Assembly: GCA_001443375.1 (NCBI GenBank)
Contig: LDXM01000004.1
Location: forward strand, 10,089-74,088
Length of the DNA: 64,000 nucleotides
Reading direction: 5' to 3'
From: Chloroflexi bacterium CSP1-4
Lineage (GTDB): Bacteria; Chloroflexota; Limnocylindria; Limnocylindrales; CSP1-4
The position numbers and the translations under genes were made by a program. The notes under the pieces are model-generated. The model saw nothing but the letters and a program-made list of their open reading frames with translations, made no database searches and had not been told where the DNA came from. Positions 1 to 64,000 of this stretch are shown here, in pieces; the first letter of the stretch is position 1; each line of letters starts with the position of its first letter.

Positions 1-1
1 C

Positions 2-715
2 GCGGTCGTCTACGCCACGAACAACTCGCGCTGGCACCGCACCGACTACGTCGAGCGCCTGCGCGGGATGGGCGCGCCCGTGACGCCCGAGGCGGTCGTC
101 AGCGCCGCGCGGGCCACGGCGCTCCTCCTCGCCGAGGAGCCGGCGACGTACCGCTGCGCCATGGTCTTGGGCGGGCCCGGGCTGGCGCGGGAGTTGCGGG
201 ACGTCGGCATCCGCACCGTGGCGCCGACGCCCCACGGCCTCAAAGCGCGGCCGGACGTCGTCGTCGCGGGGGTCGACTTCGCCCTGCGCTACGAGCGCCT
301 GAGCATCGCTGCCGAGGCGGTCCGTCGTGGGGCGCGCTTCGTGGCCACGAACCGCGACCCCGTCTACCCGGGGGCCGATGGCCTGAAGGCCGGTGCCGGC
401 GCCATCGTGGCCGCGCTCGCGGTGGCCGCCGGACGCGAGCCGGACCTGGTCGTGGGCAAGCCCGGGCCGCGCTTGTTCGAGGCCGCGGCGGCCACGGTGG
501 GCATCCCACCTGGCGCCGCGGTGGTCATCGGCGACGGGCAGCTGACGGACATCCGCGCCGCGCACGCGGTCGGTGCACGCTCCGTGCTCATGATGACCGG
601 CGTGACGACCGCGGCCCACCTTGCCGACGTGCCGCCCGACGAGCGGCCGACGGCCGTTGCCCACGACGCCGGCGAGCTGGCGACGATCCTCGACCGCTTC
701 GCGCGGGAGCATTAG
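2..715 (+). CDS. HAD-superfamily phosphatase, NagD-like (5' end outside window)
   Basis: The frame is open from base 2, so the start lies outside the window; 237 residues are visible. The first residues contain TNNS, motif II of the NagD/4-nitrophenylphosphatase branch of HAD phosphatases. Near the C-terminus come VVGKPGP (motif III lysine) and IGDGQLTDIRAA (motif IV acidic pair), with the cap domain between. Motif I (DxDG) must be upstream. The family removes phosphate from small cytosolic esters such as sugar phosphates or nucleotides; the substrate cannot be read from sequence. The stop codon overlaps the stop of the convergent adenosine deaminase gene, leaving no room for a separate terminator. 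Confidence 0.85.
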   Translation, partial: AVVYATNNSRWHRTDYVERLRGMGAPVTPEAVVSAARATALLLAEEPATYRCAMVLGGPGLARELRDVGIRTVAPTPHGLKARPDVVVAGVDFALRYERLSIAAEAVRRGARFVATNRDPVYPGADGLKAGAGAIVAALAVAAGREPDLVVGKPGPRLFEAAAATVGIPPGAAVVIGDGQLTDIRAAHAVGARSVLMMTGVTTAAHLADVPPDERPTAVAHDAGELATILDRFAREH

Positions 716-1857
716 GCCGGCCCGGCCGCGGTCGTGAGGTCTGCCTGGGACGCGGCGAAGGCGTCGAACTCCGCCAGGAGGCGTGAGCGCAGCGCCTCGT
801 CGTCGTGCAGGAAGGCGACCTCCAGGGCGTGCCGGTCGAGCCGCCAGAGCTCCGCCATCGAGAGGCCGAGGGCTGCGCGGGCTCGCGCATACTCACCAGT
901 GAGGGTCAGCGCGCTGACGGTCCGATCGTCGGTGTTCAGCGTCGCGGACACGCCCGCCCGTACGAGACGCGGGAGGGGGTGCGCGGCGTAGGACGGGAAG
1001 ATGCCGGCCTGCGTGTTGCTCGTCGGGCACAGGTCCAGGGTGATGCCGCGCGTCCGCAGCTCGGCCATGAGCGCGGGGTCGTCCACGGCCGGGGCGCCGT
1101 GGGCGATGCGCGCCGGCTCCACGGCGAGCGCCCGGCGAACCTGTGCCGCGCCGCCCCACTCGCCGGCGTGGATGGTGATGCCCAGGCCGGCCGCTCGGGC
1201 GAGCGCGAACGCCTCCGCGTGTAGCCGGGGATCGGGGAAGGCCGCCTCCCCACCGGCGAGGTCGAAGCCGGTCAGGCCGTCGCCGAGGAAGCGGGCCGCC
1301 TCCCGCGCCACGGCCACGCTGAGCCCCGGCGCATGGGAGCGCAGCGCGACGGCGATGAGCCGCACGACGATGCCCGGCCCGCCTCCAGCGGACACGGCCG
1401 CGGTCCCGGTGCGGGCGCCAGCGACCACGGCTGCGATTCCGTCGCGCAGCGAGAGCCCGCGCTCGACGTGCAGCGCGGGCCCCCAGCGGATCTCCACGTA
1501 GCGCGTGCCGTCGGTCGCGACATCCTCCACCAGTTCATGGCTGACCCGAGTCAGCGACTCGGCGTCCTGGAGGATGGCGATGGGCAGGTCGAAGGCCAGC
1601 AGCAGCTCGGCCTGGTTGGTGGCGTGCTCCGGCCCGATGAGTCGCTCCGCCATCTCGGCGATGTCCATGCCCGCGTCGAGGTCGCGCTCGCGGGCGAGCT
1701 CCAGAGCTGTCGCCGGCCGCAGCGAACCGTCAAGGTGAAGGTGGAGCTCGGCCTTCGGCATGCGACGCAGGAGCGCCAGCTGGTCGGGCGCAAGGCCGGC
1801 CGCGAGCGGGTCGCGCTCGAGCGGACGCCGCAGCGCCTCGGCTCGGTCGGTCCTCAT
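712..1857 (-). CDS. add: Adenosine deaminase family protein
   Basis: The 381-residue protein has the metal-dependent adenosine/adenine deaminase motifs in order: KAELHLHLDGSLRP (two zinc-binding His) near residue 35, HAGEWGG (third His and the catalytic Glu), RIAHG, and LNTDD (zinc Asp pair). The family hydrolyses adenosine to inosine in purine salvage; some members act on adenine or 6-aminodeoxyfutalosine, which sequence alone does not exclude. Length is slightly above the usual 340 because of an N-terminal extension with a second possible start at about residue 34. A TACCAT hexamer six bases upstream of the ATG suggests a leaderless mRNA, back to back with the promoter of the next gene. Confidence 0.88.
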   Translation of the reverse strand: MRTDRAEALRRPLERDPLAAGLAPDQLALLRRMPKAELHLHLDGSLRPATALELARERDLDAGMDIAEMAERLIGPEHATNQAELLLAFDLPIAILQDAESLTRVSHELVEDVATDGTRYVEIRWGPALHVERGLSLRDGIAAVVAGARTGTAAVSAGGGPGIVVRLIAVALRSHAPGLSVAVAREAARFLGDGLTGFDLAGGEAAFPDPRLHAEAFALARAAGLGITIHAGEWGGAAQVRRALAVEPARIAHGAPAVDDPALMAELRTRGITLDLCPTSNTQAGIFPSYAAHPLPRLVRAGVSATLNTDDRTVSALTLTGEYARARAALGLSMAELWRLDRHALEVAFLHDDEALRSRLLAEFDAFAASQADLTTAAGPA

Positions 1858-1863
1858 GGACGG

Positions 1864-1894
1864 ATGGTAGTCGAGGCGGCCGCCCGGCTAGACT
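1864..1894. promoter_or_regulatory. Back-to-back -10 elements of divergent leaderless genes
   Basis: Only 44 bases separate the divergent ATGs at 1857 (minus) and 1902 (plus). The minus strand carries TACCAT at 1864-1869, six bases before its ATG. The plus strand carries TAGACT at 1889-1894, seven bases before its ATG. Transcription would start at or next to each ATG. Any -35 elements would lie inside the opposite promoter, so the two units probably interfere with each other. Confidence 0.55.
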
Positions 1895-1901
1895 GCGGCC
1901 G

Positions 1902-2831
1902 ATGCGCACCCTCCTCCGCCTCGCGCGGGCACTCGCGTGGCTGACCGCCGTTCTCCTCATCGCCGTCGGCGTCGGTGGCGTGGCCACGGCCGCCACGCCC
2001 GTCCCCGACGAACAGCACCGGCCGGAGCTGTACGCTCGCGCCGAGGCGGCTCTCGCGCCGGGCCTGGCCGCCATCACGATCGACCTCGAGGCCCTGCAGG
2101 TGCAGGCTGAGCGCCTGGCCACGACGAGCCGGCGGGCACTCGTCGACCTCGCGGCGCGCGACGCGGAGGCCGTCAGCGGCGACCTCGACGCAGGCGACGC
2201 GATCGTCCTCGAGGTGGGCACGCTCGCGACGCGCGTGGACGCGGCGCTGCGGAGACTGCCCTATGGCGTCGCCTCGGACCGCCTCGGCCCGCGCATGCAG
2301 GCGCGGCTCGTGGCGGTGGTCGACGCGGTGGACGCCGTGCGCCCGCTGGCCGGCGACTGGGGGCGTCTCTCCGGGGCCGCCGTGCCCGCCATCTCCATCA
2401 CGAGCCACCTCGAACAGCACGACGTGACGGCGTTCGAGGCGACGCAGGAGGGGGCGGCCGGTCGCTATGCCGCCGCCTTGGAGCGGCTGACCGGCGCGAC
2501 CGCCGAGCTCGATGCTGCCCAGGTCATCCGCGACCGGCTCGCGCAGTCCGTTGACACCTCGACGCTGGACGCGTGGATCGAACGCAACCGCACCTACGAC
2601 GCGGCACTCGTCCGGCTGTACACGGCGCTCGAGGTCTCGCCAGACAACGCCACGCCCGAGATCCTGGCCGCGTTCGCCGAGGTCGAGGCCGCGCAGAAGC
2701 TTCTGCCGCCGGACACACGGGCGCTCATCGTGATCATCGGGGACCTCGCCCAGGGTGGCCTCAACCAGGCCGCGATCGCCGTCGAGGAGGCCCGCGGCGC
2801 CCTCACCGCGGCGGTCGCGGCGGTACACTAG
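1902..2831 (+). CDS. Secreted or membrane-anchored helical protein of unknown function
   Basis: This 309-residue product starts with a typical export signal: basic residues RTLLRLAR, then a hydrophobic stretch (about residues 11-30) ending near VATAAT. The rest is Ala/Leu/Arg/Glu-rich and predicted largely helical, with no cysteines and no catalytic motif I recognise. It may be a periplasmic or cell-surface helical bundle. Transcription is probably leaderless from TAGACT just upstream. The aminopeptidase gene follows within about 55 bases on the same strand, so they may share a message, although aminopeptidase and an exported protein need not act together. Function unknown. Confidence 0.7.
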   Translation: MRTLLRLARALAWLTAVLLIAVGVGGVATAATPVPDEQHRPELYARAEAALAPGLAAITIDLEALQVQAERLATTSRRALVDLAARDAEAVSGDLDAGDAIVLEVGTLATRVDAALRRLPYGVASDRLGPRMQARLVAVVDAVDAVRPLAGDWGRLSGAAVPAISITSHLEQHDVTAFEATQEGAAGRYAAALERLTGATAELDAAQVIRDRLAQSVDTSTLDAWIERNRTYDAALVRLYTALEVSPDNATPEILAAFAEVEAAQKLLPPDTRALIVIIGDLAQGGLNQAAIAVEEARGALTAAVAAVH

Positions 2832-2884
2832 GCGCCCCGTCCCCTCGCCCATCCCGGTCGATCGATCCCCGCTGTTCGGAGCCC

Positions 2885-4399
2885 ATGCCAGGTATGCACA
2901 TCCGCGTCGTGACCAGCCAGCCCTGGGACATCGAGGCCGACCTCCTCGCACTGCCCATCGTCGCCGACCACGAGCCCGACGACACGGCGACCGAACTCGA
3001 TCGCCGGATCGAGGGTGCGCTGGCGGCCTACCGCGCCCTCGGCGAGCAGGCGGGCAAGGCCCACGCGGGCACGATCATCCGTGGTCGAGAGACCGCCGCG
3101 CCATGGCTCCTGGCCATGGGCGTCGGCGACCTCGCCGCCTTCGATCGCATCGCCGCCCTGCGCTTCGGAGCCGCCATCGAGCGCCGTCTCGGGGGTCGGG
3201 TCGTGCGGCGCCTGGCCGTCTGGCTGCCAGCCACGCTGGCGGGCGGCGACGGCCTCGACGCGGGATTCCTGGCGGAGCTCGTGGCGCGCGGCGTCGTAGA
3301 GGGCAGCTACGAGCCCGCCGCGATCTACCGGGACGACGTCGAGGATGCACCCCCGGCGCTCGACGAGCTCGTGCTGGTCGTGCCGGGCGGGGATGCTCAC
3401 GCGCTGACTGCGGCGGCCGACCGCGGCCGGGTCATCGGCGAGGGCGCGAACCGGGCGCGCACGCTCTCGCAACGAGCGAGCAACGACGTCAGCCCGGAGG
3501 TCCTCGCCGACGAGGCGACCGCGATCGCCCACGCGCATGGCCTCGAGGTCGAGGTCATCGGCCCGGAGCAGGCTGCCGCCATGGGCATGGGCATGTTCCT
3601 GGCCGTGGGCCGGGGCAGCGACAGCCCGCCGCGCTTCATCGTCATGCGCTCCGGCCCGACCGGCGCGACGGACCGTCGGGGCCGCCTGCTGGCCATGGTG
3701 GGCAAGGGCGTCACCTTCGATTCGGGCGGCCTCAGCCTCAAGCCGTCCGATCGGATGGAAGAGATGAAGATGGACAAGGCCGGGGCGTGCACCGTCATCA
3801 GCGCCATCGCCACGGTGGCGGCCCTGGCGCCGGGCCTGCCGCTGCTGGCCGTCGCGCCGGCGGTCGAGAACATGCCCGGCCCGCACTCCACGCGTCCCGG
3901 CGACATCGTGCGGGCGATGAACGGCAAGGTCGTGGAGATCCAGAACACCGATGCGGAGGGCCGGCTCATCCTTGGCGATGCCCTGGTCTACGCCGAGCGC
4001 CAGGGTGCCACGCACCTGGTGGACGTGGCCACGCTGACCGGCGCGGTCGAGCGCGCCTTCGGCAAGCAGGTCACCGGCGGCTTCGGGACGCCCCAGGACT
4101 GGTGGGAGGAAGTGGTCGCGTCCGGCTCCCGGCAGGCCGAGCGCTACTGGCAGATCCCGCTCGTGGACGAGTACCGCAAGGACATGGACACGTGGTACGC
4201 CGAGCTTGGCAACAGCAGCGGCCCCGAGGCCTCGCTCGTGAAGAGCGGCCTCTTCCTCAAGGACTTCGCCACACGCCCCTGGGTCCACCTCGATATCGGC
4301 GGATCGGGCTACCTGCGCCGGGCGACACCGTGGGCCGCACGTGGCGCCACCGGCGTGACCCACGCCACGCTCGTCGAGTTGGCGCTGCGCGGCGCCTGA
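2885..4399 (+). CDS. pepA: Leucyl aminopeptidase (peptidase family M17)
   Basis: The 504-residue protein matches cytosol aminopeptidase. The C-terminal catalytic domain has GKGVTFDSGGLSLKP at about residues 272-286 (metal-binding Lys and Asp), MDKAGA, and the family signature NTDAEGRL at about 354-361, giving the Asp and Glu that hold the two metals. The N-terminal macro-like domain precedes these. The enzyme removes N-terminal leucine and other residues from peptides in the cytosol. The frame stays open far upstream, inside the previous gene. I chose ATG 2885, just behind GGAG at 2878-2881; ATG 2894 (MHIRVV) is equally possible and has better spacing. Confidence 0.93.
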   Translation: MPGMHIRVVTSQPWDIEADLLALPIVADHEPDDTATELDRRIEGALAAYRALGEQAGKAHAGTIIRGRETAAPWLLAMGVGDLAAFDRIAALRFGAAIERRLGGRVVRRLAVWLPATLAGGDGLDAGFLAELVARGVVEGSYEPAAIYRDDVEDAPPALDELVLVVPGGDAHALTAAADRGRVIGEGANRARTLSQRASNDVSPEVLADEATAIAHAHGLEVEVIGPEQAAAMGMGMFLAVGRGSDSPPRFIVMRSGPTGATDRRGRLLAMVGKGVTFDSGGLSLKPSDRMEEMKMDKAGACTVISAIATVAALAPGLPLLAVAPAVENMPGPHSTRPGDIVRAMNGKVVEIQNTDAEGRLILGDALVYAERQGATHLVDVATLTGAVERAFGKQVTGGFGTPQDWWEEVVASGSRQAERYWQIPLVDEYRKDMDTWYAELGNSSGPEASLVKSGLFLKDFATRPWVHLDIGGSGYLRRATPWAARGATGVTHATLVELALRGA

Positions 4400-4415
4400 G
4401 CGCGGCCGAGAGCGC

Positions 4416-5051
4416 ATGACGCCGCTGGTCGCGGCCTTCGCCATCCTGGGCCTGGGCGTCGGCCTGGCTGCCGACCGCCTGGCCGCGCGCTGGCCGGTCC
4501 ACGAGGACGGCGGCGTCCGGCGCCCCGACTGGCGGACGGCCGCCCTGGTCGTGGGCGGCGCGGCCGCCTTCGCCGCGCTCGCTGCCCGCTGGAGCGAACC
4601 CGGCCACCTGGCGGTCCTCGGGGCCTACTTCGCGGCGCTGCTGGTGCTCGCCGCCACCGACCTCGACCAGAAGCTGCTGCCCGACCTCATCACGCTGCCG
4701 CTCATCCCGGTCGCCCTGCTGCTGGTGCTGCTCGACCTCGACCCGTTGCTGGCGGGCAAGGAGATGCCCCTTGCGAGTGCCCTGCTCGCCGGCTTCGGCG
4801 CACCGGCCATCCTCTTCGTCCTCGACCGGCTGCTGCGGGGCGCGCTGGGGGCGGGTGACCTGAAGCTGGCCGTAGGCCTTGGCCTGATGTCGGGCGTGAC
4901 GCGCCTCTTCGGCGGCTTCGTGACCGCCTCGATCGCCTCGGCGGCCGTCATCCTCGTGCTCATCGCGGCCCGCCGGATCACGCTACGTTCGGCCATCCCC
5001 TTCGGCCCCATCCTCATCGCCGGAGGCATCCTCGCCGCCCTCGTCCCCTGA
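4416..5051 (+). CDS. Prepilin peptidase (A24 family)
   Basis: This 211-residue protein is strongly hydrophobic, with about six membrane segments. ATDLDQKLLPD (about residues 79-89) carries the first catalytic Asp and GAGDLKL (about 143-149) the second, as in type IV prepilin leader peptidases. The C-terminal FGPILIAGG is also typical. The usual N-terminal cytosolic methyltransferase domain with its cysteine pairs is missing, so this is the peptidase-only short form. It cleaves leader peptides of pilin-like proteins at the inner membrane. No pilus genes are in the window, so the substrates are elsewhere. It follows the aminopeptidase by 16 bases. Confidence 0.88.
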   Translation: MTPLVAAFAILGLGVGLAADRLAARWPVHEDGGVRRPDWRTAALVVGGAAAFAALAARWSEPGHLAVLGAYFAALLVLAATDLDQKLLPDLITLPLIPVALLLVLLDLDPLLAGKEMPLASALLAGFGAPAILFVLDRLLRGALGAGDLKLAVGLGLMSGVTRLFGGFVTASIASAAVILVLIAARRITLRSAIPFGPILIAGGILAALVP

Positions 5052-5207
5052 GGTCGCGGAGCCGTTGGACGCGGCGGGGTATCATCCGCGCAGCCGGAGT
5101 CGTCCAGGCGGTCGTGCCTCGCACGGACGGCGCACCACCGGCGGGCTGCGTCACCGAGCGCCACCCGGCGCGGAAGGGGAGCCTGCCTGCACGATGATGC
5201 GAACCTG

Positions 5208-6536
5208 ATGCGCCGCGCCCGCCACGCGCCGTTGCGTTCCCTCTTCGCGCTCCTCCTCGCCGTGCCCATCGCCTTCTCGGCCCTCCTCGGCGTCCCCGCC
5301 ACGAGCGCCGACGACCTCTCCGACGCGCTCGCCCGCCAGCGGGCGCTGCAGCAGCGCATCAAGGACCAGAAGGCCGCCCTGGCCGACCTGCGGGCCGCAG
5401 AGTCCCGGGTCCGTGCCGCCCTCTCGGCCACGAACGGACGCCTCGATGAGATCAACGCCGACCAGGCCGCGGTGCGCCGGCAGATCGATACCGCGACCGC
5501 CGCGCTCGAGGTGGTCCAGGCGCGCTACGACGAGCTCGTCGCCGAGCTGACCCACCTCGATTGGACGCTCGGCCTGCTGGAGGATGAGCTGGCCCAGGGC
5601 CAGGCCGACCTCGCCCAGCGCAGGCGCCTGCTGGCCCAGCGCATCGCCGCTGCCTACAAGCTCGAGCGCACCAGCCTCCTGGAGCAGATCCTCACCTCCG
5701 ACTCGCTGACCGAGGTGCTGGCGCAGGTCGGCACCTATCTCCGCCTGGGAGACCAGGACGCCGAGCTCGCGGCGCGCATCGAACGCGACCGCGAGGCCCT
5801 GGCGGAGCTGCGTCGGACGACCGACGGCACGCGCTTCCGGACCGACCAGCTGCGCGCCGAGGTCGGGGTGCAGGCTGAGGCGATCAAGGAGCAGCGCGCC
5901 GCGCTCCTGGCGGCGAAGAAGCGGCTGGACGCGCTGGAGGTCGAGACGCGCAAGCTCCAGGAGCGGCAGCTGGCGGCGTTCAACCGGATCGCCAAGACCA
6001 AGGCCGCCGCGGCCGCCCTGCTGCGGGACCAGCTGCGTGCCCAGAACGCCCTGAAGAAGGAGGTCGACCGTCTCGTCCGCGAACAGCTCGAGCGCGGGAA
6101 TATCCCGTCCGAGTACAACGGCACGCTGGAATGGCCGTTGGCCGGGCGGATCTCCCAGGAGTTCGGTTGCACCGGTTTCTCCTGGGAGCCGCCGCTGGGC
6201 GACTGCCGCAACTTCCACCGGGGCATCGACATCGTCGACGACTCCGGGGCGCCCGTCCGCGCCGCCGGCGACGGCGTCATCGTGTTCGTCGGCTACAACC
6301 CCTGGGACCGGCCGGGCGATCGCGCCTGGATCGTCATCATCGCCCACTCCTCGCGCCTGGTGACCTGGTACGCGCACCTCCAGCCGCGCGTGCCATCGGG
6401 CGTGTATCAGGGCGCGTCCGTGCAGCAGGGGCAGATCATCGGCTACGAGGGCAACACCGGGAACAGCACCGGCCCGCACCTCCACTGGGCCGTCCAGTTC
6501 GACGACGGCTGGATGAACCCGCGTCTGTTCCTGTGA
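5208..6536 (+). CDS. Murein hydrolase / activator with coiled coil and M23 domain
   Basis: The 442-residue protein has an N-terminal signal peptide ([22 protein letters not shown], cleaved near TSADD), a long coiled coil from about residue 30 to 290, and a C-terminal LytM/M23 domain. The domain keeps HRGID (zinc His and Asp, about residue 337) and HLHW (about 423), so it looks catalytically competent. Such EnvC/NlpD-like proteins cut or activate cutting of peptidoglycan cross-links outside the cytoplasm, often at division. The coiled coil probably docks to a membrane partner. About 155 bases of leader precede the ATG, with TATCAT near 5079 as a possible -10. GGAAGGGGA at 5172-5180 is too far upstream to be its ribosome site. 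Confidence 0.9.
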
Positions 6537-6578
6537 GTGGCCGACGGCCGGGCCGCTGAGCGGGTGTAGCATCGAGCC

Positions 6579-7883
6579 GTGAAGCGCGTGATGGCGGTCA
6601 TCCTCGCGGGCGGAGAGGGCGAGCGGCTCTCCATCCTCTCGAGCATGCGCGCGAAGCCGGCCGTCCCCTTCGGCGGCAAGTACCGCATCATCGACTTCGT
6701 CCTGAGCAACTGCGTCAACTCGGGCATCGACAACGTGGTCGTCCTGACCCAGTACAACCCGCGCTCGCTGAACGACCACATCGGCCTCGGCCGGCCCTGG
6801 GACCTCGACCGCAACCGGGGCGGTATCCGCATGCTCCAGCCGTACATCTCGCGGGGCCGCCCCACGGAGTGGTACCGCGGCACCGCCGACGCGGTCCTCT
6901 CGAACATCGACGCCATCCGCCAGGCGCCGGGCGACCTCGTGCTCGTGCTCGCCGGCGACCACATCTACAAGATGGACTACGGACCTTTCGTGCAGGCCCA
7001 CCGCCGTCATCGCGCCGACGTCACCGTGGCGGTGCGGCGGGTGCCCCTCGGCGATGCGCACCGCTTCGGGATCCTGGCCCTCGGGGGAGGCGACGCCGTG
7101 GTGGACTGGGAGGAGAAACCGGCCAAGCCGAAGAGCGACCTGGCCTCGATGGGCATCTACGTCTTCTCCAAGAAGGCCCTCCTGCGCTGGCTGCGCGAGG
7201 ATCTCACCGACTTCGGGCGCGACGTCATCCCCGCCATGCTCGGCGGCGGCGCCCGCGTCTACGGCTACCGCTTCGACGGCTACTGGCAGGACGTGGGCAC
7301 GATCGAGAGCTACTGGCAGGCGAACATGGACCTGCTGGAAGACCGTCCTCAGCTCGACCTGCACGACCGCGACTGGCTCATCCACACCCGCTCCGAGGAA
7401 CGGGCGCCGGCGCGCATCGGGCCGACGGCGAACATCCACAACAGCCTCATCAGCCACGGCTGCCACGTGGCCGGGACGGTCGAGCATTCGATCCTCTCGC
7501 CGGGCGTGCGCGTGGACATCGGCGCCGTCGTGCGCGACAGCATCGTGCTCTTCGACACCGTCATCCGCGCCGGGGCGATCATCGACCGCTCGATCATCGA
7601 CAAGGAGGTCTCGGTGGGGCCCAACGCGCACGTCGGCGAGGGTGCGGACCTGGGCATCCCCAATCGCCAGGAGCCGACCCGCCTGAACACCGGCATCACC
7701 ATCGTCGGCAAGCGCGCGATCATCCCGCGCGCCGTGCGCATCGGCCGCAACTGCCGCATCGCGGAGGGTGTGCGGGCCGTGGACTTCCGCTCCCGCGTGG
7801 TCAGGAGCGGCGGGTCGGTCGGGCCGAGGCGCGACGAGGAGCGCCGCCCGCCGGCGAGCGCCGCTCGGCGCGGCGAACGCTGA
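6579..7883 (+). CDS. glgC: Glucose-1-phosphate adenylyltransferase
   Basis: The 434-residue protein has the nucleotidyltransferase start [14 protein letters not shown], then [21 protein letters not shown] and GTADAV, which are diagnostic of ADP-glucose pyrophosphorylase. [12 protein letters not shown] (substrate/metal Asp), WEEKP and a C-terminal left-handed beta-helix follow. It makes ADP-glucose from glucose-1-phosphate and ATP for glycogen synthesis. The GTG start lies six bases after TAGCAT (6567-6572), so the mRNA is likely leaderless. Its TGA overlaps the proposed CTG start of the next gene. No other glycogen genes are in the window. Confidence 0.95.
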
Positions 7884-8431
7884 GCGAGGCCGGCGTCCCG
7901 AGCGACGCCTCGGGCATCCCCGGGCCGGCCCAGCTCGACGCGTGGCTGGCCGAGCTGGAGCTCGAGCCGCTCGCGCGGGCCGAGCGCGGCGGCGTCGTCA
8001 GTCGCGACCTCCTGCTCGACGGACGGGTCCGGTCGGGCATACCCCTGACGCTCATCCTGGCACCCGGTCTGGGGCTGCTCGCGTGGGTCCACTACGCGCC
8101 GGCGCTCGGCGACAGCTTCCGCAAGACCTACCGGCAGCTCCTGAAGTGGAACGATGAGCTGCCCTTCGTGAAGTTCGCCCTCTCCGACGATGAGCGCATC
8201 GTGCTGGCCGCCGAGCTGCCCCTGGCGGGCCTCGACCGCGACGCGCTCGGTCGCGCCGTGGCGCGCCTGGTGGCCGTATGCGACCTGCTCGCGGGGGCGT
8301 CCGCGCGATGGCTGGCGGGGCCGGCTGGCGGGCGACCGGTGACGTCGCCCGGCGCCGCGCCCCACCATCCCGTGGTCGACCGTTACGCGGCGGACGTGGC
8401 TGAACTTGTGGAGTCGCCGGGGGGATCCTGA
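7880..8431 (+). CDS. YbjN-fold protein, probably started at CTG
   Basis: A 183-residue protein resembling the YbjN / type III secretion chaperone-like fold: GIPLTLILAPGLGLLAWVHY, a short helix, then LPFVKFALSDDERIVLAAELPL and a C-terminal helix. Proteins of this fold act as small cytosolic regulators or chaperones; the role here is unknown. The frame has no ATG, GTG or TTG between the end of glgC and residues well inside the conserved domain. The only sensible start is CTG 7880, which overlaps the glgC stop as CTGA, like the usual ATGA coupling. A frameshift or sequencing error would be the alternative explanation. Confidence 0.7.
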   Translation: MSEAGVPSDASGIPGPAQLDAWLAELELEPLARAERGGVVSRDLLLDGRVRSGIPLTLILAPGLGLLAWVHYAPALGDSFRKTYRQLLKWNDELPFVKFALSDDERIVLAAELPLAGLDRDALGRAVARLVAVCDLLAGASARWLAGPAGGRPVTSPGAAPHHPVVDRYAADVAELVESPGGS

Positions 8432-8507
8432 TGCACTACACTCGCCGACCATCCGACGGCACAAGGGTAACGAGAGGGAGCGTCCGTGAAGCGAGCCGCG
8501 TCGCACG

Positions 8508-9545
8508 ATGGCTGATCGCGTGATGCTCCGGCGGCGACCCTCGAGTGAGATCCTGTCGGGCGAATCGGCCGACGTCTACTTCGCACGCGCCGAGGAGATC
8601 CTGCGTCGAGAGGGTCTCGACCCGATGGTCACCATGGAGGTCTTCGCGCGCCAGGAGGCGGTCCTGTGCGGCATCGACGAGGCGAAGATCCTCATCGCCC
8701 ACGCCCTCGAGAAGGCCGACCCCGATGAGGTCTCGGTGGAGGGCCTCGACGACGGGGACACGATCGCGTCGAAGGAGATCGTCCTGCGCATCCGCGCCCG
8801 CTACCGGGAGTTCGGCCTCTACGAGACAGCCATCCTGGGCATGATGGCCCAGGCGACCGGCTGGGCCTCCGCCGCCCGCGAGTGCGTCGATGCCGCGGCG
8901 CCGCAGCCGGTGATCAGCTTCGGCGCCCGCCACGTCCACCCCGACGTCACCGACGCGCTCGACTACGCCGCGATCGTCGGCGGCTGCGTGGGCGCCTCCA
9001 CGCCGGCCGGCGCGCGTCTCGCCGGCCTCGCCCCGACCGGCACGATGCCCCATTCGCTCGTGCTGATCTTCGGCGACACGGTGAAGGCAGCCGAGGCCTT
9101 CGACCGCGACCTCGGGCCGGAAGTGCCGCGCATCGTGCTCGTGGACACCTTCAAGGACGAGGCCGAGGAGGCGCTGCGCGTGGCCCAGGCGCTGGGCGAT
9201 CGGCTCTACGGCATCCGCCTCGACACGCCCTCCGAGCGCGGCCGGGTCACCGCCGACCTCGTCACCGAGGTGCGGGCGCGCCTCGACCAGGCCGGCTACG
9301 ACAAGGTGCGGATCATCGTCAGCGGCGGCCTCGATCCCGACCGCATCCGCTACTTCAAGGAGCAGGCGGCACCGGTGGACTCGTTCGCCGTGGGGTCGTA
9401 CATCAGCGGGGCCACCCCGGTTGACTTCACCGCCGACCTCAAGGAGATCGATGGCCGCCCCATCGCCAAGCGCGGCCGTATCCCCGGCGTGACGTCGAGC
9501 CCGCGCCTCCGACCGATCGACCTGAGCGCCTGGCGCACGAGCTGA
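8508..9545 (+). CDS. pncB: Nicotinate phosphoribosyltransferase (short form)
   Basis: The 345-residue protein aligns in style with the compact NAPRTase type. FARQEAVLCGIDEAK lies near residue 45, GLYETAILGMMAQATGWAS near 105, ISFGARHVHPD near 145, and a phosphate-binding IVSGGLDPDRI near 270. SFAVGSYISG is near the end. It makes nicotinate mononucleotide from nicotinate and PRPP for NAD recycling. The start ATG follows a roughly 75-base leader with GAGAGGGAG about 25 bases upstream. A second ATG (MLRRRPSS) lies five codons in. Confidence 0.88.
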   Translation: MADRVMLRRRPSSEILSGESADVYFARAEEILRREGLDPMVTMEVFARQEAVLCGIDEAKILIAHALEKADPDEVSVEGLDDGDTIASKEIVLRIRARYREFGLYETAILGMMAQATGWASAARECVDAAAPQPVISFGARHVHPDVTDALDYAAIVGGCVGASTPAGARLAGLAPTGTMPHSLVLIFGDTVKAAEAFDRDLGPEVPRIVLVDTFKDEAEEALRVAQALGDRLYGIRLDTPSERGRVTADLVTEVRARLDQAGYDKVRIIVSGGLDPDRIRYFKEQAAPVDSFAVGSYISGATPVDFTADLKEIDGRPIAKRGRIPGVTSSPRLRPIDLSAWRTS

Positions 9546-9600
9546 CCGTCCGCCCGCCGCGCCGCCGCACGGGTTCGACCGGTCGTGGCACGATGGGCGG

Positions 9601-10020
9601 GTGAGCGTCCCCGACGAAGAGCCCGCGCCCGCAGCCTCCGATGAGGCGCTGCTGGCCGAACTGGCCGAGCGCGAGACCGCCTATGGCCTGCTTCAGCGCG
9701 GCCTCCTCCTCCTCAAGCGTCGCCATCATGCCCAGGCGGCGGTCATCCTCGAACGGGCCAGGCGGCTCGAGCCGGGCAAGGGCTCGATCCTCGAGCCGCT
9801 CGCGCGGGCTTACTACAACAGCGGCCAGATCGAGGCCGCCGCCGAGGCCTTCGGCCACCTGCTGGACCTCGACCCCAGTGCCGCCTACGGCCACTTCGGG
9901 CGGGGGCAGGCGCTGAAGCGGCTGGGCCGGCGGGACGAGGCGCGGACGCACCTGCGCATCGCTGTCGCCCTGGCCCCGGGATCGCGCATCTACCGGAGCG
10001 CCCTCGATCGTCTCGGCTGA
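9601..10020 (+). CDS. TPR-repeat protein
   Basis: A 139-residue cytosolic protein with about three tetratricopeptide repeats, for example ALEPLARAYYNSGQIEAAAEAF and AYGHFGRGQALKRLGRRDEA-type helices. TPRs bind partner proteins; no enzymatic motif is present. It begins at GTG, with CACGAT six bases upstream as a possible weak -10. It follows the NAPRTase gene by 55 bases and converges on the Nudix gene, whose stop is only 26 bases away. Partner unknown. Confidence 0.8.
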   Translation: MSVPDEEPAPAASDEALLAELAERETAYGLLQRGLLLLKRRHHAQAAVILERARRLEPGKGSILEPLARAYYNSGQIEAAAEAFGHLLDLDPSAAYGHFGRGQALKRLGRRDEARTHLRIAVALAPGSRIYRSALDRLG

Positions 10021-10045
10021 GCGTCCCGCACGTCGGGAGGGTTCC

Positions 10046-10618
10046 TCAGAGATTGCCGCGTTCCGCGAGCCGGGCCAGCCAGAAGATGCCCACCAGCGAC
10101 TTCGCGTCCTCGATGCGGCCGGTCTCGGCGAGCGCGAGCGCCTCACGCCAGGGGAGGCGGACGAGGTCGAGGCGCTCGTCCGGCTCGGGACCGTCGTAGC
10201 CGTCGATGGCCGTCAGTTCGGTGGCGAGGTAGAGGGTCATCGCCTCGCTGGCGAAGCCGGGCGCCGTCCAGAACGTGCCCAGCCGGCGCCAGCGCGCGGC
10301 GCGGTGGCCGGTCTCTTCGGCCAGTTCCCGCGGCGCCGCTTCATCCGGTGGCTCGATCGAACCGTCGGGGCGGCGGTCGAGCGTTCCGGCGGGGATCTCG
10401 AGCAGGGCGCGCCCGGCCGGCGAGCGGAACTGGCGGACGAGGAGCAGGTCCTCGCCGTCGAGCGGGATAACGGCGACCGCCCCGGGATGGTCCACGACCT
10501 CGCGCTGGTGGCGACCGCCGCCGGCGTCCTCGACGGTGTCGACGCGGAAGGTGATGAAGCGGCCGCGGTGCACGACGCGCTGCTCGACGGTCGTCTCGCG
10601 CAGGTGGTCGTCGGTCAC
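10046..10618 (-). CDS. Nudix hydrolase, ADP-ribose pyrophosphatase type
   Basis: The 190-residue protein has the AVIPLDGEDLLLVRQFRSPAG strand region and a Nudix box with the core REL.EETG (APRELAEETGH). The box begins at GTLD and carries an insertion of about six residues (PDGSIEP), as in ADP-ribose pyrophosphatases. The likely reaction is hydrolysis of ADP-ribose to AMP and ribose-5-phosphate, housekeeping for NAD breakdown products. This fits the nearby NAPRTase. The GTG start is preceded six bases away by CATACT (10625-10630 on the minus strand), pointing to a leaderless mRNA. Confidence 0.88.
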   Translation of the reverse strand: MTDDHLRETTVEQRVVHRGRFITFRVDTVEDAGGGRHQREVVDHPGAVAVIPLDGEDLLLVRQFRSPAGRALLEIPAGTLDRRPDGSIEPPDEAAPRELAEETGHRAARWRRLGTFWTAPGFASEAMTLYLATELTAIDGYDGPEPDERLDLVRLPWREALALAETGRIEDAKSLVGIFWLARLAERGNL

Positions 10619-10766
10619 GTGCCGAGTATGACAGGGGTCCCGGTCTCGACCGGTACCACCTTCCTATATCGCCCTACGAATCGGCTCTCGATGATGGCTG
10701 AGCCGTCGACCGCCAGGCCGGCGGAGGCGCACATCCGTCTTCACACGGCCATGGAGGTCGCACTCG

Positions 10767-10856
10767 ATGCAGAAGCTCAAGGCACTCGTCTACCGGCTGG
10801 CGCCGGTCCTCGCGGTGGCCGCCTTCGTGGTGCACCCGAGCAGCTGGCGCTGGTAA
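10767..10856 (+). CDS. 29-residue hydrophobic peptide gene with own SD and terminator
   Basis: The ATG is preceded by GGAGGT at 10753-10758 with eight bases between, the best Shine-Dalgarno in this region. The peptide starts MQKLKALVYRLAP, continues with a hydrophobic stretch (VLAVAAFVV) and ends HPSSWRW before TAA. It is thus basic, then one short membrane-spanning segment, then a Ser/Trp tail. An AT-rich patch CTATATC near 10664 may be its -10. A strong intrinsic terminator begins 24 bases after the stop. The unit is therefore complete and separate from its neighbours. Function unknown: a membrane micropeptide or a signal-peptide precursor are both possible. It has no cysteine and no AgrB-like partner nearby. 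Confidence 0.65.
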   Translation: MQKLKALVYRLAPVLAVAAFVVHPSSWRW

Positions 10857-10880
10857 GACCAGGTCCATCCAGACGCATCG

Positions 10881-10913
10881 ACGGCGCGCCGAGAGGCGCG
10901 CCGTTCACGTTTT
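10881..10913 (+). terminator. Intrinsic terminator of the 29-codon gene
   Basis: ACGGCGCGCC (10881-10890) pairs perfectly with GGCGCGCCGT (10895-10904) around a GAGA loop, followed by TCACGTTTT. A ten-base-pair GC-rich stem with a GNRA tetraloop and a T run is a textbook Rho-independent terminator. It also separates the small gene from the SIS gene, whose promoter lies just downstream. Confidence 0.85.
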
Positions 10914-10950
10914 CGGGGGCGCCCCGTCGTCGGGCGCTACCCTTAGCGGC

Positions 10951-11988
10951 GTGGGCCTGAGGGACGAGATCCTCGCGCAGCCCGAGGTGGCCGGGCGCCT
11001 CCTCGAGCGCCAGCGCGTGCCCATGGCCGAGCTGGCCGCGACGCTCCACAGCCGCGAGATCGACTACGTCGTCATCGCCGCCCGCGGCACCTCTGATCAC
11101 GCGGCCATCTATGCCCAGTACCTGCTGGGAACACGCCATCGGCTGCCCGTCGCCCTCGCGACGCCGTCGATCCTGTCGCTGTACGGGGTGACGCCGCGTT
11201 TCCGGCGGGCGCTCGTGGTGGGCATCAGCCAGTCCGGGGCCTCGCCGGATGTCGCGGGGGTGGTCGCGGCCGCACGCGACCAGGGAGCGCCCACCGTCGC
11301 CATCACCAACGACCCGCGCTCGGCGCTGGCGGACGCCGCGGACCACGTCATCGACCTGGGTGCCGGCCCCGAGCGTGCCGTGGCCGCCACGAAGACGTAC
11401 ACCGCGCAGCTGCTGGCCATCGCCCTCCTCTCGGCCGCCCTGCACCGCGACGCCGCGTTCGACGAGGCCATCGCCGGGGTGCCGGAGGCGCTCGGCCGGG
11501 CGCTGGCAGCCGAGCCGGAGGCGAAGCGGATCGCGCGGGACCAGGCCGCCCTCGACCGGTGCGTGGTTCTCGGCCGCGGCTACGACTACGCCACCGCGCG
11601 CGAATGGGCGCTGAAGCTCAAGGAGCTGGCCTACGTGCTGGCCGAGCCGTACTCGGCGGCGGACTTCCAGCACGGCCCCGTCGCGCTCGTCGAGCCCGGC
11701 TTCTCCGTGCTCGCGGTGGCCTGCGGCGGCTCGGCCTCGGCCGACCTGGTGGAGCTCCTGCGCCGCCTTCGCAGCGAGCAGAGCGCCGAGCTGCTGGTCG
11801 TCTCCGATCAGGCCGAGACCCGGGCCCTGGGCAGGTGGTCGCTGCCGGTCCCCGACGGTGTGGCGGAGTCGCTGATGCCGCTCGTGAGCATCGTCCCGGG
11901 GCAGCTCCACGCTTTCCACCTCGCGCGCGCGAAGGGCCTCGATCCCGAGGCCCCGCGCCACCTGCGCAAGGTCACCCGCACCCGCTGA
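10951..11988 (+). CDS. SIS-domain sugar-phosphate isomerase/deaminase
   Basis: The 345-residue protein has two SIS domains like the C-terminal half of glucosamine-6-phosphate synthase: ARGTSDHAAIYAQYLL, VGISQSGASPDV and TKTYTAQLLAIALL in the first, and GRGYDYATAREWALKLKELAYVLAEPYSAADFQHGP in the second. The glutaminase domain is absent. Stand-alone proteins of this build are glucosamine-6-phosphate deaminases (NagB-II/GlmD) or AgaS-like isomerases. It probably feeds amino-sugar phosphates into glycolysis, consistent with the sugar-use genes that follow. The GTG start sits seven bases after TACCCT (10938-10943), suggesting leaderless expression. It converges with the GH13 gene 18 bases away. 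Confidence 0.88.
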   Translation: MGLRDEILAQPEVAGRLLERQRVPMAELAATLHSREIDYVVIAARGTSDHAAIYAQYLLGTRHRLPVALATPSILSLYGVTPRFRRALVVGISQSGASPDVAGVVAAARDQGAPTVAITNDPRSALADAADHVIDLGAGPERAVAATKTYTAQLLAIALLSAALHRDAAFDEAIAGVPEALGRALAAEPEAKRIARDQAALDRCVVLGRGYDYATAREWALKLKELAYVLAEPYSAADFQHGPVALVEPGFSVLAVACGGSASADLVELLRRLRSEQSAELLVVSDQAETRALGRWSLPVPDGVAESLMPLVSIVPGQLHAFHLARAKGLDPEAPRHLRKVTRTR

Positions 11989-12005
11989 CGGGCCGGTCGG
12001 CGGGC

Positions 12006-13673
12006 TCACTCGAGCCGGAGCAGCACCGCCTCCCGAGCCCGGAGGTTCACGCGCCCCTCCGCGATGACCCGCTCCTCGCTCGACCCGGCGCTTGAGAGGA
12101 GCAGCCGCGGCCGTCCCTGCACGCCCCCCAGGTCGACCGTCGCGGCGCGATCCTCGGTGGTCAGCGCCATCAGGACGCGCTCCTCGGGCGCCTCGCGGAA
12201 GTAGGCCAGGACGCCCCTCTCGCCGGCCACGAGCCATCGAAAGGTGCCCGTCTGCAGCGCCGCCGATGCTCCCCGCAACCAGAGCAGGCGCCGGTGGAAC
12301 GAGAGCACGGAGTCGGCGTCCGCCGCCTGCGCGGCAACGTTACGCGTGGGCGCGTCGGGCGCCATGCGCAGCCACGGGCGGCCGGTCGTGAAGCCGCCGT
12401 TGGGGGCCGCCGACCAGGGCATCGGGGCGCGGCACTGGTCGCGGTTCCACCAGAGGGGGAGGGGCCAATAGCGTCGTGCCGGCGGATCGACGATCTCGCG
12501 CCGGGGAACGTGGATGTCCCCCAGGCCGATCTCATCCCCGTAGTAGAGGAACGGCGTGCCCCGCAGCGTGAGGAGGAGCATGGCCGCGGCCTTCGCCACG
12601 TGGTCGCGGTCGGCCCCACGCGCCAGGCGCGTGGAGGGGCGGGGCTGGTCGTGGTTCGAGAGGACGACGGTCGGCCAGCGGTCGGGCCCGAAGGCGGCCT
12701 CGCGCTCGTCGATGGCCCGCGCCAGGCGGTCGGCGCGCCAGGGTTGCCCGATGAGCCGGAAGTCGAAGATGAGGTGCCGGGGGGCGGCATAGCCGGCCGC
12801 CTCGCGCGGGTCCCCCGCGAACAGCTCGCCCACGCTCATCCTCCCGGGCGCTCCGTCGACCAGGGCGCGGAACTCGGCCAGCAGGTCGGCCATCTCGGGC
12901 TGGTCCTTGTCGTACACGTGGCGCTGGCGGTCCCAGGCCCGCCAGCCACCGGGGAAGCGGCGCGGGTTGGAGCGCAACGCCGCGTCCTTGAAGAAGGCGT
13001 TGAAGACGTCGAGACGGAAGCCGTCCACGCCCCGCGCCAGCCAGAAGCGGACCACGTCGAGCATCGCGGCGCGCACGGCCGGGTGCCGCCAGTTCAGGTC
13101 CGGCTGCTGGGGCAGGAACGTGTGCAGGTAGAACTGCCCGCGCGCCGGCTCCCAGGTCCAGGCCGGCCCGCCGAAGAAGCTCACCCAGTTGTTCGGCGGG
13201 CGGGGGCGGCCGCGCCGCGTCCGCCCGACCGGGTCGCGCCAGATGTACCAGTCGGCATAGGGCCCGTGTCGGTCGGTCCGAGAGCCTAGAAACCAGGCAT
13301 GGAGATGGCTCGTGTGGTTCATGACGAGGTCGAGGACCACGGCGATCCCGCGCCGGTGTGCCTCGGTCACGATACGGTCGAACCCCCCGAGCGATCCGAA
13401 GACGGGATCGACGCTCACGTAGTCGGCCACGTCGTAGCCGACGTCGAAGCCGGGCGAGGGGTAGATCGGCGAGAGCCACAGGGCGTCGACGCCGAGCGAG
13501 CCCGGCGTCCCGTCGTTGAGATGGTCGAGGTGGGCGACGATGCCCGCCAGGTCGCCCACGCCGTCCCCGTCGCTGTCGGCGAAGCTGCGCGGGTAGACCT
13601 GGTAGACGACACCGCGCCGCCACCAGTCGTGCCGGAGGGCCGCCGGCGGTCCCGTTTCCGCGGCCTCGGTCAT
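12006..13673 (-). CDS. GH13 alpha-glucosidase (oligo-1,6-glucosidase/trehalase-like)
   Basis: The 555-residue protein is a GH13 hydrolase. VVYQVYPRSFADSDGDGVGDLAGI is the family start. DLVMNHTS (region I), GVDGFRLDVFNAF (region II, nucleophile Asp), VGELFAG (region III, acid/base Glu) and VLSNHDQPR (region IV) are all intact. It would hydrolyse terminal alpha-glucosidic bonds of short oligosaccharides in the cytosol; exact linkage is not readable. No signal peptide is seen. The frame is open farther upstream into the ATPase gene, but the conserved protein starts at ATG 13673. It lies 25 bases after the transporter ATPase gene on the same strand and is probably co-transcribed. Confidence 0.92.
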   Translation of the reverse strand: MTEAAETGPPAALRHDWWRRGVVYQVYPRSFADSDGDGVGDLAGIVAHLDHLNDGTPGSLGVDALWLSPIYPSPGFDVGYDVADYVSVDPVFGSLGGFDRIVTEAHRRGIAVVLDLVMNHTSHLHAWFLGSRTDRHGPYADWYIWRDPVGRTRRGRPRPPNNWVSFFGGPAWTWEPARGQFYLHTFLPQQPDLNWRHPAVRAAMLDVVRFWLARGVDGFRLDVFNAFFKDAALRSNPRRFPGGWRAWDRQRHVYDKDQPEMADLLAEFRALVDGAPGRMSVGELFAGDPREAAGYAAPRHLIFDFRLIGQPWRADRLARAIDEREAAFGPDRWPTVVLSNHDQPRPSTRLARGADRDHVAKAAAMLLLTLRGTPFLYYGDEIGLGDIHVPRREIVDPPARRYWPLPLWWNRDQCRAPMPWSAAPNGGFTTGRPWLRMAPDAPTRNVAAQAADADSVLSFHRRLLWLRGASAALQTGTFRWLVAGERGVLAYFREAPEERVLMALTTEDRAATVDLGGVQGRPRLLLSSAGSSEERVIAEGRVNLRAREAVLLRLE

Positions 13674-13698
13674 CGGCCCCGGGCCTCCGGCGCGCTGC

Positions 13699-14814
<1,116 letters not shown>

Positions 14815-14920
14815 GGGCGTGCTCCCATTCGCCCCGCCGGGTCCATCGCGGGCCCTTGCATCCAGCCGCCGAGGCGGAACGTGGACGGGCCCCGTACGTG
14901 GTCAGACGCGGAGTGGCCAC

Positions 14921-14926
14921 ATCATA
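14921..14926 (-). promoter_or_regulatory. Candidate -10 element for the ATPase-glucosidase unit
   Basis: On the minus strand this reads TATGAT, a strong -10 hexamer, in the 152-base gap between the ATPase gene and the preceding propeller gene. No good -35 is seen at 17 bases. It would give a leader of roughly 100 bases, unlike the leaderless genes elsewhere in the window. Confidence 0.4.
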
Positions 14927-14966
14927 GCGAAGCCTGATTCCGGCCGGCGACCGTTCCGGATGGCGC

Positions 14967-17501
<2,535 letters not shown>

Positions 17502-17814
17502 GCCCGTCCTCCTTGGGGTCGCGTATAGGCGAGACAGCGTCGATCGGGCCGGGGCCCGCACATCCCCATTGTGCACGCTTCGCCAGCGATCCGGTAGGCG
17601 GATCCGCTCATGGCAACATCGCGGGCGGCCCGACGAGGGCAACGCCCCGCTACGATGTCACGGTCGCCTCGAGGCCAGGCTTGATGCCCCGCGGATGGCC
17701 CCTCCTCGACGACAGCTCCCGGAGGTGGTCCGTCGTGTCATGCCCGTCCGGTCGTGTGACGGTCCATCGTCGCTCGGCAGCGCGGCACGCCGGCGAAGCG
17801 GCGGATCTCGATCG
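17502..17814. other. 313-base intergenic region between divergent genes
   Basis: Besides the ribosome site and possible TATACG -10 of the minus-strand propeller gene, I see TACGAT near 17650 as a weak plus-strand -10 for the mannosidase. There is no clear operator, hairpin or reading frame of its own. As the divergent start of two carbohydrate-related units it is the expected place for a sugar-responsive repressor site. Confidence 0.4.
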
Positions 17815-20550
17815 ATGAAGCGTGCGGCGCCCCGCATCGTCCACCTGGTCCCGCACACGCACTGGGACCGCGAGTGGTACCTCCCGTTCCAGTCGTTCCG
17901 CCTGCGCCTGGTCGAGCTGGTCGATGGTCTGCTCGACGAGATGGAGGCCGACCCCCGGGTGCGCTTCACGCTCGACGGCCAGACGGCGACCGTGGACGAC
18001 TACCTCGAGGTCAGGCCGGAGAACGAGCAGCGCGTCGCGCGCCTCGTCGCGGCAGGGCGGCTTGCCGTCGGTCCCTGGCGGATCCTGATGGACGAGTTCC
18101 TCGTCTCCGGCGAGACGCTCGTCCGGAACCTCGAACAGGGGATGAGGCGGGCGACGGAGCTGGGCCGGGTGATGGCGATCGGCTACCTGCCCGACATGTT
18201 CGGCCACGTGGCCCAGATGCCGCAGCTCCTGCGTCGGGCGGGCATCGAGGATGCCGTCGTCTGGCGCGGCGTCCCGGCCGCCATCGACCGCCACGTCTTC
18301 GCCTGGACGGGGCCGGATGGCTCGACCGTCCGCTGCGAATACCTGCTCGGCGGCTACGGCAACGGCCGGGACGTCCTGTCGTTGCCGGATCGCATCGGTC
18401 ACAAGCTCGACGTCTACGTCCGCGCCCAGCTGCCGGCCTTCGGTGACGACGAGATCCTGGCCATGTACGGCGAGGATCACTCCCTGCCGCTGCCGGGTTA
18501 TGCCGGGCACGTGGCCGCGTTCAACGGCTCGCAGGACCGCTACGAGCTGCGCATCGCGACGCTGGCCGAGTACATCACGGCGACGCGCGCGCGGTCCCTC
18601 CCCGAACGCTCTTGGCCCGGCGAGCTGCGCTCGGGCGCCCGGGCCAACGTGCTCATGGGCGTCACCTCGCACCGCATCGAGGTACGCCAGGCGGCGGGCC
18701 GGGTGGAGCGCCTGCTCGAACGGGTCGCCGAACCCCTGCTCGCCCTGTACGGCGACGTGTGGCCGGAGCGACTGCTGGACCTGGCCTGGCGCCGGGTCGT
18801 CGAGAACTCGGCGCACGACTCGATCTGCGCGTGCTCCGCGGAGGCGACCGTGGCCCAGGTCCAGGTGCGTTTTGCCGAGGCGGAGCAGATCGCGCGCGGC
18901 GTCACGGAGCGGGCGCTCTCCGCCATCGGTCGGCGGGTGGCGGAGGGCGCCTTCGTCGCCGTCAACCCATCGCCCACGGCGCGCACGGACCTCGTCGAGC
19001 TGGAGGTCCTGGCCGCGAACAGCCCGGTCGGTGCCCCGCTCGTGGCGCCGGACGGCTCGCCGGCCCCGACCCAGGACCTCGGCGTCCTGGAACGCGTGGT
19101 CGACGACGTGGCGCTGGAGGCCGGGGAGGTCGTGCCCTACCTCCGGCGCCGCATGCACGCCCGCGAGCTGTACACGTACCAGGTGAACGGTTACGTGCTG
19201 GAGGGCACGGCGGCGGAGACGATCGTGATCCTCGACGTGGACCGGGTGCCCGACCCGCCCGATCTCGACGTCGACGCGCTGCTCGAGGAGCTGGACGCCC
19301 TGGCGACCCGTGCGCCCGGCGCCCCGTGGCGGCTGCAGGTCGTCGCCCGACCCCGTCGGCGGCTGCTGGCCATGGTGACCGTGCCGCCGCTCGGCTGGAC
19401 GGCGCTCGCCGCGGGGGTGGGTCCCTCGGTCGCCCCGGGCTCCGCGGTCGTGGCCTCGGCCCGCGGGTTGGCCAACGGGCTCGCCTCGGTGACGGTTGCC
19501 CACGACGGGACGCTCACCATCGGCGGGTCGGACGTGACCCTGCGTGGCGTGGGCCGCCTGGTCGATGGTGGCGACGTGGGTGACAGCTACAACTACGCGC
19601 CGCCGCCGTCCGAGATGCTCGTCGACCGACCGTCCCGGGTCACCGTCACCGCCGGTGAGACGGGCCCGCTGCGCGCCGACCTCGTCGTGACGCGGACCTA
19701 TGTCTGGCCGCGGGGTCTCCTCGACGATCTCTCCGCACGGACCGCGGAAACGGTCGAGGTGGACGTGCGGACCCGTGTCGAGCTGCGTGCCGGCGAGGAC
19801 TTCGTGCGCATCGCCCTCGAGTTCGACAACCGGTCGCTCGACCACCGCCTGCGTTTCCACATCCCGCTCCCGGCACCGACCGACCGGTCCTTCGCGGAAG
19901 GCCAGTTCGCGATCGTCGAACGCGGCCTGGAGATGGAGGGTGGCCATGGGGAGTGGCCGCTGCCGACCTTCCCCGCCCACGGTTTCATCGCGGTGGCCGG
20001 CGTCGCCGTCCTCCTCGATCACGTCCTCGAATACGAGCTGGTCGATGGCGGCGAGCTGGCGCTGACGGTGCTGCGCGCGACGGGCCTCATCAGTCGGGAC
20101 CGGCACCCCTGGCGCGACGAGCCCGCGGGCCCCGTCATCGCGGCGCCCACCGGCCAGGCCCAGGGCCTGCGCCGCCTCGCGTTCGCCATCCTCCCGCACG
20201 CCGCCACAACCCCCGGTGCGCGCGTGCTCGAGGCCGCCGAGCGCTACCGCCAGCCCTTCTTGACGACGATCGGCAGCGGGCCCCGGCAGTTGGCCCTCAC
20301 CGAGGCGACCGGGCTCGCCGTAGAGGGCGAGGGGGTCGTCATGACCTCGCTCCGCCGCCGCGGCGACGCTCTCGAGCTCCGCCTCGTCAACGAGAGCGGG
20401 GAGGGGAAACGCGCCGTGATCCGTGGCTCGTTCACGAGCACGGCCACGGTCGACCTGCTCGGCCGCCCGCAGGGGGACGAACGAACGTGCAGCGGCGTCG
20501 TCGAGCGTCTACTCGGACCCTGGGAGATCGCCACGATCCAGCTGCGCTGA
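17815..20550 (+). CDS. GH38 alpha-mannosidase (mannosylglycerate hydrolase-like)
   Basis: The 911-residue protein begins HLVPHTHWDREWYLPFQ, the GH38 metal-binding signature (His, Asp). YLPDMFGHVAQMPQ carries the nucleophile Asp at about residue 127, and MGVTSHRIEVRQA and ENSAHDSICACS follow. The second half is the beta-sandwich retaining-mannosidase region. Size and motifs resemble the bacterial MngB-like group, which hydrolyses alpha-mannosides or mannosylglycerate in the cytosol. No signal peptide. The frame is open far upstream, but ATG 17815 is the first start before the conserved HTHWD. The binding-protein gene follows 231 bases later with its own promoter, tying the enzyme to sugar import. 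Confidence 0.93.
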   Translation: MKRAAPRIVHLVPHTHWDREWYLPFQSFRLRLVELVDGLLDEMEADPRVRFTLDGQTATVDDYLEVRPENEQRVARLVAAGRLAVGPWRILMDEFLVSGETLVRNLEQGMRRATELGRVMAIGYLPDMFGHVAQMPQLLRRAGIEDAVVWRGVPAAIDRHVFAWTGPDGSTVRCEYLLGGYGNGRDVLSLPDRIGHKLDVYVRAQLPAFGDDEILAMYGEDHSLPLPGYAGHVAAFNGSQDRYELRIATLAEYITATRARSLPERSWPGELRSGARANVLMGVTSHRIEVRQAAGRVERLLERVAEPLLALYGDVWPERLLDLAWRRVVENSAHDSICACSAEATVAQVQVRFAEAEQIARGVTERALSAIGRRVAEGAFVAVNPSPTARTDLVELEVLAANSPVGAPLVAPDGSPAPTQDLGVLERVVDDVALEAGEVVPYLRRRMHARELYTYQVNGYVLEGTAAETIVILDVDRVPDPPDLDVDALLEELDALATRAPGAPWRLQVVARPRRRLLAMVTVPPLGWTALAAGVGPSVAPGSAVVASARGLANGLASVTVAHDGTLTIGGSDVTLRGVGRLVDGGDVGDSYNYAPPPSEMLVDRPSRVTVTAGETGPLRADLVVTRTYVWPRGLLDDLSARTAETVEVDVRTRVELRAGEDFVRIALEFDNRSLDHRLRFHIPLPAPTDRSFAEGQFAIVERGLEMEGGHGEWPLPTFPAHGFIAVAGVAVLLDHVLEYELVDGGELALTVLRATGLISRDRHPWRDEPAGPVIAAPTGQAQGLRRLAFAILPHAATTPGARVLEAAERYRQPFLTTIGSGPRQLALTEATGLAVEGEGVVMTSLRRRGDALELRLVNESGEGKRAVIRGSFTSTATVDLLGRPQGDERTCSGVVERLLGPWEIATIQLR

Positions 20551-20610
20551 CCGGATCGGGCGCCCGCGGCCGCGTGGCCGAGTTCACGCGCGAGGAGTGA
20601 TCTCAGGCAC

Positions 20611-20640
20611 TTGACGCGGCGTCGCTGAAGGGCGTCTACT
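20611..20640 (+). promoter_or_regulatory. Candidate promoter of the sugar ABC transport operon
   Basis: TTGACG at 20611-20616 and TCTACT at 20635-20640 are separated by 18 bases, close to the sigma-70 consensus. They lie in the gap after the mannosidase, about 140 bases before the binding-protein ATG. This predicts a leadered message, in agreement with the strong Shine-Dalgarno of that gene. Confidence 0.55.
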
Positions 20641-20748
20641 GGTGCCGGACAAGGTCGCACGGCACGCGGTCGAGGTCTGTTCCCGACCGACCGCATCTGA
20701 GCCACAAGGATAGGCTCTGTCGCGCGGCCCACGCGGGCCCAGCCGGCC

Positions 20749-20766
20749 CGTTCGGTACCGTTCGGA
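20749..20766 (+). promoter_or_regulatory. Direct repeat that may be an operator
   Basis: CCGTTCGG occurs twice with two bases between (20749-20756 and 20759-20766), and the junction forms the palindrome CGGTACCG. It sits in the leader just before the ribosome site AGGAGG of the binding-protein gene. A repressor bound here could block elongation or initiation. No regulator gene is next to it. Confidence 0.35.
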
Positions 20767-20781
20767 AGAGGAGGACTTTCG

Positions 20782-22125
20782 ATGCGCCAACCTCGACCCG
20801 TCCGGGTCATCGCCCTGGTCGTCGTGGGCATGCTGCTTGCCGCGTGCGGCGCCGCGGCTTCGCCGACCCCGGCGACGCAGCCGACGACGCAGCCGACGGC
20901 AGCGCCCACCGTCGAAGCAACGGCACCGCCGCCCGAGGCGGGGAGCCTGACCGTCCTGTCGCTGTGGGGCGGCAGCGAGCGAGCGAACTTCCTGGCGGTG
21001 ATCGACGGCTTCACCGCCAAGACCGGCATCGCGGTCCAGTACGAGACCGCTCGTGACTTCCTGCCCGTCATGCGCACGCGGCTCGCGGCCGGTAATCCGC
21101 CGATGATCGCGATCATCCCCCGACCGGGCGTCATGGTCGACTTCGCCAAGGAGGGCTACCTCGTCGACCTCGCGACACTCGGCATCACGAATATGTCAGC
21201 CAACTACAGCCAGGCCTGGCTGGATCTGGGCACGGCTGAGGGCACGTTGTACGGTGTCGCCGTCAAGGCGAACTCGAAGAGCACGATGTGGTACAAGCCG
21301 GCCTCGTTCGCGGCCTTGGGCGTCCAGCCGCCCACCGACTGGGCTGGCCTGGTGGCCATCGCCGACAAGTACGTCGCGGCCGGGAAGATCCCCTTCGCCG
21401 TCGGCGGCAAGGACTCGTGGACCCTGACCGACTGGTTCGAGAACATCTACGTGCGGACGGCCGGGCCCGACAAGTACAGCGAGCTGTTCGGCGGCACGCT
21501 GCCGTTCAACGACCAGACGGTCAAGGACGCCATGAAGCGGATGGCCGATCTGATCGCCGTCGACAAGTACGTCGCGGGCGGGCGCCAGGGTGTCCTGGGG
21601 ACCGGTTTCGTCGACGGCATCGGCCGCGTGTTCGGTACGAGTGCCGACGCCGAGATGTACTACGAAGGCGGTTTCGTCGGCGGGATCGCACTGGGCGACG
21701 TCAACCCGTCGCTCACGCCGGTGAAGGACATCGCGTTCTTCACCTTCCCGCAGATCGACCCGGCCCAAGGCACGCCGCTCATCGGTGGCGGAGACCTCGC
21801 CGTCGCTTTCGTCGACAACAACATGGTGCGAGGGTTCATGGCCTACCTCTCGAGCAAGGACTCGGCCGACATCTGGGCGTCGACCGGGACGATCTCCCCG
21901 AACAAGAACACCGACACGACTAAGTACCCGAACCCTCTGGCGGTCGAAGAGGCCAAGCAGGTCGCCGGTGCGGCGGCCTTCCGTTTCGACGGCTCGGACC
22001 TCCTGCCGGGCACGCTCGGCGAGCAGTGGGGCACGACGCTGCAGGGTGTCATCGAGAACCCAACCAACATCGACAAACTCCTGAACGACTTCGAGGAGCT
22101 GGCCAAGGCCGAATTCGGTCGCTGA
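20782..22125 (+). CDS. Sugar ABC transporter substrate-binding lipoprotein
   Basis: The 447-residue protein has a lipoprotein signal: RPVRVIALVVVGMLLAAC with the lipobox cysteine at residue 22, then a PT-rich tether. The mature part is a family 1 extracellular solute-binding protein (LTVLSLWGGSERANFLAVIDGF... YGVAVKANSKSTMWYKPASF), like those for alpha-glucosides and other oligosaccharides. It is anchored outside the membrane and hands sugar to the two permeases downstream. The start ATG has AGGAGG seven bases upstream. A 15-base-pair hairpin follows the stop and could raise its expression over the permeases. Confidence 0.92.
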   Translation: MRQPRPVRVIALVVVGMLLAACGAAASPTPATQPTTQPTAAPTVEATAPPPEAGSLTVLSLWGGSERANFLAVIDGFTAKTGIAVQYETARDFLPVMRTRLAAGNPPMIAIIPRPGVMVDFAKEGYLVDLATLGITNMSANYSQAWLDLGTAEGTLYGVAVKANSKSTMWYKPASFAALGVQPPTDWAGLVAIADKYVAAGKIPFAVGGKDSWTLTDWFENIYVRTAGPDKYSELFGGTLPFNDQTVKDAMKRMADLIAVDKYVAGGRQGVLGTGFVDGIGRVFGTSADAEMYYEGGFVGGIALGDVNPSLTPVKDIAFFTFPQIDPAQGTPLIGGGDLAVAFVDNNMVRGFMAYLSSKDSADIWASTGTISPNKNTDTTKYPNPLAVEEAKQVAGAAAFRFDGSDLLPGTLGEQWGTTLQGVIENPTNIDKLLNDFEELAKAEFGR

Positions 22126-22148
22126 GGCGACTCCGGCCTGTCTCAGGC

Positions 22149-22183
22149 GTCGAGCCCGGCGTCACCCGGACGCCGGGCTCGAC
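22149..22183 (+). promoter_or_regulatory. Perfect 15-bp intercistronic hairpin
   Basis: GTCGAGCCCGGCGTC (22149-22163) pairs perfectly with GACGCCGGGCTCGAC (22169-22183) around a five-base loop. It lies in the 88-base gap between binding protein and first permease. There is no T run after it, so it is more likely a 3'-end protecting structure or partial terminator, as between malE and malF, than a full terminator. Confidence 0.75.
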
Positions 22184-22213
22184 CCATCCGCACCCGGACG
22201 GAGGCCATGCGCC

Positions 22214-23116
22214 ATGCGCAGACGAGTACGCCGGTTGCAGGGCTTCGCGTTCACGGCACCGGCGCTCGTGCTGATGACCGTGTTCCTGGTGGCCCCGATG
22301 CTGTTCACGATCCGGCTCAGCCTGGACACCGGTCGTGGCTTCCAGCTCCGAGAGTTCATCGGACTGGACAACTTCGTCCGGCTCCTGACGCGTGACCGGC
22401 TCTTCCTGGACCTCTCGGATTTCCCCCCGTCCGGCGCCGTCTTCAATAACCTCCTGTGGATCTTCCTGTACGTCGGCCTGTGCGTCGGCCTCGGCCTGCT
22501 GATCGCGGTCCTCGCCGACCGCGTGCGCTACGAATCGATCGTCAAGTCCATCGTCTTCCTGCCCCAGGCCATCTCGGCCACCGCCGTCGGCGTCATCTGG
22601 CTCCTGATCTACGCTCCCAACGCGCGGGTCGGCCTGCTGAACGCCGGTCTGGGCGCCGTAGGCGTGGACCCCGTCTCGTGGATCGGCAGCCGCGACACGG
22701 TCAACTACGCGATCATCGTGGCCGCGGTCTGGGCCGGTACGGGGCTCGCCGTCGTCGTCTTCTCGGCGGCCATCAAGAGCATCCCGACCGACATCATCGA
22801 GGCGGCGCGAGTCGACGGGGCGGGTCCGTTCCAGACGTTCCGCCACATCACGCTGCCCCTGATCAGCCTGCCCGTCTCGGTCATCACCATCACCCTGATC
22901 ATCGGGGTGATCAAGGTCTTCGACATCGTCTACATCATGAGCCGGGGTGGCCCGAACGGCGCGAGCCGCGTGATCGCCTACTCGTTCTTCGAGGAGACCT
23001 TCCAGGCCGGCAAAGTCGGCTACGGTGCCGCGGTGGCGGTGCTGATGGTGCTGCTGATCGTCCCCATCGTGGCCCTGAACATCCGGCGGTTCCGAGCCGG
23101 GGAGACGGTCCGCTGA
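22214..23116 (+). CDS. Sugar ABC transporter permease (MalF type)
   Basis: The 300-residue membrane protein has six hydrophobic segments and the inner-loop motif EAARVDGAGPFQTFRHITLPLI (EAAxxDGA), which contacts the ATPase. It is the first of the two permeases forming the channel. GGAGG at about 22199-22203 serves as ribosome site. It ends 24 bases before the second permease ATG. Confidence 0.92.
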   Translation: MRRRVRRLQGFAFTAPALVLMTVFLVAPMLFTIRLSLDTGRGFQLREFIGLDNFVRLLTRDRLFLDLSDFPPSGAVFNNLLWIFLYVGLCVGLGLLIAVLADRVRYESIVKSIVFLPQAISATAVGVIWLLIYAPNARVGLLNAGLGAVGVDPVSWIGSRDTVNYAIIVAAVWAGTGLAVVVFSAAIKSIPTDIIEAARVDGAGPFQTFRHITLPLISLPVSVITITLIIGVIKVFDIVYIMSRGGPNGASRVIAYSFFEETFQAGKVGYGAAVAVLMVLLIVPIVALNIRRFRAGETVR

Positions 23117-23139
23117 GCCGCCTGTCCCCGGCCGGCGAG

Positions 23140-24015
23140 ATGGTCCGGCTCGGTGGCGCGGTCCGTTCCTCCCTGGCGCAGCGTCTCGTCGCGCTGACCG
23201 GCCGTGGCGTCCTCCACGTGGTTGTCATCGGGATCGCGCTGGTCTGGCTGATTCCCTCGCTCGGCCTCGCCGTGACGTCGCTCCGCCCCCCCGGCGACAT
23301 CGCGGCCAGTGGCTGGTGGACGGTCCTCGGCCAGCCGCGGTTCACCCTCGACAACTACGCCGAGGTGCTCAGCAGCCAGGGGCTCGCCCAGAACTTCCTG
23401 AACAGCCTCTTCATCACCGTCCCCTCGACGATCCTGCCTCTCTCGATCGGCGCTCTCGCAGCCTTCGGATTCGCCTGGCTACGATTCCCGGGGCGGGACT
23501 GGATCTTCCTCGGCGTGCTGGCCATGATGATCATCCCGATCCAGGTCTCGCTCGTCCCGTCCCTGCTGCTGTTCCGGACGCTCGGCCTGACCGGTTCCTA
23601 CGTCGGCATCTGGCTGGCCCACACCGCCTTCGGCCTGCCCTTCGCGATCTTCCTGCTCCGGAACTTCTTCGTGCAGCTGCCGCGCGACCTCATCGAGGCG
23701 GCGCAGATGGACGGTGCCTCGTCGCTGGGCATCTTCCGCCGGATCATCGTGCCGCTGTCCGTGCCGGCCATCGCGTCGCTCGCGGTGTTCCAGTTCCTGT
23801 GGGTCTGGAACGATCTGCTCATGGCGCTGATCTTCGTCCAGCAGCCCTCGCAGCAGCCGCTGACCGTGGCCATGAGCACGCTCCTCTCGACCTACGGCCA
23901 GGAGTTCAACCTGCTCAGCGCGGCGTCCTTCATCCTGATGGTCGTGCCGCTCATCGTGTTCTTCAGCCTGCAGCGCTACTTCGTGCGGGGGATCACTGCC
24001 GGGGCCGTCAAGTAG
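23140..24015 (+). CDS. Sugar ABC transporter permease (MalG type)
   Basis: The 291-residue protein has an N-terminal membrane segment (VVVIGIALVWLIPSLGLAVT), five more, and the coupling motif EAAQMDGASSLGIFRRIIVPL near residue 190. With the preceding permease it forms the membrane channel. ATG 23140 is the first ordinary start codon; ribosome site is weak. A CTG at 23113 overlapping the previous stop (CTGA) would add nine residues and is an alternative given the CTG starts proposed elsewhere. Last gene of the transport operon. The tRNA-His-derived repeat begins 42 bases after its stop. Confidence 0.9.
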   Translation: MVRLGGAVRSSLAQRLVALTGRGVLHVVVIGIALVWLIPSLGLAVTSLRPPGDIAASGWWTVLGQPRFTLDNYAEVLSSQGLAQNFLNSLFITVPSTILPLSIGALAAFGFAWLRFPGRDWIFLGVLAMMIIPIQVSLVPSLLLFRTLGLTGSYVGIWLAHTAFGLPFAIFLLRNFFVQLPRDLIEAAQMDGASSLGIFRRIIVPLSVPAIASLAVFQFLWVWNDLLMALIFVQQPSQQPLTVAMSTLLSTYGQEFNLLSAASFILMVVPLIVFFSLQRYFVRGITAGAVK

Positions 24016-24056
24016 CCGGGACGCCGCGAGTCAAGGCCTCGAGTTCCGAGGACCAG

Positions 24057-24105
24057 GTGGTGGGGTGGCCTACGGGGATCGAACCCGTAACCTTCGGAGC
24101 CACAA
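24057..24105 (-). repeat. Duplicated 3' half of tRNA-His (attachment-site remnant)
   Basis: These 49 bases match 25304-25352 with a single mismatch in the T loop. They cover the anticodon loop to the CCA end of tRNA-His plus four flanking bases. A displaced 3' tRNA half in the same orientation as an intact tRNA is the footprint left by an integrase-borne element that inserted at the tRNA. The two copies are 1247 bases apart and bracket the integrase remnant and the SRPBCC gene. Confidence 0.85.
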
Positions 24106-24154
24106 GGCGAAGGTAACGCCCGAAGCCACGCTGCGGACCGGGTCAGAAGCGCGG

Positions 24155-24178
24155 CTCTGCAGCAATCTCTGCAGCAAT
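24155..24178. repeat. Two tandem copies of a 12-base unit
   Basis: CTCTGCAGCAAT occurs twice in a row (24155-24166, 24167-24178), just beyond the stop of the integrase remnant and before the duplicated tRNA half. Short direct repeats beside an attachment core are often arm sites for tyrosine recombinases, but this is only suggestive. Confidence 0.45.
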
Positions 24179-24180
24179 CT

Positions 24181-24276
24181 TTATCCCAGCAGTCGGTCCA
24201 TCCCGTCCGCGACCTCGCGGCTCCGACCCTCCACAAGGTGCCCGTAGGTGTCGGAGGTCAGCGCGATGGGCCGTCG
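24181..24276 (-). pseudogene. C-terminal remnant of a tyrosine recombinase
   Basis: On the minus strand an open stretch of 31 codons, bounded upstream by TAG and ending TAA, reads PIALTSDTYGHLVEG followed by SREVADGMDRLLG. This is the typical end of phage-type integrases: the TYGH tyrosine is the DNA-cutting nucleophile, then an amphipathic helix. The rest of the gene is gone. It points at the duplicated tRNA-His half 76 bases away, the usual position of an integrase next to its attachment site. Confidence 0.8.
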
Positions 24277-24708
24277 CTAAACACACGGTCTTCCTTCATC
24301 CTGACACGGTCGCCCAGACCGGAGTCTCAGCGCTCTCCCCCGTCGTCCGCGACGCTCGACGCCGCGCCGAAACCGGCACGACACCCGAGGGTCGGACCGT
24401 CATGTTCGATGACAACTACAGCCCGACCTGCGCCTTCCTATGGTCCGGCCGCCTGTCGCGTGCTGACGACGTGTAGGTTCAACCACGTCTGGAAGCGCTC
24501 GGGCGACCCCGATGCCTACACGGCGCTGTGGAACATCTCCGCTACCCCGGCGTTCCTGCCGGAGGTGACCGATGGCACTTGCCCTTCAGCCAGCGGGGGG
24601 CGGATGCTCGGCGGCACGCGGGGTACATCGACGCGCGACCCACACACTGGCCGCCGGGGCCGCGCCGAGTCACTGGCGAACCCGACCCGCCCGGAGCGGA
24701 GGTGGGTC
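24277..24708. other. 432 bases without a recognised gene inside the decayed element
   Basis: No frame here has a good start and a protein I recognise. The base composition is a little less GC-rich than the neighbourhood at the left end. It is probably degraded cargo of the tRNA-His element. Confidence 0.4.
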
Positions 24709-25155
24709 ATGAACCACATGCACATGGAGACCCGGATCGAGGCGCCCGTCGAGCACGTCTGGGCGTTCTACTGCGACACGTCGCACTGGGAAGACTGGAT
24801 GCCGCGGGCCAAGTGCTCGGATTTCAGCGGGCCGGTGGACAAGGTCGGGACGACGTACGTCGAGACCATGCGGCTCATGGGCTTCGAGATGAAGTCGACG
24901 AGCACGGTGGTCGAGGTGGAGCCGCTGCGGCTCTACCACGAACACACCGACATGGGCCCGATGGACACCTTCATGCGGTTCGAGCCCGACGGCGACGCGA
25001 CCCGCCTGATCCTCGACTCCGACTGGGAGATGCCGGGCAAGCTGCCGGGCTTCATCAAGGACCTCGTGACCAAGGGCTGGGCCGAGCGGAACACCCACCA
25101 GATGCTTGCCGATTTCAAGGCGCTCGCCGAGGCGAAGGTCCCGGTGCCCGCCTGA
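24709..25155 (+). CDS. SRPBCC / polyketide-cyclase-like small protein
   Basis: The 148-residue protein starts METRIEAPVEHVWAFYCDTSHWEDWMP, the standard opening of SRPBCC ligand-binding folds, and has the expected strands TYVETMRLMGFEMKSTSTVVEVEP and a long C-terminal helix. Such proteins bind hydrophobic ligands in a deep cavity or act as cyclases; the ligand is unknown. GGAGGT five bases before ATG 24709 fixes the start, although the frame is open upstream. It is the only intact gene between the two tRNA-His repeats, so it is probable cargo of the integrated element. It is isolated from any pathway. Confidence 0.82.
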   Translation: MNHMHMETRIEAPVEHVWAFYCDTSHWEDWMPRAKCSDFSGPVDKVGTTYVETMRLMGFEMKSTSTVVEVEPLRLYHEHTDMGPMDTFMRFEPDGDATRLILDSDWEMPGKLPGFIKDLVTKGWAERNTHQMLADFKALAEAKVPVPA

Positions 25156-25307
25156 GGCGTTCGTAGCTCACCGTAGCTCGCTGGAGGACCGGGCTCCCGC
25201 CCCCGGCTCGCCGCAGCCTTCGCTGCAAGGCGGGGTACAGGAGCCCCGGTCGCAGGTCTCCTGGATGGCCGGGGCCGCTCTGTGTCGGCCGTTCGTGCGT
25301 GAAGTGG

Positions 25308-25384
25308 TGGGGTGGCCTACGGGGATTGAACCCGTAACCTTCGGAGCCACAATCCGATGCTCTGCCGATTGAGCTAAGGCCACC
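25308..25384 (-). tRNA. tRNA-His (GTG)
   Basis: Read on the minus strand: extra 5' G (position -1), acceptor GTGGCCT pairing with AGGCCAC, D arm GCTC...GAGC, anticodon stem TCGGA/TCCGA around loop TTGTGGC (anticodon GTG), T arm ACGGG TTCAATC CCCGT, discriminator C73 and encoded CCA. G-1 opposite C73 is the tRNA-His identity element. Its 3' half is duplicated at 24057-24105, so it was the target of an integrated element and was regenerated on insertion. Confidence 0.96.
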
Positions 25385-25511
25385 AGGGATCCGCCGGGTC
25401 ACGCTCGACGACAGGACTTGAGTCCCGCGCTGTCGGGCCGTGTCCGGACGGGGCGGGACGAAGTCTAGCCGAATCGCCCAGCACCGCGCTCGGACAGCTC
25501 CTGCCCTGCGC

Positions 25512-27284
25512 TCACCTGTCCGGGAGGGCGGCGAGCACAGACAGGAAACGATCGCGCTTGAACTCCGGTTCGCGGGTCGCGTGCCACAGCTCTCCGGAGA
25601 TCGCCGAGGCCAGCATATGCAGGACCTCGTGCCGGTCGTACCCGAGGGCCGTGAGCCGTTGCGCCGTCGCCCAGACCTCGGGCGGATCGTTCTGCCGGAG
25701 CTGGTTCGCGACGGCCTCGTGCAGCGCGAGGTGCAGCCTCGGGTTCAGGGGTCCGTCGGCCGTGTCGAGATCAACGTCGGGCTCCAGGGCCTCCCGCAGC
25801 TCGGGATGCTCGGCGCGGATGAGGATGGCGCGCTCGTCCGGGTCGTCCCGATCGAGCCACGCGAGGTCGATCCCGTCGAGCCGCCCGGTGCGCGCGGGAA
25901 CGGCCCAGTCTCGTCGGGCTGCCGCGCCCGGCTGGTCGGGCTCGCCGGTGGTCGCGGGCGTGGGCGCGGGCGCTGGCCGTGCCGCGCGGGGGAGGACGGC
26001 TTCACGCTCGACCTGCGGGCGGCTGTTGTACGCCTCGATCCAGCGCCCGACGGCCGCCTGATCCGTGAGATCGACGTCGTCGGCCTGCATGGCCAGCGCG
26101 ATCGCCTTGGCGGGTCCGAAGCGAGCCGGATCGCTCGACGCTTCGAGGAACTCCCGCGCGAACTCGTCGAGGCTGGTTTCCGTCGCCTCCATGGCCTCCG
26201 CGCTCAGGCCGCGCCTCCGGCCCGCGAAGTGGACCCAGGCGCGGACGATCGCCGGCACGGCCTGGAGCTCGGTCTCCTCGAGGGCGACCTTGCGCGGGAA
26301 CCAGTCGAGGAGGCAGATCTCGACGGCGGTCGGGCTCCAGCGCAGCGGATCGCCGTCCGCATAGTCGCACTTGAAGTCGACCAGATGGTGCGCGATCACC
26401 TCGACGACCCCGCGGTCGCCGGCAGGCGGTCGGGTCAGATCACCAAGGAGCGCCGTGGCCTCGGGCGAGGCGATGAAGGCCCCGACGAGCGACGCGCGCT
26501 CCTCCTCGTTCGTCTCGACCGGAGCGATGGGCTGGATCGATCGTGGCAGGCGTTCAAGGCGTGCGAGGAACAGCCCGCGGAGAAGGCGGACATCGTCGGA
26601 CGAAGGCGGATCCAGGTAGGCGTCGTACGTCTCGAAGCCGCTTCGGAGGCGCTCCGCGGCATCCTCCGGCGGCAGCTCGCGGATCGGGAGGTGCATGACC
26701 TCTCGCCAGGTCTCGAGGACCTCCTCCGGATCGCCGGCGACGAACGCCTCCTTGACGACGCCGCCGAGGTTGTGATCGACCAGGCTGACCAGCGTGTGGG
26801 TCCCGCGACCCTCGTACTCGAAGGCGAGGGCCACCGCATCCTGGTCGCCGTACTCGTCCGTCCCCACCCAGGCCCCGCCCGGTTGAACCTGCCCGATCTC
26901 GTCTGCCCAGGCGGGCGCCTCGACCCCCCGCGCGACGACGCTGCTCGCCGCCGCGCGTGCCGCTGCCGTCATGCGCGGGGAGCCGACGGTGGCCAGAGCC
27001 AGCAACATGGCAAGGCCGTCTCGCGACCGCCGCCGCACGAGGTAGGCGATCAGGCCCTCACCGAACAGCCGCTCCGGCTCCTCGTCGACCAGGTGCACCT
27101 TCTGCCAGAGCGAGGCGACCGAGCTGGCGAACGTTTCCGCCTCGAGTGGCTCGGCCATCGCCAGGCCGGCAGCGTCCCGCAGGAGACGAGCGAAGATAGG
27201 CTCTGGCGTGGGCGGGGTGGTTCGATGGGATCGCCCCTGCCGCCCCTTGCGCCCGGAGCGTCTGGTCCGTGCCGATCGTGCCAA
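25512..27284 (-). CDS. Unknown protein with DUF1841-like C-terminus
   Basis: A cytosolic protein of about 590 residues. The last 65 residues (NPRLHLALHEAVANQL, GYDRHEVLHMLASAIS) resemble DUF1841, a conserved domain of unknown function with paired His residues. The first 450 residues are helical, acidic and not recognised. I chose TTG 27284 because AGGAGAGG lies five bases upstream and the following basic stretch RSARTRRSGRKGRQGRS looks like a natural N-terminus; ATG 27158 is the alternative. A perfect hairpin lies in its leader. It is divergent from the 27464 gene and is followed downstream by the tRNA-His. Confidence 0.7.
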   Translation of the reverse strand: MARSARTRRSGRKGRQGRSHRTTPPTPEPIFARLLRDAAGLAMAEPLEAETFASSVASLWQKVHLVDEEPERLFGEGLIAYLVRRRSRDGLAMLLALATVGSPRMTAAARAAASSVVARGVEAPAWADEIGQVQPGGAWVGTDEYGDQDAVALAFEYEGRGTHTLVSLVDHNLGGVVKEAFVAGDPEEVLETWREVMHLPIRELPPEDAAERLRSGFETYDAYLDPPSSDDVRLLRGLFLARLERLPRSIQPIAPVETNEEERASLVGAFIASPEATALLGDLTRPPAGDRGVVEVIAHHLVDFKCDYADGDPLRWSPTAVEICLLDWFPRKVALEETELQAVPAIVRAWVHFAGRRRGLSAEAMEATETSLDEFAREFLEASSDPARFGPAKAIALAMQADDVDLTDQAAVGRWIEAYNSRPQVEREAVLPRAARPAPAPTPATTGEPDQPGAAARRDWAVPARTGRLDGIDLAWLDRDDPDERAILIRAEHPELREALEPDVDLDTADGPLNPRLHLALHEAVANQLRQNDPPEVWATAQRLTALGYDRHEVLHMLASAISGELWHATREPEFKRDRFLSVLAALPDR

Positions 27285-27318
27285 CGGTGCCTCTCCTGCT
27301 GGATGCGCTGAAAGAGTA

Positions 27319-27339
27319 CCCCGCCAGACGCTGGCGGGG
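27319..27339 (-). promoter_or_regulatory. Hairpin in the leader of the DUF1841-type gene
   Basis: CCCCGCCAG and CTGGCGGGG pair perfectly (nine base pairs) around a three-base loop, 35 bases before the TTG start. Read in the gene's direction it is followed by TACTCTTTC. That could act as a weak attenuator terminator or as a protein-binding stem. Confidence 0.5.
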
Positions 27340-27463
27340 AGACGACGCGATCGACGGCGCGCCTCGGAGGGGCAGCCGGTCCGGAGAGCCGGTCTGGTGC
27401 GCGGCAGGGGCGGACCGCTAGACTTCGCCGAGGCCCCGCCCGGGGCGTCGCACGGAGGCAGGC

Positions 27464-27838
27464 GTGGAGGTCCCGTCCTTCCTGGCCCGGCAGTTCTACG
27501 TCGCCGGGAGTTTGCGCAACACGCCGAGCGGGTTCCGGCTCGAGGCGCGCAACCCACTGGGGGCCGGGACGCTGGTGGGGATCGGCCGGATCGCCGTGGA
27601 CGGGCACGCCATCGCGCCCGAGGCCGTGGCGGCCCTGCGCGAGGGCGATGCCGAGCCGATCCGCGCCTCGGATGTCTCGCGCTTCCGGCCGATCAAGGTC
27701 GCCGTGGGCGACCGGGTCACGCTGATCGTGGACGGCGAGCCCCTTGCGGCGGGCCAGCATCGCCTGGAGGTCGAGCTGTTCGAGTTGAACCTCGGCGCCC
27801 TGCGCTTCGCCATCAGCGACCCCGTGGCCGAGAGCTGA
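27464..27838 (+). CDS. Conserved-looking 124-residue protein of unknown function
   Basis: The product starts MEVPSFLARQFYVAGSLRNTP and is mostly beta strand with two Gly-rich turns (NPLGAGTLVGIGRIAVDG) and a final strand LNLGALRFAISD. It has no signal peptide and no catalytic motif that I recognise. The GTG start is well placed: GGAGG with five bases of spacing. TAGACT at about 27419 may be the -10. It lies nine bases before the lipid kinase gene and probably shares its message. Function unknown. Confidence 0.75.
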   Translation: MEVPSFLARQFYVAGSLRNTPSGFRLEARNPLGAGTLVGIGRIAVDGHAIAPEAVAALREGDAEPIRASDVSRFRPIKVAVGDRVTLIVDGEPLAAGQHRLEVELFELNLGALRFAISDPVAES

Positions 27839-27846
27839 ACCGCCCG

Positions 27847-28857
27847 ATGGCCGAGGCGCCGATCGTCGTCATCGCCCACCCCGGAGCGGGCCGGGGGGCT
27901 TTCGCGCGCGTCTGGCCGGCCGTCGCCCGCGAGCTCGAGGCCCGGAGTATCGCCTTCGACGTTCGCCTGACGACGCGGGCGATGGAGGCGGCCGATTTCG
28001 CGCGCCAGGCGGCCGCCGAGGGCGCCTCGCTGGTCCTCTCCGTGGGCGGGGACGGGACGCTGCATGAGGTCGTCAACGGACTCCTCGCCGACGATAGGAC
28101 CGCTCGCGACCTGCCGGCGCTGGGGCTCGTGCCCGCGGGGCGGGGGAGCGACTATGCCCGCGGCCTCGACCTCCCCCGCCACCCGGCCTCGCTCGCTGCG
28201 CGCTTCGCGGCCGCCGTCGCCGGCGACCCGGAGGCGGCCCACCCGGTCGACGTCGGGGAGGTGACCTACCGGCCCAGCCATCTCGTGGCTGGGCGTCCGG
28301 CCCCCGAGCCGCCGGTCGAGCTCGCGGCCGAACCTGACAACGGCGAACGCGCCGTCCGGCGCTTCATCAACGGCGCGGGGGTGGGCTTCAGCCCGTTCGT
28401 GGCACAGCGCACGGCCCGCTTCCCGGCGCGCCTGGGGGCGTACCTCTACACGGCCGCGGCACTGCTGACCATCGTCGACTGGGGCGAGCGGCGCGTGGCG
28501 CTCCGCTGGGCCGAGGGGACCGAGGAGGACCGCGCGGTCGAGTCCATCGAGCTGGCCCTCGGGGGCTACGAGGGCGGCGGCATGCACGTCGCGCCCGGCG
28601 CCGATCCCAGCGACGGCCTCTTCGACGCGGTCCTCGTGGATGCCACGTCGCGCTACGAGCTGTTCACCTTCGCCTGGCGGATCCGCAGCGGCGACCACCT
28701 CCGCTCGCCGCGCGTCGAGCTCCGTCGGACGGCCGGGCTGGAGGTCGCGGCCGCCGACGGACGGGGCCCCATCTACCTCCAGGCGGACGGCGAGCTCCTC
28801 GGCCGCGACCCCTTCGCGTTCCGGATGCTGCCCGCCGCCGTCCGGTTCGTCTGGTAG
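27847..28857 (+). CDS. Diacylglycerol/lipid kinase family protein (YegS/DgkB type)
   Basis: The 336-residue protein has the DAG-kinase catalytic domain: VVIAHPGAGRG at the start, LVLSVGGDGTLHEVVNGL (nucleotide-binding GGDGT) at about residues 63-80, and LGLVPAGRGSDYARGL. The C-terminal beta domain has NGAGVGFSPFVAQR and GGGMHVAPGADPSDGLFDAVL. It phosphorylates a membrane lipid such as diacylglycerol at the inner face of the membrane, recycling lipid head groups. There is an insertion of about 25 residues around 140-170 (SHLVAGRPAPEPPVELAAEP). The start ATG is nine bases after the previous stop. Its own TAG stop forms part of the -10 of the next gene. Confidence 0.9.
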   Translation: MAEAPIVVIAHPGAGRGAFARVWPAVARELEARSIAFDVRLTTRAMEAADFARQAAAEGASLVLSVGGDGTLHEVVNGLLADDRTARDLPALGLVPAGRGSDYARGLDLPRHPASLAARFAAAVAGDPEAAHPVDVGEVTYRPSHLVAGRPAPEPPVELAAEPDNGERAVRRFINGAGVGFSPFVAQRTARFPARLGAYLYTAAALLTIVDWGERRVALRWAEGTEEDRAVESIELALGGYEGGGMHVAPGADPSDGLFDAVLVDATSRYELFTFAWRIRSGDHLRSPRVELRRTAGLEVAAADGRGPIYLQADGELLGRDPFAFRMLPAAVRFVW

Positions 28858-28867
28858 CATCGGGCCC

Positions 28868-29590
28868 GTGTCAGCATCGGCGCGCATGCTCCGCATCCCG
28901 CAGCTCGAGCGCGGCCTGACGCTCGGCGACTTCCTCGTCCCCATTCGTATCAGCGAGCGGATCAGCGCGCGCATCCGTCACATCGGGCTCATCGTCGCCG
29001 GGACGCTGCTGATCACGTTCGGCGCCTACGTCGGCTTCCGGGTGCCCGCCGTCCCGCTCCCCTTTGGGCTCTACCTGCCCGAGAACCCGTATGTGCCGAT
29101 CACCCTGCAGACGTTCGGCGTCCTGTTCACCGGCGCCGCCCTCGGCTTCAGGCGCGGCGCCGCCTCGAGCGCCCTCTACCTGCTCCTCGGCGTTGTCGGC
29201 GTGCCCGTCTTCGCCGCCGATCCGGCGACCGGCATCCACCCCACCGGCATCGCGCGGATCGCGACCTTCGAGGGTGGCCACCTCGTGCTTGGCACGACCG
29301 GCGGCTACCTCATCGGCTTCGTCGTGGCTGCTGCAGTCGTCGGCCGGCTGGCCGAGCTGGGCTGGGACCGCAAGGTCGGTGCGGCGCTGGCGGCGATGCT
29401 GATCGGCGAGGCGATGATCATGGCCTTCGGCGTGCCCTGGCTGGCGCTGGCCATCTCGGCGCCGCTCGACGTCGCCGCCACGTACGGCCTCTGGCCGTTC
29501 CTGCCGGGCGACGTGTTCAAGGTGCTCGTCGCGGCCGGGACGCTGCCGCTGGGCTGGTGGGTCGTGGCGCGCCGACCGAGCGACCGCTGA
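28868..29590 (+). CDS. bioY: BioY biotin transporter (ECF substrate-binding subunit)
   Basis: The 240-residue membrane protein has six hydrophobic segments and the BioY motif PYVPITLQTFGVLFTGAALGFRRGA, followed by YLLLGVVGVPVF and GGYLIGFVVAA. It captures biotin at the membrane; with an ECF ATPase/transmembrane pair it drives uptake. No ECF partners are next to it, so it works alone or borrows a shared module. GTG 28868 is chosen because TAGCAT at 28855-28860 ends seven bases before it, the leaderless spacing used elsewhere here; ATG 28886 is the alternative. No biotin-repressor site recognised. Confidence 0.88.
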   Translation: MSASARMLRIPQLERGLTLGDFLVPIRISERISARIRHIGLIVAGTLLITFGAYVGFRVPAVPLPFGLYLPENPYVPITLQTFGVLFTGAALGFRRGAASSALYLLLGVVGVPVFAADPATGIHPTGIARIATFEGGHLVLGTTGGYLIGFVVAAAVVGRLAELGWDRKVGAALAAMLIGEAMIMAFGVPWLALAISAPLDVAATYGLWPFLPGDVFKVLVAAGTLPLGWWVVARRPSDR

Positions 29591-29627
29591 CGCAGCGCTC
29601 CCGCCGCGCCTCGAGCCGCCTGCGACG

Positions 29628-30596
29628 ATGACAGCGGCGATCGCCACCGAAGGCCTCACCAAGCGCTACGGTCACCGCGGTCCTCACCCACCCGGCGCGG
29701 GCGGCGTGATCGAGGCCCTGACGGACCTGTCGATCGAGGTGCGCGAGGGCGAGGTCTTCGGCTTCCTCGGGCCCAATGGATCGGGCAAGACCACGATGAT
29801 TCGGCTCCTGCTGGGCTACCTTCACCCCAGCGCCGGCCGGGCACGGGTGCTCGGTCTCGATACCGAGCACGATGGGCTGGCCATCCGATCTCGCGTCGGC
29901 TATCTGCCCGGGGGCATCGCCCTCTACGACACGATGAACGGGCTGGATCTGCTCGACTACCTGTGCCGGCTCTATCGCCGTCCGCCGGCGCGCCGCGCGG
30001 CCCTGGCCGACCGCCTGGAGATGTCGGCCGCCACGCTGCGCCGCCCCGTGCGCGACTACTCGCGCGGCATGCGCCAGAAGATGGGCGTGATCCAGGCGTT
30101 GCAGCATGACCCGGAGCTGGCCATCCTCGACGAGCCGACCGAGGGGCTCGATCCGCTCATGCAGCGCGCCTTCTACGACATCCTGGCCGAGCTCAAGCAC
30201 GAGGGCCGCACGATCTTCCTCTCATCGCACATCCTCTCCGAGGTCGAGCGCGTGTGCGACCGCGTGGCGATCATCCGCCACGGCCGGCTGGTCGCGCTGC
30301 AGGAGATCGGAGAGCTTCTCGACAGCCGCAAGCGCCACGTCGAGATGCGCCTCACGGGCCCTGCGCCGTCGCTCGCCGGCGTTCCCGGCGTGAGCGGCAT
30401 CCACGTCACCGACGGCCTCGTCACCTGCCAACTGGAGGGAGACGTGCGGCCTTTCCTGGCCGCCATCGACGGCGCCGCGATCCGCGACCTGACCATCGAG
30501 CCGGCTCACCTCGAGGAGGCATTCCTGGAGTACTACGCCGAGGACCTCGACCTCGCCGACGCCTCCCCTGGGCGGGCCGCCGGCGGAGGCGCCTGA
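29628..30596 (+). CDS. ABC-2 type exporter, ATP-binding subunit
   Basis: The 322-residue protein has Walker A GPNGSGKTT (about residue 51), the signature YSRGMRQKMGVIQAL, Walker B LAILDEPTEGLDP and the H-loop FLSSHILSEVERVC. The C-terminal 90 residues are the variable domain of drug/lipid/antibiotic exporters of the CcmA/NatA type. It powers the permease whose ATG overlaps its stop. Substrate unknown. Confidence 0.93.
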   Translation: MTAAIATEGLTKRYGHRGPHPPGAGGVIEALTDLSIEVREGEVFGFLGPNGSGKTTMIRLLLGYLHPSAGRARVLGLDTEHDGLAIRSRVGYLPGGIALYDTMNGLDLLDYLCRLYRRPPARRAALADRLEMSAATLRRPVRDYSRGMRQKMGVIQALQHDPELAILDEPTEGLDPLMQRAFYDILAELKHEGRTIFLSSHILSEVERVCDRVAIIRHGRLVALQEIGELLDSRKRHVEMRLTGPAPSLAGVPGVSGIHVTDGLVTCQLEGDVRPFLAAIDGAAIRDLTIEPAHLEEAFLEYYAEDLDLADASPGRAAGGGA

Positions 30597-31414
30597 TGGA
30601 CCGCGTCCTCTTCATCCGGACGCTGCAGGCGCAGCGCTCGAAGCTGCTCATCGTCGCCGTCGCCCTGGGCATCTGGGGCGTGCTGATGCCGCTCATCTAC
30701 GCACAGCTGATCGACACACCGTTGGGCGCCCGGTTCAAGGAGATGATCGACTCCGGCCTCTTCCCGGCGCAGTTCGCCCAGTTCGGCGGCGGCAACCTGT
30801 TCACGCTCCCGGGGTCGATCGCGCTCGGGTTCATCCACCCCATCTTTGTCGCCATCGTCTGCGTCTTCGCCATCGGTTTCACGGTCGCGGCGGTGGCAGG
30901 CGAGCGGCAGCGGGGCACCCTCGAGGTCGTCCTTGCCCGTCCGATCTCGCGGCGCAAGGCCTATGGCTCGCTGCTGGGCGCGACGATCGTCCTGGTCGGT
31001 CTGGCCATCCTGGCCATGGTCGCGGGCACGCTGGCCTCGTCGGCGGTCTTCGGCAAGCTCGATGAGCTGGACCTGGGCCAGGTCCCGCTGCTCTGGCTCA
31101 ACACCGTGCTGCTGTACATCGCGCTCGGCTCGGTGGCGCTCGCCGCCTCGGTCTCCTTCGACCGTCTGGCGCAGGCGCTGGGCATCACGCTTGGCTTCGC
31201 GCTCGTCTCGTACTTCTTCCAGATCCTCGGCTCGCTCTGGCCGGATGCCGAGCCGCTGCAGCCGTTCTCGCTCTTCCACTACCTCGATCCGGCCGCGATC
31301 CTTGACGGCACGGGCGACCCGTTCGACCTGGTGCTGCTGGCACTCGTGACGCTGCTGGTTGTGGGCTGGGCGCTCGTCGTCTTCCCGCGTCGCGACCTCG
31401 CGGCACCGAGCTAG
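30596..31414 (+). CDS. ABC-2 type exporter, membrane subunit
   Basis: The 272-residue protein has about six membrane segments and the hallmark GERQRGTLEVVLARPISRRKAYGSLLGA cytosolic loop of ABC-2 permeases. TGATG overlap with the ATPase gene shows translational coupling. The two genes make a complete exporter half pair, probably for a hydrophobic compound or lipid. Confidence 0.92.
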   Translation: MDRVLFIRTLQAQRSKLLIVAVALGIWGVLMPLIYAQLIDTPLGARFKEMIDSGLFPAQFAQFGGGNLFTLPGSIALGFIHPIFVAIVCVFAIGFTVAAVAGERQRGTLEVVLARPISRRKAYGSLLGATIVLVGLAILAMVAGTLASSAVFGKLDELDLGQVPLLWLNTVLLYIALGSVALAASVSFDRLAQALGITLGFALVSYFFQILGSLWPDAEPLQPFSLFHYLDPAAILDGTGDPFDLVLLALVTLLVVGWALVVFPRRDLAAPS

Positions 31415-31422
31415 GTTCTGAT

Positions 31423-31743
31423 TTGGACGCCAACAGCCTCGACGAGCTGCGCGCCGCACGCGAGGTTGCCGGCCGGCTCTACCACGAGTTCCTGCGCGTG
31501 CCGGAGATGAGTGCGGGCTTCTACCGCCTGCCGGCCGGCGGCGTGGATCCGCAGTCGCCGCACGACGAGGACGAGATCTACGTCGTCATGCACGGCCGCG
31601 CCCGGATCACCGTGGGCGACGAGGCGCGGGCGGTGAGCCCGGGCGACGTCGTGTTCGTGGCGGCGCAGGTCCCGCACCACTTCCACGACATCGAGGAGGA
31701 CCTGGAGGTCGTCGTCGTCTTCGCCCCCGCCGAATCGGCGTAG
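31423..31743 (+). CDS. Single-domain cupin protein
   Basis: The 106-residue protein shows cupin motif 1 (SPHDEDEIYVVMHGRARITVGDE, with His and Glu in metal-binding positions) and motif 2 (GDVVFVAAQVPHHFHD). It is a small beta-barrel that probably binds a metal and a small ligand; isomerase, dioxygenase and regulator roles all occur in this fold. The TTG start lies five bases after TAGGTT (31412-31417), whose TAG is also the stop codon of the preceding permease gene. Leaderless expression is therefore possible in addition to read-through from the operon. Confidence 0.85.
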   Translation: MDANSLDELRAAREVAGRLYHEFLRVPEMSAGFYRLPAGGVDPQSPHDEDEIYVVMHGRARITVGDEARAVSPGDVVFVAAQVPHHFHDIEEDLEVVVVFAPAESA

Positions 31744-32010
31744 GCCCGGCTGCGGGCGAGCGCCGTCACGGTCCGTTCTCATACGCGCGCGGGCGGAACG
31801 CTGGAAGCCCCGATCGCCCGAGGATGGCCCCGAAATGGGCCGGATCGCCCTCATGCGAACTTCTTCGGCGAGTTTGAGCGGTTTCATGGTCGCCAGTGCT
31901 TCTTATGTTCCGTAGGCGAGCGTATGGGGATCTGGGGCGGCGGCACGGCCCCCGGCGGCCCGGGGCCGTGGCCGGACCGGGTCGGCTGACGGTCTACAAT
32001 CCGGCGGCGC

Positions 32011-32086
32011 GCGCCTGTAGCTCAGTGGATAGAGCGGATGGCTTCGGACCATCAGGTCGCGGGTTCGAATCCTGCCAGGCGCGCCA
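32011..32086 (+). tRNA. tRNA-Arg (TCG)
   Basis: Acceptor GCGCCTG pairs with CAGGCGC; D arm GCTC/GAGC; anticodon stem GATGG/CCATC around CTTCGGA (anticodon TCG); T arm GCGGG TTCGAAT CCTGC; discriminator G and encoded CCA at 32084-32086. TACAAT at 31995-32000, ten bases upstream, is the likely -10. Degenerate copies of its 3' end at 33531 and 33982 show that elements have inserted here. Confidence 0.96.
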
Positions 32087-32126
32087 TTACCACCTTTTCG
32101 GGTAGCGCAAGCGCCAGCCCGTGCGC
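32062..32126 (+). repeat. tRNA-Arg 3' end plus flank, copy 1 of 3
   Basis: The T arm, acceptor and CCA of tRNA-Arg and the next 40 bases (TTCGGGTAGCGC, CCCGTGCGCATA) recur at 33531-33592 with about three quarters of bases the same, and the CCTGCC-GGCGCGCCAT core recurs at 33982-34001. This copy is the intact one and would be the original attachment site. Confidence 0.7.
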
Positions 32127-32144
32127 ATACGCCGCCGCGGTGAG

Positions 32145-32303
32145 CCGGACACCGACCTGGCGCACTTCACCTTTCCCGACGGCCACCGGCGCCAGATCGG
32201 CAGCACCAACCCGCTCGAACGGCTCAACAAGGACATCAAGCGCCGGACCGCGGTGGTCGGCATCTTCCCAAACCGGGCGGCCCTCATCCGCCTGCGCTGC
32301 TGA
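32145..32303 (+). pseudogene. IS256-family transposase, C-terminal remnant
   Basis: The frame reads [21 protein letters not shown] followed by [22 protein letters not shown] and a stop. This is the conserved C-terminal block of mutator/IS256 transposases ([30 protein letters not shown]). Only about 50 residues of some 400 remain, cut at the left by the tRNA-flank repeat. About 40-65 bases later GTTACACCACGAACTGGGAC followed by TTGACC resembles the terminal inverted repeat of this IS group, so the right end is probably near 32370. Confidence 0.85.
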
Positions 32304-32606
32304 TGGCGAGCTAGAGGAAGGCGCGAGGACGACGCCTGTTACACCACGAACTGGGACTTGACCCCTGACGCTGCAACAGAGCCATTGGCAGCGCTCTGAG
32401 CGGTGCAAGCGGCCGGTGGTCTCGCAAGCCCATGACTCGGGCGCGCCTACTCCGGCCTGGCTGTCGCCTGGATTGGGCCCGGCTGGTCTTAGGACTCCTG
32501 GCGAATCAGCACGACCAGGCCCGTGACGCGTAGGATCCTGATCCGACGAGTTGCTTCCACCACCGACGCAGTGGCGCCGCGAGTGCGCCAGCCGGACGAC
32601 CAGTCC
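32304..32606. other. About 300 bases of decayed IS end and spacer
   Basis: The first 65 bases look like the outer end of the IS256-type element. The rest holds no recognised gene; weak open frames in both directions are not supported by codon pattern or motifs. It precedes the broken hydrolase gene. Confidence 0.45.
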
Positions 32607-33449
32607 ATGACGATGCCACAAGCGAGGATCGCGCCGACCTCACGCGGACGAATCGAATACCGGATCAGCGGTACCGGTCCTGTGGTCCTGATCCTCAAGG
32701 GCGGCCACTCTACACGGACGACCCGGCTCGGTCACGAGCGGCTGGTGGACCAAGGTTTTACCGTGCTCGAGCCGTCGCGGCCCGGCTACGACCGGACGCC
32801 GGTCAAGGTCGGCTGCAGCGCGCAACGGGCCGCCGACGCTCTGGCCGAGCTCCTCGATGTGCTGAACATCGAGCGGGCGAGCCTCGTGGCCATCTCAGCG
32901 GCGGGCCACACCGGGATCGAGCTCGCGCGCCGCCATCCGGAGCGTATCGATCGAGTCTCGTTCGAGTCGGCCGTGGCACTCCCCTGGGACGCGCGGATCC
33001 GGCGGGGCGGTCGCGTGCTCTTCGGCCCACCCCAGGCGCTCGTCTGGGCCACCGTGCGAGCCGGCCTGTGGCTCGCTCCGTCGGCGATGTTGCGGATCCA
33101 GCTCGGACAGGTCACGACGCTCGACGCAACTGGGCTCGTCCGCGACATGGACTCGGCAACGCGACGGCAGTACGTCGAGGTCTACCGGTCGCTGTGGTCC
33201 GGCCTTGGCTTCCTGTGCGATCTTGAGCACACAAGCTCCTCGGACGTACCCACCCTCCAGCCGGCGCTCATCATGCGTGGCGTGTATGACCCGTCGGTAC
33301 CGGCCGCGCACGCGGCGAGGCTCCGTGCGCTGTTCCCCGAGCACGAAGCCATCTAGCTCGATGCCGAGTCTCATTTCATCTGGCTCGGCCGGTCGGCAGA
33401 CGAGGTCTGGCGGCGGCGCCTCTCGTTCCTGCAACAATCCTTCGGCTGA
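32607..33449 (+). pseudogene. Alpha/beta hydrolase interrupted by an in-frame TAG
   Basis: From ATG 32607 the frame encodes an alpha/beta-hydrolase: GRIEYRISGTGPVVLILKGGHS (oxyanion region), VLEPSRPGYDRTP, LVAISAAGHTGIELARRHPERID (nucleophile Ser elbow, first Gly replaced by Ala), and ALIMRGVYDPSVPA (acid Asp). TAG at 33354-33356 stops it after EHEAI. The same frame goes on for 30 more codons, LDAESHFIWLGRSADEVW and LSFLQQSFG, ending in TGA 33447-33449. The His in ESHF is the expected catalytic His, so the stop cuts off an essential residue. Single-base nonsense mutation in an otherwise intact gene within a decayed island; read-through is possible but not supported. Confidence 0.8.
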
Positions 33450-33530
33450 CCTTGCCCGCCTCACGCGCTCTCGACCGTCATACCGATAGGCGATCCGACG
33501 ATCGGTATCCGGACATTGGCATCCGCACCC

Positions 33531-33592
33531 TCGAATCCTGTCGGGCGCGCCATTACGACCTCTTCGGGCAGCGCTAACGTCAATCCGTGCGC
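33531..33592 (+). repeat. Degenerate tRNA-Arg 3' end plus flank, copy 2 of 3
   Basis: TCGAATCCTGTCGGGCGCGC and the CATTACGACC that follows copy the tRNA-Arg T loop, acceptor strand and CCA, and the next 40 bases also match the tRNA's downstream flank (TTCGGGCAGCGC, CCGTGCGCGTA). The tRNA 5' part is absent. It marks the far end of a roughly 1.5-kb insertion at tRNA-Arg that contains the IS remnant and the broken hydrolase. Confidence 0.7.
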
Positions 33593-33659
33593 GTAGAACG
33601 CCACGAACACCGATGGCCTCTCGGCCTAGCGACCGTGATCCGGTCGTATGTGGCGTGCA

Positions 33660-33905
33660 TCAGGGCTCGAGGCTCGGCACGAGGAGCCATCCTTCGGCCC
33701 GTCCGCTGTAGATCAGTTGCTCGGTTGTAAGGCCCGACCGCGCGCGCAGATCAGCGAGGTGACGCTTCGCGGTGCTCGGCCGGATGCCCAGTCGCACGGC
33801 CACGTCCGAGACGGATCCGCCGACGGCGACGAAGGCAGCGAGGACGTCAACCTGACGGGCAGTGCGCCTTCGCGGTGGTGCGCCCCGCAAATAGCCGCCT
33901 CTCAT
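33660..33905 (-). CDS. Small LuxR-type helix-turn-helix protein
   Basis: The 81-residue product is essentially one DNA-binding domain: TARQVDVLAAFVAVGGSVSD, then VAVRLGIRPSTAKRHLADLRARSGLTTEQLIY, the four-helix LuxR/FixJ pattern with recognition helix PSTAKRHLADL. No receiver or ligand domain is attached. It lies between the second and third tRNA-Arg repeat, so it may be cargo of the second insertion. It may be a complete small regulator or the surviving end of a larger one; upstream there is no matching frame. Target unknown. Confidence 0.65.
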   Translation of the reverse strand: MRGGYLRGAPPRRRTARQVDVLAAFVAVGGSVSDVAVRLGIRPSTAKRHLADLRARSGLTTEQLIYSGRAEGWLLVPSLEP

Positions 33906-33981
33906 GCCAGTCGCCTAGCGGCGGCGAGCCATTCATCGCGGCCCTCGATCGGGATGGTGTCGGTTGTAATCGCGCGTCCAA

Positions 33982-34001
33982 CACCTGCCGGGCGCGCCAT
34001 C
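33982..34001 (+). repeat. tRNA-Arg 3' end core, copy 3 of 3
   Basis: CACCTGCCGGGCGCGCCATC repeats the tRNA-Arg acceptor strand and CCA (CCTGCCAGGCGCGCCAT) with one change, twenty bases before the rhomboid gene. With copies 1 and 2 it suggests two tandem insertions at the same tRNA. Confidence 0.6.
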
Positions 34002-34020
34002 CCTGTTAGATTCGCGCCCC

Positions 34021-35193
34021 GTGTCCGATCCCAACCAACCCGGTCCACTCGACCACGCGGCCGCGACCGACCTACTCGCCCGCGCCGACGCCCTCCTTGG
34101 GTCCGGCGAGTTCGCGATCGCTGAGAGCTATTACGGCCGCCTCATCGGCGCGGGCGACGCCACGATCCACGTGGCCGCGCTGCTCGGCATCGCCGACTGT
34201 CGCTACCGGCTCGACGACGAGCCCGGCGCCCGGGCCGCCTGGGAGGCCGCTGCGGGCGCACCCGAGACGGCGCTCAGCTGGGTGGCCTGGAAGCGCCTGG
34301 CCGCCGACCGGGTACGCGCGGGCGACCTGCGCGGTGCTCTCGACGCCTACCGCCAGGCGGAATCGCGCGCCCCCGCCGACGAGCGTGCCGAGCTGGCCGC
34401 GCGCCTCGGCTGGCTGAACAAGGAGCTGGGCAACGGGAACGCGGCCGAGCGCGCCTTCGGGCGGGCGCGCCGGAGCGGCGCCCCGACTCCCATCGTCACG
34501 TGGGCCCTGCTCGCGGTCACGATCGGCATCGGCTTCTCGTCCATCCTCAGCCCCGACAGCCAGGCCTTCTGGTTCACGCTGTTCGGTCTGGACAAGCAGG
34601 CCGTCGCCGCAGGCGAGTCGTACCGGCTCGTCACGGTCGTCTTCGTGCATGCCGGGTTCATCCATCTGGCCAGCAACATGTACGCGCTCTACCTCGTCGG
34701 GCCCCTGGTCGAGGGCCTCTACGGGCACACCCGGTTCCTGGCCTTCTACGTGCTGACGGCCATCGCCGCCTCGACCGCGAGCTACGTGCTCGTGCCCCAG
34801 GACGCGGTCGGGGCCAGCGGGGCGATCTTCGGGCTCTTCGGGGTCCTCTTCGTGGTGCTGCGCGTGCACCGCCCGTTGCTCGGCCGCGCCGCCCGCGGTC
34901 TGGCCAGCCAGGTGGGGGCGCTCATCGTCCTCAACCTTCTCCTCGGTTTCGGGCTCATGGGCGCGGGCTTCGGCATCGACAATGCCGCACACGTCGGCGG
35001 TCTCCTCGCCGGGGCGTGGCTCGGCCTGCTCATCGCTCCGCGGATGGCCACCCTGCGCAACGCCTTCGCGCGCCCAGGGGCGGCGCCCCAGGGGCCGAGC
35101 AGCACGGCGCTGCTGGTGAGCGTCGCGGGCATCCTGGCGCTGTTGGCGGTGATCGGGTTCGGCCTCGTCCTCGGGACGGCCGCCCGCGTCTAG
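34021..35193 (+). CDS. TPR-rhomboid intramembrane serine protease
   Basis: The 390-residue protein has an N-terminal cytosolic TPR-like helical region (about residues 10-150) and a rhomboid domain with six or seven membrane segments. HLASNMYALYLVGPLVEG contains the conserved Asn. GASGAIFGLFG (about residue 262) carries the nucleophile Ser, and NAAHVGG (about 322) the catalytic His. It cuts membrane proteins within or beside their transmembrane segment; the TPR part probably selects partners. The GTG start is eight bases after TAGATT (34007-34012), again leaderless. The stop overlaps that of the convergent glycosyltransferase by four bases. Confidence 0.92.
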   Translation: MSDPNQPGPLDHAAATDLLARADALLGSGEFAIAESYYGRLIGAGDATIHVAALLGIADCRYRLDDEPGARAAWEAAAGAPETALSWVAWKRLAADRVRAGDLRGALDAYRQAESRAPADERAELAARLGWLNKELGNGNAAERAFGRARRSGAPTPIVTWALLAVTIGIGFSSILSPDSQAFWFTLFGLDKQAVAAGESYRLVTVVFVHAGFIHLASNMYALYLVGPLVEGLYGHTRFLAFYVLTAIAASTASYVLVPQDAVGASGAIFGLFGVLFVVLRVHRPLLGRAARGLASQVGALIVLNLLLGFGLMGAGFGIDNAAHVGGLLAGAWLGLLIAPRMATLRNAFARPGAAPQGPSSTALLVSVAGILALLAVIGFGLVLGTAARV

Positions 35194-36146
35194 GAGCGGT
35201 CCACGACCAGGTCGTTGCGCCAGCCGAAGCGGTCGATGATGCGATAGAAGTTGCGCCGGCTCAGCCGGTCGCGCTCGGCGTCCGGGACGCTCGTCCAGCC
35301 ACGGTGCTCATGGCGCAGGGCGGGGAGGGGCAGGGTGACCGCCCGGCGCGGGCGAGCTTCCTCGCCCTCGTCGCGCAGGACCAGGCTCCACCAGATGTCG
35401 AGGTTGCGGTAGAAGCGGAAGTGCTCGTCGAACGGGCCACGGGCCACGTAGTCGGCGCGCCGGAAGGCCAGGCAGGAGCCCTCGACGGCGGCCACGTCGC
35501 CGGGCCCCGCCGCCTGGAAGTGGCGCAGATCGTGCGTGGCGACGCCCCAGCCGCCGGCCACGGCCACAGACGGGTCCGCCATGGCCGCGATGAGCGGCGT
35601 GACCACGTCCCCGCTGGGCTCGACGCTCGTGTCGAGCAGGATGACCACGGCCCCTGAGGCGCGGCGGACGCCGGCATTCAGGGCCGCCGCCTGGCCTAAT
35701 CGGGCGCTCGTCCAGACGACCTCATCCGGGTCGCCCGCGCCACGTTCGAGCGCCTCGAGCGCGGCCGCCTGCCCGCGTGACGGGGCATCGGCCACGACGA
35801 CGACCTGGGTGCCCGCTGGGGCGTGGGCGCGCACGCCGTTCAGCGCGCGGGCCAGGTCGGCGGGCCAGTCGGTGGCCAGGAGCACGACCGTGGCCGGGGC
35901 GCTCGGGGATTCCGAGAGCCGGGAGGGCACCGCTGCGCTGGCGCCGTAGCGGACGCGGGCGCCGTCGGCGACGTCGGGCGGCCGCGCCGACGCGAGGTCG
36001 AAGTCGATGCCTCGGTCCACGACCTTCCAGCCGGCCGCTTCGATCTCGCCGCGCAGACGATCGGCGGTCGCGAAGTCGCGCGCCGCCCGGGCCTCGCCGC
36101 GCGCGCGGGCGAGGGCGACGATCTCGTCGGGGGCGATGGGTGGCAC
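35190..36146 (-). CDS. Family 2 glycosyltransferase with CysRS-like N-terminal segment
   Basis: The 318-residue protein has two parts. Residues 1-55 (ARARGEARAARDFATADRLR, then GEIEAAGWKVVDRGIDFDL) look like the C-terminal helical end of cysteinyl-tRNA synthetases. From about residue 70 comes a GT2-like fold: TVVLLATDWPADLARALNGV, LGQAAALNAGVRRASGAVVILLDTS (DxS in place of DxD), and GPFDEHFRFYRNLDIWWSLVL. A sugar transfer role is inferred. I placed the start at GTG 36146 because TATCCT (36153-36158, minus) is six bases upstream; an ATG 21 bases earlier would put that box inside the gene. Confidence 0.8.
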   Translation of the reverse strand: MPPIAPDEIVALARARGEARAARDFATADRLRGEIEAAGWKVVDRGIDFDLASARPPDVADGARVRYGASAAVPSRLSESPSAPATVVLLATDWPADLARALNGVRAHAPAGTQVVVVADAPSRGQAAALEALERGAGDPDEVVWTSARLGQAAALNAGVRRASGAVVILLDTSVEPSGDVVTPLIAAMADPSVAVAGGWGVATHDLRHFQAAGPGDVAAVEGSCLAFRRADYVARGPFDEHFRFYRNLDIWWSLVLRDEGEEARPRRAVTLPLPALRHEHRGWTSVPDAERDRLSRRNFYRIIDRFGWRNDLVVDRS

Positions 36147-36208
36147 GATGGCAGGATAGCGTCGCATCGTCGCGACCGGAGGTGGCCGGACCGGCTACGC
36201 TCAGGAGG

Positions 36209-37519
36209 ATGGATCGCTCCCTGTGGGCCGTGCTGGTCGGCACCTTCACGCTTCGCTTCAGCACCGGCCTGACGGGCGGCTTGCTCGGCTTCTTTTTCGG
36301 CGCGCTGGCCAAGGAGCGGCCCGAGGCGGGCATCGATGCCGTCACGGTGGGCGTCATGGCCGCCACGTTCTACGTCGCCGAGATGGTGCTGGCACCGCCC
36401 TTCGGGCTCCTTTCGGATCGCATCGGGCACCACCGGGTCATGCAGTTCGGGCCAGTCTTCGGGGCCGTCGCCGTCGTGCTCACGGCGGCCAGCACGAACC
36501 TCCTCGGGCTGGCGCTGGTCTTCCTCCTCGTGCTTGCCCTGACCCGCTTTCTCGAGGGCGCCTCGACGGCCGCCTCGGTGCCCTCGATCCTCGGGTACAT
36601 CGCGCTGGTCACGGCCGGCGACGAGTCGCTGCGCGGCAGGGCCGCGGCTCGCTTCGAGGGCGCGACGCTGGCCGGCCTGGGCGCCGGCTTCATCGTGGCG
36701 CCCAAACTCTACGAGGCGTTCGCGGCCGAGGTGGCCACGGCCTTCCTGCTCAACGCGGGCATCTACCTCGTCTCGCTGCTGATCTACCGCTACGGCGTGG
36801 CCGACCCGCGCGGCGAGGCCGACCTGCTCGCGGCCCCTCATCCGGGCTGGCGCCGCTACGGCGATCTCGTGCGCAGCACGCACGTGATGCTCCTGGCACC
36901 CACCTGGATCGCCATCAACGCCGCCATCGGGCTCTGGTTCAGCCAGTCGATCTTCCAGTTCTCGCGCCGGGATGCCCGCTTCCCCGCGCAGGTCCTCCAC
37001 GGCGGCTTCGACGCGACGCAGATCACCGTCGCGGCCATCGTCATCGCCATCGTCTTCGCGGCGGGCCTGATCTACTGGGGCAACCGCTTCAAGAGCATGC
37101 GACGCACGACGATCATCCTGTACGGCGTGCTCGGCGGGGCGGGCATGGTGCTGGCCGGGCTCGCCCTCAATCATTCGGCCGGCCTGCCCACACTCGTCAC
37201 GGTCGCCTTCGCCCTGGCCATGGCGGCGGGTCTCTTCGTCCTCGCGGGCGCCACCCCCGCGGCCCTCGGCCTGCTCGCGGACGTCTCCGAAGCCTTCCCC
37301 GCGGACCGCGGCGCGATCATGGGCCTCTACAGCGTCTTCCTGGCCATGGGCCAGATCACCGGGAGCCTCATCGGGGGAATCGCCGCCGACGCCCAGGGGA
37401 TCGACGGGCTCTTCGTGTCCACGGTCGTGCTGCTGGGTGTCGCGCTGGTCCCCCTGTCGCGCCTGCGGCGGGCGGAGCACTTCGTCGGCGGCCCCGGCAC
37501 GCCGGTGACGCTCGACTGA
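36209..37519 (+). CDS. MFS transporter
   Basis: The 436-residue protein has twelve hydrophobic segments. GLLSDRIGHHRVMQFGP after the second segment is the MFS motif A (GxLaDrxGrr), and the second half repeats the six-helix pattern. Substrate cannot be told. Two cytosolic loops are rather polar (DPRGEADLLAAPHPGWRRYGD between helices 6 and 7). ATG 36209 follows TACGCT (36196-36201) by seven bases, and AGGAGG directly abuts the ATG, too close to act as a normal ribosome site. A GTG nine codons earlier is possible. Confidence 0.88.
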   Translation: MDRSLWAVLVGTFTLRFSTGLTGGLLGFFFGALAKERPEAGIDAVTVGVMAATFYVAEMVLAPPFGLLSDRIGHHRVMQFGPVFGAVAVVLTAASTNLLGLALVFLLVLALTRFLEGASTAASVPSILGYIALVTAGDESLRGRAAARFEGATLAGLGAGFIVAPKLYEAFAAEVATAFLLNAGIYLVSLLIYRYGVADPRGEADLLAAPHPGWRRYGDLVRSTHVMLLAPTWIAINAAIGLWFSQSIFQFSRRDARFPAQVLHGGFDATQITVAAIVIAIVFAAGLIYWGNRFKSMRRTTIILYGVLGGAGMVLAGLALNHSAGLPTLVTVAFALAMAAGLFVLAGATPAALGLLADVSEAFPADRGAIMGLYSVFLAMGQITGSLIGGIAADAQGIDGLFVSTVVLLGVALVPLSRLRRAEHFVGGPGTPVTLD

Positions 37520-37600
37520 CCTTCGTGCCTCGGCGTCCGGATCTCCCGATCCGTTCTCGCGTTCGGCATCGCCATCACGGCGGTGATGCAAATGAAGGCA

Positions 37601-37861
37601 TTAGCCCCGGTTGGCCCGAGACCGCGGCTTGAGCGTGACCTCCGCATCGAGCGCCGCCAGCAGCGACGCGACCGCAGTGATTCGCATCCCGGGTGCCAGG
37701 CCTCGCTCGGCCCGCGAGATGCGCGACTGATGGATGCCAGAAGCGGCCTGCAGGTCACGCTGAGACCACCCCCGGCCCCGCCTGGCGCGCAGCAGGTCGG
37801 CGCCCAACGCCCGTAGGGTGGGCTCGTCGATGTGGCTCAGGTTCGCCGGTCGGTCGTCCAT
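37601..37861 (-). CDS. XRE-family helix-turn-helix regulator
   Basis: The 86-residue protein is a single HTH_XRE domain: LGADLLRARRGRGWSQRDLQ followed by AASGIHQSRISRAERGLAPGMRITAVASLLAALD. It binds DNA; no effector domain. ATG 37861 gives MDDRPANLSH; an upstream ATG at 37912 would add 17 less typical residues. It is divergent from the aldehyde dehydrogenase gene, which it may control. The gap between them has no clear palindrome. Confidence 0.82.
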   Translation of the reverse strand: MDDRPANLSHIDEPTLRALGADLLRARRGRGWSQRDLQAASGIHQSRISRAERGLAPGMRITAVASLLAALDAEVTLKPRSRANRG

Positions 37862-38018
37862 GGAGCCGATCCAAGCACAAGGCGGTTCGCGCGGGCTGCT
37901 CGCTGCATCCACCGCCGATCAACGTGATGCCGCCATCGTCATCAGCCGGGTGGCACGACCGGCCGGGCCGACCACGAGCGGCTGTCTGCAAGTCGAACAC
38001 CGGGCATAGAATCCGCCG

Positions 38019-39557
38019 ATGAGCCAGCTGATCGACCAGACCCCCGAGGCCACCGGCGCGGCGGCGCCGACCACCCACGGCAATTTCATCGGCGGCGAGT
38101 GGTGCGAGAGCGTCACCGGCCGCACCTTCGAGAGCGTCAACCCGGCCGACACGCGCGATGTCGTGGGCCGCTTCCAGGCCTCGAACGCCGCGGACGCGGC
38201 GGCCGCCATCCGGGCCGCCGACCTGGCGCTGCCGGCCTGGCGCGCCACCCCGGCCCCCAAGCGCGGCGAGATCCTCTATCGCTTCGGTGCCCTCATGGCC
38301 GAGCACAAGGAGCGGCTGGCACGGGCCATGACGCGCGAGATGGGCAAGGTCCTGGCCGAGGCGCGTGGCGACGTGCAGGAGGGCATCGACATCGCCTTCC
38401 TGATGGCGGGCGAGGGGCGCCGCATGTTCGGCGACACCGTACCCAGCGAGCTGCCCGACAAGTGGGCCATGAGCATCCGCCAGCCGATCGGCGTGGCCGG
38501 CATCATCACGCCCTGGAACTTCCCCATCGCCATCCCCTGCTGGAAGATGATGCCCGCGCTCGTGACCGGCAACACGGTCGTTTTCAAACCGGCCTCGGAC
38601 ACCCCCCACTGCGCGGTCCTGCTGGTCGAGCTGATGCACGAGGCGGGCTTCCCGGCCGGCACGGTCAACCTCGTGACCGGCTCCGGCGAGGACGTGGGGC
38701 TGCCCATCGTGCAGAGCCCCGACGTCCCGGTCATCAGCTTCACCGGCAACAACGCCACGGGCACGGCCATCGCGCAGGCGGCGGCCAGGCGCCTCAAGCG
38801 CTTGTCCCTCGAGCTGGGCGGCAAGAACGGCGTCATCGTCATGCCCGACGCCGACCTCGAGCTGGCCACCGACGGCATCGTGTGGTCCGCCTTCGGCACG
38901 ACCGGCCAGCGCTGCACCGCCTGCAGCCGGGTCATCGTGCACGAGGCCGTGGCCGACGACCTCGTTGGCCGGATCGCCGAGCGCGCCGCGAGGCTCCGCC
39001 TCGGCCCCGGGCTGGACGAGACCACGGACGTCGGCCCGCTCATCAACGCTGCCGCGCTCGAGAAGGTCGGCGGTTACGCGGGGGTCGGCCGCGCGGAGGG
39101 CCGCCTCGTGATCGGCGGCGGATCCGCCACGGATCGCCCGGGCTGCGAGCACGGCCACTTCTTCGCCCCCACCGTCTTCGATGGCATCGAGCCCATGGAC
39201 CGCCTGGGCCAGGAGGAGATCTTCGGCCCCATCCTCTCGATCATCCGCGTGCCCGACTACGACGCTGCGATCATGGCCGCCAACCAGACCCGCTTCGGGC
39301 TCTCGGCGAGCATCTTCACGCGCGACGTGAACCTCGCCTTCCGGGCCATGCGCGACCTCGAGACGGGCATCGTCTACGTCAATGCCGGGACCACGGGCGC
39401 CGAGACGCACCTGCCCTTCGGCGGCTGGAAGGGCACCGGGAACGGCCATCGCGAAGCGGGCCATGCGGCACTCGACACCTTCACCGAGTGGAAGGCAGTC
39501 TATGTGGACTACTCGGGTCGACTCCAGCGCGCCCAGATCGACAACCAGCCCGAGTAG
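38019..39557 (+). CDS. NAD(P)-dependent aldehyde dehydrogenase
   Basis: The 512-residue protein has the ALDH fold: IITPWNFPIAIPCWKMMPAL (catalytic Asn), KPASDTP, FTGNNATG, LSLELGGKNGVIV (general-base Glu) and GTTGQRCTACSR with the nucleophile Cys at about residue 303. QEEIFGPILSII and the end NAGTTGAETHLPFGGWKGTG are close to the ALDH7-like/aminoadipic-semialdehyde group. The exact aldehyde is not certain; oxidation of a semialdehyde from lysine or similar amines is plausible. ATG 38019 lies six bases after TAGAAT (38007-38012), a clean leaderless start. Confidence 0.93.
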   Translation: MSQLIDQTPEATGAAAPTTHGNFIGGEWCESVTGRTFESVNPADTRDVVGRFQASNAADAAAAIRAADLALPAWRATPAPKRGEILYRFGALMAEHKERLARAMTREMGKVLAEARGDVQEGIDIAFLMAGEGRRMFGDTVPSELPDKWAMSIRQPIGVAGIITPWNFPIAIPCWKMMPALVTGNTVVFKPASDTPHCAVLLVELMHEAGFPAGTVNLVTGSGEDVGLPIVQSPDVPVISFTGNNATGTAIAQAAARRLKRLSLELGGKNGVIVMPDADLELATDGIVWSAFGTTGQRCTACSRVIVHEAVADDLVGRIAERAARLRLGPGLDETTDVGPLINAAALEKVGGYAGVGRAEGRLVIGGGSATDRPGCEHGHFFAPTVFDGIEPMDRLGQEEIFGPILSIIRVPDYDAAIMAANQTRFGLSASIFTRDVNLAFRAMRDLETGIVYVNAGTTGAETHLPFGGWKGTGNGHREAGHAALDTFTEWKAVYVDYSGRLQRAQIDNQPE

Positions 39558-39599
39558 GTGCGCGAGCCTCACCAGATGAGGAGGGGGAACCGGGCGAGA

Positions 39600-39634
39600 T
39601 AAGGCGATCGACCGATGTGCGTCTCGTCGCCTTA
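39600..39634. promoter_or_regulatory. Inverted repeat upstream of the sigma-factor gene
   Basis: TAAGGCGA (39600-39607) and TCGCCTTA (39627-39634) are perfect inverted repeats 19 bases apart, in the 131-base gap between the aldehyde dehydrogenase and sigma-factor genes. No T run follows, so an operator or a weak mRNA hairpin are both possible. Confidence 0.45.
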
Positions 39635-39688
39635 GATGCAGCCTCCATCCCAGTCGGCAGGTGGCCGAGCTGGGACCGGAGGACGACG

Positions 39689-40249
39689 ATGACGGATCTG
39701 GCCCTGGCAGCGACTCCTGGAGTGGGGGCGCTGCCAGGTGGAGGGGCCGAGTTGATGTTGGTACGGGCGTACGAGGAGGATCGGGCGGCCCTGGAGGGCT
39801 ACCTGCTCTTCCTTACCCGGGACAGGCTGGTGGCCGAGGAGATCGCGCAGGAGGCCTTCGCCCGCCTCGTGCGCGAGGTTCACGCCGGGCGCGCGCCGAC
39901 GAGCGTTCATGGCTGGCTTCGACGGGTGGGGTCCAACCTGGCCATGAGTCGCGGCCGGCGACTGCAGGTGGCCGAGCGCAAGCGATCCTCCCTGCTCGTG
40001 TACGACGTGGCGGACTCGGCCGAGTCGGCCGCGCTTCGCCGGGAGGACTGCCGGCAGCTCCGCGCGGCCCTGGCCTGCCTTGAGCAGACCGACCGCGAGG
40101 CGCTTCTCCTCGCCGCAGCCGGTTTCAGCGGCGCCGAGATCGGCGCCCGCATGGGGCGATCGGACGGCGCGACGCGCACGCTGCTGTGCCGCGCCCGTCG
40201 GCGACTGCGCAACGAGCTCGTCCGGGCGGAGGGCGTCGCCTTCGCCTGA
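39689..40249 (+). CDS. RNA polymerase sigma factor, ECF/sigma-70 type
   Basis: The 186-residue protein has region 2 (RAALEGYLLFLTRDRLVAEE, IAQEAFARLVREV) and region 4 (ALACLEQTDREALLLAAAGF, SGAEIGARMGRSDGATRTLLCRARRRL), the layout of ECF sigma factors. It directs RNA polymerase to special promoters. GGAGG six bases before ATG 39689 is a strong ribosome site, although the frame is open upstream. No anti-sigma gene is adjacent. It is followed after 60 bases by the large LuxR-type regulator, suggesting a regulatory pair. Confidence 0.9.
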   Translation: MTDLALAATPGVGALPGGGAELMLVRAYEEDRAALEGYLLFLTRDRLVAEEIAQEAFARLVREVHAGRAPTSVHGWLRRVGSNLAMSRGRRLQVAERKRSSLLVYDVADSAESAALRREDCRQLRAALACLEQTDREALLLAAAGFSGAEIGARMGRSDGATRTLLCRARRRLRNELVRAEGVAFA

Positions 40250-40309
40250 GCGGCGGGGGCCTCCCCGGATCGCCGGCCGCAGGCTCGACGGGGGGCAGAT
40301 AATCCCGGC

Positions 40310-43300
40310 GTGACCGGGATCGACACGGCGTTCGTAGGGCGGCGTCTCGAGCTGGCCCGACTGCGTGCCGCGCTGGACCTCGCCGAGGCGGGCGAACCGA
40401 GAGTCGTCGTCGTTTCGGGCGAGGCGGGCATCGGCAAGTCCCGGCTCGTGGCGCATCTCGGCGCCGAGGCGCGCGAGCGGGGCTGGCTGGTCATCGGCGG
40501 CGCCTGTCTCGAGCTGAGCGGGGGCACGATGCCCTACCTGCCCTTCGTGGAGGCGCTGCGGGCGCTGCTCGCGGCGCTTCCCCCGGATCGCGTGCGGCCG
40601 ATCATCGGTCCCGCCCGCGAGGAGCTGCGTCATCTCGTCCCCGAGCTGGCCACGGAGCCGCGCGGTCGCGAGGCACGCCCGGCGGCGGGGGCGGCACTGG
40701 GCGAGGAGGGCCACCTGGCGCGCGTGCGTCTGTTCGAGCTGCTGCTGGGCATGGCCGAGCGGATCGCCGCCGAATGGCCCCTAGCCGTCGTCGTCGAGGA
40801 CCTCCAGTGGGGAGACGCCGCCTCGCTTGACCTCATCGCGTTCCTGACGCGCAACATCCGCCATGGGCGGATGGTCCTCTTCATCACCGTTCGCACTGAC
40901 GACCTGGGCGATCGGCACCCGCTGTTGCCGTTCCTCGGTGAGCTGGAGCGCAACGAGCGCGTCGAGCACGTCGAGCTGGACCGCTTCGGTCGCGAGGACG
41001 TGGTCGCCCAGCTCACGGGCCTGCTCGGCCGGCCACCCGAGACGACGCTGGTGGACCGCGTGATCGAGCGAACGGCCGGCAACCCCTTCTTCGTCGAGGA
41101 GCTGGCCGACCTTGCGGACGCGGGAGGGGCGCTTCCGGCGCAGCTCCGCGACATCCTCGTGGCGCGCCTGGGGAGCCTCTCCGAACCGGCTCGCGAGGTC
41201 GTCCGCATCGCCTCCGCCGCCGGCCGCACGATCGACGACGCCCTGCTGGTGCGGGTCGCCGCGCAGCCCGACCGCAAGACCATCCACGCCCTCCGTGAAG
41301 CCGTCGAACGCGGCATCCTCGTCCCGGCCGACGGCGCGGGCGTCGAGGGCTACGCGTTCCGGCACCCGCTGCTGCGGGAGGTCGTGGCCACGAGCCTGTT
41401 GCCCGGCGAACGACGGCGCCTCCACGCGGCGTTCGCGCACGCGCTGGCCGAGACGCCGGCGGCCGGACCCGGGCCGTCCGCCGCCGAGCTGGCCTATCAC
41501 TGGGACGCCGCCGGTGACGCGGGGCGTGCCCTGAACGCCTCGATCGAGGCGGGCTATGCGGCCGAGCGCGTCTATGCGTTCCGCGAAGCGCAGGGGCACT
41601 TCGAGCGCGCCCTCGAGCTCTGGGACAGCGTGCCGTTCGCCGACGACCGCGTGCCCGTGGACCGGCTGGCGGTCAGCGAACGGGCGGCCGCCATGGCCGC
41701 CCTGGTCGGCGACCACCGACGCGCCATCAAGCTGACCCGGGCGGCGCTGGCGTCGCTCGACGAGACGGCGGATCCCGAGCGGGCGGGTCTGTTCCACAGC
41801 CGGTTGCGCTGGTACCTCTGGGAGTCGGGAGATCAGGAGTCGGCGCTGGCCGACGCGCTCGAGGCCGTCCGCCTCGTGCCCGCGGATCCGCCGAGCGCGC
41901 TGCGAGCCAACGTCCTCGGTCACGCGGCGGGCCTGCTGCTGTTCTCGGGTCGCATCGAGGAGTCGGAGCGCCTCGCCCGTGAGGCCCTTGCCCTGGCCCA
42001 GCGCGTCGGCGCCCACGAGGAGGAGGCGCTCGCGCTCGGCGTCCTCGGCTGGGACCTCGTGCAAACCGGCCGCGTGGAGGAGGGCCTCGCCAGCGTGCGC
42101 GAGGCCTGGCTCATCGCGCGCCGCATCGGCCAGATCACCGGCCTCGCCCTCGCCTACAACCACCTCGCGGCCATCCTCGATCATGCCGGTCGCGTCGCCG
42201 AGAGCCTGCAGGTGGCCGAGGAGGGCATCGAGCTGGCCGCGCGCCTGGGCGTCGAGCGGACGTTCGGGGCGCAGCTCGAGGGGAACGCGGCCCACGCCCT
42301 CTTCCGCCTGGGGCGCTGGCCGGAAGCCGATGCGCTGACGCGCCGGGCCCTGGAGCGGGGCGCGGCGGGCGCGATCGAGCTGTGGCTGCTCGTCGTGCGT
42401 AGCCGCCTCGACGTCGCACGGGGCCGCTTCGCGGAGGCGGCACGCGAGTTCGCGGCGCTGGGCGCCATCGAGGACGAGGTCGGGGCGCGGCCGTACCTCG
42501 GCTGGCTGGCGGTCGCCCAGGCCGAGGCGGCCGTATGGCAGGCTGATCCCCGCTCCGCGCTCGACCGCGTCATGGCCATGCTCGATGCGGGCGAGCTGCC
42601 GCGTGCCGATGCCTCGGTCGCCTCGCTCGCGGCGCTCGGGCTGCGCGCGGCGGCCGATCTGCTCGAGACCGCGGCCGGGCGTGCCGACGGGTCGATCGAG
42701 GCGGCGAGGCCGGCCGCTCGGCGCATCCAGGATCTCGTGCGGCGGCTTCGTTCGGCCGAGCTGCTCTCGCCGCCGGACCTGCCGACGGCCGGGCCGATCC
42801 CCACGTCGCCCGGTCACGGCGCCGAAGCGGCCCTCATCGCGGCCGAGGCGTCGCGCCTGCGGGCTCGGCCCGACCCGGGTCCGTGGCGAGCGACCGAGGC
42901 AGCGGCCCAGGCCGAGGGTCGCGTGTACCTCGTCGCCTACGCTCGCTTCCGCCTGGCTGCGGCGTTCCTCGCCCGGCGGGGCGGCCGGGACGCGGTCGCG
43001 GCCGCGCTGCGCGGGGCGGACGAGGTCGCGACCGGCCTCGGCGCGGCGCCGCTCCGGGACGCCATCGAGGAGCTGGCGCGCCGGGCGCGGATCCCGCTGC
43101 CGACGACGGCGGCGGCGGCCCGGACGACGTCGCGCTTCGGCCTCACGGAGCGGGAACGCGAGGTGCTCGCCCTGGTGGCCGAAGGCCGCTCCAACCGGGA
43201 GATCGGCCAGGTCCTCTTCATCAGCCCCAAGACCGCCAGCGTCCACGTCTCGAACATCCTGGGCAAGCTCGGCGTCGAGGGGCGGGTGGAGGCGGTCACG

Positions 43301-43369
43301 ATGGCCCATCGCCTCGGCTTGCTGGAGCCGGAGCCGGCGGGCGCCGGCGCGCCCACATCGCGGCGCTGA
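40310..43369 (+). CDS. Large ATP-binding LuxR-family regulator (LAL/MalT-like)
   Basis: A 1019-residue regulator. FVGRRLELARLRAAL opens an AAA/NACHT-like ATPase with Walker A SGEAGIGKSRLV (about residue 37) and Walker B VVVEDLQWGDAASLDLI (about 161). The middle, from about 400 to 900, is a long run of TPR-like helices. The last 65 residues are a LuxR HTH: FGLTEREREVLALVAEGRSN and REIGQVLFISPKTASVHVSNILGKLGV. Such LAL proteins sense a ligand through the TPR part, oligomerise with ATP and activate transcription. GTG 40310 is six bases after GATAAT (40298-40303). It probably governs nearby genes; the ligand is unknown. Confidence 0.93.
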   Translation: MTGIDTAFVGRRLELARLRAALDLAEAGEPRVVVVSGEAGIGKSRLVAHLGAEARERGWLVIGGACLELSGGTMPYLPFVEALRALLAALPPDRVRPIIGPAREELRHLVPELATEPRGREARPAAGAALGEEGHLARVRLFELLLGMAERIAAEWPLAVVVEDLQWGDAASLDLIAFLTRNIRHGRMVLFITVRTDDLGDRHPLLPFLGELERNERVEHVELDRFGREDVVAQLTGLLGRPPETTLVDRVIERTAGNPFFVEELADLADAGGALPAQLRDILVARLGSLSEPAREVVRIASAAGRTIDDALLVRVAAQPDRKTIHALREAVERGILVPADGAGVEGYAFRHPLLREVVATSLLPGERRRLHAAFAHALAETPAAGPGPSAAELAYHWDAAGDAGRALNASIEAGYAAERVYAFREAQGHFERALELWDSVPFADDRVPVDRLAVSERAAAMAALVGDHRRAIKLTRAALASLDETADPERAGLFHSRLRWYLWESGDQESALADALEAVRLVPADPPSALRANVLGHAAGLLLFSGRIEESERLAREALALAQRVGAHEEEALALGVLGWDLVQTGRVEEGLASVREAWLIARRIGQITGLALAYNHLAAILDHAGRVAESLQVAEEGIELAARLGVERTFGAQLEGNAAHALFRLGRWPEADALTRRALERGAAGAIELWLLVVRSRLDVARGRFAEAAREFAALGAIEDEVGARPYLGWLAVAQAEAAVWQADPRSALDRVMAMLDAGELPRADASVASLAALGLRAAADLLETAAGRADGSIEAARPAARRIQDLVRRLRSAELLSPPDLPTAGPIPTSPGHGAEAALIAAEASRLRARPDPGPWRATEAAAQAEGRVYLVAYARFRLAAAFLARRGGRDAVAAALRGADEVATGLGAAPLRDAIEELARRARIPLPTTAAAARTTSRFGLTEREREVLALVAEGRSNREIGQVLFISPKTASVHVSNILGKLGVEGRVEAVTMAHRLGLLEPEPAGAGAPTSRR

Positions 43370-43427
43370 CGGGGGGAGGGGCGTTTGGCGCCGCGCGACG
43401 CGTGTCTGCGGTAGAATCCGCGCCTTC

Positions 43428-43502
43428 GGGCCGCTAGCTCAATGGTAGAGCAGCTGACTCTTAATCAGCTGGTTGAAGGTTCGAGTCCTTCGCGGCTCAC
43501 CA
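43428..43502 (+). tRNA. tRNA-Lys (CTT)
   Basis: Acceptor GGGCCGC pairs with GCGGCTC (one G-T pair), D arm GCTC/GAGC, anticodon stem GCTGA/TCAGC around CTCTTAA (anticodon CTT), T arm GAAGG TTCGAGT CCTTC, discriminator A, encoded CCA. TAGAAT at 43412-43417, ten bases upstream, is the -10. A terminator hairpin follows within 20 bases. Confidence 0.96.
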
Positions 43503-43519
43503 GGATTTCACGCACGGAT

Positions 43520-43547
43520 CGGCCCTCCGGACGCCACCGGGGGGCCG
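43520..43547 (+). terminator. Terminator hairpin after tRNA-Lys
   Basis: CGGCCCTCCGG (43520-43530) pairs with CCGGGGGGCCG (43537-43547) with one T-G wobble around ACGCCA, followed by TTCGATT. The stem is strong, the T run poor, as expected in a GC-rich genome. Confidence 0.65.
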
Positions 43548-43683
43548 TTCGATTCGAGCCTGTACCACCCGCCGTACCACCTAGCCGGTGGCGGCGCGAC
43601 GTGGCCGCGAAGCTCGCCGAGGGTTATCGGCAGCTCGCCCTCGTCGGCCTCCTCGCTGGCCGTCGGCTACGCTCAGTCACCGC

Positions 43684-43707
43684 GCCGGTGTAGCTCAGCT
43701 ACAGAGC
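43684..43707 (+). pseudogene. 5' fragment resembling a tRNA
   Basis: GCCGGTGTAGCTCAGCTACA followed by GAGC looks like a tRNA acceptor strand, position 8-9 TA and a D arm (GCTC/GAGC) of the tRNA-Thr sort. No anticodon arm or 3' half follows. It may be the scar of another tRNA-targeted insertion. The rest of 43548-43890 holds no recognised gene, apart from TACAAT near 43802 as a likely -10 for the next gene. Confidence 0.4.
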
Positions 43708-43890
43708 GGAGAGCATCGATCCGCGCTTCGGCCGGCCACTCGAGCGGCGCCGACGGGGCGCCACTCCACCGCCACGATGATCTGATGGTGACGGGCGACG
43801 GCTACAATGACCGGTGCTCTCGAGACCTTTGCCCGACCGGCGATCCGAGGCGCGATCGCGACGTCGAGCAGTTCGGCAAGAGGTGCCAGC

Positions 43891-44283
43891 GTGCAAGCGA
43901 TCCCCGAGGAACTCGCCTACCTGCTGCGCACGAACGTGCTCGCGCACGTGTCCCTGACCGAAGCGGATGGATCGCTCGTGACCCATGTCATGTGGGTGGA
44001 TTACGACGGCGAGCACATCCTGACGATCTCGCCGACCGGGTCATCCAAGAGCCGCGCCGTGCGCCTACGCCCCAACATCGCCGTCTCCGTGGTTGACCCG
44101 GAGAACCCGTGGCGCCGCCTCGCGATTAGTGGACGCGTCACCGAGATCCGCGACGACGAGGGACTCGCCTTCATCAACAGGCTCTCCGAGCGGTACGTCG
44201 GGGCGCCCTATCCGCGCCCGGGGCCGCGCGAGATCTTCGTCATCACGCCGGACCGGGTCCGTTCGTTCATGGGACGGGGCTGA
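43891..44283 (+). CDS. PPOX-class flavin/F420-binding protein
   Basis: The 130-residue protein has the split-barrel pyridoxamine-phosphate-oxidase-like fold: LLRTNVLAHVSLTEADGSLV, THVMWVDYDGEHILTISPTG, SSKSRAVRLRPNIAVSVVDPENPWRRLAISGRV and ERYVGAPYPRPGPREIFVI. The members of this Rv1155-like group bind F420 or FMN and reduce small organic compounds; which cofactor cannot be told here. GTG 43891 has AGAGG seven bases upstream. The frame is open 28 codons further but that part is low-complexity. TACAAT near 43802 implies a leader of about 80 bases. Confidence 0.85.
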   Translation: MQAIPEELAYLLRTNVLAHVSLTEADGSLVTHVMWVDYDGEHILTISPTGSSKSRAVRLRPNIAVSVVDPENPWRRLAISGRVTEIRDDEGLAFINRLSERYVGAPYPRPGPREIFVITPDRVRSFMGRG

Positions 44284-44399
44284 GCTGCCGCGGAAGCGCG
44301 AATGTGCCAGTCTCGCGGCGTCGCTGGATGACGTGGGGAAGATGGCCGTGAGCTACGCCGAAGATCGCTACCTCGCCGACATCGTCGAGGATCGCGCGG

Positions 44400-44869
44400 G
44401 GGTTCTTGGGCCGAGTGACGGGCTCCGCATCCTCGTGCACGGTGGCTGGAGCTCGGACCGGCCGACAGTCGCAGCCAGCGCGACTCCATAGGCTGCCCAC
44501 GAGACCGGCCGCTCGGCTGTCCAGCTCTGCCGTGACAGCTAGACCGGCTGCGTCTGGGCTGCCTCGGTGCTCGAATGCACCAAGCCGAATGGCCGATGGC
44601 GTCACCGGCGTACTTCTCTTCGTAGCCCTCGTACCGGGCGACGATGTCGCTCAGGGCACGCACGAGCGGGTCCACGATCTCCAGCAGCTCCTCGGAATCG
44701 ACCTGTTGTGCGAGTGCGTGAAGCCCGAGATGTCCGCGAACAGCGCGGTGTTGAGACGGCGCGCCTCTCTGAGCTGGTCCGTCGAGCGGAAGCGCTCGCC
44801 GGACGGCTGAGTTCCCGCCGCGCCGCCGACCTCGGGAGGCAGGATGCGCGGCCGCCCGATGTGGTGCAT
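44400..44869 (-). pseudogene. Class III adenylate/guanylate cyclase remnant, frameshifted
   Basis: On the minus strand, from ATG 44869, one frame reads up to REARRLNTALFADISGFT, the start of a class III cyclase domain (FADISGF holds a metal Asp). The sense then moves to a second frame, ALAQQVDSEELLEIVDPLVR and ALSDIVARYEGYEEKYAGDAIG, and a third frame holds a scrap APATVHEDAEP typical of the next block. Loss of one base near 44715 explains the first jump. The nucleotide-binding region is incomplete and the end is missing. A dead signalling gene, transcribed, if at all, without an active product. Confidence 0.75.
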
Positions 44870-44923
44870 GCTGGTTCCCGCGGCGGCGCTCCATCCCCCC
44901 TGGACGCCGCCGCGCTTCGTTGC

Positions 44924-46204
44924 TCAGCCGGCCGCCACCCGGGCGCCGCGGTCGGCGGCGATTCCCTCCAGGGCCTCGAGCAGCCGATCGACCTCGGCGG
45001 CGGTGTTGTAGTGGACGATGCCGAGCCGCAGGACGCCGCCCGTCTCGTAGAGACCCAATCGCTCGATCAGCGCCCGGGCGTAGAAGTCGCCATCCCAGGC
45101 GAAGATGCCCTGGCGGCCGAGCGCCTGCGCCGCTTCGCGCGGCGAGACGCCGTCGATGGTCACGGCCACGGTCGGCGTCCGCTCCGCCAGACGGCTCGGC
45201 TCGGCCATGCCGTGGACGCGGACGCCGCGGATCGCCGTCAGGCCGCGGATGAGCCGGGCGGCCAGCGTCAGCTCGTAGTCCTGGATGGCGCGCATGGCGG
45301 CCAGGATCTCGGCCCGCCTCCCGCCCTCGCCGGCGTCGGCCGCGACCTCCCCGTAGCGGCGGCCCACCGAGCGCAGGTAGTCGACGGCGGCGAGCGTGCC
45401 CGCGATCCCTTCGAAGTTCTGGGTCCCGGTCTGGAACCGGTCGTGGGCCGGTCGCACCTTGTAGGCCGGTAGCGCGTCGAGCACGTCGGCGCGGCCGTAG
45501 AGCGCGCCGAGGTGGGGCCCGAACCACTTGTAGGCCGAGGTGACGAGGAAGTCGGCGCCCAGGGCACGCACGTCGACCGGGCCGTGGGGTACGTAGTGGA
45601 CGGCGTCGACGTAGGTCAGCGCGCCGACCGCCCGCGCCCGCGCCGCGATCTCGCGCACCGGGTTGATCGTCCCCACCGAGTTCGAGGCCAGGCCGACCGC
45701 CACGAGCTTCGTCCGCGGCCCCAGGACGGCGTCGAGGCTGTCGAGGTCCAGCGTGGCGTCATCGGGGTGGATGTCTACCGTCCGCACCACCAGCCCGCGG
45801 TCGTCGGCCAGGCGGCGCCAGGGCGAGACGTTGGCCTCGTGGTCGAGCGTCGTGACGACGATCTCATCGCGCGGCGCGAGCGTGGCGCCGATGGAACGGC
45901 TGATGTGGAAGGTCAGCGTCGTCATGTTGTAGCCGAACTTGATCTCGTCAGGCGAGGCGGCGCCGAGCAGGTCGGCTACGGCGCCGCGCGCCTCGGCCAC
46001 GACGGCGTCGCTGCGCTCGCTGGTCAGGAAGGCGCCGCCGTCGTTGGCGTTCGAGGTCAGGTAGTAGCGGGTGACCGCATCGATCACGCGCTGCGAGACC
46101 TGCGTCCCACCGGGGCCGTCGAAGTAGGCCGCCGGCCGGCCGTGCTGCTCCAGGGCCAGGGCGGGGAACTCGGCGCGCAGGGCCTCCACGTCGTAGTCGG
46201 TCAT
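44924..46204 (-). CDS. Class V aminotransferase, cysteine desulfurase-like
   Basis: The 426-residue protein is a fold-type I PLP enzyme of the cysteine-desulfurase-like group: YFDGPGGTQVSQRVIDAV at the start, TTLDHEANVSPWRRLAD (PLP-facing His), VGLASNSVGTINPV, YVDAVHYVPHGPVDVRALGADFL and VTSAYKWFGPHLGALYG with the Schiff-base Lys. The C-terminal small domain ends LRLGIVHYNTAAEVDRLLEAL. It resembles the subfamily of stand-alone desulfurases or selenocysteine lyase-like enzymes without a clear Cys-loop; substrate uncertain. GGAGAT about 15 bases and AGAAGG just before the ATG are weak ribosome sites. Not linked to Fe-S assembly genes here. Confidence 0.88.
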   Translation of the reverse strand: MTDYDVEALRAEFPALALEQHGRPAAYFDGPGGTQVSQRVIDAVTRYYLTSNANDGGAFLTSERSDAVVAEARGAVADLLGAASPDEIKFGYNMTTLTFHISRSIGATLAPRDEIVVTTLDHEANVSPWRRLADDRGLVVRTVDIHPDDATLDLDSLDAVLGPRTKLVAVGLASNSVGTINPVREIAARARAVGALTYVDAVHYVPHGPVDVRALGADFLVTSAYKWFGPHLGALYGRADVLDALPAYKVRPAHDRFQTGTQNFEGIAGTLAAVDYLRSVGRRYGEVAADAGEGGRRAEILAAMRAIQDYELTLAARLIRGLTAIRGVRVHGMAEPSRLAERTPTVAVTIDGVSPREAAQALGRQGIFAWDGDFYARALIERLGLYETGGVLRLGIVHYNTAAEVDRLLEALEGIAADRGARVAAG

Positions 46205-46259
46205 CCTTCTGGGATCTCCTCTTGCATGTGACGGCTGCGGCGTGTACCCGCCATCCTGG

Positions 46260-46460
46260 TCAGGCGCGGCGCAGCAGCAGCCAGCCTCCGGCCAGCGCGA
46301 TCCCGATCACGACCGCGACGCCGACGACTCCCCCGGGCACGATCTCAGCCAGGTCGCGCAGTGCGGCGGAGAATGCGCCCACGACGCTGGACATGAGCCC
46401 GGACAGCGAGTCGCCGATGCCACCGAGCGCGTCACCGACGGCCCGACCGAGCCCATCCAT
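46260..46460 (-). CDS. 66-residue single-span membrane protein
   Basis: MDGLGRAVGDALGGIGDSLS begins an amphipathic N-terminal part; the C-terminus VVGVAVVIGIALAGGWLLL is a membrane span with final RRA. There is no recognised family. A TACACT box at 46467-46472 (minus strand), six bases before the ATG, matches the leaderless pattern of other genes here and supports its reality. It sits between the aminotransferase (same strand, 55 bases downstream) and the divergent carA leader. Function unknown. Confidence 0.65.
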   Translation of the reverse strand: MDGLGRAVGDALGGIGDSLSGLMSSVVGAFSAALRDLAEIVPGGVVGVAVVIGIALAGGWLLLRRA

Positions 46461-46511
46461 CCGTCGAGTGTAATGGCCCCGCCCGCGCGGACGCCTCGAT
46501 GCACCCTCTGC

Positions 46512-46634
46512 TAGGCTAGGGGCGCTCCCTTCATCGCGGTCCTGAGAGGCCGCAGGGACCGGTCCCGAGAGGCCGGGAGAGGAGGACGCTTGAACGCGCG
46601 ACGCAGACCACCGTGCCCCCGAGGCCCGGTGGTC
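46512..46634 (+). promoter_or_regulatory. PyrR-type attenuation leader of carAB
   Basis: TAGGCT (46512-46517) is a probable -10. The RNA then holds two stem-loops with the PyrR-binding look: GGTCCTGAGAGGCCGCAGGG with its ACC end (46538-46560) and GGTCCCGAGAGGCC...GGAGGAC (46561-46587). Both show the GAGAGGC loop inside a UCC/GGA stem. A hairpin GACCACCG/CGGTGGTC (46606-46634) followed by GTTCCTTGT can serve as the terminator. When UMP is plentiful PyrR would bind the loops and favour termination before carA. No pyrR gene is in the window. Confidence 0.6.
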
Positions 46635-46660
46635 GTTCCTTGTGCGGAGGCCGATCGCCG

Positions 46661-47821
46661 ATGAGCGGGCTGCTTGTCGCCTCGCGCATCCCCGTTCCCG
46701 CGGACGCCGTCGTCGATCCGCGTATCGGGTCCCACGGGCCGGCGCTCGTGGCGCTCGAGGATGGCACGGTCTTCCCCGGCATCGCCTTCGGCGCCCCGGT
46801 CACCGCCGGCGGCGATCTCGTCGCCAACACCAGCCAGACGGGCTATCAGGAGGTCTGCACCGACCCGTCCTATGCCGGTCAGGTGGTGGTCATGACCTAC
46901 CCGCTCATCGGCAACTACGGACGGCTCGTGGAGGACGACCAGTCGGAGCGGCCGTGGTTGCGGGCCCTCGTGGTGGCGCACGCGACGGCCGCCGTGGTCG
47001 GTCGGGCGCGGCAGATCGTCCATCTGCTCCGCGCCGCCGGGGTGCCGGCTATCGCCGGCGTCGACACCCGGGCACTGGCGCGCCACCTGCGCGAGACCGG
47101 CACGCAGCGTGCCGTCGTCACCGCGCCCGGTGAGACGGACCCCGACGCGGCGGTGGCGGCCGCACGGGCGCTGCCGCGCTGGGAGGACCAGGACTTCGTG
47201 GGCCAGGTGTCGGCGACCGACCCGTACGACATCGGGACGGGGGAGGGGCCACTCGTCGCAGTCATGGACTTCGGTCTGAAGGCGAACGTCGTGCGCGGCC
47301 TGCGGCGACGCGGGGCGCGCGTGCGAGTGTTGCCGCACACGGCCACGCTCGAGACACTCCTCGCGCCCGAGGTGGCCGGGCTCGTGCTCTCGCCCGGGCC
47401 GGGCGATCCGGCGCGCCTCGCCGGCCCTGTCGTCCTGGCTCGCGCCGCCATCGCCGACGGGCGACCGCTGCTGGGCATCTGTCTCGGCCACCAGCTCGTC
47501 GGGCTGGCGGCCGGCGCCGAGACGCGGCGGCTCCGTTTCGGCCACCACGGCGCCAACCACCCCGTCCAGGACATCGAGTCGGGCCGCGTGCAGGTCACGG
47601 CCCAGAACCACGAGGTCCAGGTCGTCGCCGAAACGCTCCCCTTGGCGAGTGGCTTCTTCGTCTCGCAGCGCAACCTCAACGATGGGTCCGTGGAAGGTCT
47701 GCGCCACCGCGAGCTGCCCATCGAGACCGTGCAGTACCACCCCGAGGGCTCGCCGGGGCCGCTCGACGCGCTGGAGGTCTTCGACCGCTTCGTGGCCCGC
47801 GTGCAGGAGCGATCCGGATGA
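46661..47821 (+). CDS. carA: Carbamoyl-phosphate synthase, small (glutaminase) subunit
   Basis: The 386-residue protein has the CPSase small-chain N-domain (ALVALEDGTVFPGIAFG, VFNTS-like VANTSQTGYQEVCTDPSYAGQVV) and a class I glutamine amidotransferase domain. The latter has LSPGPGDP, LLGICLGHQLV (nucleophile Cys at about residue 273), QNHEVQV and QYHPEGSPGP (catalytic His and Glu). It releases ammonia from glutamine and passes it to CarB. I chose ATG 46661 behind GGAGG; the frame is open a further 16 codons through the leader hairpin. Its stop overlaps the carB ATG (ATGA). Confidence 0.95.
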   Translation: MSGLLVASRIPVPADAVVDPRIGSHGPALVALEDGTVFPGIAFGAPVTAGGDLVANTSQTGYQEVCTDPSYAGQVVVMTYPLIGNYGRLVEDDQSERPWLRALVVAHATAAVVGRARQIVHLLRAAGVPAIAGVDTRALARHLRETGTQRAVVTAPGETDPDAAVAAARALPRWEDQDFVGQVSATDPYDIGTGEGPLVAVMDFGLKANVVRGLRRRGARVRVLPHTATLETLLAPEVAGLVLSPGPGDPARLAGPVVLARAAIADGRPLLGICLGHQLVGLAAGAETRRLRFGHHGANHPVQDIESGRVQVTAQNHEVQVVAETLPLASGFFVSQRNLNDGSVEGLRHRELPIETVQYHPEGSPGPLDALEVFDRFVARVQERSG

Positions 47822-50800
47822 GTGGTACTCATGCCAGGCCGGCGTCCGTCCTCATCATCGGCTCCGGGCCCGTGGTCATCGGGCAGGCGGCCGAGTTCGA
47901 CTACGCCGGCACGCAGGCCTGCCGGGCCCTGCGCGACGAGGGCATCCGCACGATCCTGCTGAACTCGAACCCGGCCACGATCATGACCGACCCCGGCGTC
48001 GCCGACGTGGTCTACCTGGAGCCGCTCACGGTCGAGTCGGTGGAGCGCATCCTCGAGCGCGAGCGCCCGGACGGGATCCTGGCGGGTCTCGGGGGCCAGA
48101 CGGCACTCAACCTCGCCGTCGCGCTGGCGCGGGCGGGCGTCCTGGAACGGGCGGGCGTGCCGCTGCTGGGCACGCCGCTGGAAGCCATCGAGATGGCCGA
48201 GGATCGCCAGCGGTTCCGCGACCTGCTCGAGCGCATCGGCCAGCCCTACCCGCCCTCGGAGATCGTCGAGGGGACCACGGGCGCCGCGCGGGACCGGGCC
48301 GCGGACCACGCCCTCGCATCGATCGGGTTGCCGGCCATCGTGCGCCCGGCGTTCACGCTGGGCGGCTCGGGCGGCGGCATCGTCGCCACGGAGGCCGACT
48401 ACCGCGAGCGCGTGCGCTCGGGCCTCCGCGCCAGCCCCATCGGGCAGGTCATCGTCGAGCGCTGCCTGGTGGGCTGGCAGGAGATCGAGTACGAGGTGAT
48501 GCGCGACGCCGACGACACGTGCATCGCGGTCTGCTCGATGGAGAACGTGGATCCCCTCGGCGTCCATACCGGCGACTCGATCGTGGTGGCCCCGGTGCAG
48601 ACGCTCCCCGACGCGGTCCACCAGCGGCTGCGCAGCGCGGCCCTGGCGATCATCCGCGCCCTGGGCGTGGAGGGCGGCTGCAACGTCCAGTTCGCGCTCT
48701 CGCCCGACGCGCGCGACTACGCCGTCATCGAGGTCAATCCCCGGGTCAGTCGCTCTTCCGCGCTGGCCTCGAAGGCCACCGGCTACCCCATCGCCCGCGT
48801 GGCGGCCCAGATCGCCGTCGGGCGACGCCTGGCGGAGATCCCCAACGCGATCACGGGTACGACCGTGGCGGCCTTCGAGCCGGCGCTCGACTACGTCGTG
48901 GTCAAGCTGCCGCGCTTCCCGTTCGACAAGTTCCCCGGCGCCGACCGGTCGCTGGGCTCCCAGATGAAGGCGACCGGCGAGGTGATGGCCATCGATCGCA
49001 CCTTCGGCGCCGCGCTGAACAAGGCCCTGCGCGGCCTCGAACAGGCGGGCGCCGGGCTCCTGGCCGAGGACCAGGCTTGGGGCCCGACCCTGGACTACCT
49101 CGCGGGCCCGGTCTCGCGGTTGGGTGAGCGGACGAAGGGGGCGCGCCCCGAGGAGCGGCTCGGCGAAGTGCTCGTGGGAGAGGACGGCCTGGTCTGCGCG
49201 GATCGCGCGAACGCGGTTCGGGCCGCCCGGCCGCTCGTCCTGCGCCGTTTCCTGGCGCCCTCGGACTCGCGGCTGTGGCGCCTCCTGGCCCTGCTGCGCC
49301 GCGGCATCCCCGCCCACGACCTGCAGGCGGCGACCGGCATCGCGCCCTGGTTCCTGGCCGAGATGGAGCGCCTGATCGATCTCGAGGAGGCGCTGCGCGA
49401 AGCGGGCCCGGTCGTTCGTGCCGGATCGCCGATCCCCGACGAGCTGCTCGTGTCGGCGAAGCGGGCCGCCTTCGGCGACCGCGAGATCGCGACGCTCACG
49501 GGCCAGCCGATCGAGGCCGTCGCGGCCCATCGAGGGCGGATGGGGCTGGAGCCGGGCTTCGCCATGGTGGACACCTGCGCCGCCGAGTTCGCCGCCCGGA
49601 CGCCCTACTTCTACGCCACCTACGCCGCCGCCGGCTCCCCGCCGGAGGCGGCGCCAGTCGAGCGCCCGGCAGCGCTGGTGATCGGTTCGGGGCCGGTGCG
49701 CATCGGCCAGGGCATCGAATTCGACTACTGTGCCGTCCAGGCCGCCGCCACGCTGCGGGGCATGGGCTGGCAGGCGGTCATGGTGAATTCGAACCCCGAG
49801 ACCGTCTCGACGGACTTCGACGCCTCATCCCGCCTCTACTTCGAGCCGCTCGACGCCGAGAGCGTGCGGGCGGTCGTGCGAGCCGAGACGCCTCCCGGAG
49901 GGCCGCCGCTGGGGGCGCTCGTGCAGTTCGGCGGCCAGACGCCGCTCAACCTCGCCGCGCCGCTGGCCGCGGCCGGCGTGCCGCTGCTGGGGATCGACGT
50001 GGACACCATCGACAAGGCCGAGGAGCGCGTCCGTTTCGCGGCCATCCTCGATCGCCTCGGCGTCCCCCAGCCGCCGGGCGGGATGGCGACGTCGGTCGAG
50101 GAGGCGATGGCCGTCGCCGAGCGCATCGGCTACCCCGTCATCGTGCGCCCCAGCTTCGTCATCGGCGGGCTGGCCATCGACTTCGCCTACGGCCCGGAGG
50201 ATCTCGCAGCCCAGCTGGCCGCGGCGACGGTCGTCACGCCCGACCGGCCCGTGCGCCTCGACGCCTACCTCGAGGGCCTCGAGGTGGACGTGGACGCCAT
50301 CAGCGACGGACGGACCGTGCTCGTGCCGGGGCTCATCGAGCACGTCGAACGGGCCGGTGTTCATTCGGGCGACTCGCTCGGCTTCTGCCCGCCTCAGAGC
50401 CTCACGCCCGGCGACCAGGCACTGATCGTGGCCACGATCACCCGCGTCGCGCTGGAGCTCGGCGTGCGCGGCCTCGTCAACGCCCAGTTCATCGTGCGCG
50501 ACGACGGCATCTACCTGATCGAGGTGAACCCGCGCGCCAGCCGCACGGTGCCCTTCCTTTCCAAGGTGACGGGCGTGCCGATGGTGGACCTGGCCACGCG
50601 CATCGCCCTGGGGGCCACGCTGGCGGAGCTGGGCTGGGACGGGGGTTTGCTCCCGGAGCCGCCGTTCGTGGCCGTCAAGGCGCCGGTCTTCTCGACCGCC
50701 AAGCTGCGCGGCGTGGACCCCTCGCTCGGACCGGCCATGCAGTCCACGGGCGAGGTGATCGGCATCCACACCGACGCGCGGGTGGCGATGGCGAAGGCAT

Positions 50801-51279
50801 TGCTGGCGGCCTCGCTGCGACCGCCGTTGCCGGGTCCCCGCGGTGCCGTCGCGCTGCTCTCGATCGCCGATCGCGACAAGGGCCAGCTGCCGGATCTCGC
50901 GGAGGCGCTGGCCGCGGCCGGCTATCGTTTCGCGGCCACCCGCGGCACCAGCAGGCGGCTGCGGGCGCTGGGGCACGCGGCGACCGAGGTGGCGCGGGTC
51001 GCCGAGGAGGACGGCCGACGGGCCACGATCCTCGAGACCATCCGCTCGGGGGACGTGACGCTGGTCGTCAACACGCCCTCGCCACTGCCCGGTCCCGTGC
51101 GCGACGCGGCGTCGATCCGGCACACGGCCGTGGCGGAGGGGATCCTCTGCCTCACGAGCATCGAGACGGCCGTGACCGCCGCTCGCTCGCTCGATCCGGC
51201 CGTGCGCGCCGGCATCGCCGACGTCCGGCCGCTGGGGGAGTGGGTGCCGCGCCTCGTGCGGGCCGTGCCGCACGGGTAA
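47818..51279 (+). CDS. carB: Carbamoyl-phosphate synthase, large subunit
   Basis: The 1153-residue protein is about 80 longer than the E. coli enzyme. It has the two homologous ATP-grasp halves: SVLIIGSGPVVIGQAAEFDYAG and later ALVIGSGPVRIGQGIEFDYC. Each is followed by an NSNP motif (LNSNPATIMTD, VNSNPETVSTD), GGQT and EVNPR motifs. Between them is the oligomerisation domain, here enlarged around residues 435-560. The end is an MGS-like regulatory domain (ALLSIADRDKGQLPDLAEAL). It makes carbamoyl phosphate from bicarbonate, ammonia and two ATP, for pyrimidines and arginine. Four-base overlap with carA ensures matched synthesis. Confidence 0.96.
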   Translation: MSGTHARPASVLIIGSGPVVIGQAAEFDYAGTQACRALRDEGIRTILLNSNPATIMTDPGVADVVYLEPLTVESVERILERERPDGILAGLGGQTALNLAVALARAGVLERAGVPLLGTPLEAIEMAEDRQRFRDLLERIGQPYPPSEIVEGTTGAARDRAADHALASIGLPAIVRPAFTLGGSGGGIVATEADYRERVRSGLRASPIGQVIVERCLVGWQEIEYEVMRDADDTCIAVCSMENVDPLGVHTGDSIVVAPVQTLPDAVHQRLRSAALAIIRALGVEGGCNVQFALSPDARDYAVIEVNPRVSRSSALASKATGYPIARVAAQIAVGRRLAEIPNAITGTTVAAFEPALDYVVVKLPRFPFDKFPGADRSLGSQMKATGEVMAIDRTFGAALNKALRGLEQAGAGLLAEDQAWGPTLDYLAGPVSRLGERTKGARPEERLGEVLVGEDGLVCADRANAVRAARPLVLRRFLAPSDSRLWRLLALLRRGIPAHDLQAATGIAPWFLAEMERLIDLEEALREAGPVVRAGSPIPDELLVSAKRAAFGDREIATLTGQPIEAVAAHRGRMGLEPGFAMVDTCAAEFAARTPYFYATYAAAGSPPEAAPVERPAALVIGSGPVRIGQGIEFDYCAVQAAATLRGMGWQAVMVNSNPETVSTDFDASSRLYFEPLDAESVRAVVRAETPPGGPPLGALVQFGGQTPLNLAAPLAAAGVPLLGIDVDTIDKAEERVRFAAILDRLGVPQPPGGMATSVEEAMAVAERIGYPVIVRPSFVIGGLAIDFAYGPEDLAAQLAAATVVTPDRPVRLDAYLEGLEVDVDAISDGRTVLVPGLIEHVERAGVHSGDSLGFCPPQSLTPGDQALIVATITRVALELGVRGLVNAQFIVRDDGIYLIEVNPRASRTVPFLSKVTGVPMVDLATRIALGATLAELGWDGGLLPEPPFVAVKAPVFSTAKLRGVDPSLGPAMQSTGEVIGIHTDARVAMAKALLAASLRPPLPGPRGAVALLSIADRDKGQLPDLAEALAAAGYRFAATRGTSRRLRALGHAATEVARVAEEDGRRATILETIRSGDVTLVVNTPSPLPGPVRDAASIRHTAVAEGILCLTSIETAVTAARSLDPAVRAGIADVRPLGEWVPRLVRAVPHG

Positions 51280-51285
51280 CCGTGG

Positions 51286-51533
51286 CCGGATCGGATGCGC
51301 TGGGTCCGCGCTGGCGCGGGGTCCATTGCTGTGGGACATGGCTATCCACCCGGCCACCCCGCCGTGGCGGTCATGGGCCACTCTGGCGCAGGATCCATCT
51401 TTCGGAGGCATGGAAGCGCGCCCAGCCAGCTCATCCGCGTCGCCTCGGACCGCCCGAGCCGTCCCTGGCGCCGCAGCTATGCCTCACAGCAATGGAGTCG
51501 TAGCCTGCCACGGCCACCGGATCGGATGCGCTG
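51286..51533. repeat. Direct repeats flanking an inverted repeat (possible small mobile element)
   Basis: CCGGATCGGATGCGCTG occurs exactly at 51286-51302 and 51517-51533. Inside, TCCATTGCTGTG at 51322 begins an arm of about 24 bases that is repeated inverted at 51474-51495 with about four mismatches. The arms start 19 and 21 bases inside the direct repeats, so the arrangement is symmetrical. This looks like a MITE-like insertion of about 214 bases with a duplicated target, or a large hairpin after carB. No protein is encoded. It fills most of the 330-base gap to the M16 peptidase gene. Confidence 0.6.
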
Positions 51534-51609
51534 TACCATCGGGGCAGTCCGCCGCTCGGGAGCGCCCGGCCGCCGGCCCCATCCCGCGACACGCAGCCCT
51601 GGAGCCCGC

Positions 51610-52920
51610 ATGCCCGGCAGCGACCCCGACATCCCCACGATCCGCTTCGGCGAACGGCGCCTGGCCAACGGCCTGCGCGTCATCGTCGCGCCGGATCGCC
51701 TCGCACCGGTCGTGGCCATCAACCTCTGGTACGACGTCGGCTCCAAACACGAGCGCCCGGGCAAGACCGGCTTCGCCCACCTGTTCGAGCACTTCATGTT
51801 CCAGGGCTCGGGCCACGTGGCGAAGACCGAGCACATGGCCATCATCCAGGGCTCGGGCGGCGTGTGCAACGCGACCACATACTTCGACCGCACGAACTAC
51901 TTCGAGACCTTGCCCTCGAACCAGCTGGAGGTCGGCCTCTGGCTGGAGGCCGACCGGATGGCCACGCTGCTCGACGCGCTGAGCCAGGAGAACCTCGACA
52001 ACCAGCGCGAGGTGGTCAAGAACGAGAAGCGCCAGAGCTACGACAACCGCCCCTACGGTTCCTTCTACGAGCGCCTCATGGCCGCCGTCTTCCCGCCGGA
52101 GCATCCCTACCAGCACACGCCCATCGGCTCCATGGCCGACCTGGACGCGGCCAGCCCGGAGGACGTGCGGCAGTTCTTCCGCGACTGGTACGCGCCGAAC
52201 AACTGCGTCGTCTCCATCGTCGGCGACGTGGACGAGGAGGAGACCTTCGGGGCGGCGGAGCGCTGGTTCGGGCCGATCCCGGCCAACCCCGCCATCGCGC
52301 CCTTCGCCGCTCCGTCGCTACCGGCGCGCATCGGGCGGGAGGTTCGCGAGACCGTGCCCGACGCGGTGCCGCTCGTGCGCATCCACTTCGGCTTCCGCAC
52401 CCCGCCCTTCGGCGCAGCCGCGTTCGACGCGCTGGAGGTCGCGGCCCAGATCCTCGCCGGCGGCAAGGGCAGCAGGCTCCACCGCACGCTCGTGCGGGAA
52501 CGGCGCATCGCCCAGGACGTGGCGCTCTTCACGCTGCCGCTCGTGTCGGGCGGCTCCATCTGCGCGGGCTGGGCGACCGCCCGGCCCGAGGCGGACCCAG
52601 CGGAGGTCGAGGCGGGCTTCCTCGCCGAGCTGGACCGTGTAGCCGCCGAGCCGGTGAGCGACGACGAGCTGGCCCGCGCCCGCGCGCTGATCGAGGCCGG
52701 CGAGCTGGCCGGGCTCGGCCGCGTGGAAGAGGTGGCCGACCGGCTCAGCCAGTACGCGACGCTGTTCGACCGGCCGGAGCTGATCAACGAGCAGCTGCCG
52801 CGCTACCTCGCCGTGGATGCCGAGGCGATCCGGGCCGTGGCCGCGGACGTCTTCCGGCCCGATAATCGCGCCGTCATCACGTTCGTGCCGCAGGCCGCCG
52901 GCACGGGGGCGGCGGCGTGA
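51610..52920 (+). CDS. M16 zinc peptidase, catalytic subunit
   Basis: The 436-residue protein opens with RRLANGLRVIVAPDRLAPVVAINLWYDVGS and carries the inverted zinc motif HLFEH at about residue 57, with the third ligand Glu in ENLDNQREVVKNEKRQ. The second, non-catalytic half follows. Two-subunit M16 peptidases (PqqF-like/processing-peptidase-like) close like a clam on short peptides. ATG 51610 has GGAG five bases upstream; the frame is open farther back through the repeat region. TACCAT at about 51535 may be the -10. The next gene encodes its partner. Confidence 0.92.
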   Translation: MPGSDPDIPTIRFGERRLANGLRVIVAPDRLAPVVAINLWYDVGSKHERPGKTGFAHLFEHFMFQGSGHVAKTEHMAIIQGSGGVCNATTYFDRTNYFETLPSNQLEVGLWLEADRMATLLDALSQENLDNQREVVKNEKRQSYDNRPYGSFYERLMAAVFPPEHPYQHTPIGSMADLDAASPEDVRQFFRDWYAPNNCVVSIVGDVDEEETFGAAERWFGPIPANPAIAPFAAPSLPARIGREVRETVPDAVPLVRIHFGFRTPPFGAAAFDALEVAAQILAGGKGSRLHRTLVRERRIAQDVALFTLPLVSGGSICAGWATARPEADPAEVEAGFLAELDRVAAEPVSDDELARARALIEAGELAGLGRVEEVADRLSQYATLFDRPELINEQLPRYLAVDAEAIRAVAADVFRPDNRAVITFVPQAAGTGAAA

Positions 52921-54311
52921 GCGGCCTCGACATCCTCGCCCGCCGCCCCGCGCCGGCGGCACCCCGGGAGTACCACTTCCCGCGCTTCGAGCGGGCACGT
53001 CTGGCGAACGACCTGACGGTCATCACCGCCCACCTGCCGGGCCGGCCGCTCCTCGCGGCGCAGCTCGTCCTCGAGGGCGGCGCGGGACACGAGCCGGCCG
53101 ACCTGGCCGGCGTGACCGCGCTGCTCGCGCGGGCCCTGCCCGAGGGCACGGCCCAGCGGGACGCGATCGCGTTCGTCGAGGCCACCGAGCGCCTGGGCGC
53201 CGAGCTGCACGCAGAGGCGGGCTGGGAGACGGTCGCCGTCACGCTGGAGGTTCCGCGCCGCCACTTCGGACCGGCGCTGGCGCTGCTGGCCGAGCTGGCC
53301 CTCCAGCCGAGCTTCCCGGCACACGAGGTGGAACGGCTGCGTGATGAGCGGCTCAACGACCTGCTGCAATCCACGGCGGAGCCGCGCCGCCGCGTGGAGC
53401 GGGCCTTCGCCGAGACGATCTATGCGCCGGGCGTGCCCTACGGGCGGCTGCTCGGAGGCGATGAGGCCAGCGTCCCGCGCCTCGACCGCGTGGCGGTCGC
53501 CGCCCGCCATGCCACGCTCCTCGACCCGTCCGCCGCGACGCTCATCGTGGCCGGCGATCTCGAGGGCCTGCCGGTTGTGACCCTGGTGGCGGAGCACCTC
53601 GGGAGCTGGCCGGCGGGTGACAGTCCCGCCGTGGCACCGGGCACCCCCCTGCCCGACGACGCCGGCAGCCCACGGCTCGTCCTCGTCGACCGCCCCGGCT
53701 CCCCGCAGTCGGAGCTGCGCATCGGCCACGTCGGGCTCCCGCGCCGCATCCCGGACTTCCATGCCGTGGCGGTCATGAGCGCCATCCTCGGCGGGCTCTT
53801 CAATTCGCGGCTGCAGCGGCTGCTGCGCGAGGAGCGCGGCTACACCTATGGCATCGGGGCCGGCTTCGACTTCCGCCGCTCGGCGGGCCCCTTCGCCGTG
53901 CGTACCGCCGTCCAGACCGAGGTGACCGCGCCCGCCATCGCGGACATCCTGGGCGAGCTGCGGCGCATGCGCGAGGCGCCCATCGAGGCCCAGGAGCTGC
54001 GCGACGCACGCGACTTCCTGATCGGCGTCTTCCCGCTCCGCTTCGAGGCGGCGGCGCAGGTCGTCGGGGCCATCACCGGCCTCGTGGTCCACGGCCTGCC
54101 CGACGACGAGCTCGACCGGTACCGGCAGGTCGTGGCGGCACTGACCGAGGAGGAGGTCCACGCGGCCGCACTGGCGCATGTCCACCCCGACGCGTTCTCG
54201 ATCGTCATGGTGGGCGACGCGGAGCGGGTGGTGCCGGGGCTCGAGGCCACGGGCCTCGGTCCGTTGGAGATCGTGCGCGAGGCCGTCCCGACGGTGGCGG
54301 AGGAGGCTTAG
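52917..54311 (+). CDS. M16 peptidase-like, non-catalytic partner subunit
   Basis: The 464-residue protein has the M16 fold (RARLANDLTVITAHLPGRPLLAAQLVLEGGAGHEP, FNSRLQRLLREERGYTYGIGAGFDFRRSAG). However, where the catalytic subunit has HxxEH it reads VTALLARAL, so it has no zinc site. The R/Y substrate-binding motif (RGYTYGI) is kept, as in the partner subunits of heterodimeric M16 peptidases. Its GTG start overlaps the previous stop (GTGA), so the two are made in equal amounts. Possibly both are cytosolic: neither has a signal peptide. Confidence 0.92.
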   Translation: MSGLDILARRPAPAAPREYHFPRFERARLANDLTVITAHLPGRPLLAAQLVLEGGAGHEPADLAGVTALLARALPEGTAQRDAIAFVEATERLGAELHAEAGWETVAVTLEVPRRHFGPALALLAELALQPSFPAHEVERLRDERLNDLLQSTAEPRRRVERAFAETIYAPGVPYGRLLGGDEASVPRLDRVAVAARHATLLDPSAATLIVAGDLEGLPVVTLVAEHLGSWPAGDSPAVAPGTPLPDDAGSPRLVLVDRPGSPQSELRIGHVGLPRRIPDFHAVAVMSAILGGLFNSRLQRLLREERGYTYGIGAGFDFRRSAGPFAVRTAVQTEVTAPAIADILGELRRMREAPIEAQELRDARDFLIGVFPLRFEAAAQVVGAITGLVVHGLPDDELDRYRQVVAALTEEEVHAAALAHVHPDAFSIVMVGDAERVVPGLEATGLGPLEIVREAVPTVAEEA

Positions 54312-54327
54312 GACGCCGCCGGCCCGC

Positions 54328-55554
54328 CTGCCCGCCTTCGCCTCCCGCCCGTATCGCGTCTTCCTCACTGGCGCCTTCGTCACCAATGTCGGCGGCTGGA
54401 TGCAGGCGACCGCGCTGGGCTGGCTCGTGCTGCGCCTCACGGACTCACCGGCGATGCTCGGTGTCGCCTCGTTCGCCGGCAGCGCGCCGACGCTCCTCCT
54501 CTCGCTCTACGCAGGCGTGCTGGCGGATCGCGTCGATCGGCGCCGGCTCCTGCTGGGGACCCAGCTCGCCGTCGGCGGCCTGGCGGTGCTCCTCGCCGTG
54601 CTGGGCACGACCGGCCACATCGCGTTCTGGCAGATCGTGCTTATCGCCTTCGCGGCCGGTTGCGCCCAGGCGGTGGGGATGCCCACCTTCCAGGCGCTCA
54701 TGCCCACGCTCGTTGCCCGCGAGGCGCTGGGCAACGCCATCGCCCTCAACAGCGCCCAGTTCAACCTCAGCCGCATCATCGGCCCGGCCATCGCCGGGGT
54801 CATCGTCGGCCTGGTCGGGGAGAGCGCGAACTTCTGGCTCAACGCGCTGGGCACGACCGCCTTCGTCTTTGCCCTGCGCTCGATCCGGCTGCCGGCACAG
54901 GACGCGCTCGTGCGCGCCGAGGCCGGCCTCTGGTCGAACCTGCTCGACGGGCTGCACTACGTCGTCTCCCAGCGCGTGCTGCTGGCGCTCCTGCTGCTCG
55001 CCGCGGCACCCGCGCTGTTCGTGCTGCCGTACCTCGCGCTGATGCCCGTCTTCGCGCGCGACGTGCTCGGCATCGGCGCCGCTGGGTTGGGCCTGTTGAC
55101 GGCGGCCATCGGCGTCGGGGCGCTGGCGGGGGCGGTCACGGTCGCGCTGTTCCGACCGCCCGGCGCAAGCGCCCGCACGATGCTCGTCGGGTTGGTGGCC
55201 ATGGCCGGCACGCTGGCCGTCTTTACCGTCTCGCGCGACGTCGTCGTCTCCTGCATTGCGCTGGCCGGGCTGGGAGCCTCGCAGGTGGCCTACTACACGA
55301 CGACCAACACGCTCGTGCAGCTCCTCTCGCCCGCCCGCTACCGCGGCCGGATCCTCAGCATCTACGTGCTCACCTCGCTCGGGCTGCTTCCCCTGGGCAG
55401 CCTCGCGGCGGGGGCCGTCGCGCAGTCGATCGGGGCGCCCCAGACGCTGCTCATCGGGGCCGGCCTGACGCTGGCTGGGATGGCCGGCGTGCTCGCCTGG
55501 TGCCCGCCGCTGCGACACCTGCGCATCGGCCCGACCGTGGCGCGGGCGGCCTGA
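54328..55554 (+). CDS. MFS exporter (EntS/MFS_3-like), probably started at CTG
   Basis: The 408-residue membrane protein has twelve spans; FASRPYRVFLTGAFVTNVGG followed by WMQATALGWLVL is the usual start of the EntS-like MFS group, and ADRVDRRRLLLGTQ is motif A. Between the end of the M16 gene and this conserved start the frame has no ATG, GTG or TTG; the first ATG is inside the first membrane span. CTG 54328 gives LPAFASRPYRV, the expected length, with GGAGGAGG about 22 bases upstream. A far-upstream ATG at 54178 would add 50 residues of unlikely composition. Substrate unknown; peptides are conceivable given the M16 neighbours. Confidence 0.82.
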   Translation: MPAFASRPYRVFLTGAFVTNVGGWMQATALGWLVLRLTDSPAMLGVASFAGSAPTLLLSLYAGVLADRVDRRRLLLGTQLAVGGLAVLLAVLGTTGHIAFWQIVLIAFAAGCAQAVGMPTFQALMPTLVAREALGNAIALNSAQFNLSRIIGPAIAGVIVGLVGESANFWLNALGTTAFVFALRSIRLPAQDALVRAEAGLWSNLLDGLHYVVSQRVLLALLLLAAAPALFVLPYLALMPVFARDVLGIGAAGLGLLTAAIGVGALAGAVTVALFRPPGASARTMLVGLVAMAGTLAVFTVSRDVVVSCIALAGLGASQVAYYTTTNTLVQLLSPARYRGRILSIYVLTSLGLLPLGSLAAGAVAQSIGAPQTLLIGAGLTLAGMAGVLAWCPPLRHLRIGPTVARAA

Positions 55555-55630
55555 AACCTTCCGGAGGGCGAATGGCTCGGATGGGTTGAGCGGGCCGTAT
55601 GAATGGCCCACCATCCCGAGGACCGACCCG

Positions 55631-56047
55631 ATGACTTTCGACCGGAACCGACTGGCCCGTGGCGTTGCCGTGGCGCTCGTCTCGCTCTTCCTCGTCGCCG
55701 GCGCCGCCTTTGCCACCGGCGGCATCCTGACCCCGCTGACGTCGCCCGCGGGTCCCTCGACCGAGGCCACCGAGACGCCCGAGCCGACCGAGACGCCCGA
55801 CGCCACCGACGACCAGGGCGAAGACCAGGACCAGGACGAGGCTGCCGAGTCGCCCGAGCCGAGCGAGTCGCCCGAGCCGAGCGAGTCGCCCGACGCAAGC
55901 GACGACCATGGCGATGACGACGCCTCGCCGAGTGCGAGCCCCGACGACCACGGTGGCGCTGATGATGACGACGACTCCGGCTCCGACGACTCCGAGCACG
56001 GCTCGGATGACGGCGGATCGTCCGGCGACGAGTCGGACGACGACTGA
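55631..56047 (+). CDS. Secreted acidic Ser/Asp/Glu-rich protein
   Basis: The 138-residue product has a signal peptide (NRLARGVAVALVSLFLVAGAAFA) followed by about 110 residues of low complexity: TEATETPEPTETP, then ESPEPSESPEPSESPD and finally runs of Asp, Ser and Gly ending in DDD. It is probably disordered, very acidic and outside the cell; calcium binding or surface charge are guesses. GAGG lies eight bases before ATG 55631. It lies just before the sigma/anti-sigma genes and shares the SESPE-type repeat with the anti-sigma protein, so they may form one system. Confidence 0.75.
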   Translation: MTFDRNRLARGVAVALVSLFLVAGAAFATGGILTPLTSPAGPSTEATETPEPTETPDATDDQGEDQDQDEAAESPEPSESPEPSESPDASDDHGDDDASPSASPDDHGGADDDDDSGSDDSEHGSDDGGSSGDESDDD

Positions 56048-56104
56048 CGGGTTCGGTCCATCTGGCCCTCTGCGCTCGTCGCGCAGACCCGCCACCATCG
56101 AGAA

Positions 56105-56647
56105 GTGGATGACCGCCATCTCTTTACAGCGATCACAGCGGGAGACCGGGACGCCTTCCGAGCGCTCGTCGAGCGCGAGCAGGCGCCGGTCTTCCGTGCT
56201 TGTTACCGGATCCTCGGGCGCGTCGCCGAAGCTGAGGACGTTGCTCAGGAGAGCTTCGTGATCGCCTATCGCGCCATCGGCACATGGCGAGGCGACGGCT
56301 CGCTCGGCGCCTGGCTCGGCCGCATCGCCACCCGACAGGCGCTCCGGCGCCTCGGGCAGCGGCGCGAGACGGTACCGCTCGAGTCGGTCGGCGGCGCCTA
56401 CGATGTGTCCGCCGGTCCCGACCCGCTGGGAGCCGCCATCGCGGCCGAGCGTGGGCTTGCCGTGCGCAACGCCGTAACGGCGCTTAAGGAGCCCTACCGT
56501 GAGATCGTTGCGTTGCGCTTCTTCGCGGAGCTCTCCCTCAACGAGATCGCCGACGCGACCGGCCGGCCGCTGGGGACCGTCAAGACCCACCTCCATCGCG
56601 GGCTGGCCCGCCTGCGCGACGCGCTGGCCCGGGAGGCCGTGGCATGA
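56105..56647 (+). CDS. ECF RNA polymerase sigma factor
   Basis: The 180-residue protein has sigma region 2 (AFRALVEREQAPVFRACYRI, AEDVAQESFVIAYRAIGTWRG) and region 4 (LKEPYREIVALRFFAELSLNE, IADATGRPLGTVKTHLHRGLARLRDAL), a standard ECF factor. It begins at GTG with CACCAT six bases upstream. Its end overlaps the next gene by four bases (ATGA). That gene encodes a membrane protein placed as its anti-sigma factor, so envelope signals probably release it. Confidence 0.92.
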   Translation: MDDRHLFTAITAGDRDAFRALVEREQAPVFRACYRILGRVAEAEDVAQESFVIAYRAIGTWRGDGSLGAWLGRIATRQALRRLGQRRETVPLESVGGAYDVSAGPDPLGAAIAAERGLAVRNAVTALKEPYREIVALRFFAELSLNEIADATGRPLGTVKTHLHRGLARLRDALAREAVA

Positions 56648-57309
56648 CGCGCCAGCCCTTCGATCCCGCCGAACTGGGCGTTGACGACCAGGCGCTCGGC
56701 GCCGTCGGGCGCGAGCTGGAGGCCATGGCGGCGGATGCTTCGCCCTTCCCGCCCGGCGGCTTCGCGGATCGTGTGATGGCCGCCATCGCCGGCGAGCCGG
56801 CTCCCACGCCGCCCGTCGCCTTCCTCCACGCCGTCGGGGCCGTTTCCCTCGGCGACGCATGGCGCGCCTGGCTGGCCAACTTGCGGCTCGTCTTCGGCGG
56901 CCGCAGCGTGGCCACGGCGCTTCGACTCCAGGCGCTCGCGGTCGTCCTGGTGGCCGTGCTCGCCGTCGGTGCGGGGGGCACGGCGGCCGCGGTCGGGGCG
57001 GGGGCGATCCTGGGGACGTTCACGGGGCCCACAGAGCCGACGCCGGTCACGACACCGACACCGACGCCGTCACCGACACCAGCGCCCACGCCCGCGGTCG
57101 AGCCGTCCGAATCCCCGGAGGCCTCGGAGTCGGCCGAGCCATCCGAATCCCCGGAGGCCTCGGAGTCGGCCGAGCCGGATCGCTCGCCCGACGCGACCGA
57201 GACGCCGCGCCCGAGCGAGACGCCGCGCCCGAGCGAGACGCCGGAGCCTTCCGAGACGCCCCACGGCAGCGACGGCAGCGGCGACGCCGGCTCGGGTTCG
57301 GAGGGATAG
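56644..57309 (+). CDS. Anti-sigma-factor-like membrane protein with repeat-rich outer tail
   Basis: The 221-residue protein has a soluble N-terminal part of about 95 residues (PGGFADRVMAAIAGEP), a membrane span LQALAVVLVAVLAVGAGGTAAA, and an outer tail of about 85 residues. The tail is made of TPTPTPSPTPAPTP and two exact repeats of ESPEASESAEP plus ETPRPSETPRPSETPEPSET. Topology and ATGA coupling to the ECF sigma gene mark it as the anti-sigma factor. The zinc HxxxCxxC motif is absent, so it is not a ZAS-type. The tail may span the wall or bind the acidic secreted protein encoded upstream. Confidence 0.8.
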   Translation: MTRQPFDPAELGVDDQALGAVGRELEAMAADASPFPPGGFADRVMAAIAGEPAPTPPVAFLHAVGAVSLGDAWRAWLANLRLVFGGRSVATALRLQALAVVLVAVLAVGAGGTAAAVGAGAILGTFTGPTEPTPVTTPTPTPSPTPAPTPAVEPSESPEASESAEPSESPEASESAEPDRSPDATETPRPSETPRPSETPEPSETPHGSDGSGDAGSGSEG

Positions 57310-57355
57310 CCCCCGCGCGTTTGCGGCCATGTCGCGCGGCCGGTAGGCTCGTGCG

Positions 57356-57940
57356 GTGATCGTCGTCCTGGGCCGGCCTTTCGTCATCGACAGTCCTGCG
57401 GGGCAACGCCCCGCCGGCCTCGCCGCGCGGATCGCCCTGGCGGCTGCGGCTGCCGGTGGACGCGTGGAGCTGGCCGGCAGCGTCGGCGACGACGAGGCCG
57501 CCGATGCCGTGGCCATCGGCCTGGCGCGGGCCGGCGTCGGTCATGCCGCGCTCCAGCGCATCCCGGCCGCGGTCACGCCGCAGGAGGGATCGGTCCCGGT
57601 CTTGCCGCGGATGGATGCCCACGACGTCGACCTGGCCCTGCGCTACCTGACCGACTATCGAGTCCTCGTCGTCGCCGAGACGTTGACCCCGGAGCTCGAG
57701 GTGGTCGTCCTCGATGCAGCCGGCTACACGGGGGCGACGATCGTGGCCGTGGTCTCGAGCGGTGGTCGGGTCGGACCCGCTCTCGCCGATGCGGCCACGG
57801 TCCTCGAGGCGCCCGAGGACGCGCTCGGGCCGTTCGCCGAGCTCGTCGGGCGGTACGCCGCCGGTCTGGATGCCGGCACGGCCCCCGCCGAGGCGTTCGC
57901 GGCCGCCACTCGCAGCGCCGGCTGGGAGCCTGCGGGCTGA
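57356..57940 (+). CDS. PfkB-like fold protein, short and lacking catalytic Asp motif
   Basis: The 194-residue protein recalls ribokinase-type enzymes: a Gly-rich start VIDSPAGQRPAGLAARIALAAAAAGGRVELAG, SVGDDEAADAVAIGLARAGV, and a Rossmann-like end. It is about 100 residues shorter than PfkB kinases and lacks the GAGD catalytic motif. It may be a degenerate or regulatory relative rather than an active sugar kinase. GTG 57356 lies six bases after TAGGCT (57344-57349). Its stop shares a base with the start of the deacetylase gene. Confidence 0.65.
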   Translation: MIVVLGRPFVIDSPAGQRPAGLAARIALAAAAAGGRVELAGSVGDDEAADAVAIGLARAGVGHAALQRIPAAVTPQEGSVPVLPRMDAHDVDLALRYLTDYRVLVVAETLTPELEVVVLDAAGYTGATIVAVVSSGGRVGPALADAATVLEAPEDALGPFAELVGRYAAGLDAGTAPAEAFAAATRSAGWEPAG

Positions 57941-59094
57941 TGGCGGTGGGGGAGGACACCCGGGCGTTGGTGGTCTATGGCCCCGGTTCGGACAGGTACG
58001 ACTTCGGGCTCCTGCATCCGCTCACGCCGCGGCGCTTCGGGCCGGGCATCGGGCTGCTGCGGGCGTACGGCGCGGACCGCTTCCTGGCACCGGAGCCCGC
58101 CTCCGATGCCGAGCTGGCACGGCTCCACGAGCCCGCCTACGTCGAAGTCGTGCGGCGTATCTCCGCTGATCCGGACGGGCCGCCGGAGCGCGGCATCGGG
58201 CCGGGCGACGATCCGGCCTTCGCGGGCATGCACGAGGCGGCCGCCACCGTTGCCGGCGGCTCCCTCGCCGGCATGCGCGCCATCCTGACCGGCGAGGCGG
58301 TCCACGCGTTCCATCCCGGCGGCGGCCTCCACCACGCGCTGGCTGGCCGCGCGTCCGGCTTCTGCGTCTACAACGACGTGGCGCTCGCCGTGGCGCTGGC
58401 GCGTGACGCCGGCCACCGCGTCCTGTACGTGGACATGGACGTGCATCACGGCGACGGCGTCCAGGCGCTCTTCTGGAACGACCCTGCGGTATTGACGTGC
58501 AGCCTCCACGAGACGGGCGAGACGCTCTTCCCCGGCACGGGTCGGGTCGAGGAGCGGGGCGGCCCCGGCGCCGAGGGGAGGGCGGTCAACGTGCCGCTCC
58601 AGCCGGGCACCGGCGACGCTTCCTGGCTAGCCGCGCTCGAGACAGTCGTGCCAGCGCTCGCCGAGGCCTTCCGGCCCACGATGCTCGTCACCCAGCACGG
58701 CTGCGACTCGCACCTGCTCGATCCGCTGGCGCACCTGCGCCTGACGACGGCCGCCTACCGGCGGGCGGCCGCGGTCGTGGACGAGGTCGCCCATCGCTGG
58801 TGCGAGCGGCGCTGGCTGGCCACGGGCGGCGGCGGCTACGACGTCTACCGCGTCGTGCCCCGTGCGTGGGCGCTGGTCTGGCTGGCGCAGGCCCACCGCG
58901 AGCCGCCCCTCGAAACGCCGCTCGAATGGCGGGCGCGCTGGGAGGACGAAGCCGTGCGCTGGCACCAGGCGCCGATGCCCGAGGTCTTCCTCGATGCGTC
59001 GGACCTCGCCGGCCCCGAATCGCCCGCGATCACTGCCGCAAACGCGAGGATCGTCGAACGAGCGGTCGCCGGGTTCCGGGCACGACCGGGCTGA
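57940..59094 (+). CDS. Histone deacetylase family / AcuC-like deacetylase
   Basis: The 384-residue protein has HDAC class I motifs in order: HPLTPRRFGPGI at the start, HPGGGLHHALAGRASGFCVYND (active-site His pair), VLYVDMDVHHGDGVQALFW (zinc Asp and His, about residues 163-180), QHGCDSHLLDPLAHL (second zinc Asp) and GGGGYDVYRV (transition-state Tyr). It removes acyl groups from lysines, such as those of acetyl-CoA synthetase, or from small amines such as acetylpolyamines. ATG 57940 overlaps the preceding stop by one base, so it is coupled to the PfkB-like gene. Confidence 0.93.
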   Translation: MAVGEDTRALVVYGPGSDRYDFGLLHPLTPRRFGPGIGLLRAYGADRFLAPEPASDAELARLHEPAYVEVVRRISADPDGPPERGIGPGDDPAFAGMHEAAATVAGGSLAGMRAILTGEAVHAFHPGGGLHHALAGRASGFCVYNDVALAVALARDAGHRVLYVDMDVHHGDGVQALFWNDPAVLTCSLHETGETLFPGTGRVEERGGPGAEGRAVNVPLQPGTGDASWLAALETVVPALAEAFRPTMLVTQHGCDSHLLDPLAHLRLTTAAYRRAAAVVDEVAHRWCERRWLATGGGGYDVYRVVPRAWALVWLAQAHREPPLETPLEWRARWEDEAVRWHQAPMPEVFLDASDLAGPESPAITAANARIVERAVAGFRARPG

Positions 59095-59258
59095 GAGCCA
59101 CTCCGGTCGTCCGTGGGGAGGGGACAAACACCCGCGTTGCTCACCGGACGAGCGAACGGGCCAACGAAGCGAACCGCCCGCCCGGTTGTGGTCGCGCAGG
59201 GGCGCTTCCTCCGCTGCCGTGGTCACCGCGCGTGCAGAAGGCTGAAGGAGATCCACCC

Positions 59259-59429
59259 ATGAGTGGCCCGTTCGTCCGTTTGAACACCCGCTACACATGG
59301 CGATGGTGGGCGGTCAGCCGGTCTCCGGTCGGCGGCGAGTGGAGGTGCAGGAAGGCAGTCACCTGCGAGGATCCCGGCGTCGGCGCTGACCCGCCTGCAC
59401 GTGCGGGGCGGCACCGAACTCAACGGTAA
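59259..59429 (+). CDS. 56-residue Trp-rich small protein or leader peptide
   Basis: AAGGAG at about 59244-59249 stands in good position before ATG 59259. The product begins MSGPFVRLNTRYTWRWWAVS and contains four Trp, two Cys and many Arg; it ends RHRTQR before TAA. No family is recognised. The clustered Trp codons (TGG CGA TGG TGG) resemble a leader peptide, but no trp gene follows; Lhr does. The 164 bases upstream are rich in inverted bits but show no riboswitch I can name, and 59430-59535 holds no clear gene. It may be a real small protein or a chance frame behind a Shine-Dalgarno-like site. Confidence 0.4.
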   Translation: MSGPFVRLNTRYTWRWWAVSRSPVGGEWRCRKAVTCEDPGVGADPPARAGRHRTQR

Positions 59430-59538
59430 GGGTGCCGGACGCTTGCGCCAGGGAGGGTACCGATGCCCGGCGCCTCGAACCTCGGGTGGCTGCCGGCCCT
59501 TCATCGTCGACCGCGTCCCGCACCAGGCTGTCGAACGC

Positions 59539-59567
59539 TTGTTCTAAAACACTCGGCGACCTATACT
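59539..59567 (+). promoter_or_regulatory. Promoter of the Lhr helicase gene
   Basis: TTGTTC (59539-59544) and TATACT (59562-59567) have exactly 17 bases between them, near the sigma-70 optimum, within a short AT-richer patch (TTCTAAAACAC). The GTG start of the helicase lies eight bases beyond the -10, so transcription should begin at or just before the start codon. Confidence 0.75.
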
Positions 59568-59575
59568 CGCCCCCC

Positions 59576-62500
59576 GTGCCCCGACGATCCACGACGACCC
59601 CCCACGCGGACCCGCTAGCGCCGTTCCAGCCGGCGACGCGCGACTGGTTCCGCTCGGCCTTCGACGCGCCGACCGCGGCGCAGGCGCAGGGCTGGCCGGC
59701 CATCGCGCGCGGCGAGCACACGCTCATCTGCGCCCCCACGGGGAGCGGCAAGACCCTCGCCGCGTTCCTCTGGTGCCTCGACCGGCTGATGACCGAGCCT
59801 CGGCCGGCCGACCCGCTGCATGCCCTGCGGGTGCTGTACGTCTCGCCGCTCAAGGCGCTCGTCCACGACGTGGACCGCAATCTCCGCGCGCCGCTGCAGG
59901 GCATCTCCCTCGCCGCGGGGGCGCGCGGCGAGCGCAGCGCGGACATCCAGGTCGGCATCCGCACGGGCGACACGCCGGCCCGTGAGCGGGCGCGCTTCGC
60001 GAACCATCCGCCCGACATCCTCGTCACCACGCCGGAGTCCCTCTACCTGCTCCTGACGTCCGGATCGCGCGAGGCGCTGCGCTCGGTCGAGTGGCTCATC
60101 GTGGACGAGATCCACGCCCTCGCCGGCACCAAACGGGGTGCCCACCTCGCACTCTCGCTGGAGCGGCTGGAGGCGCAGGCCGAGCGGAGCCCGCAGCGTA
60201 TCGGGCTCTCCGCCACGCAGCGGCCGCTGTCGGTGGTGGCGGCCTTCCTCGGTGGTCGGTCGGGACCCGGCGACGAGACCGGGCCCGGGCCACAGCGCCC
60301 GGTCACGATCGTGGACGCCGGCGTGCGCAAAGCGCTCGAGCTGCAGGTGGTCGTGCCGGTGGAGGACATGAGCCGCCTCGGCGAGCCGATCCCGCTCCAG
60401 GAGTCCCCCGGCGGGCCGGGCGCCGGACCGGAGACGCGGACGAGCATCTGGCCCTCGGTCTACCCGCGCATCCTCGCGCTGATCCGTGCCCACCGCAGCA
60501 CGATCGTCTTCACTAACAGCCGCCGACTGGCCGAGCGCCTGGCGCTGAAGCTCAACGAACTTGCCGGCGAGGAGCTGGTGCGAGCTCACCATGGCTCCCT
60601 GGCCCGGGAGCAGCGGCTGGAGATCGAGGAGTCGCTCAAGGCGGGCAGGCTGCCCGCGCTCGTCGCCACCAGCTCGCTCGAGCTAGGCATCGACATGGGC
60701 GCGGTGGACCTCGTCATCCAGGTCGAGTCGCCCACGTCGGTCTCGAGCGGCCTGCAGCGCATCGGGCGGGCCGGCCACCACGTCGGCGAGCCGTCGCGCG
60801 GCGTCATCTTCCCCAAGTACCGCGGCGACCTGCTCGAGGCGGCGGTCGTCGTGCGGCGCATGCACGAGGGCGCGATCGAGACGACCCGTCTGCCGCGCAA
60901 CCCGCTCGACGTGCTCGCGCAACAGATCGTGGCCGCGACCGCCGACCGCGCGTGGGCCGTCGATGAGCTCTACGCCCTGGCGCGACGGGCCGAGAACTAC
61001 GCCGAGCTGGGCCGCGACGCCTTCGAGGCCGTGCTCGCCATGCTCGCCGGCCAGTACCCCTCCGACGAGTTCGCCGAGCTGCGGCCGCGCGTCGTGTGGG
61101 ACCGCGTGGCCAACACGGTGCAGGCGCGCCGCGACGCCCGCACGGTGGCCGTAACCTCGGGCGGCACGATCCCCGACCGCGGCTACTTCGGCGTCTACCT
61201 GGCCGACGACGGCGACGGCGCGACCCGCGGCGCGCGGGATGGGCGGCGGGCCGGCGGGCGGCGAGTCGGAGAGCTGGACGAGGAGATGGTCTACGAGGCC
61301 CGTGACGGCGAGGTGATCCTCCTCGGCGCCAGTGCCTGGCGCATCGAGAAGATCACCCACGATCGGGTGCTGGTCAGCCCCGCGCCGGGCGAGCAGGGCA
61401 AGATCCCCTTCTGGAAGGGTGACGGCGTCGGCCGCCCGGTCGAGCTGGGGCGGGCCATCGGCGCCTTCGTGCGGACCTACGGCGAGTCGCTCGGCGGTGC
61501 CGAGGCGGACCGCGAGCGGGCGGTCTGGCGGCTTCAGGCCGAGCATGACCTCGACGAGCTGGCCGCGCGCAACCTGCTGGCCTACCTGGCCGAGGAGCGC
61601 GAGGCGACGGGCGCCCTGCCCACCGACCGGACGATCGTGCTGCAGCGCTTCCGCGACGAGCTGGGCGACTGGCGCATCTGCCTGCTCAGCCCCTTCGGCG
61701 GCCGGGTCCACGCGCCGTGGGCGCTGGCCATCGAGGCGCGCATCCGGGCCGAGCTGGGCGTCGAGGTCCAGCCGCTCTGGTCCGACGACGGCATCGTGCT
61801 GCGCCTGCCGGCCACCGACGACCCCATCGGTGGCGACGGATCCGATGCGTTCGGCAGCGAGGCGCTCGCGGGGCCGACGGGGGCGGCGGCGGCCGAGTCG
61901 GCGGTACGCATCGCCGCCGACGAGGTGGAGGATCTCGTGGTCGGGGCACTGGGCGGCTCGACGCTCTTCGCCAGCCGCTTCCGGGAGAACGCTGCCCGGG
62001 CCCTGCTGCTGCCGCGGCGACGCGGTGCCGAACGCCGGCCGCTGTGGCAGATGCGCCAACGTTCGGCGCAGCTCCTCGCGGTGGCCAGCCGCTACGGCAC
62101 CTTCCCGATCATCCTCGAGACCTACCGCGAGTGCCTCCAGGACATCTTCGACCTGCCCGCCCTGCGCGACGTGCTGGCCGGCATCGAGCGGCGCGAGATC
62201 CGCCTGGTGAGCGTCGAGACGCGCCGCGCCTCGCCCTTCGCCAGTTCGCTGCTCTTCGACTACATCGCCACCTACATGTACGAGGGCGACGCCCCGCTCC
62301 TCGACCGGCGCGCCCAGGCGCTGGCCCTCGATCGCGACCTGCTGCGCGAGCTGCTCGGCGCCGAGGAACTGCGCGAGCTGCTCGATGCCGACGCCCTGGC
62401 CGAGGTCGAGCTGGAGCTGCAGGCGCTGACCGAGGAGCGCGCGGCCGGCTCCGCCGATGCCGTCCACGACCTGCTCCGGCGCCTGGGCGACCTGACCGGC

Positions 62501-64000
62501 GCCGAGGTCGCGGCCCGCGTGCGCGGCACGGACGCCCGGTCGCGCGAGCGCGCCGCCGGGGAGTGGCTGGAGGCGCTGGCGGCGGACCGTCGGGCGATCC
62601 GCGTGCGCATCGCTGGCGAGGAGCGCTGGATCGCCGTCGAGGACGTGGCGCGCTACCGCGATGCGCTCGGGGTGGCGCCGCCGCCCGGTGTCGCCGAGGC
62701 CCACCTGGCGCCGGTCGACGGACCGCTGGAGGGCCTGCTCGGCCGGTGGGCGCGCCGCCACGGGCCGTTCCTTGCCCAGGCGCCGGCCGCGCGCTGGGGC
62801 TTGCCGGTCGGTGCGCTGGAGCCCGCTCTCGGGCGGCTGATGGCCGCGGACACGCTCCTGCGCGGCGAGTTCCGGCCGGGTGGCGTGGAGCGTGAATGGT
62901 GCGATCCGGAGGTGCTGCGGCTTCTTCGTCGCCGCTCGCTGGCGCGCCTGCGCCGCGAGGTCGAGCCGGTCGAGCCGGCGGCCCTGGCGCGCTTCCTGCC
63001 CGCCTGGCACGGCATCGGCGGGACGGCCGGCGGCGTCGACCGATTGGCCGAGGTGATCGCCCAGCTGGAGGGCGTGCCGCTGCCGGCGAGCGTGCTGGAG
63101 CGTGACGTCCTGCCCGCGCGCGTACGGGGCTACACGCCCCGCCTGCTCGACGAGCTCGGCGCCGCGGGCGAGGTCTGCTGGGTGGGGCAGGGGAGCCTCG
63201 GCCGTGACGACGGGCGCCTCGCGCTCTACCGGCCCGACCGGTTGGCGCTGCTGCTGCTGCCGGCCGACGCGCCGGCCGGCCCCATGGCGGAGGCGTGGCT
63301 CCCGGAGGTGCTGCGCGACCAGCTGGCCCGTCGTGGCGCGAGCTTCTACCGTGACCTGCTGGGTGCGGCGCTGGCGGCGGCCCGCCAGCGGGGCGATCGG
63401 CCCCCGACCCAGCGCGAGCTGCTCGATGCGCTGTGGGAGCTTGTCTGGGCCGGTGAAGTGACCAACGACACGTTCGCGCCGTTGCGCGCGTTGCGCTGGA
63501 AACGTTCGAGCCGGGATCCGGTACGGCCGCGGCCGGGCAGCGCCGGTCGGCTGGGACCGCCGGAGGCGGGCGGACGATGGTCGCTGCTGCGCGACGCGAT
63601 CGCCACTGCGGCGGCTCTCGCCGGCCGCGATTCGACGCCCACGGAGCGTCGCCACGCGCTGGCCCTGCGCCTGCTCGAGCGCCAGGGGATCGTCACGCGC
63701 GACGGCGTTGCCGCCGAGGGGATCGCCGGAGGCTTCGGCGCGGTGTACCCGGTCCTGCGCGAGATGGAAGAGCGGGGACGCGTGCGGCGCGGGTATTTCG
63801 TGGAGGGGCTCGGTGGGGCGCAGTTCGCGTTGCCCGGCGCGCTGGACCGCCTGCGCGCGGCGCGCGGCGAGATCGCCGGTGAAGGACGGGACCGCCAGGC
63901 GCTCGTCCTGGCCGCCGCGGACCCGGCCAACCCGTACGGCGCCGCGCTGCCCTGGCCGCGGCACGGCGACGACGACCGACGCCCTCTCCCCCGCGCCGCC
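59576..64000 (+). CDS. lhr: Lhr-like ATP-dependent helicase (3' end outside window)
   Basis: The frame is open from GTG 59576 to the last base (1475 codons), so the end is outside. Helicase motifs of the Lhr group are in order: CAPTGSGKTLAAFL (Walker A, about residue 52), YVSPLKALVHDV, TTPESLY, WLIVDEIHALAG (DEIH box, about 176), IGLSATQRP, IVFTNSRRLAERL, ATSSLELGIDMGAVD and QRIGRAGH. A winged-helix and Lhr-specific domain follow, and a long C-terminal part begins. Lhr is a large 3'-to-5' DNA/RNA helicase active in DNA repair. The mRNA is leaderless. Its antisense frames are long but are mere shadows of GC-rich coding DNA. Confidence 0.95.
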   Translation, partial: MPRRSTTTPHADPLAPFQPATRDWFRSAFDAPTAAQAQGWPAIARGEHTLICAPTGSGKTLAAFLWCLDRLMTEPRPADPLHALRVLYVSPLKALVHDVDRNLRAPLQGISLAAGARGERSADIQVGIRTGDTPARERARFANHPPDILVTTPESLYLLLTSGSREALRSVEWLIVDEIHALAGTKRGAHLALSLERLEAQAERSPQRIGLSATQRPLSVVAAFLGGRSGPGDETGPGPQRPVTIVDAGVRKALELQVVVPVEDMSRLGEPIPLQESPGGPGAGPETRTSIWPSVYPRILALIRAHRSTIVFTNSRRLAERLALKLNELAGEELVRAHHGSLAREQRLEIEESLKAGRLPALVATSSLELGIDMGAVDLVIQVESPTSVSSGLQRIGRAGHHVGEPSRGVIFPKYRGDLLEAAVVVRRMHEGAIETTRLPRNPLDVLAQQIVAATADRAWAVDELYALARRAENYAELGRDAFEAVLAMLAGQYPSDEFAELRPRVVWDRVANTVQARRDARTVAVTSGGTIPDRGYFGVYLADDGDGATRGARDGRRAGGRRVGELDEEMVYEARDGEVILLGASAWRIEKITHDRVLVSPAPGEQGKIPFWKGDGVGRPVELGRAIGAFVRTYGESLGGAEADRERAVWRLQAEHDLDELAARNLLAYLAEEREATGALPTDRTIVLQRFRDELGDWRICLLSPFGGRVHAPWALAIEARIRAELGVEVQPLWSDDGIVLRLPATDDPIGGDGSDAFGSEALAGPTGAAAAESAVRIAADEVEDLVVGALGGSTLFASRFRENAARALLLPRRRGAERRPLWQMRQRSAQLLAVASRYGTFPIILETYRECLQDIFDLPALRDVLAGIERREIRLVSVETRRASPFASSLLFDYIATYMYEGDAPLLDRRAQALALDRDLLRELLGAEELRELLDADALAEVELELQALTEERAAGSADAVHDLLRRLGDLTGAEVAARVRGTDARSRERAAGEWLEALAADRRAIRVRIAGEERWIAVEDVARYRDALGVAPPPGVAEAHLAPVDGPLEGLLGRWARRHGPFLAQAPAARWGLPVGALEPALGRLMAADTLLRGEFRPGGVEREWCDPEVLRLLRRRSLARLRREVEPVEPAALARFLPAWHGIGGTAGGVDRLAEVIAQLEGVPLPASVLERDVLPARVRGYTPRLLDELGAAGEVCWVGQGSLGRDDGRLALYRPDRLALLLLPADAPAGPMAEAWLPEVLRDQLARRGASFYRDLLGAALAAARQRGDRPPTQRELLDALWELVWAGEVTNDTFAPLRALRWKRSSRDPVRPRPGSAGRLGPPEAGGRWSLLRDAIATAAALAGRDSTPTERRHALALRLLERQGIVTRDGVAAEGIAGGFGAVYPVLREMEERGRVRRGYFVEGLGGAQFALPGALDRLRAARGEIAGEGRDRQALVLAAADPANPYGAALPWPRHGDDDRRPLPRAA

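Follow-up and report, generated by a model that had tools for sequence, protein, structure and literature searches.

A putative orphan membrane micropeptide in a Chloroflexota genome and its possible link to c-di-GMP signalling

The stretch of Chloroflexi bacterium CSP1-4 DNA analysed here (64,000 nucleotides, referred to as the window) carries a 29-codon frame in the gap between a NUDIX hydrolase gene and a SIS-domain gene (Table 1). Both this frame, with its basic start and single membrane segment, and the Shine-Dalgarno sequence before it are present as described in the first-pass annotation. On both strands of the 64 kb, it is the sole frame combining an ATG start, 22–45 amino acids, a Shine-Dalgarno sequence and a membrane segment (Kyte-Doolittle value of at least 1.9), and no such frame occurs in the reversed window; its occurrence is thus more than expected by chance. 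Downstream of the frame, a perfect 10-bp terminator with a GAGA loop and a T run had been claimed. The hairpin and its loop were recovered, with a stem of 11 bp, but the T run is only a TTTT that begins four bases past the hairpin end and is detached from the stem. The 64-nt stretch containing the hairpin folds with a minimum free energy of -31.9 kcal/mol (z -3.3), the perfect 22-nt hairpin pattern occurs once in the whole window, and GGCGCGCC-like stems also lie 3' of the peptide in two relatives (G062 and G076). A terminator consensus scan of the peptide gap gave no match. Judged from these features and from the comparisons given below, the 29-residue frame is very probably a real translated gene.

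Table 1. Position of the 29-codon gene, its putative signals and its neighbours in the window
Feature	Position	Strand	Basis and remarks
NadC-like phosphoribosyltransferase	8508..9545	+	Pfam QRPTase_N/C; left end of the conserved frame
TPR protein	9601..10020	+	Pfam TPR; part of the syntenic frame
NUDIX hydrolase	10046..10618	-	Pfam PF00293; divergent from the peptide; gene start at 10618
Upstream element GGTAC-N7-CTAT (consensus RGTAC-N7-CYAT)	10652..10667	+	Family consensus and own-genome scan; only exact match in the window
Candidate -10 GATGAT	10690..10695	+	Sits where relatives have CCTAnnnT; tentative
Shine-Dalgarno GGAGGT	10753-10758	+	Sequence; eight bases 5' of the ATG at 10767
29-codon gene, MQKLKALVYRLAPVLAVAAFVVHPSSWRW	10767..10856	+	Frame analysis and positional orthologues; ATG at 10767, TAA stop at 10854-10856; N terminus basic, a single membrane segment, ends in WRW
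11-bp hairpin with GAGA loop, probable terminator	10880-10905	+	Pattern search and folding; weak T tract at 10910-10913
SIS-domain isomerase/deaminase-like gene	10951..11988	+	Pfam SIS; where relatives have DUF5317
MalK-type ABC ATPase	13699..14814	-	Right end of the syntenic frame

Searches of Pfam, NCBIfam and PHROGs placed the window peptide in no family; the first-pass annotation had named no known family with this tail, and HPSSWRW was indeed found in this peptide only. The best library match, over the hydrophobic part, was the morphogenic membrane protein MmpB (NCBIfam NF047320), and membership was rejected because the score of 12.9 bits falls short of the cut-off (34). The tBLASTn search that had been recommended as a check was run in 177 genomes of the class, among which the window's genus is represented by the window genome only, and returned chance matches only, such as L024, antisense to a HAD-like gene. 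Likewise, a DNA search of the peptide gap in 101 genomes gave chance matches only, and a second own-genome DNA match (contig C18) lies inside an unrelated gene. The genomes compared are MAGs, as is the window genome (2.59 Mb).

The neighbourhood of the gene is conserved in relatives. There, NadC and TPR genes are followed by the divergent NUDIX gene, then by the peptide, DUF5317, GAF-GGDEF and MalK genes, single genes being absent or not found in some genomes: NadC stands in the same order in G062, G075, G076, G078, G079 and G106, and in G074 and G106 MalK lies on the far side of the GGDEF gene. The lack of a homologous frame in the syntenic gap had been named as evidence against the gene; seven relatives have an intact frame of 27–29 codons there, with RW at or near its end. 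These peptides, here called N peptides, lie in the gap upstream of the NUDIX orthologue and read MSRIRSILLPLAAIVAFVLVLGAPFRW in G061, MSRTASLALRLGALAAFALVLAAPFRWVA in G062, MTNVRQIALSLVVLAAFVLVVAAPFRWW in G074, MSRFAHLAFRLVVLASFVLVLAAPFRWN in G075, MSRFASLAFRLSVLASFVLVVAAPFRWNL in G076, MASLTSVAFRLVVLSSFVLVLAAPFRWHL in G078 and MSSIKKLVFRLVVLSSFVLVLAAPFRWNA in G079. They have 27–29 residues and an APFRW tail, and those of G061, G074, G075 and G079, which were not in the first alignment, are strong profile matches (E 1e-6 to 1e-13). The NUDIX gene is the divergent neighbour in all eight genomes with the peptide. Inspection by eye of the other NUDIX loci showed no peptide of this kind, and the next gene there is usually close, often PHP-like or MalK-type; orthologues of the SIS gene had no NUDIX gene upstream, on the locus side upstream as fetched. 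Besides, a profile scan of 84,980 named species with a five-sequence set of N peptides retrieved four records, all Chloroflexi/Chloroflexota MAGs (G075, G076, G079 and G078).

In the window, the order is NadC, TPR, NUDIX, peptide, SIS, amylase-like and MalK. The peptide keeps the NUDIX-divergent position, both ends of the frame are kept, and the DUF5317-GGDEF pair is replaced by the SIS isomerase and the amylase; DUF5317 was also not found downstream of the peptide in G078. The description of the gene as free-standing does not hold for its relatives, where the peptide is the first gene of a DUF5317–diguanylate cyclase locus. From gene order and sequence features, the window peptide is probably the positional orthologue of the N peptides.

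The window copy is only 21–28% identical to the other N peptides, and a profile of the seven relatives, built without it, ranks it first of 1024 window segments with an E value of 0.6. Among the seven relatives, differences by codon position amount to 158:101:284 and dN/dS is mostly 0.1–0.5; the N peptides are under purifying selection in these genomes. For the window copy compared with these relatives, dN and dS are roughly equal and differences show no excess at third positions, so that no selection is demonstrated on it; as the distances are near saturation, this value neither proves nor excludes selection. Because the window copy is highly diverged, its placement in the family depends less on sequence than on position and promoter; the features that speak for it are its location, its length and charge, the membrane segment, the RW end and the upstream element.

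Weak profile matches led to further peptides such as MQKLKSQGFRILLILSALASSALVLEAGQRWR (L113), and those of L114 and L116 lie directly behind c-di-GMP-I riboswitches. Two types occur, often in tandem: A peptides, of 28–30 residues, end in LTVGAGMRWY or similar, and B peptides, of 32–34 residues, end in SALVLEAGHRWR or similar (LEAGHRWR end). AG.RW is invariant in both types, the last residue after RW varies, and the family has no conserved Cys. The A and B profile matched in 50 of the 177 class genomes and gave marginal matches only outside the class. Coding constraint is illustrated by a median dN/dS of 0.32 (0–0.1 for the closest pairs), computed with a B set that includes two chance matches. 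Profile comparison gave 93% between N and A, 89% between N and B, and 97% between A and B, scores that membrane segments and hydrophobic composition can inflate. Together, these peptides from soil Chloroflexota appear to form a so far undescribed and unnamed family, whose members are very small membrane peptides with a single helix. The window peptide shares its length range (27–34 residues), basic N terminus, single membrane segment and C-terminal RW; its ending is HPSSWRW where relatives have APFRW(x) or AGxRW(x), and the AP or AG right before the xRW tail is absent (Pro-24 aligns, the preceding Ala does not). Hence, what had been read as an isolated novelty would rather be an orphan, divergent member of a family ending in APFRW or AGxRW.

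Two further observations concern the extent of this family. In genus g19 (L187, L188, L189 and L191), the A frame that precedes B is shortened, with VERF, AEWS or AKWS at its end in place of AGxRW; these A-type frames look as if they were decaying while B stays conserved. Outside the class, L281 (G347, MRFNHKWLRKAGSRVYRASIALASLAALALALGAGTKWG) and L290 (G378, MTRKTRLKLLYFRALLVLGSLASMAMAIGAEDYWD) are possible distant relatives.

An AT-rich -10 candidate had been proposed, which corresponds to CTATAT (10664-10669). By comparison with relatives, this hexamer forms the 3' half of the conserved element GTAC-N8-[CT]AT, which the window gene shares with the RW-tailed family and which, as RGTAC-N7-CYAT, stands upstream of family genes both with and without a riboswitch. 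In 18 loci out of a non-redundant strict set of 28, it is followed, about 23–26 bases on, by the -10-like CCTAnnnT. In the window, GATGAT, whose context CGATGATGGC is common to the window and G062, appears likelier as the -10 than CTATAT, but only tentatively; a sigma-70 consensus scan found no match on either strand of the peptide gap, GATGAT included. The upstream pattern occurs 32 times across the own genome and 38 times in a backward-read control, so that the pattern alone is uninformative and only its position counts. Of 30 own-genome sites examined, two are followed by a frame with a Shine-Dalgarno sequence and a membrane segment, namely those of the window gene and of the riboswitch-linked A/B pair. 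In G106, the diguanylate cyclase gene lies directly behind the promoter element, without a peptide.

The surroundings of the family loci were also compared. A c-di-GMP-I riboswitch was found in 72 of the 177 class genomes and, in a simple frame scan, such peptides followed 30 of 85 riboswitch sites, a count in which a few peptides lack an RW end and some loci were retrieved twice. The aptamers directly upstream of the relatives' peptides are of the Rfam c-di-GMP-I or c-di-GMP-I-GGC families. The riboswitch is not universal within the RW-tailed family, and the gap of the window peptide has no Rfam match and thus not the riboswitch of A and B loci. DUF5317 lies within 3 kb of 32 out of 43 A/B loci and of six out of eight N loci (about 0.5% per locus by chance), and membrane HD-GYP, GGDEF or GGDEF-EAL proteins are encoded beside A, B and N loci. 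This is illustrated by contig C13 of the own genome, where HD-GYP, DUF5317 and GAF-GGDEF genes and a c-di-GMP-I riboswitch are followed by a tandem pair, A (MKANLARFMLFLSAVASMALTVTAGTRWY) and B (MKQHSRYLVFRFLLVMSAIASSALVLEAGKRWN). On contig C96 of G025, a well-conserved B peptide has no DUF5317 detected near it, which parallels the window, where the peptide is kept without a nearby DUF5317.

DUF5317 is recognised as a Pfam family of its own. Its predicted structure, with a mean pLDDT of 55.9, is too poor for a fold search or for judging function, and weak bacteriorhodopsin matches were taken as hydrophobic composition. The long DUF5317 protein of the own genome (L328) is a DUF5317-MFS fusion. 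No mention of DUF5317 and no paper on micropeptides behind c-di-GMP riboswitches in Chloroflexota was found in the open-licence literature; as the search covered open-licence papers only, this is no proof of novelty.

From these comparisons, we tentatively favour the reading that the window gene encodes a translated single-pass membrane micropeptide, an orphaned and divergent positional orthologue within a family tied to c-di-GMP signalling. Against it stands the window copy itself, which has neither the AAPFRW/AGxRW tail, nor a riboswitch, nor a DUF5317 neighbour. The mechanism that could go with it is offered with less assurance still. A regulator binding the GTAC-N8-YAT element would activate the peptide promoter, and in other family members the peptide would be made also when the c-di-GMP-I riboswitch allows. 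The peptide would insert into the membrane with its N terminus inside and its short C-terminal tail outside, and bind a multi-helix partner, for which DUF5317 or a membrane GGDEF/HD-GYP enzyme is the most plausible candidate. As a small regulatory subunit, the peptide would adjust this partner and so feed back on c-di-GMP. Since the neighbouring partners are gone in the window, this copy would either act with a partner encoded elsewhere or be drifting; the DUF5317, HD-GYP and GGDEF genes of the own genome lie on another contig. A broader and rather doubtful proposal is that of a signalling module in which membrane GGDEF/EAL or HD-GYP enzymes, DUF5317 and one or two RW micropeptides under a c-di-GMP-I riboswitch would provide product-sensing feedback at the membrane, the micropeptide being an output subunit or a peptide signal.

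MgrB, AcrZ, KdpF and CydX are small regulatory membrane proteins. The peptides described here resemble them in having fewer than 50 residues, one membrane helix and a place beside, or a possible regulatory action on, multi-helix partners (for CydX as a small membrane protein, see PMC4325964). They differ from them in showing no sequence relation and in their linkage to DUF5317, c-di-GMP enzymes and riboswitch control. The relatives' peptides, directly downstream of aptamers, are also comparable to genes under c-di-GMP-I (GEMM) riboswitches, unlike the window copy, which has no riboswitch.

A secreted peptide signal is the chief alternative, and we consider it unlikely. The peptides would then be precursors of pheromones, with the membrane segment serving as signal peptide and tails such as GMRWY, GHRWR or APFRWN being released, with DUF5317 in processing or export and membrane GGDEF/HD-GYP proteins as sensors. 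The signal-peptide-like layout with small residues before the tail (VGA|G, VLA|A), the invariant RW with a variable last residue, the tandem paralogues and the linkage to membrane sensors and a multi-helix protein would all suit the A, B and other N peptides; the window copy does not fit, its end (FVVHPSSWRW) offering no plausible signal-peptidase site. Moreover, DUF5317 has no known protease or exporter function, and its model (pLDDT 56) is too poor to judge. AgrD and cyclic lactone autoinducer peptides come to mind through their short precursor, amphipathic or hydrophobic leader and multi-helix membrane neighbour of about 190 residues. AgrD identity was rejected, with no match to AgrD or cyclic lactone models at E <= 10 and no conserved Cys; the window peptide has Ser, and no Cys, as a possible ring residue, and DUF5317 was recognised as its own Pfam family.

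It is also unlikely that the window copy is the decaying remnant of an ancestral family member that became functionless in the window through the loss of DUF5317 and the diguanylate cyclase from its locus. The equality of dN and dS, the lost neighbours and the altered tail point that way, whereas the frame, Shine-Dalgarno sequence, upstream element, hairpin and RW end are all intact, and, as contig C96 of G025 keeps a conserved B peptide without detected DUF5317, the loss of neighbours need not mean loss of function. A chance intergenic frame, coincidentally similar to the relatives' peptides, is improbable: the sequence similarity alone is weak and short frames are common in GC-rich DNA, but this is the only such frame in 64 kb, and it sits where seven relatives have a peptide under selection, with the same upstream element and an RW end. 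Least probable is a type I toxin-like hydrophobic peptide of the kind of TisB, Ibs or the C. difficile toxins, whose toxicity would be predicted by analogy: size, membrane segment and basic charge fit, and two type I modules of C. difficile 630 are also linked to c-di-GMP-I riboswitches, but these precede the antisense antitoxin RNAs (PMC7699646) whereas in the present loci it is the peptide that follows the riboswitch, which makes this reading less likely, and two peptides are often co-encoded, DUF5317 and c-di-GMP enzymes, rather than mobile elements, accompany the loci, and neither strand of the gap has a sigma-70-like promoter.

Should the preferred reading of a membrane micropeptide tied to c-di-GMP signalling hold, the family would offer a testable entry into the DUF5317 membrane proteins and into the targets of c-di-GMP-I riboswitches in soil Chloroflexota. 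Genes of 27–34 codons, often in tandem behind riboswitches, would easily be overlooked by annotation despite purifying selection. Besides, the combination of neighbours and promoter provides a validation route for very short genes where direct tblastn fails.

Several minor observations were made along with these comparisons. Other tiny peptides with a membrane segment lie directly behind c-di-GMP-I riboswitches at L146, L148, L150, L170 and L180; their ends differ (ASVRPI, ASVR, GSARI) and they probably represent separate micropeptide families. A third family, exemplified by MKARLVRLAITLGAIAATALAGGATVKGF, occurs at L284, L287 and L288, with L329 and L330, about 2 kb upstream of DUF5317-bearing proteins; at L330, an HD-GYP gene lies between the peptide and the DUF5317-bearing protein, and a palindrome-like element of AGTACTTCGGTACT type lies upstream at L287 and L288. 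The second c-di-GMP-I riboswitch of the own genome (L184, G000:C12:26342-26427) had no RW peptide found downstream. In the window itself, a c-di-GMP-II-GAG riboswitch match (24612-24696, plus strand; 47.7 bits, cut-off 40) lies immediately 5' of an open frame that begins near 24710 and resembles, by eye, an SRPBCC-type protein, and an Rfam malK-III RNA (14812-14911, minus strand; 79.5 bits) lies upstream of the MalK gene.
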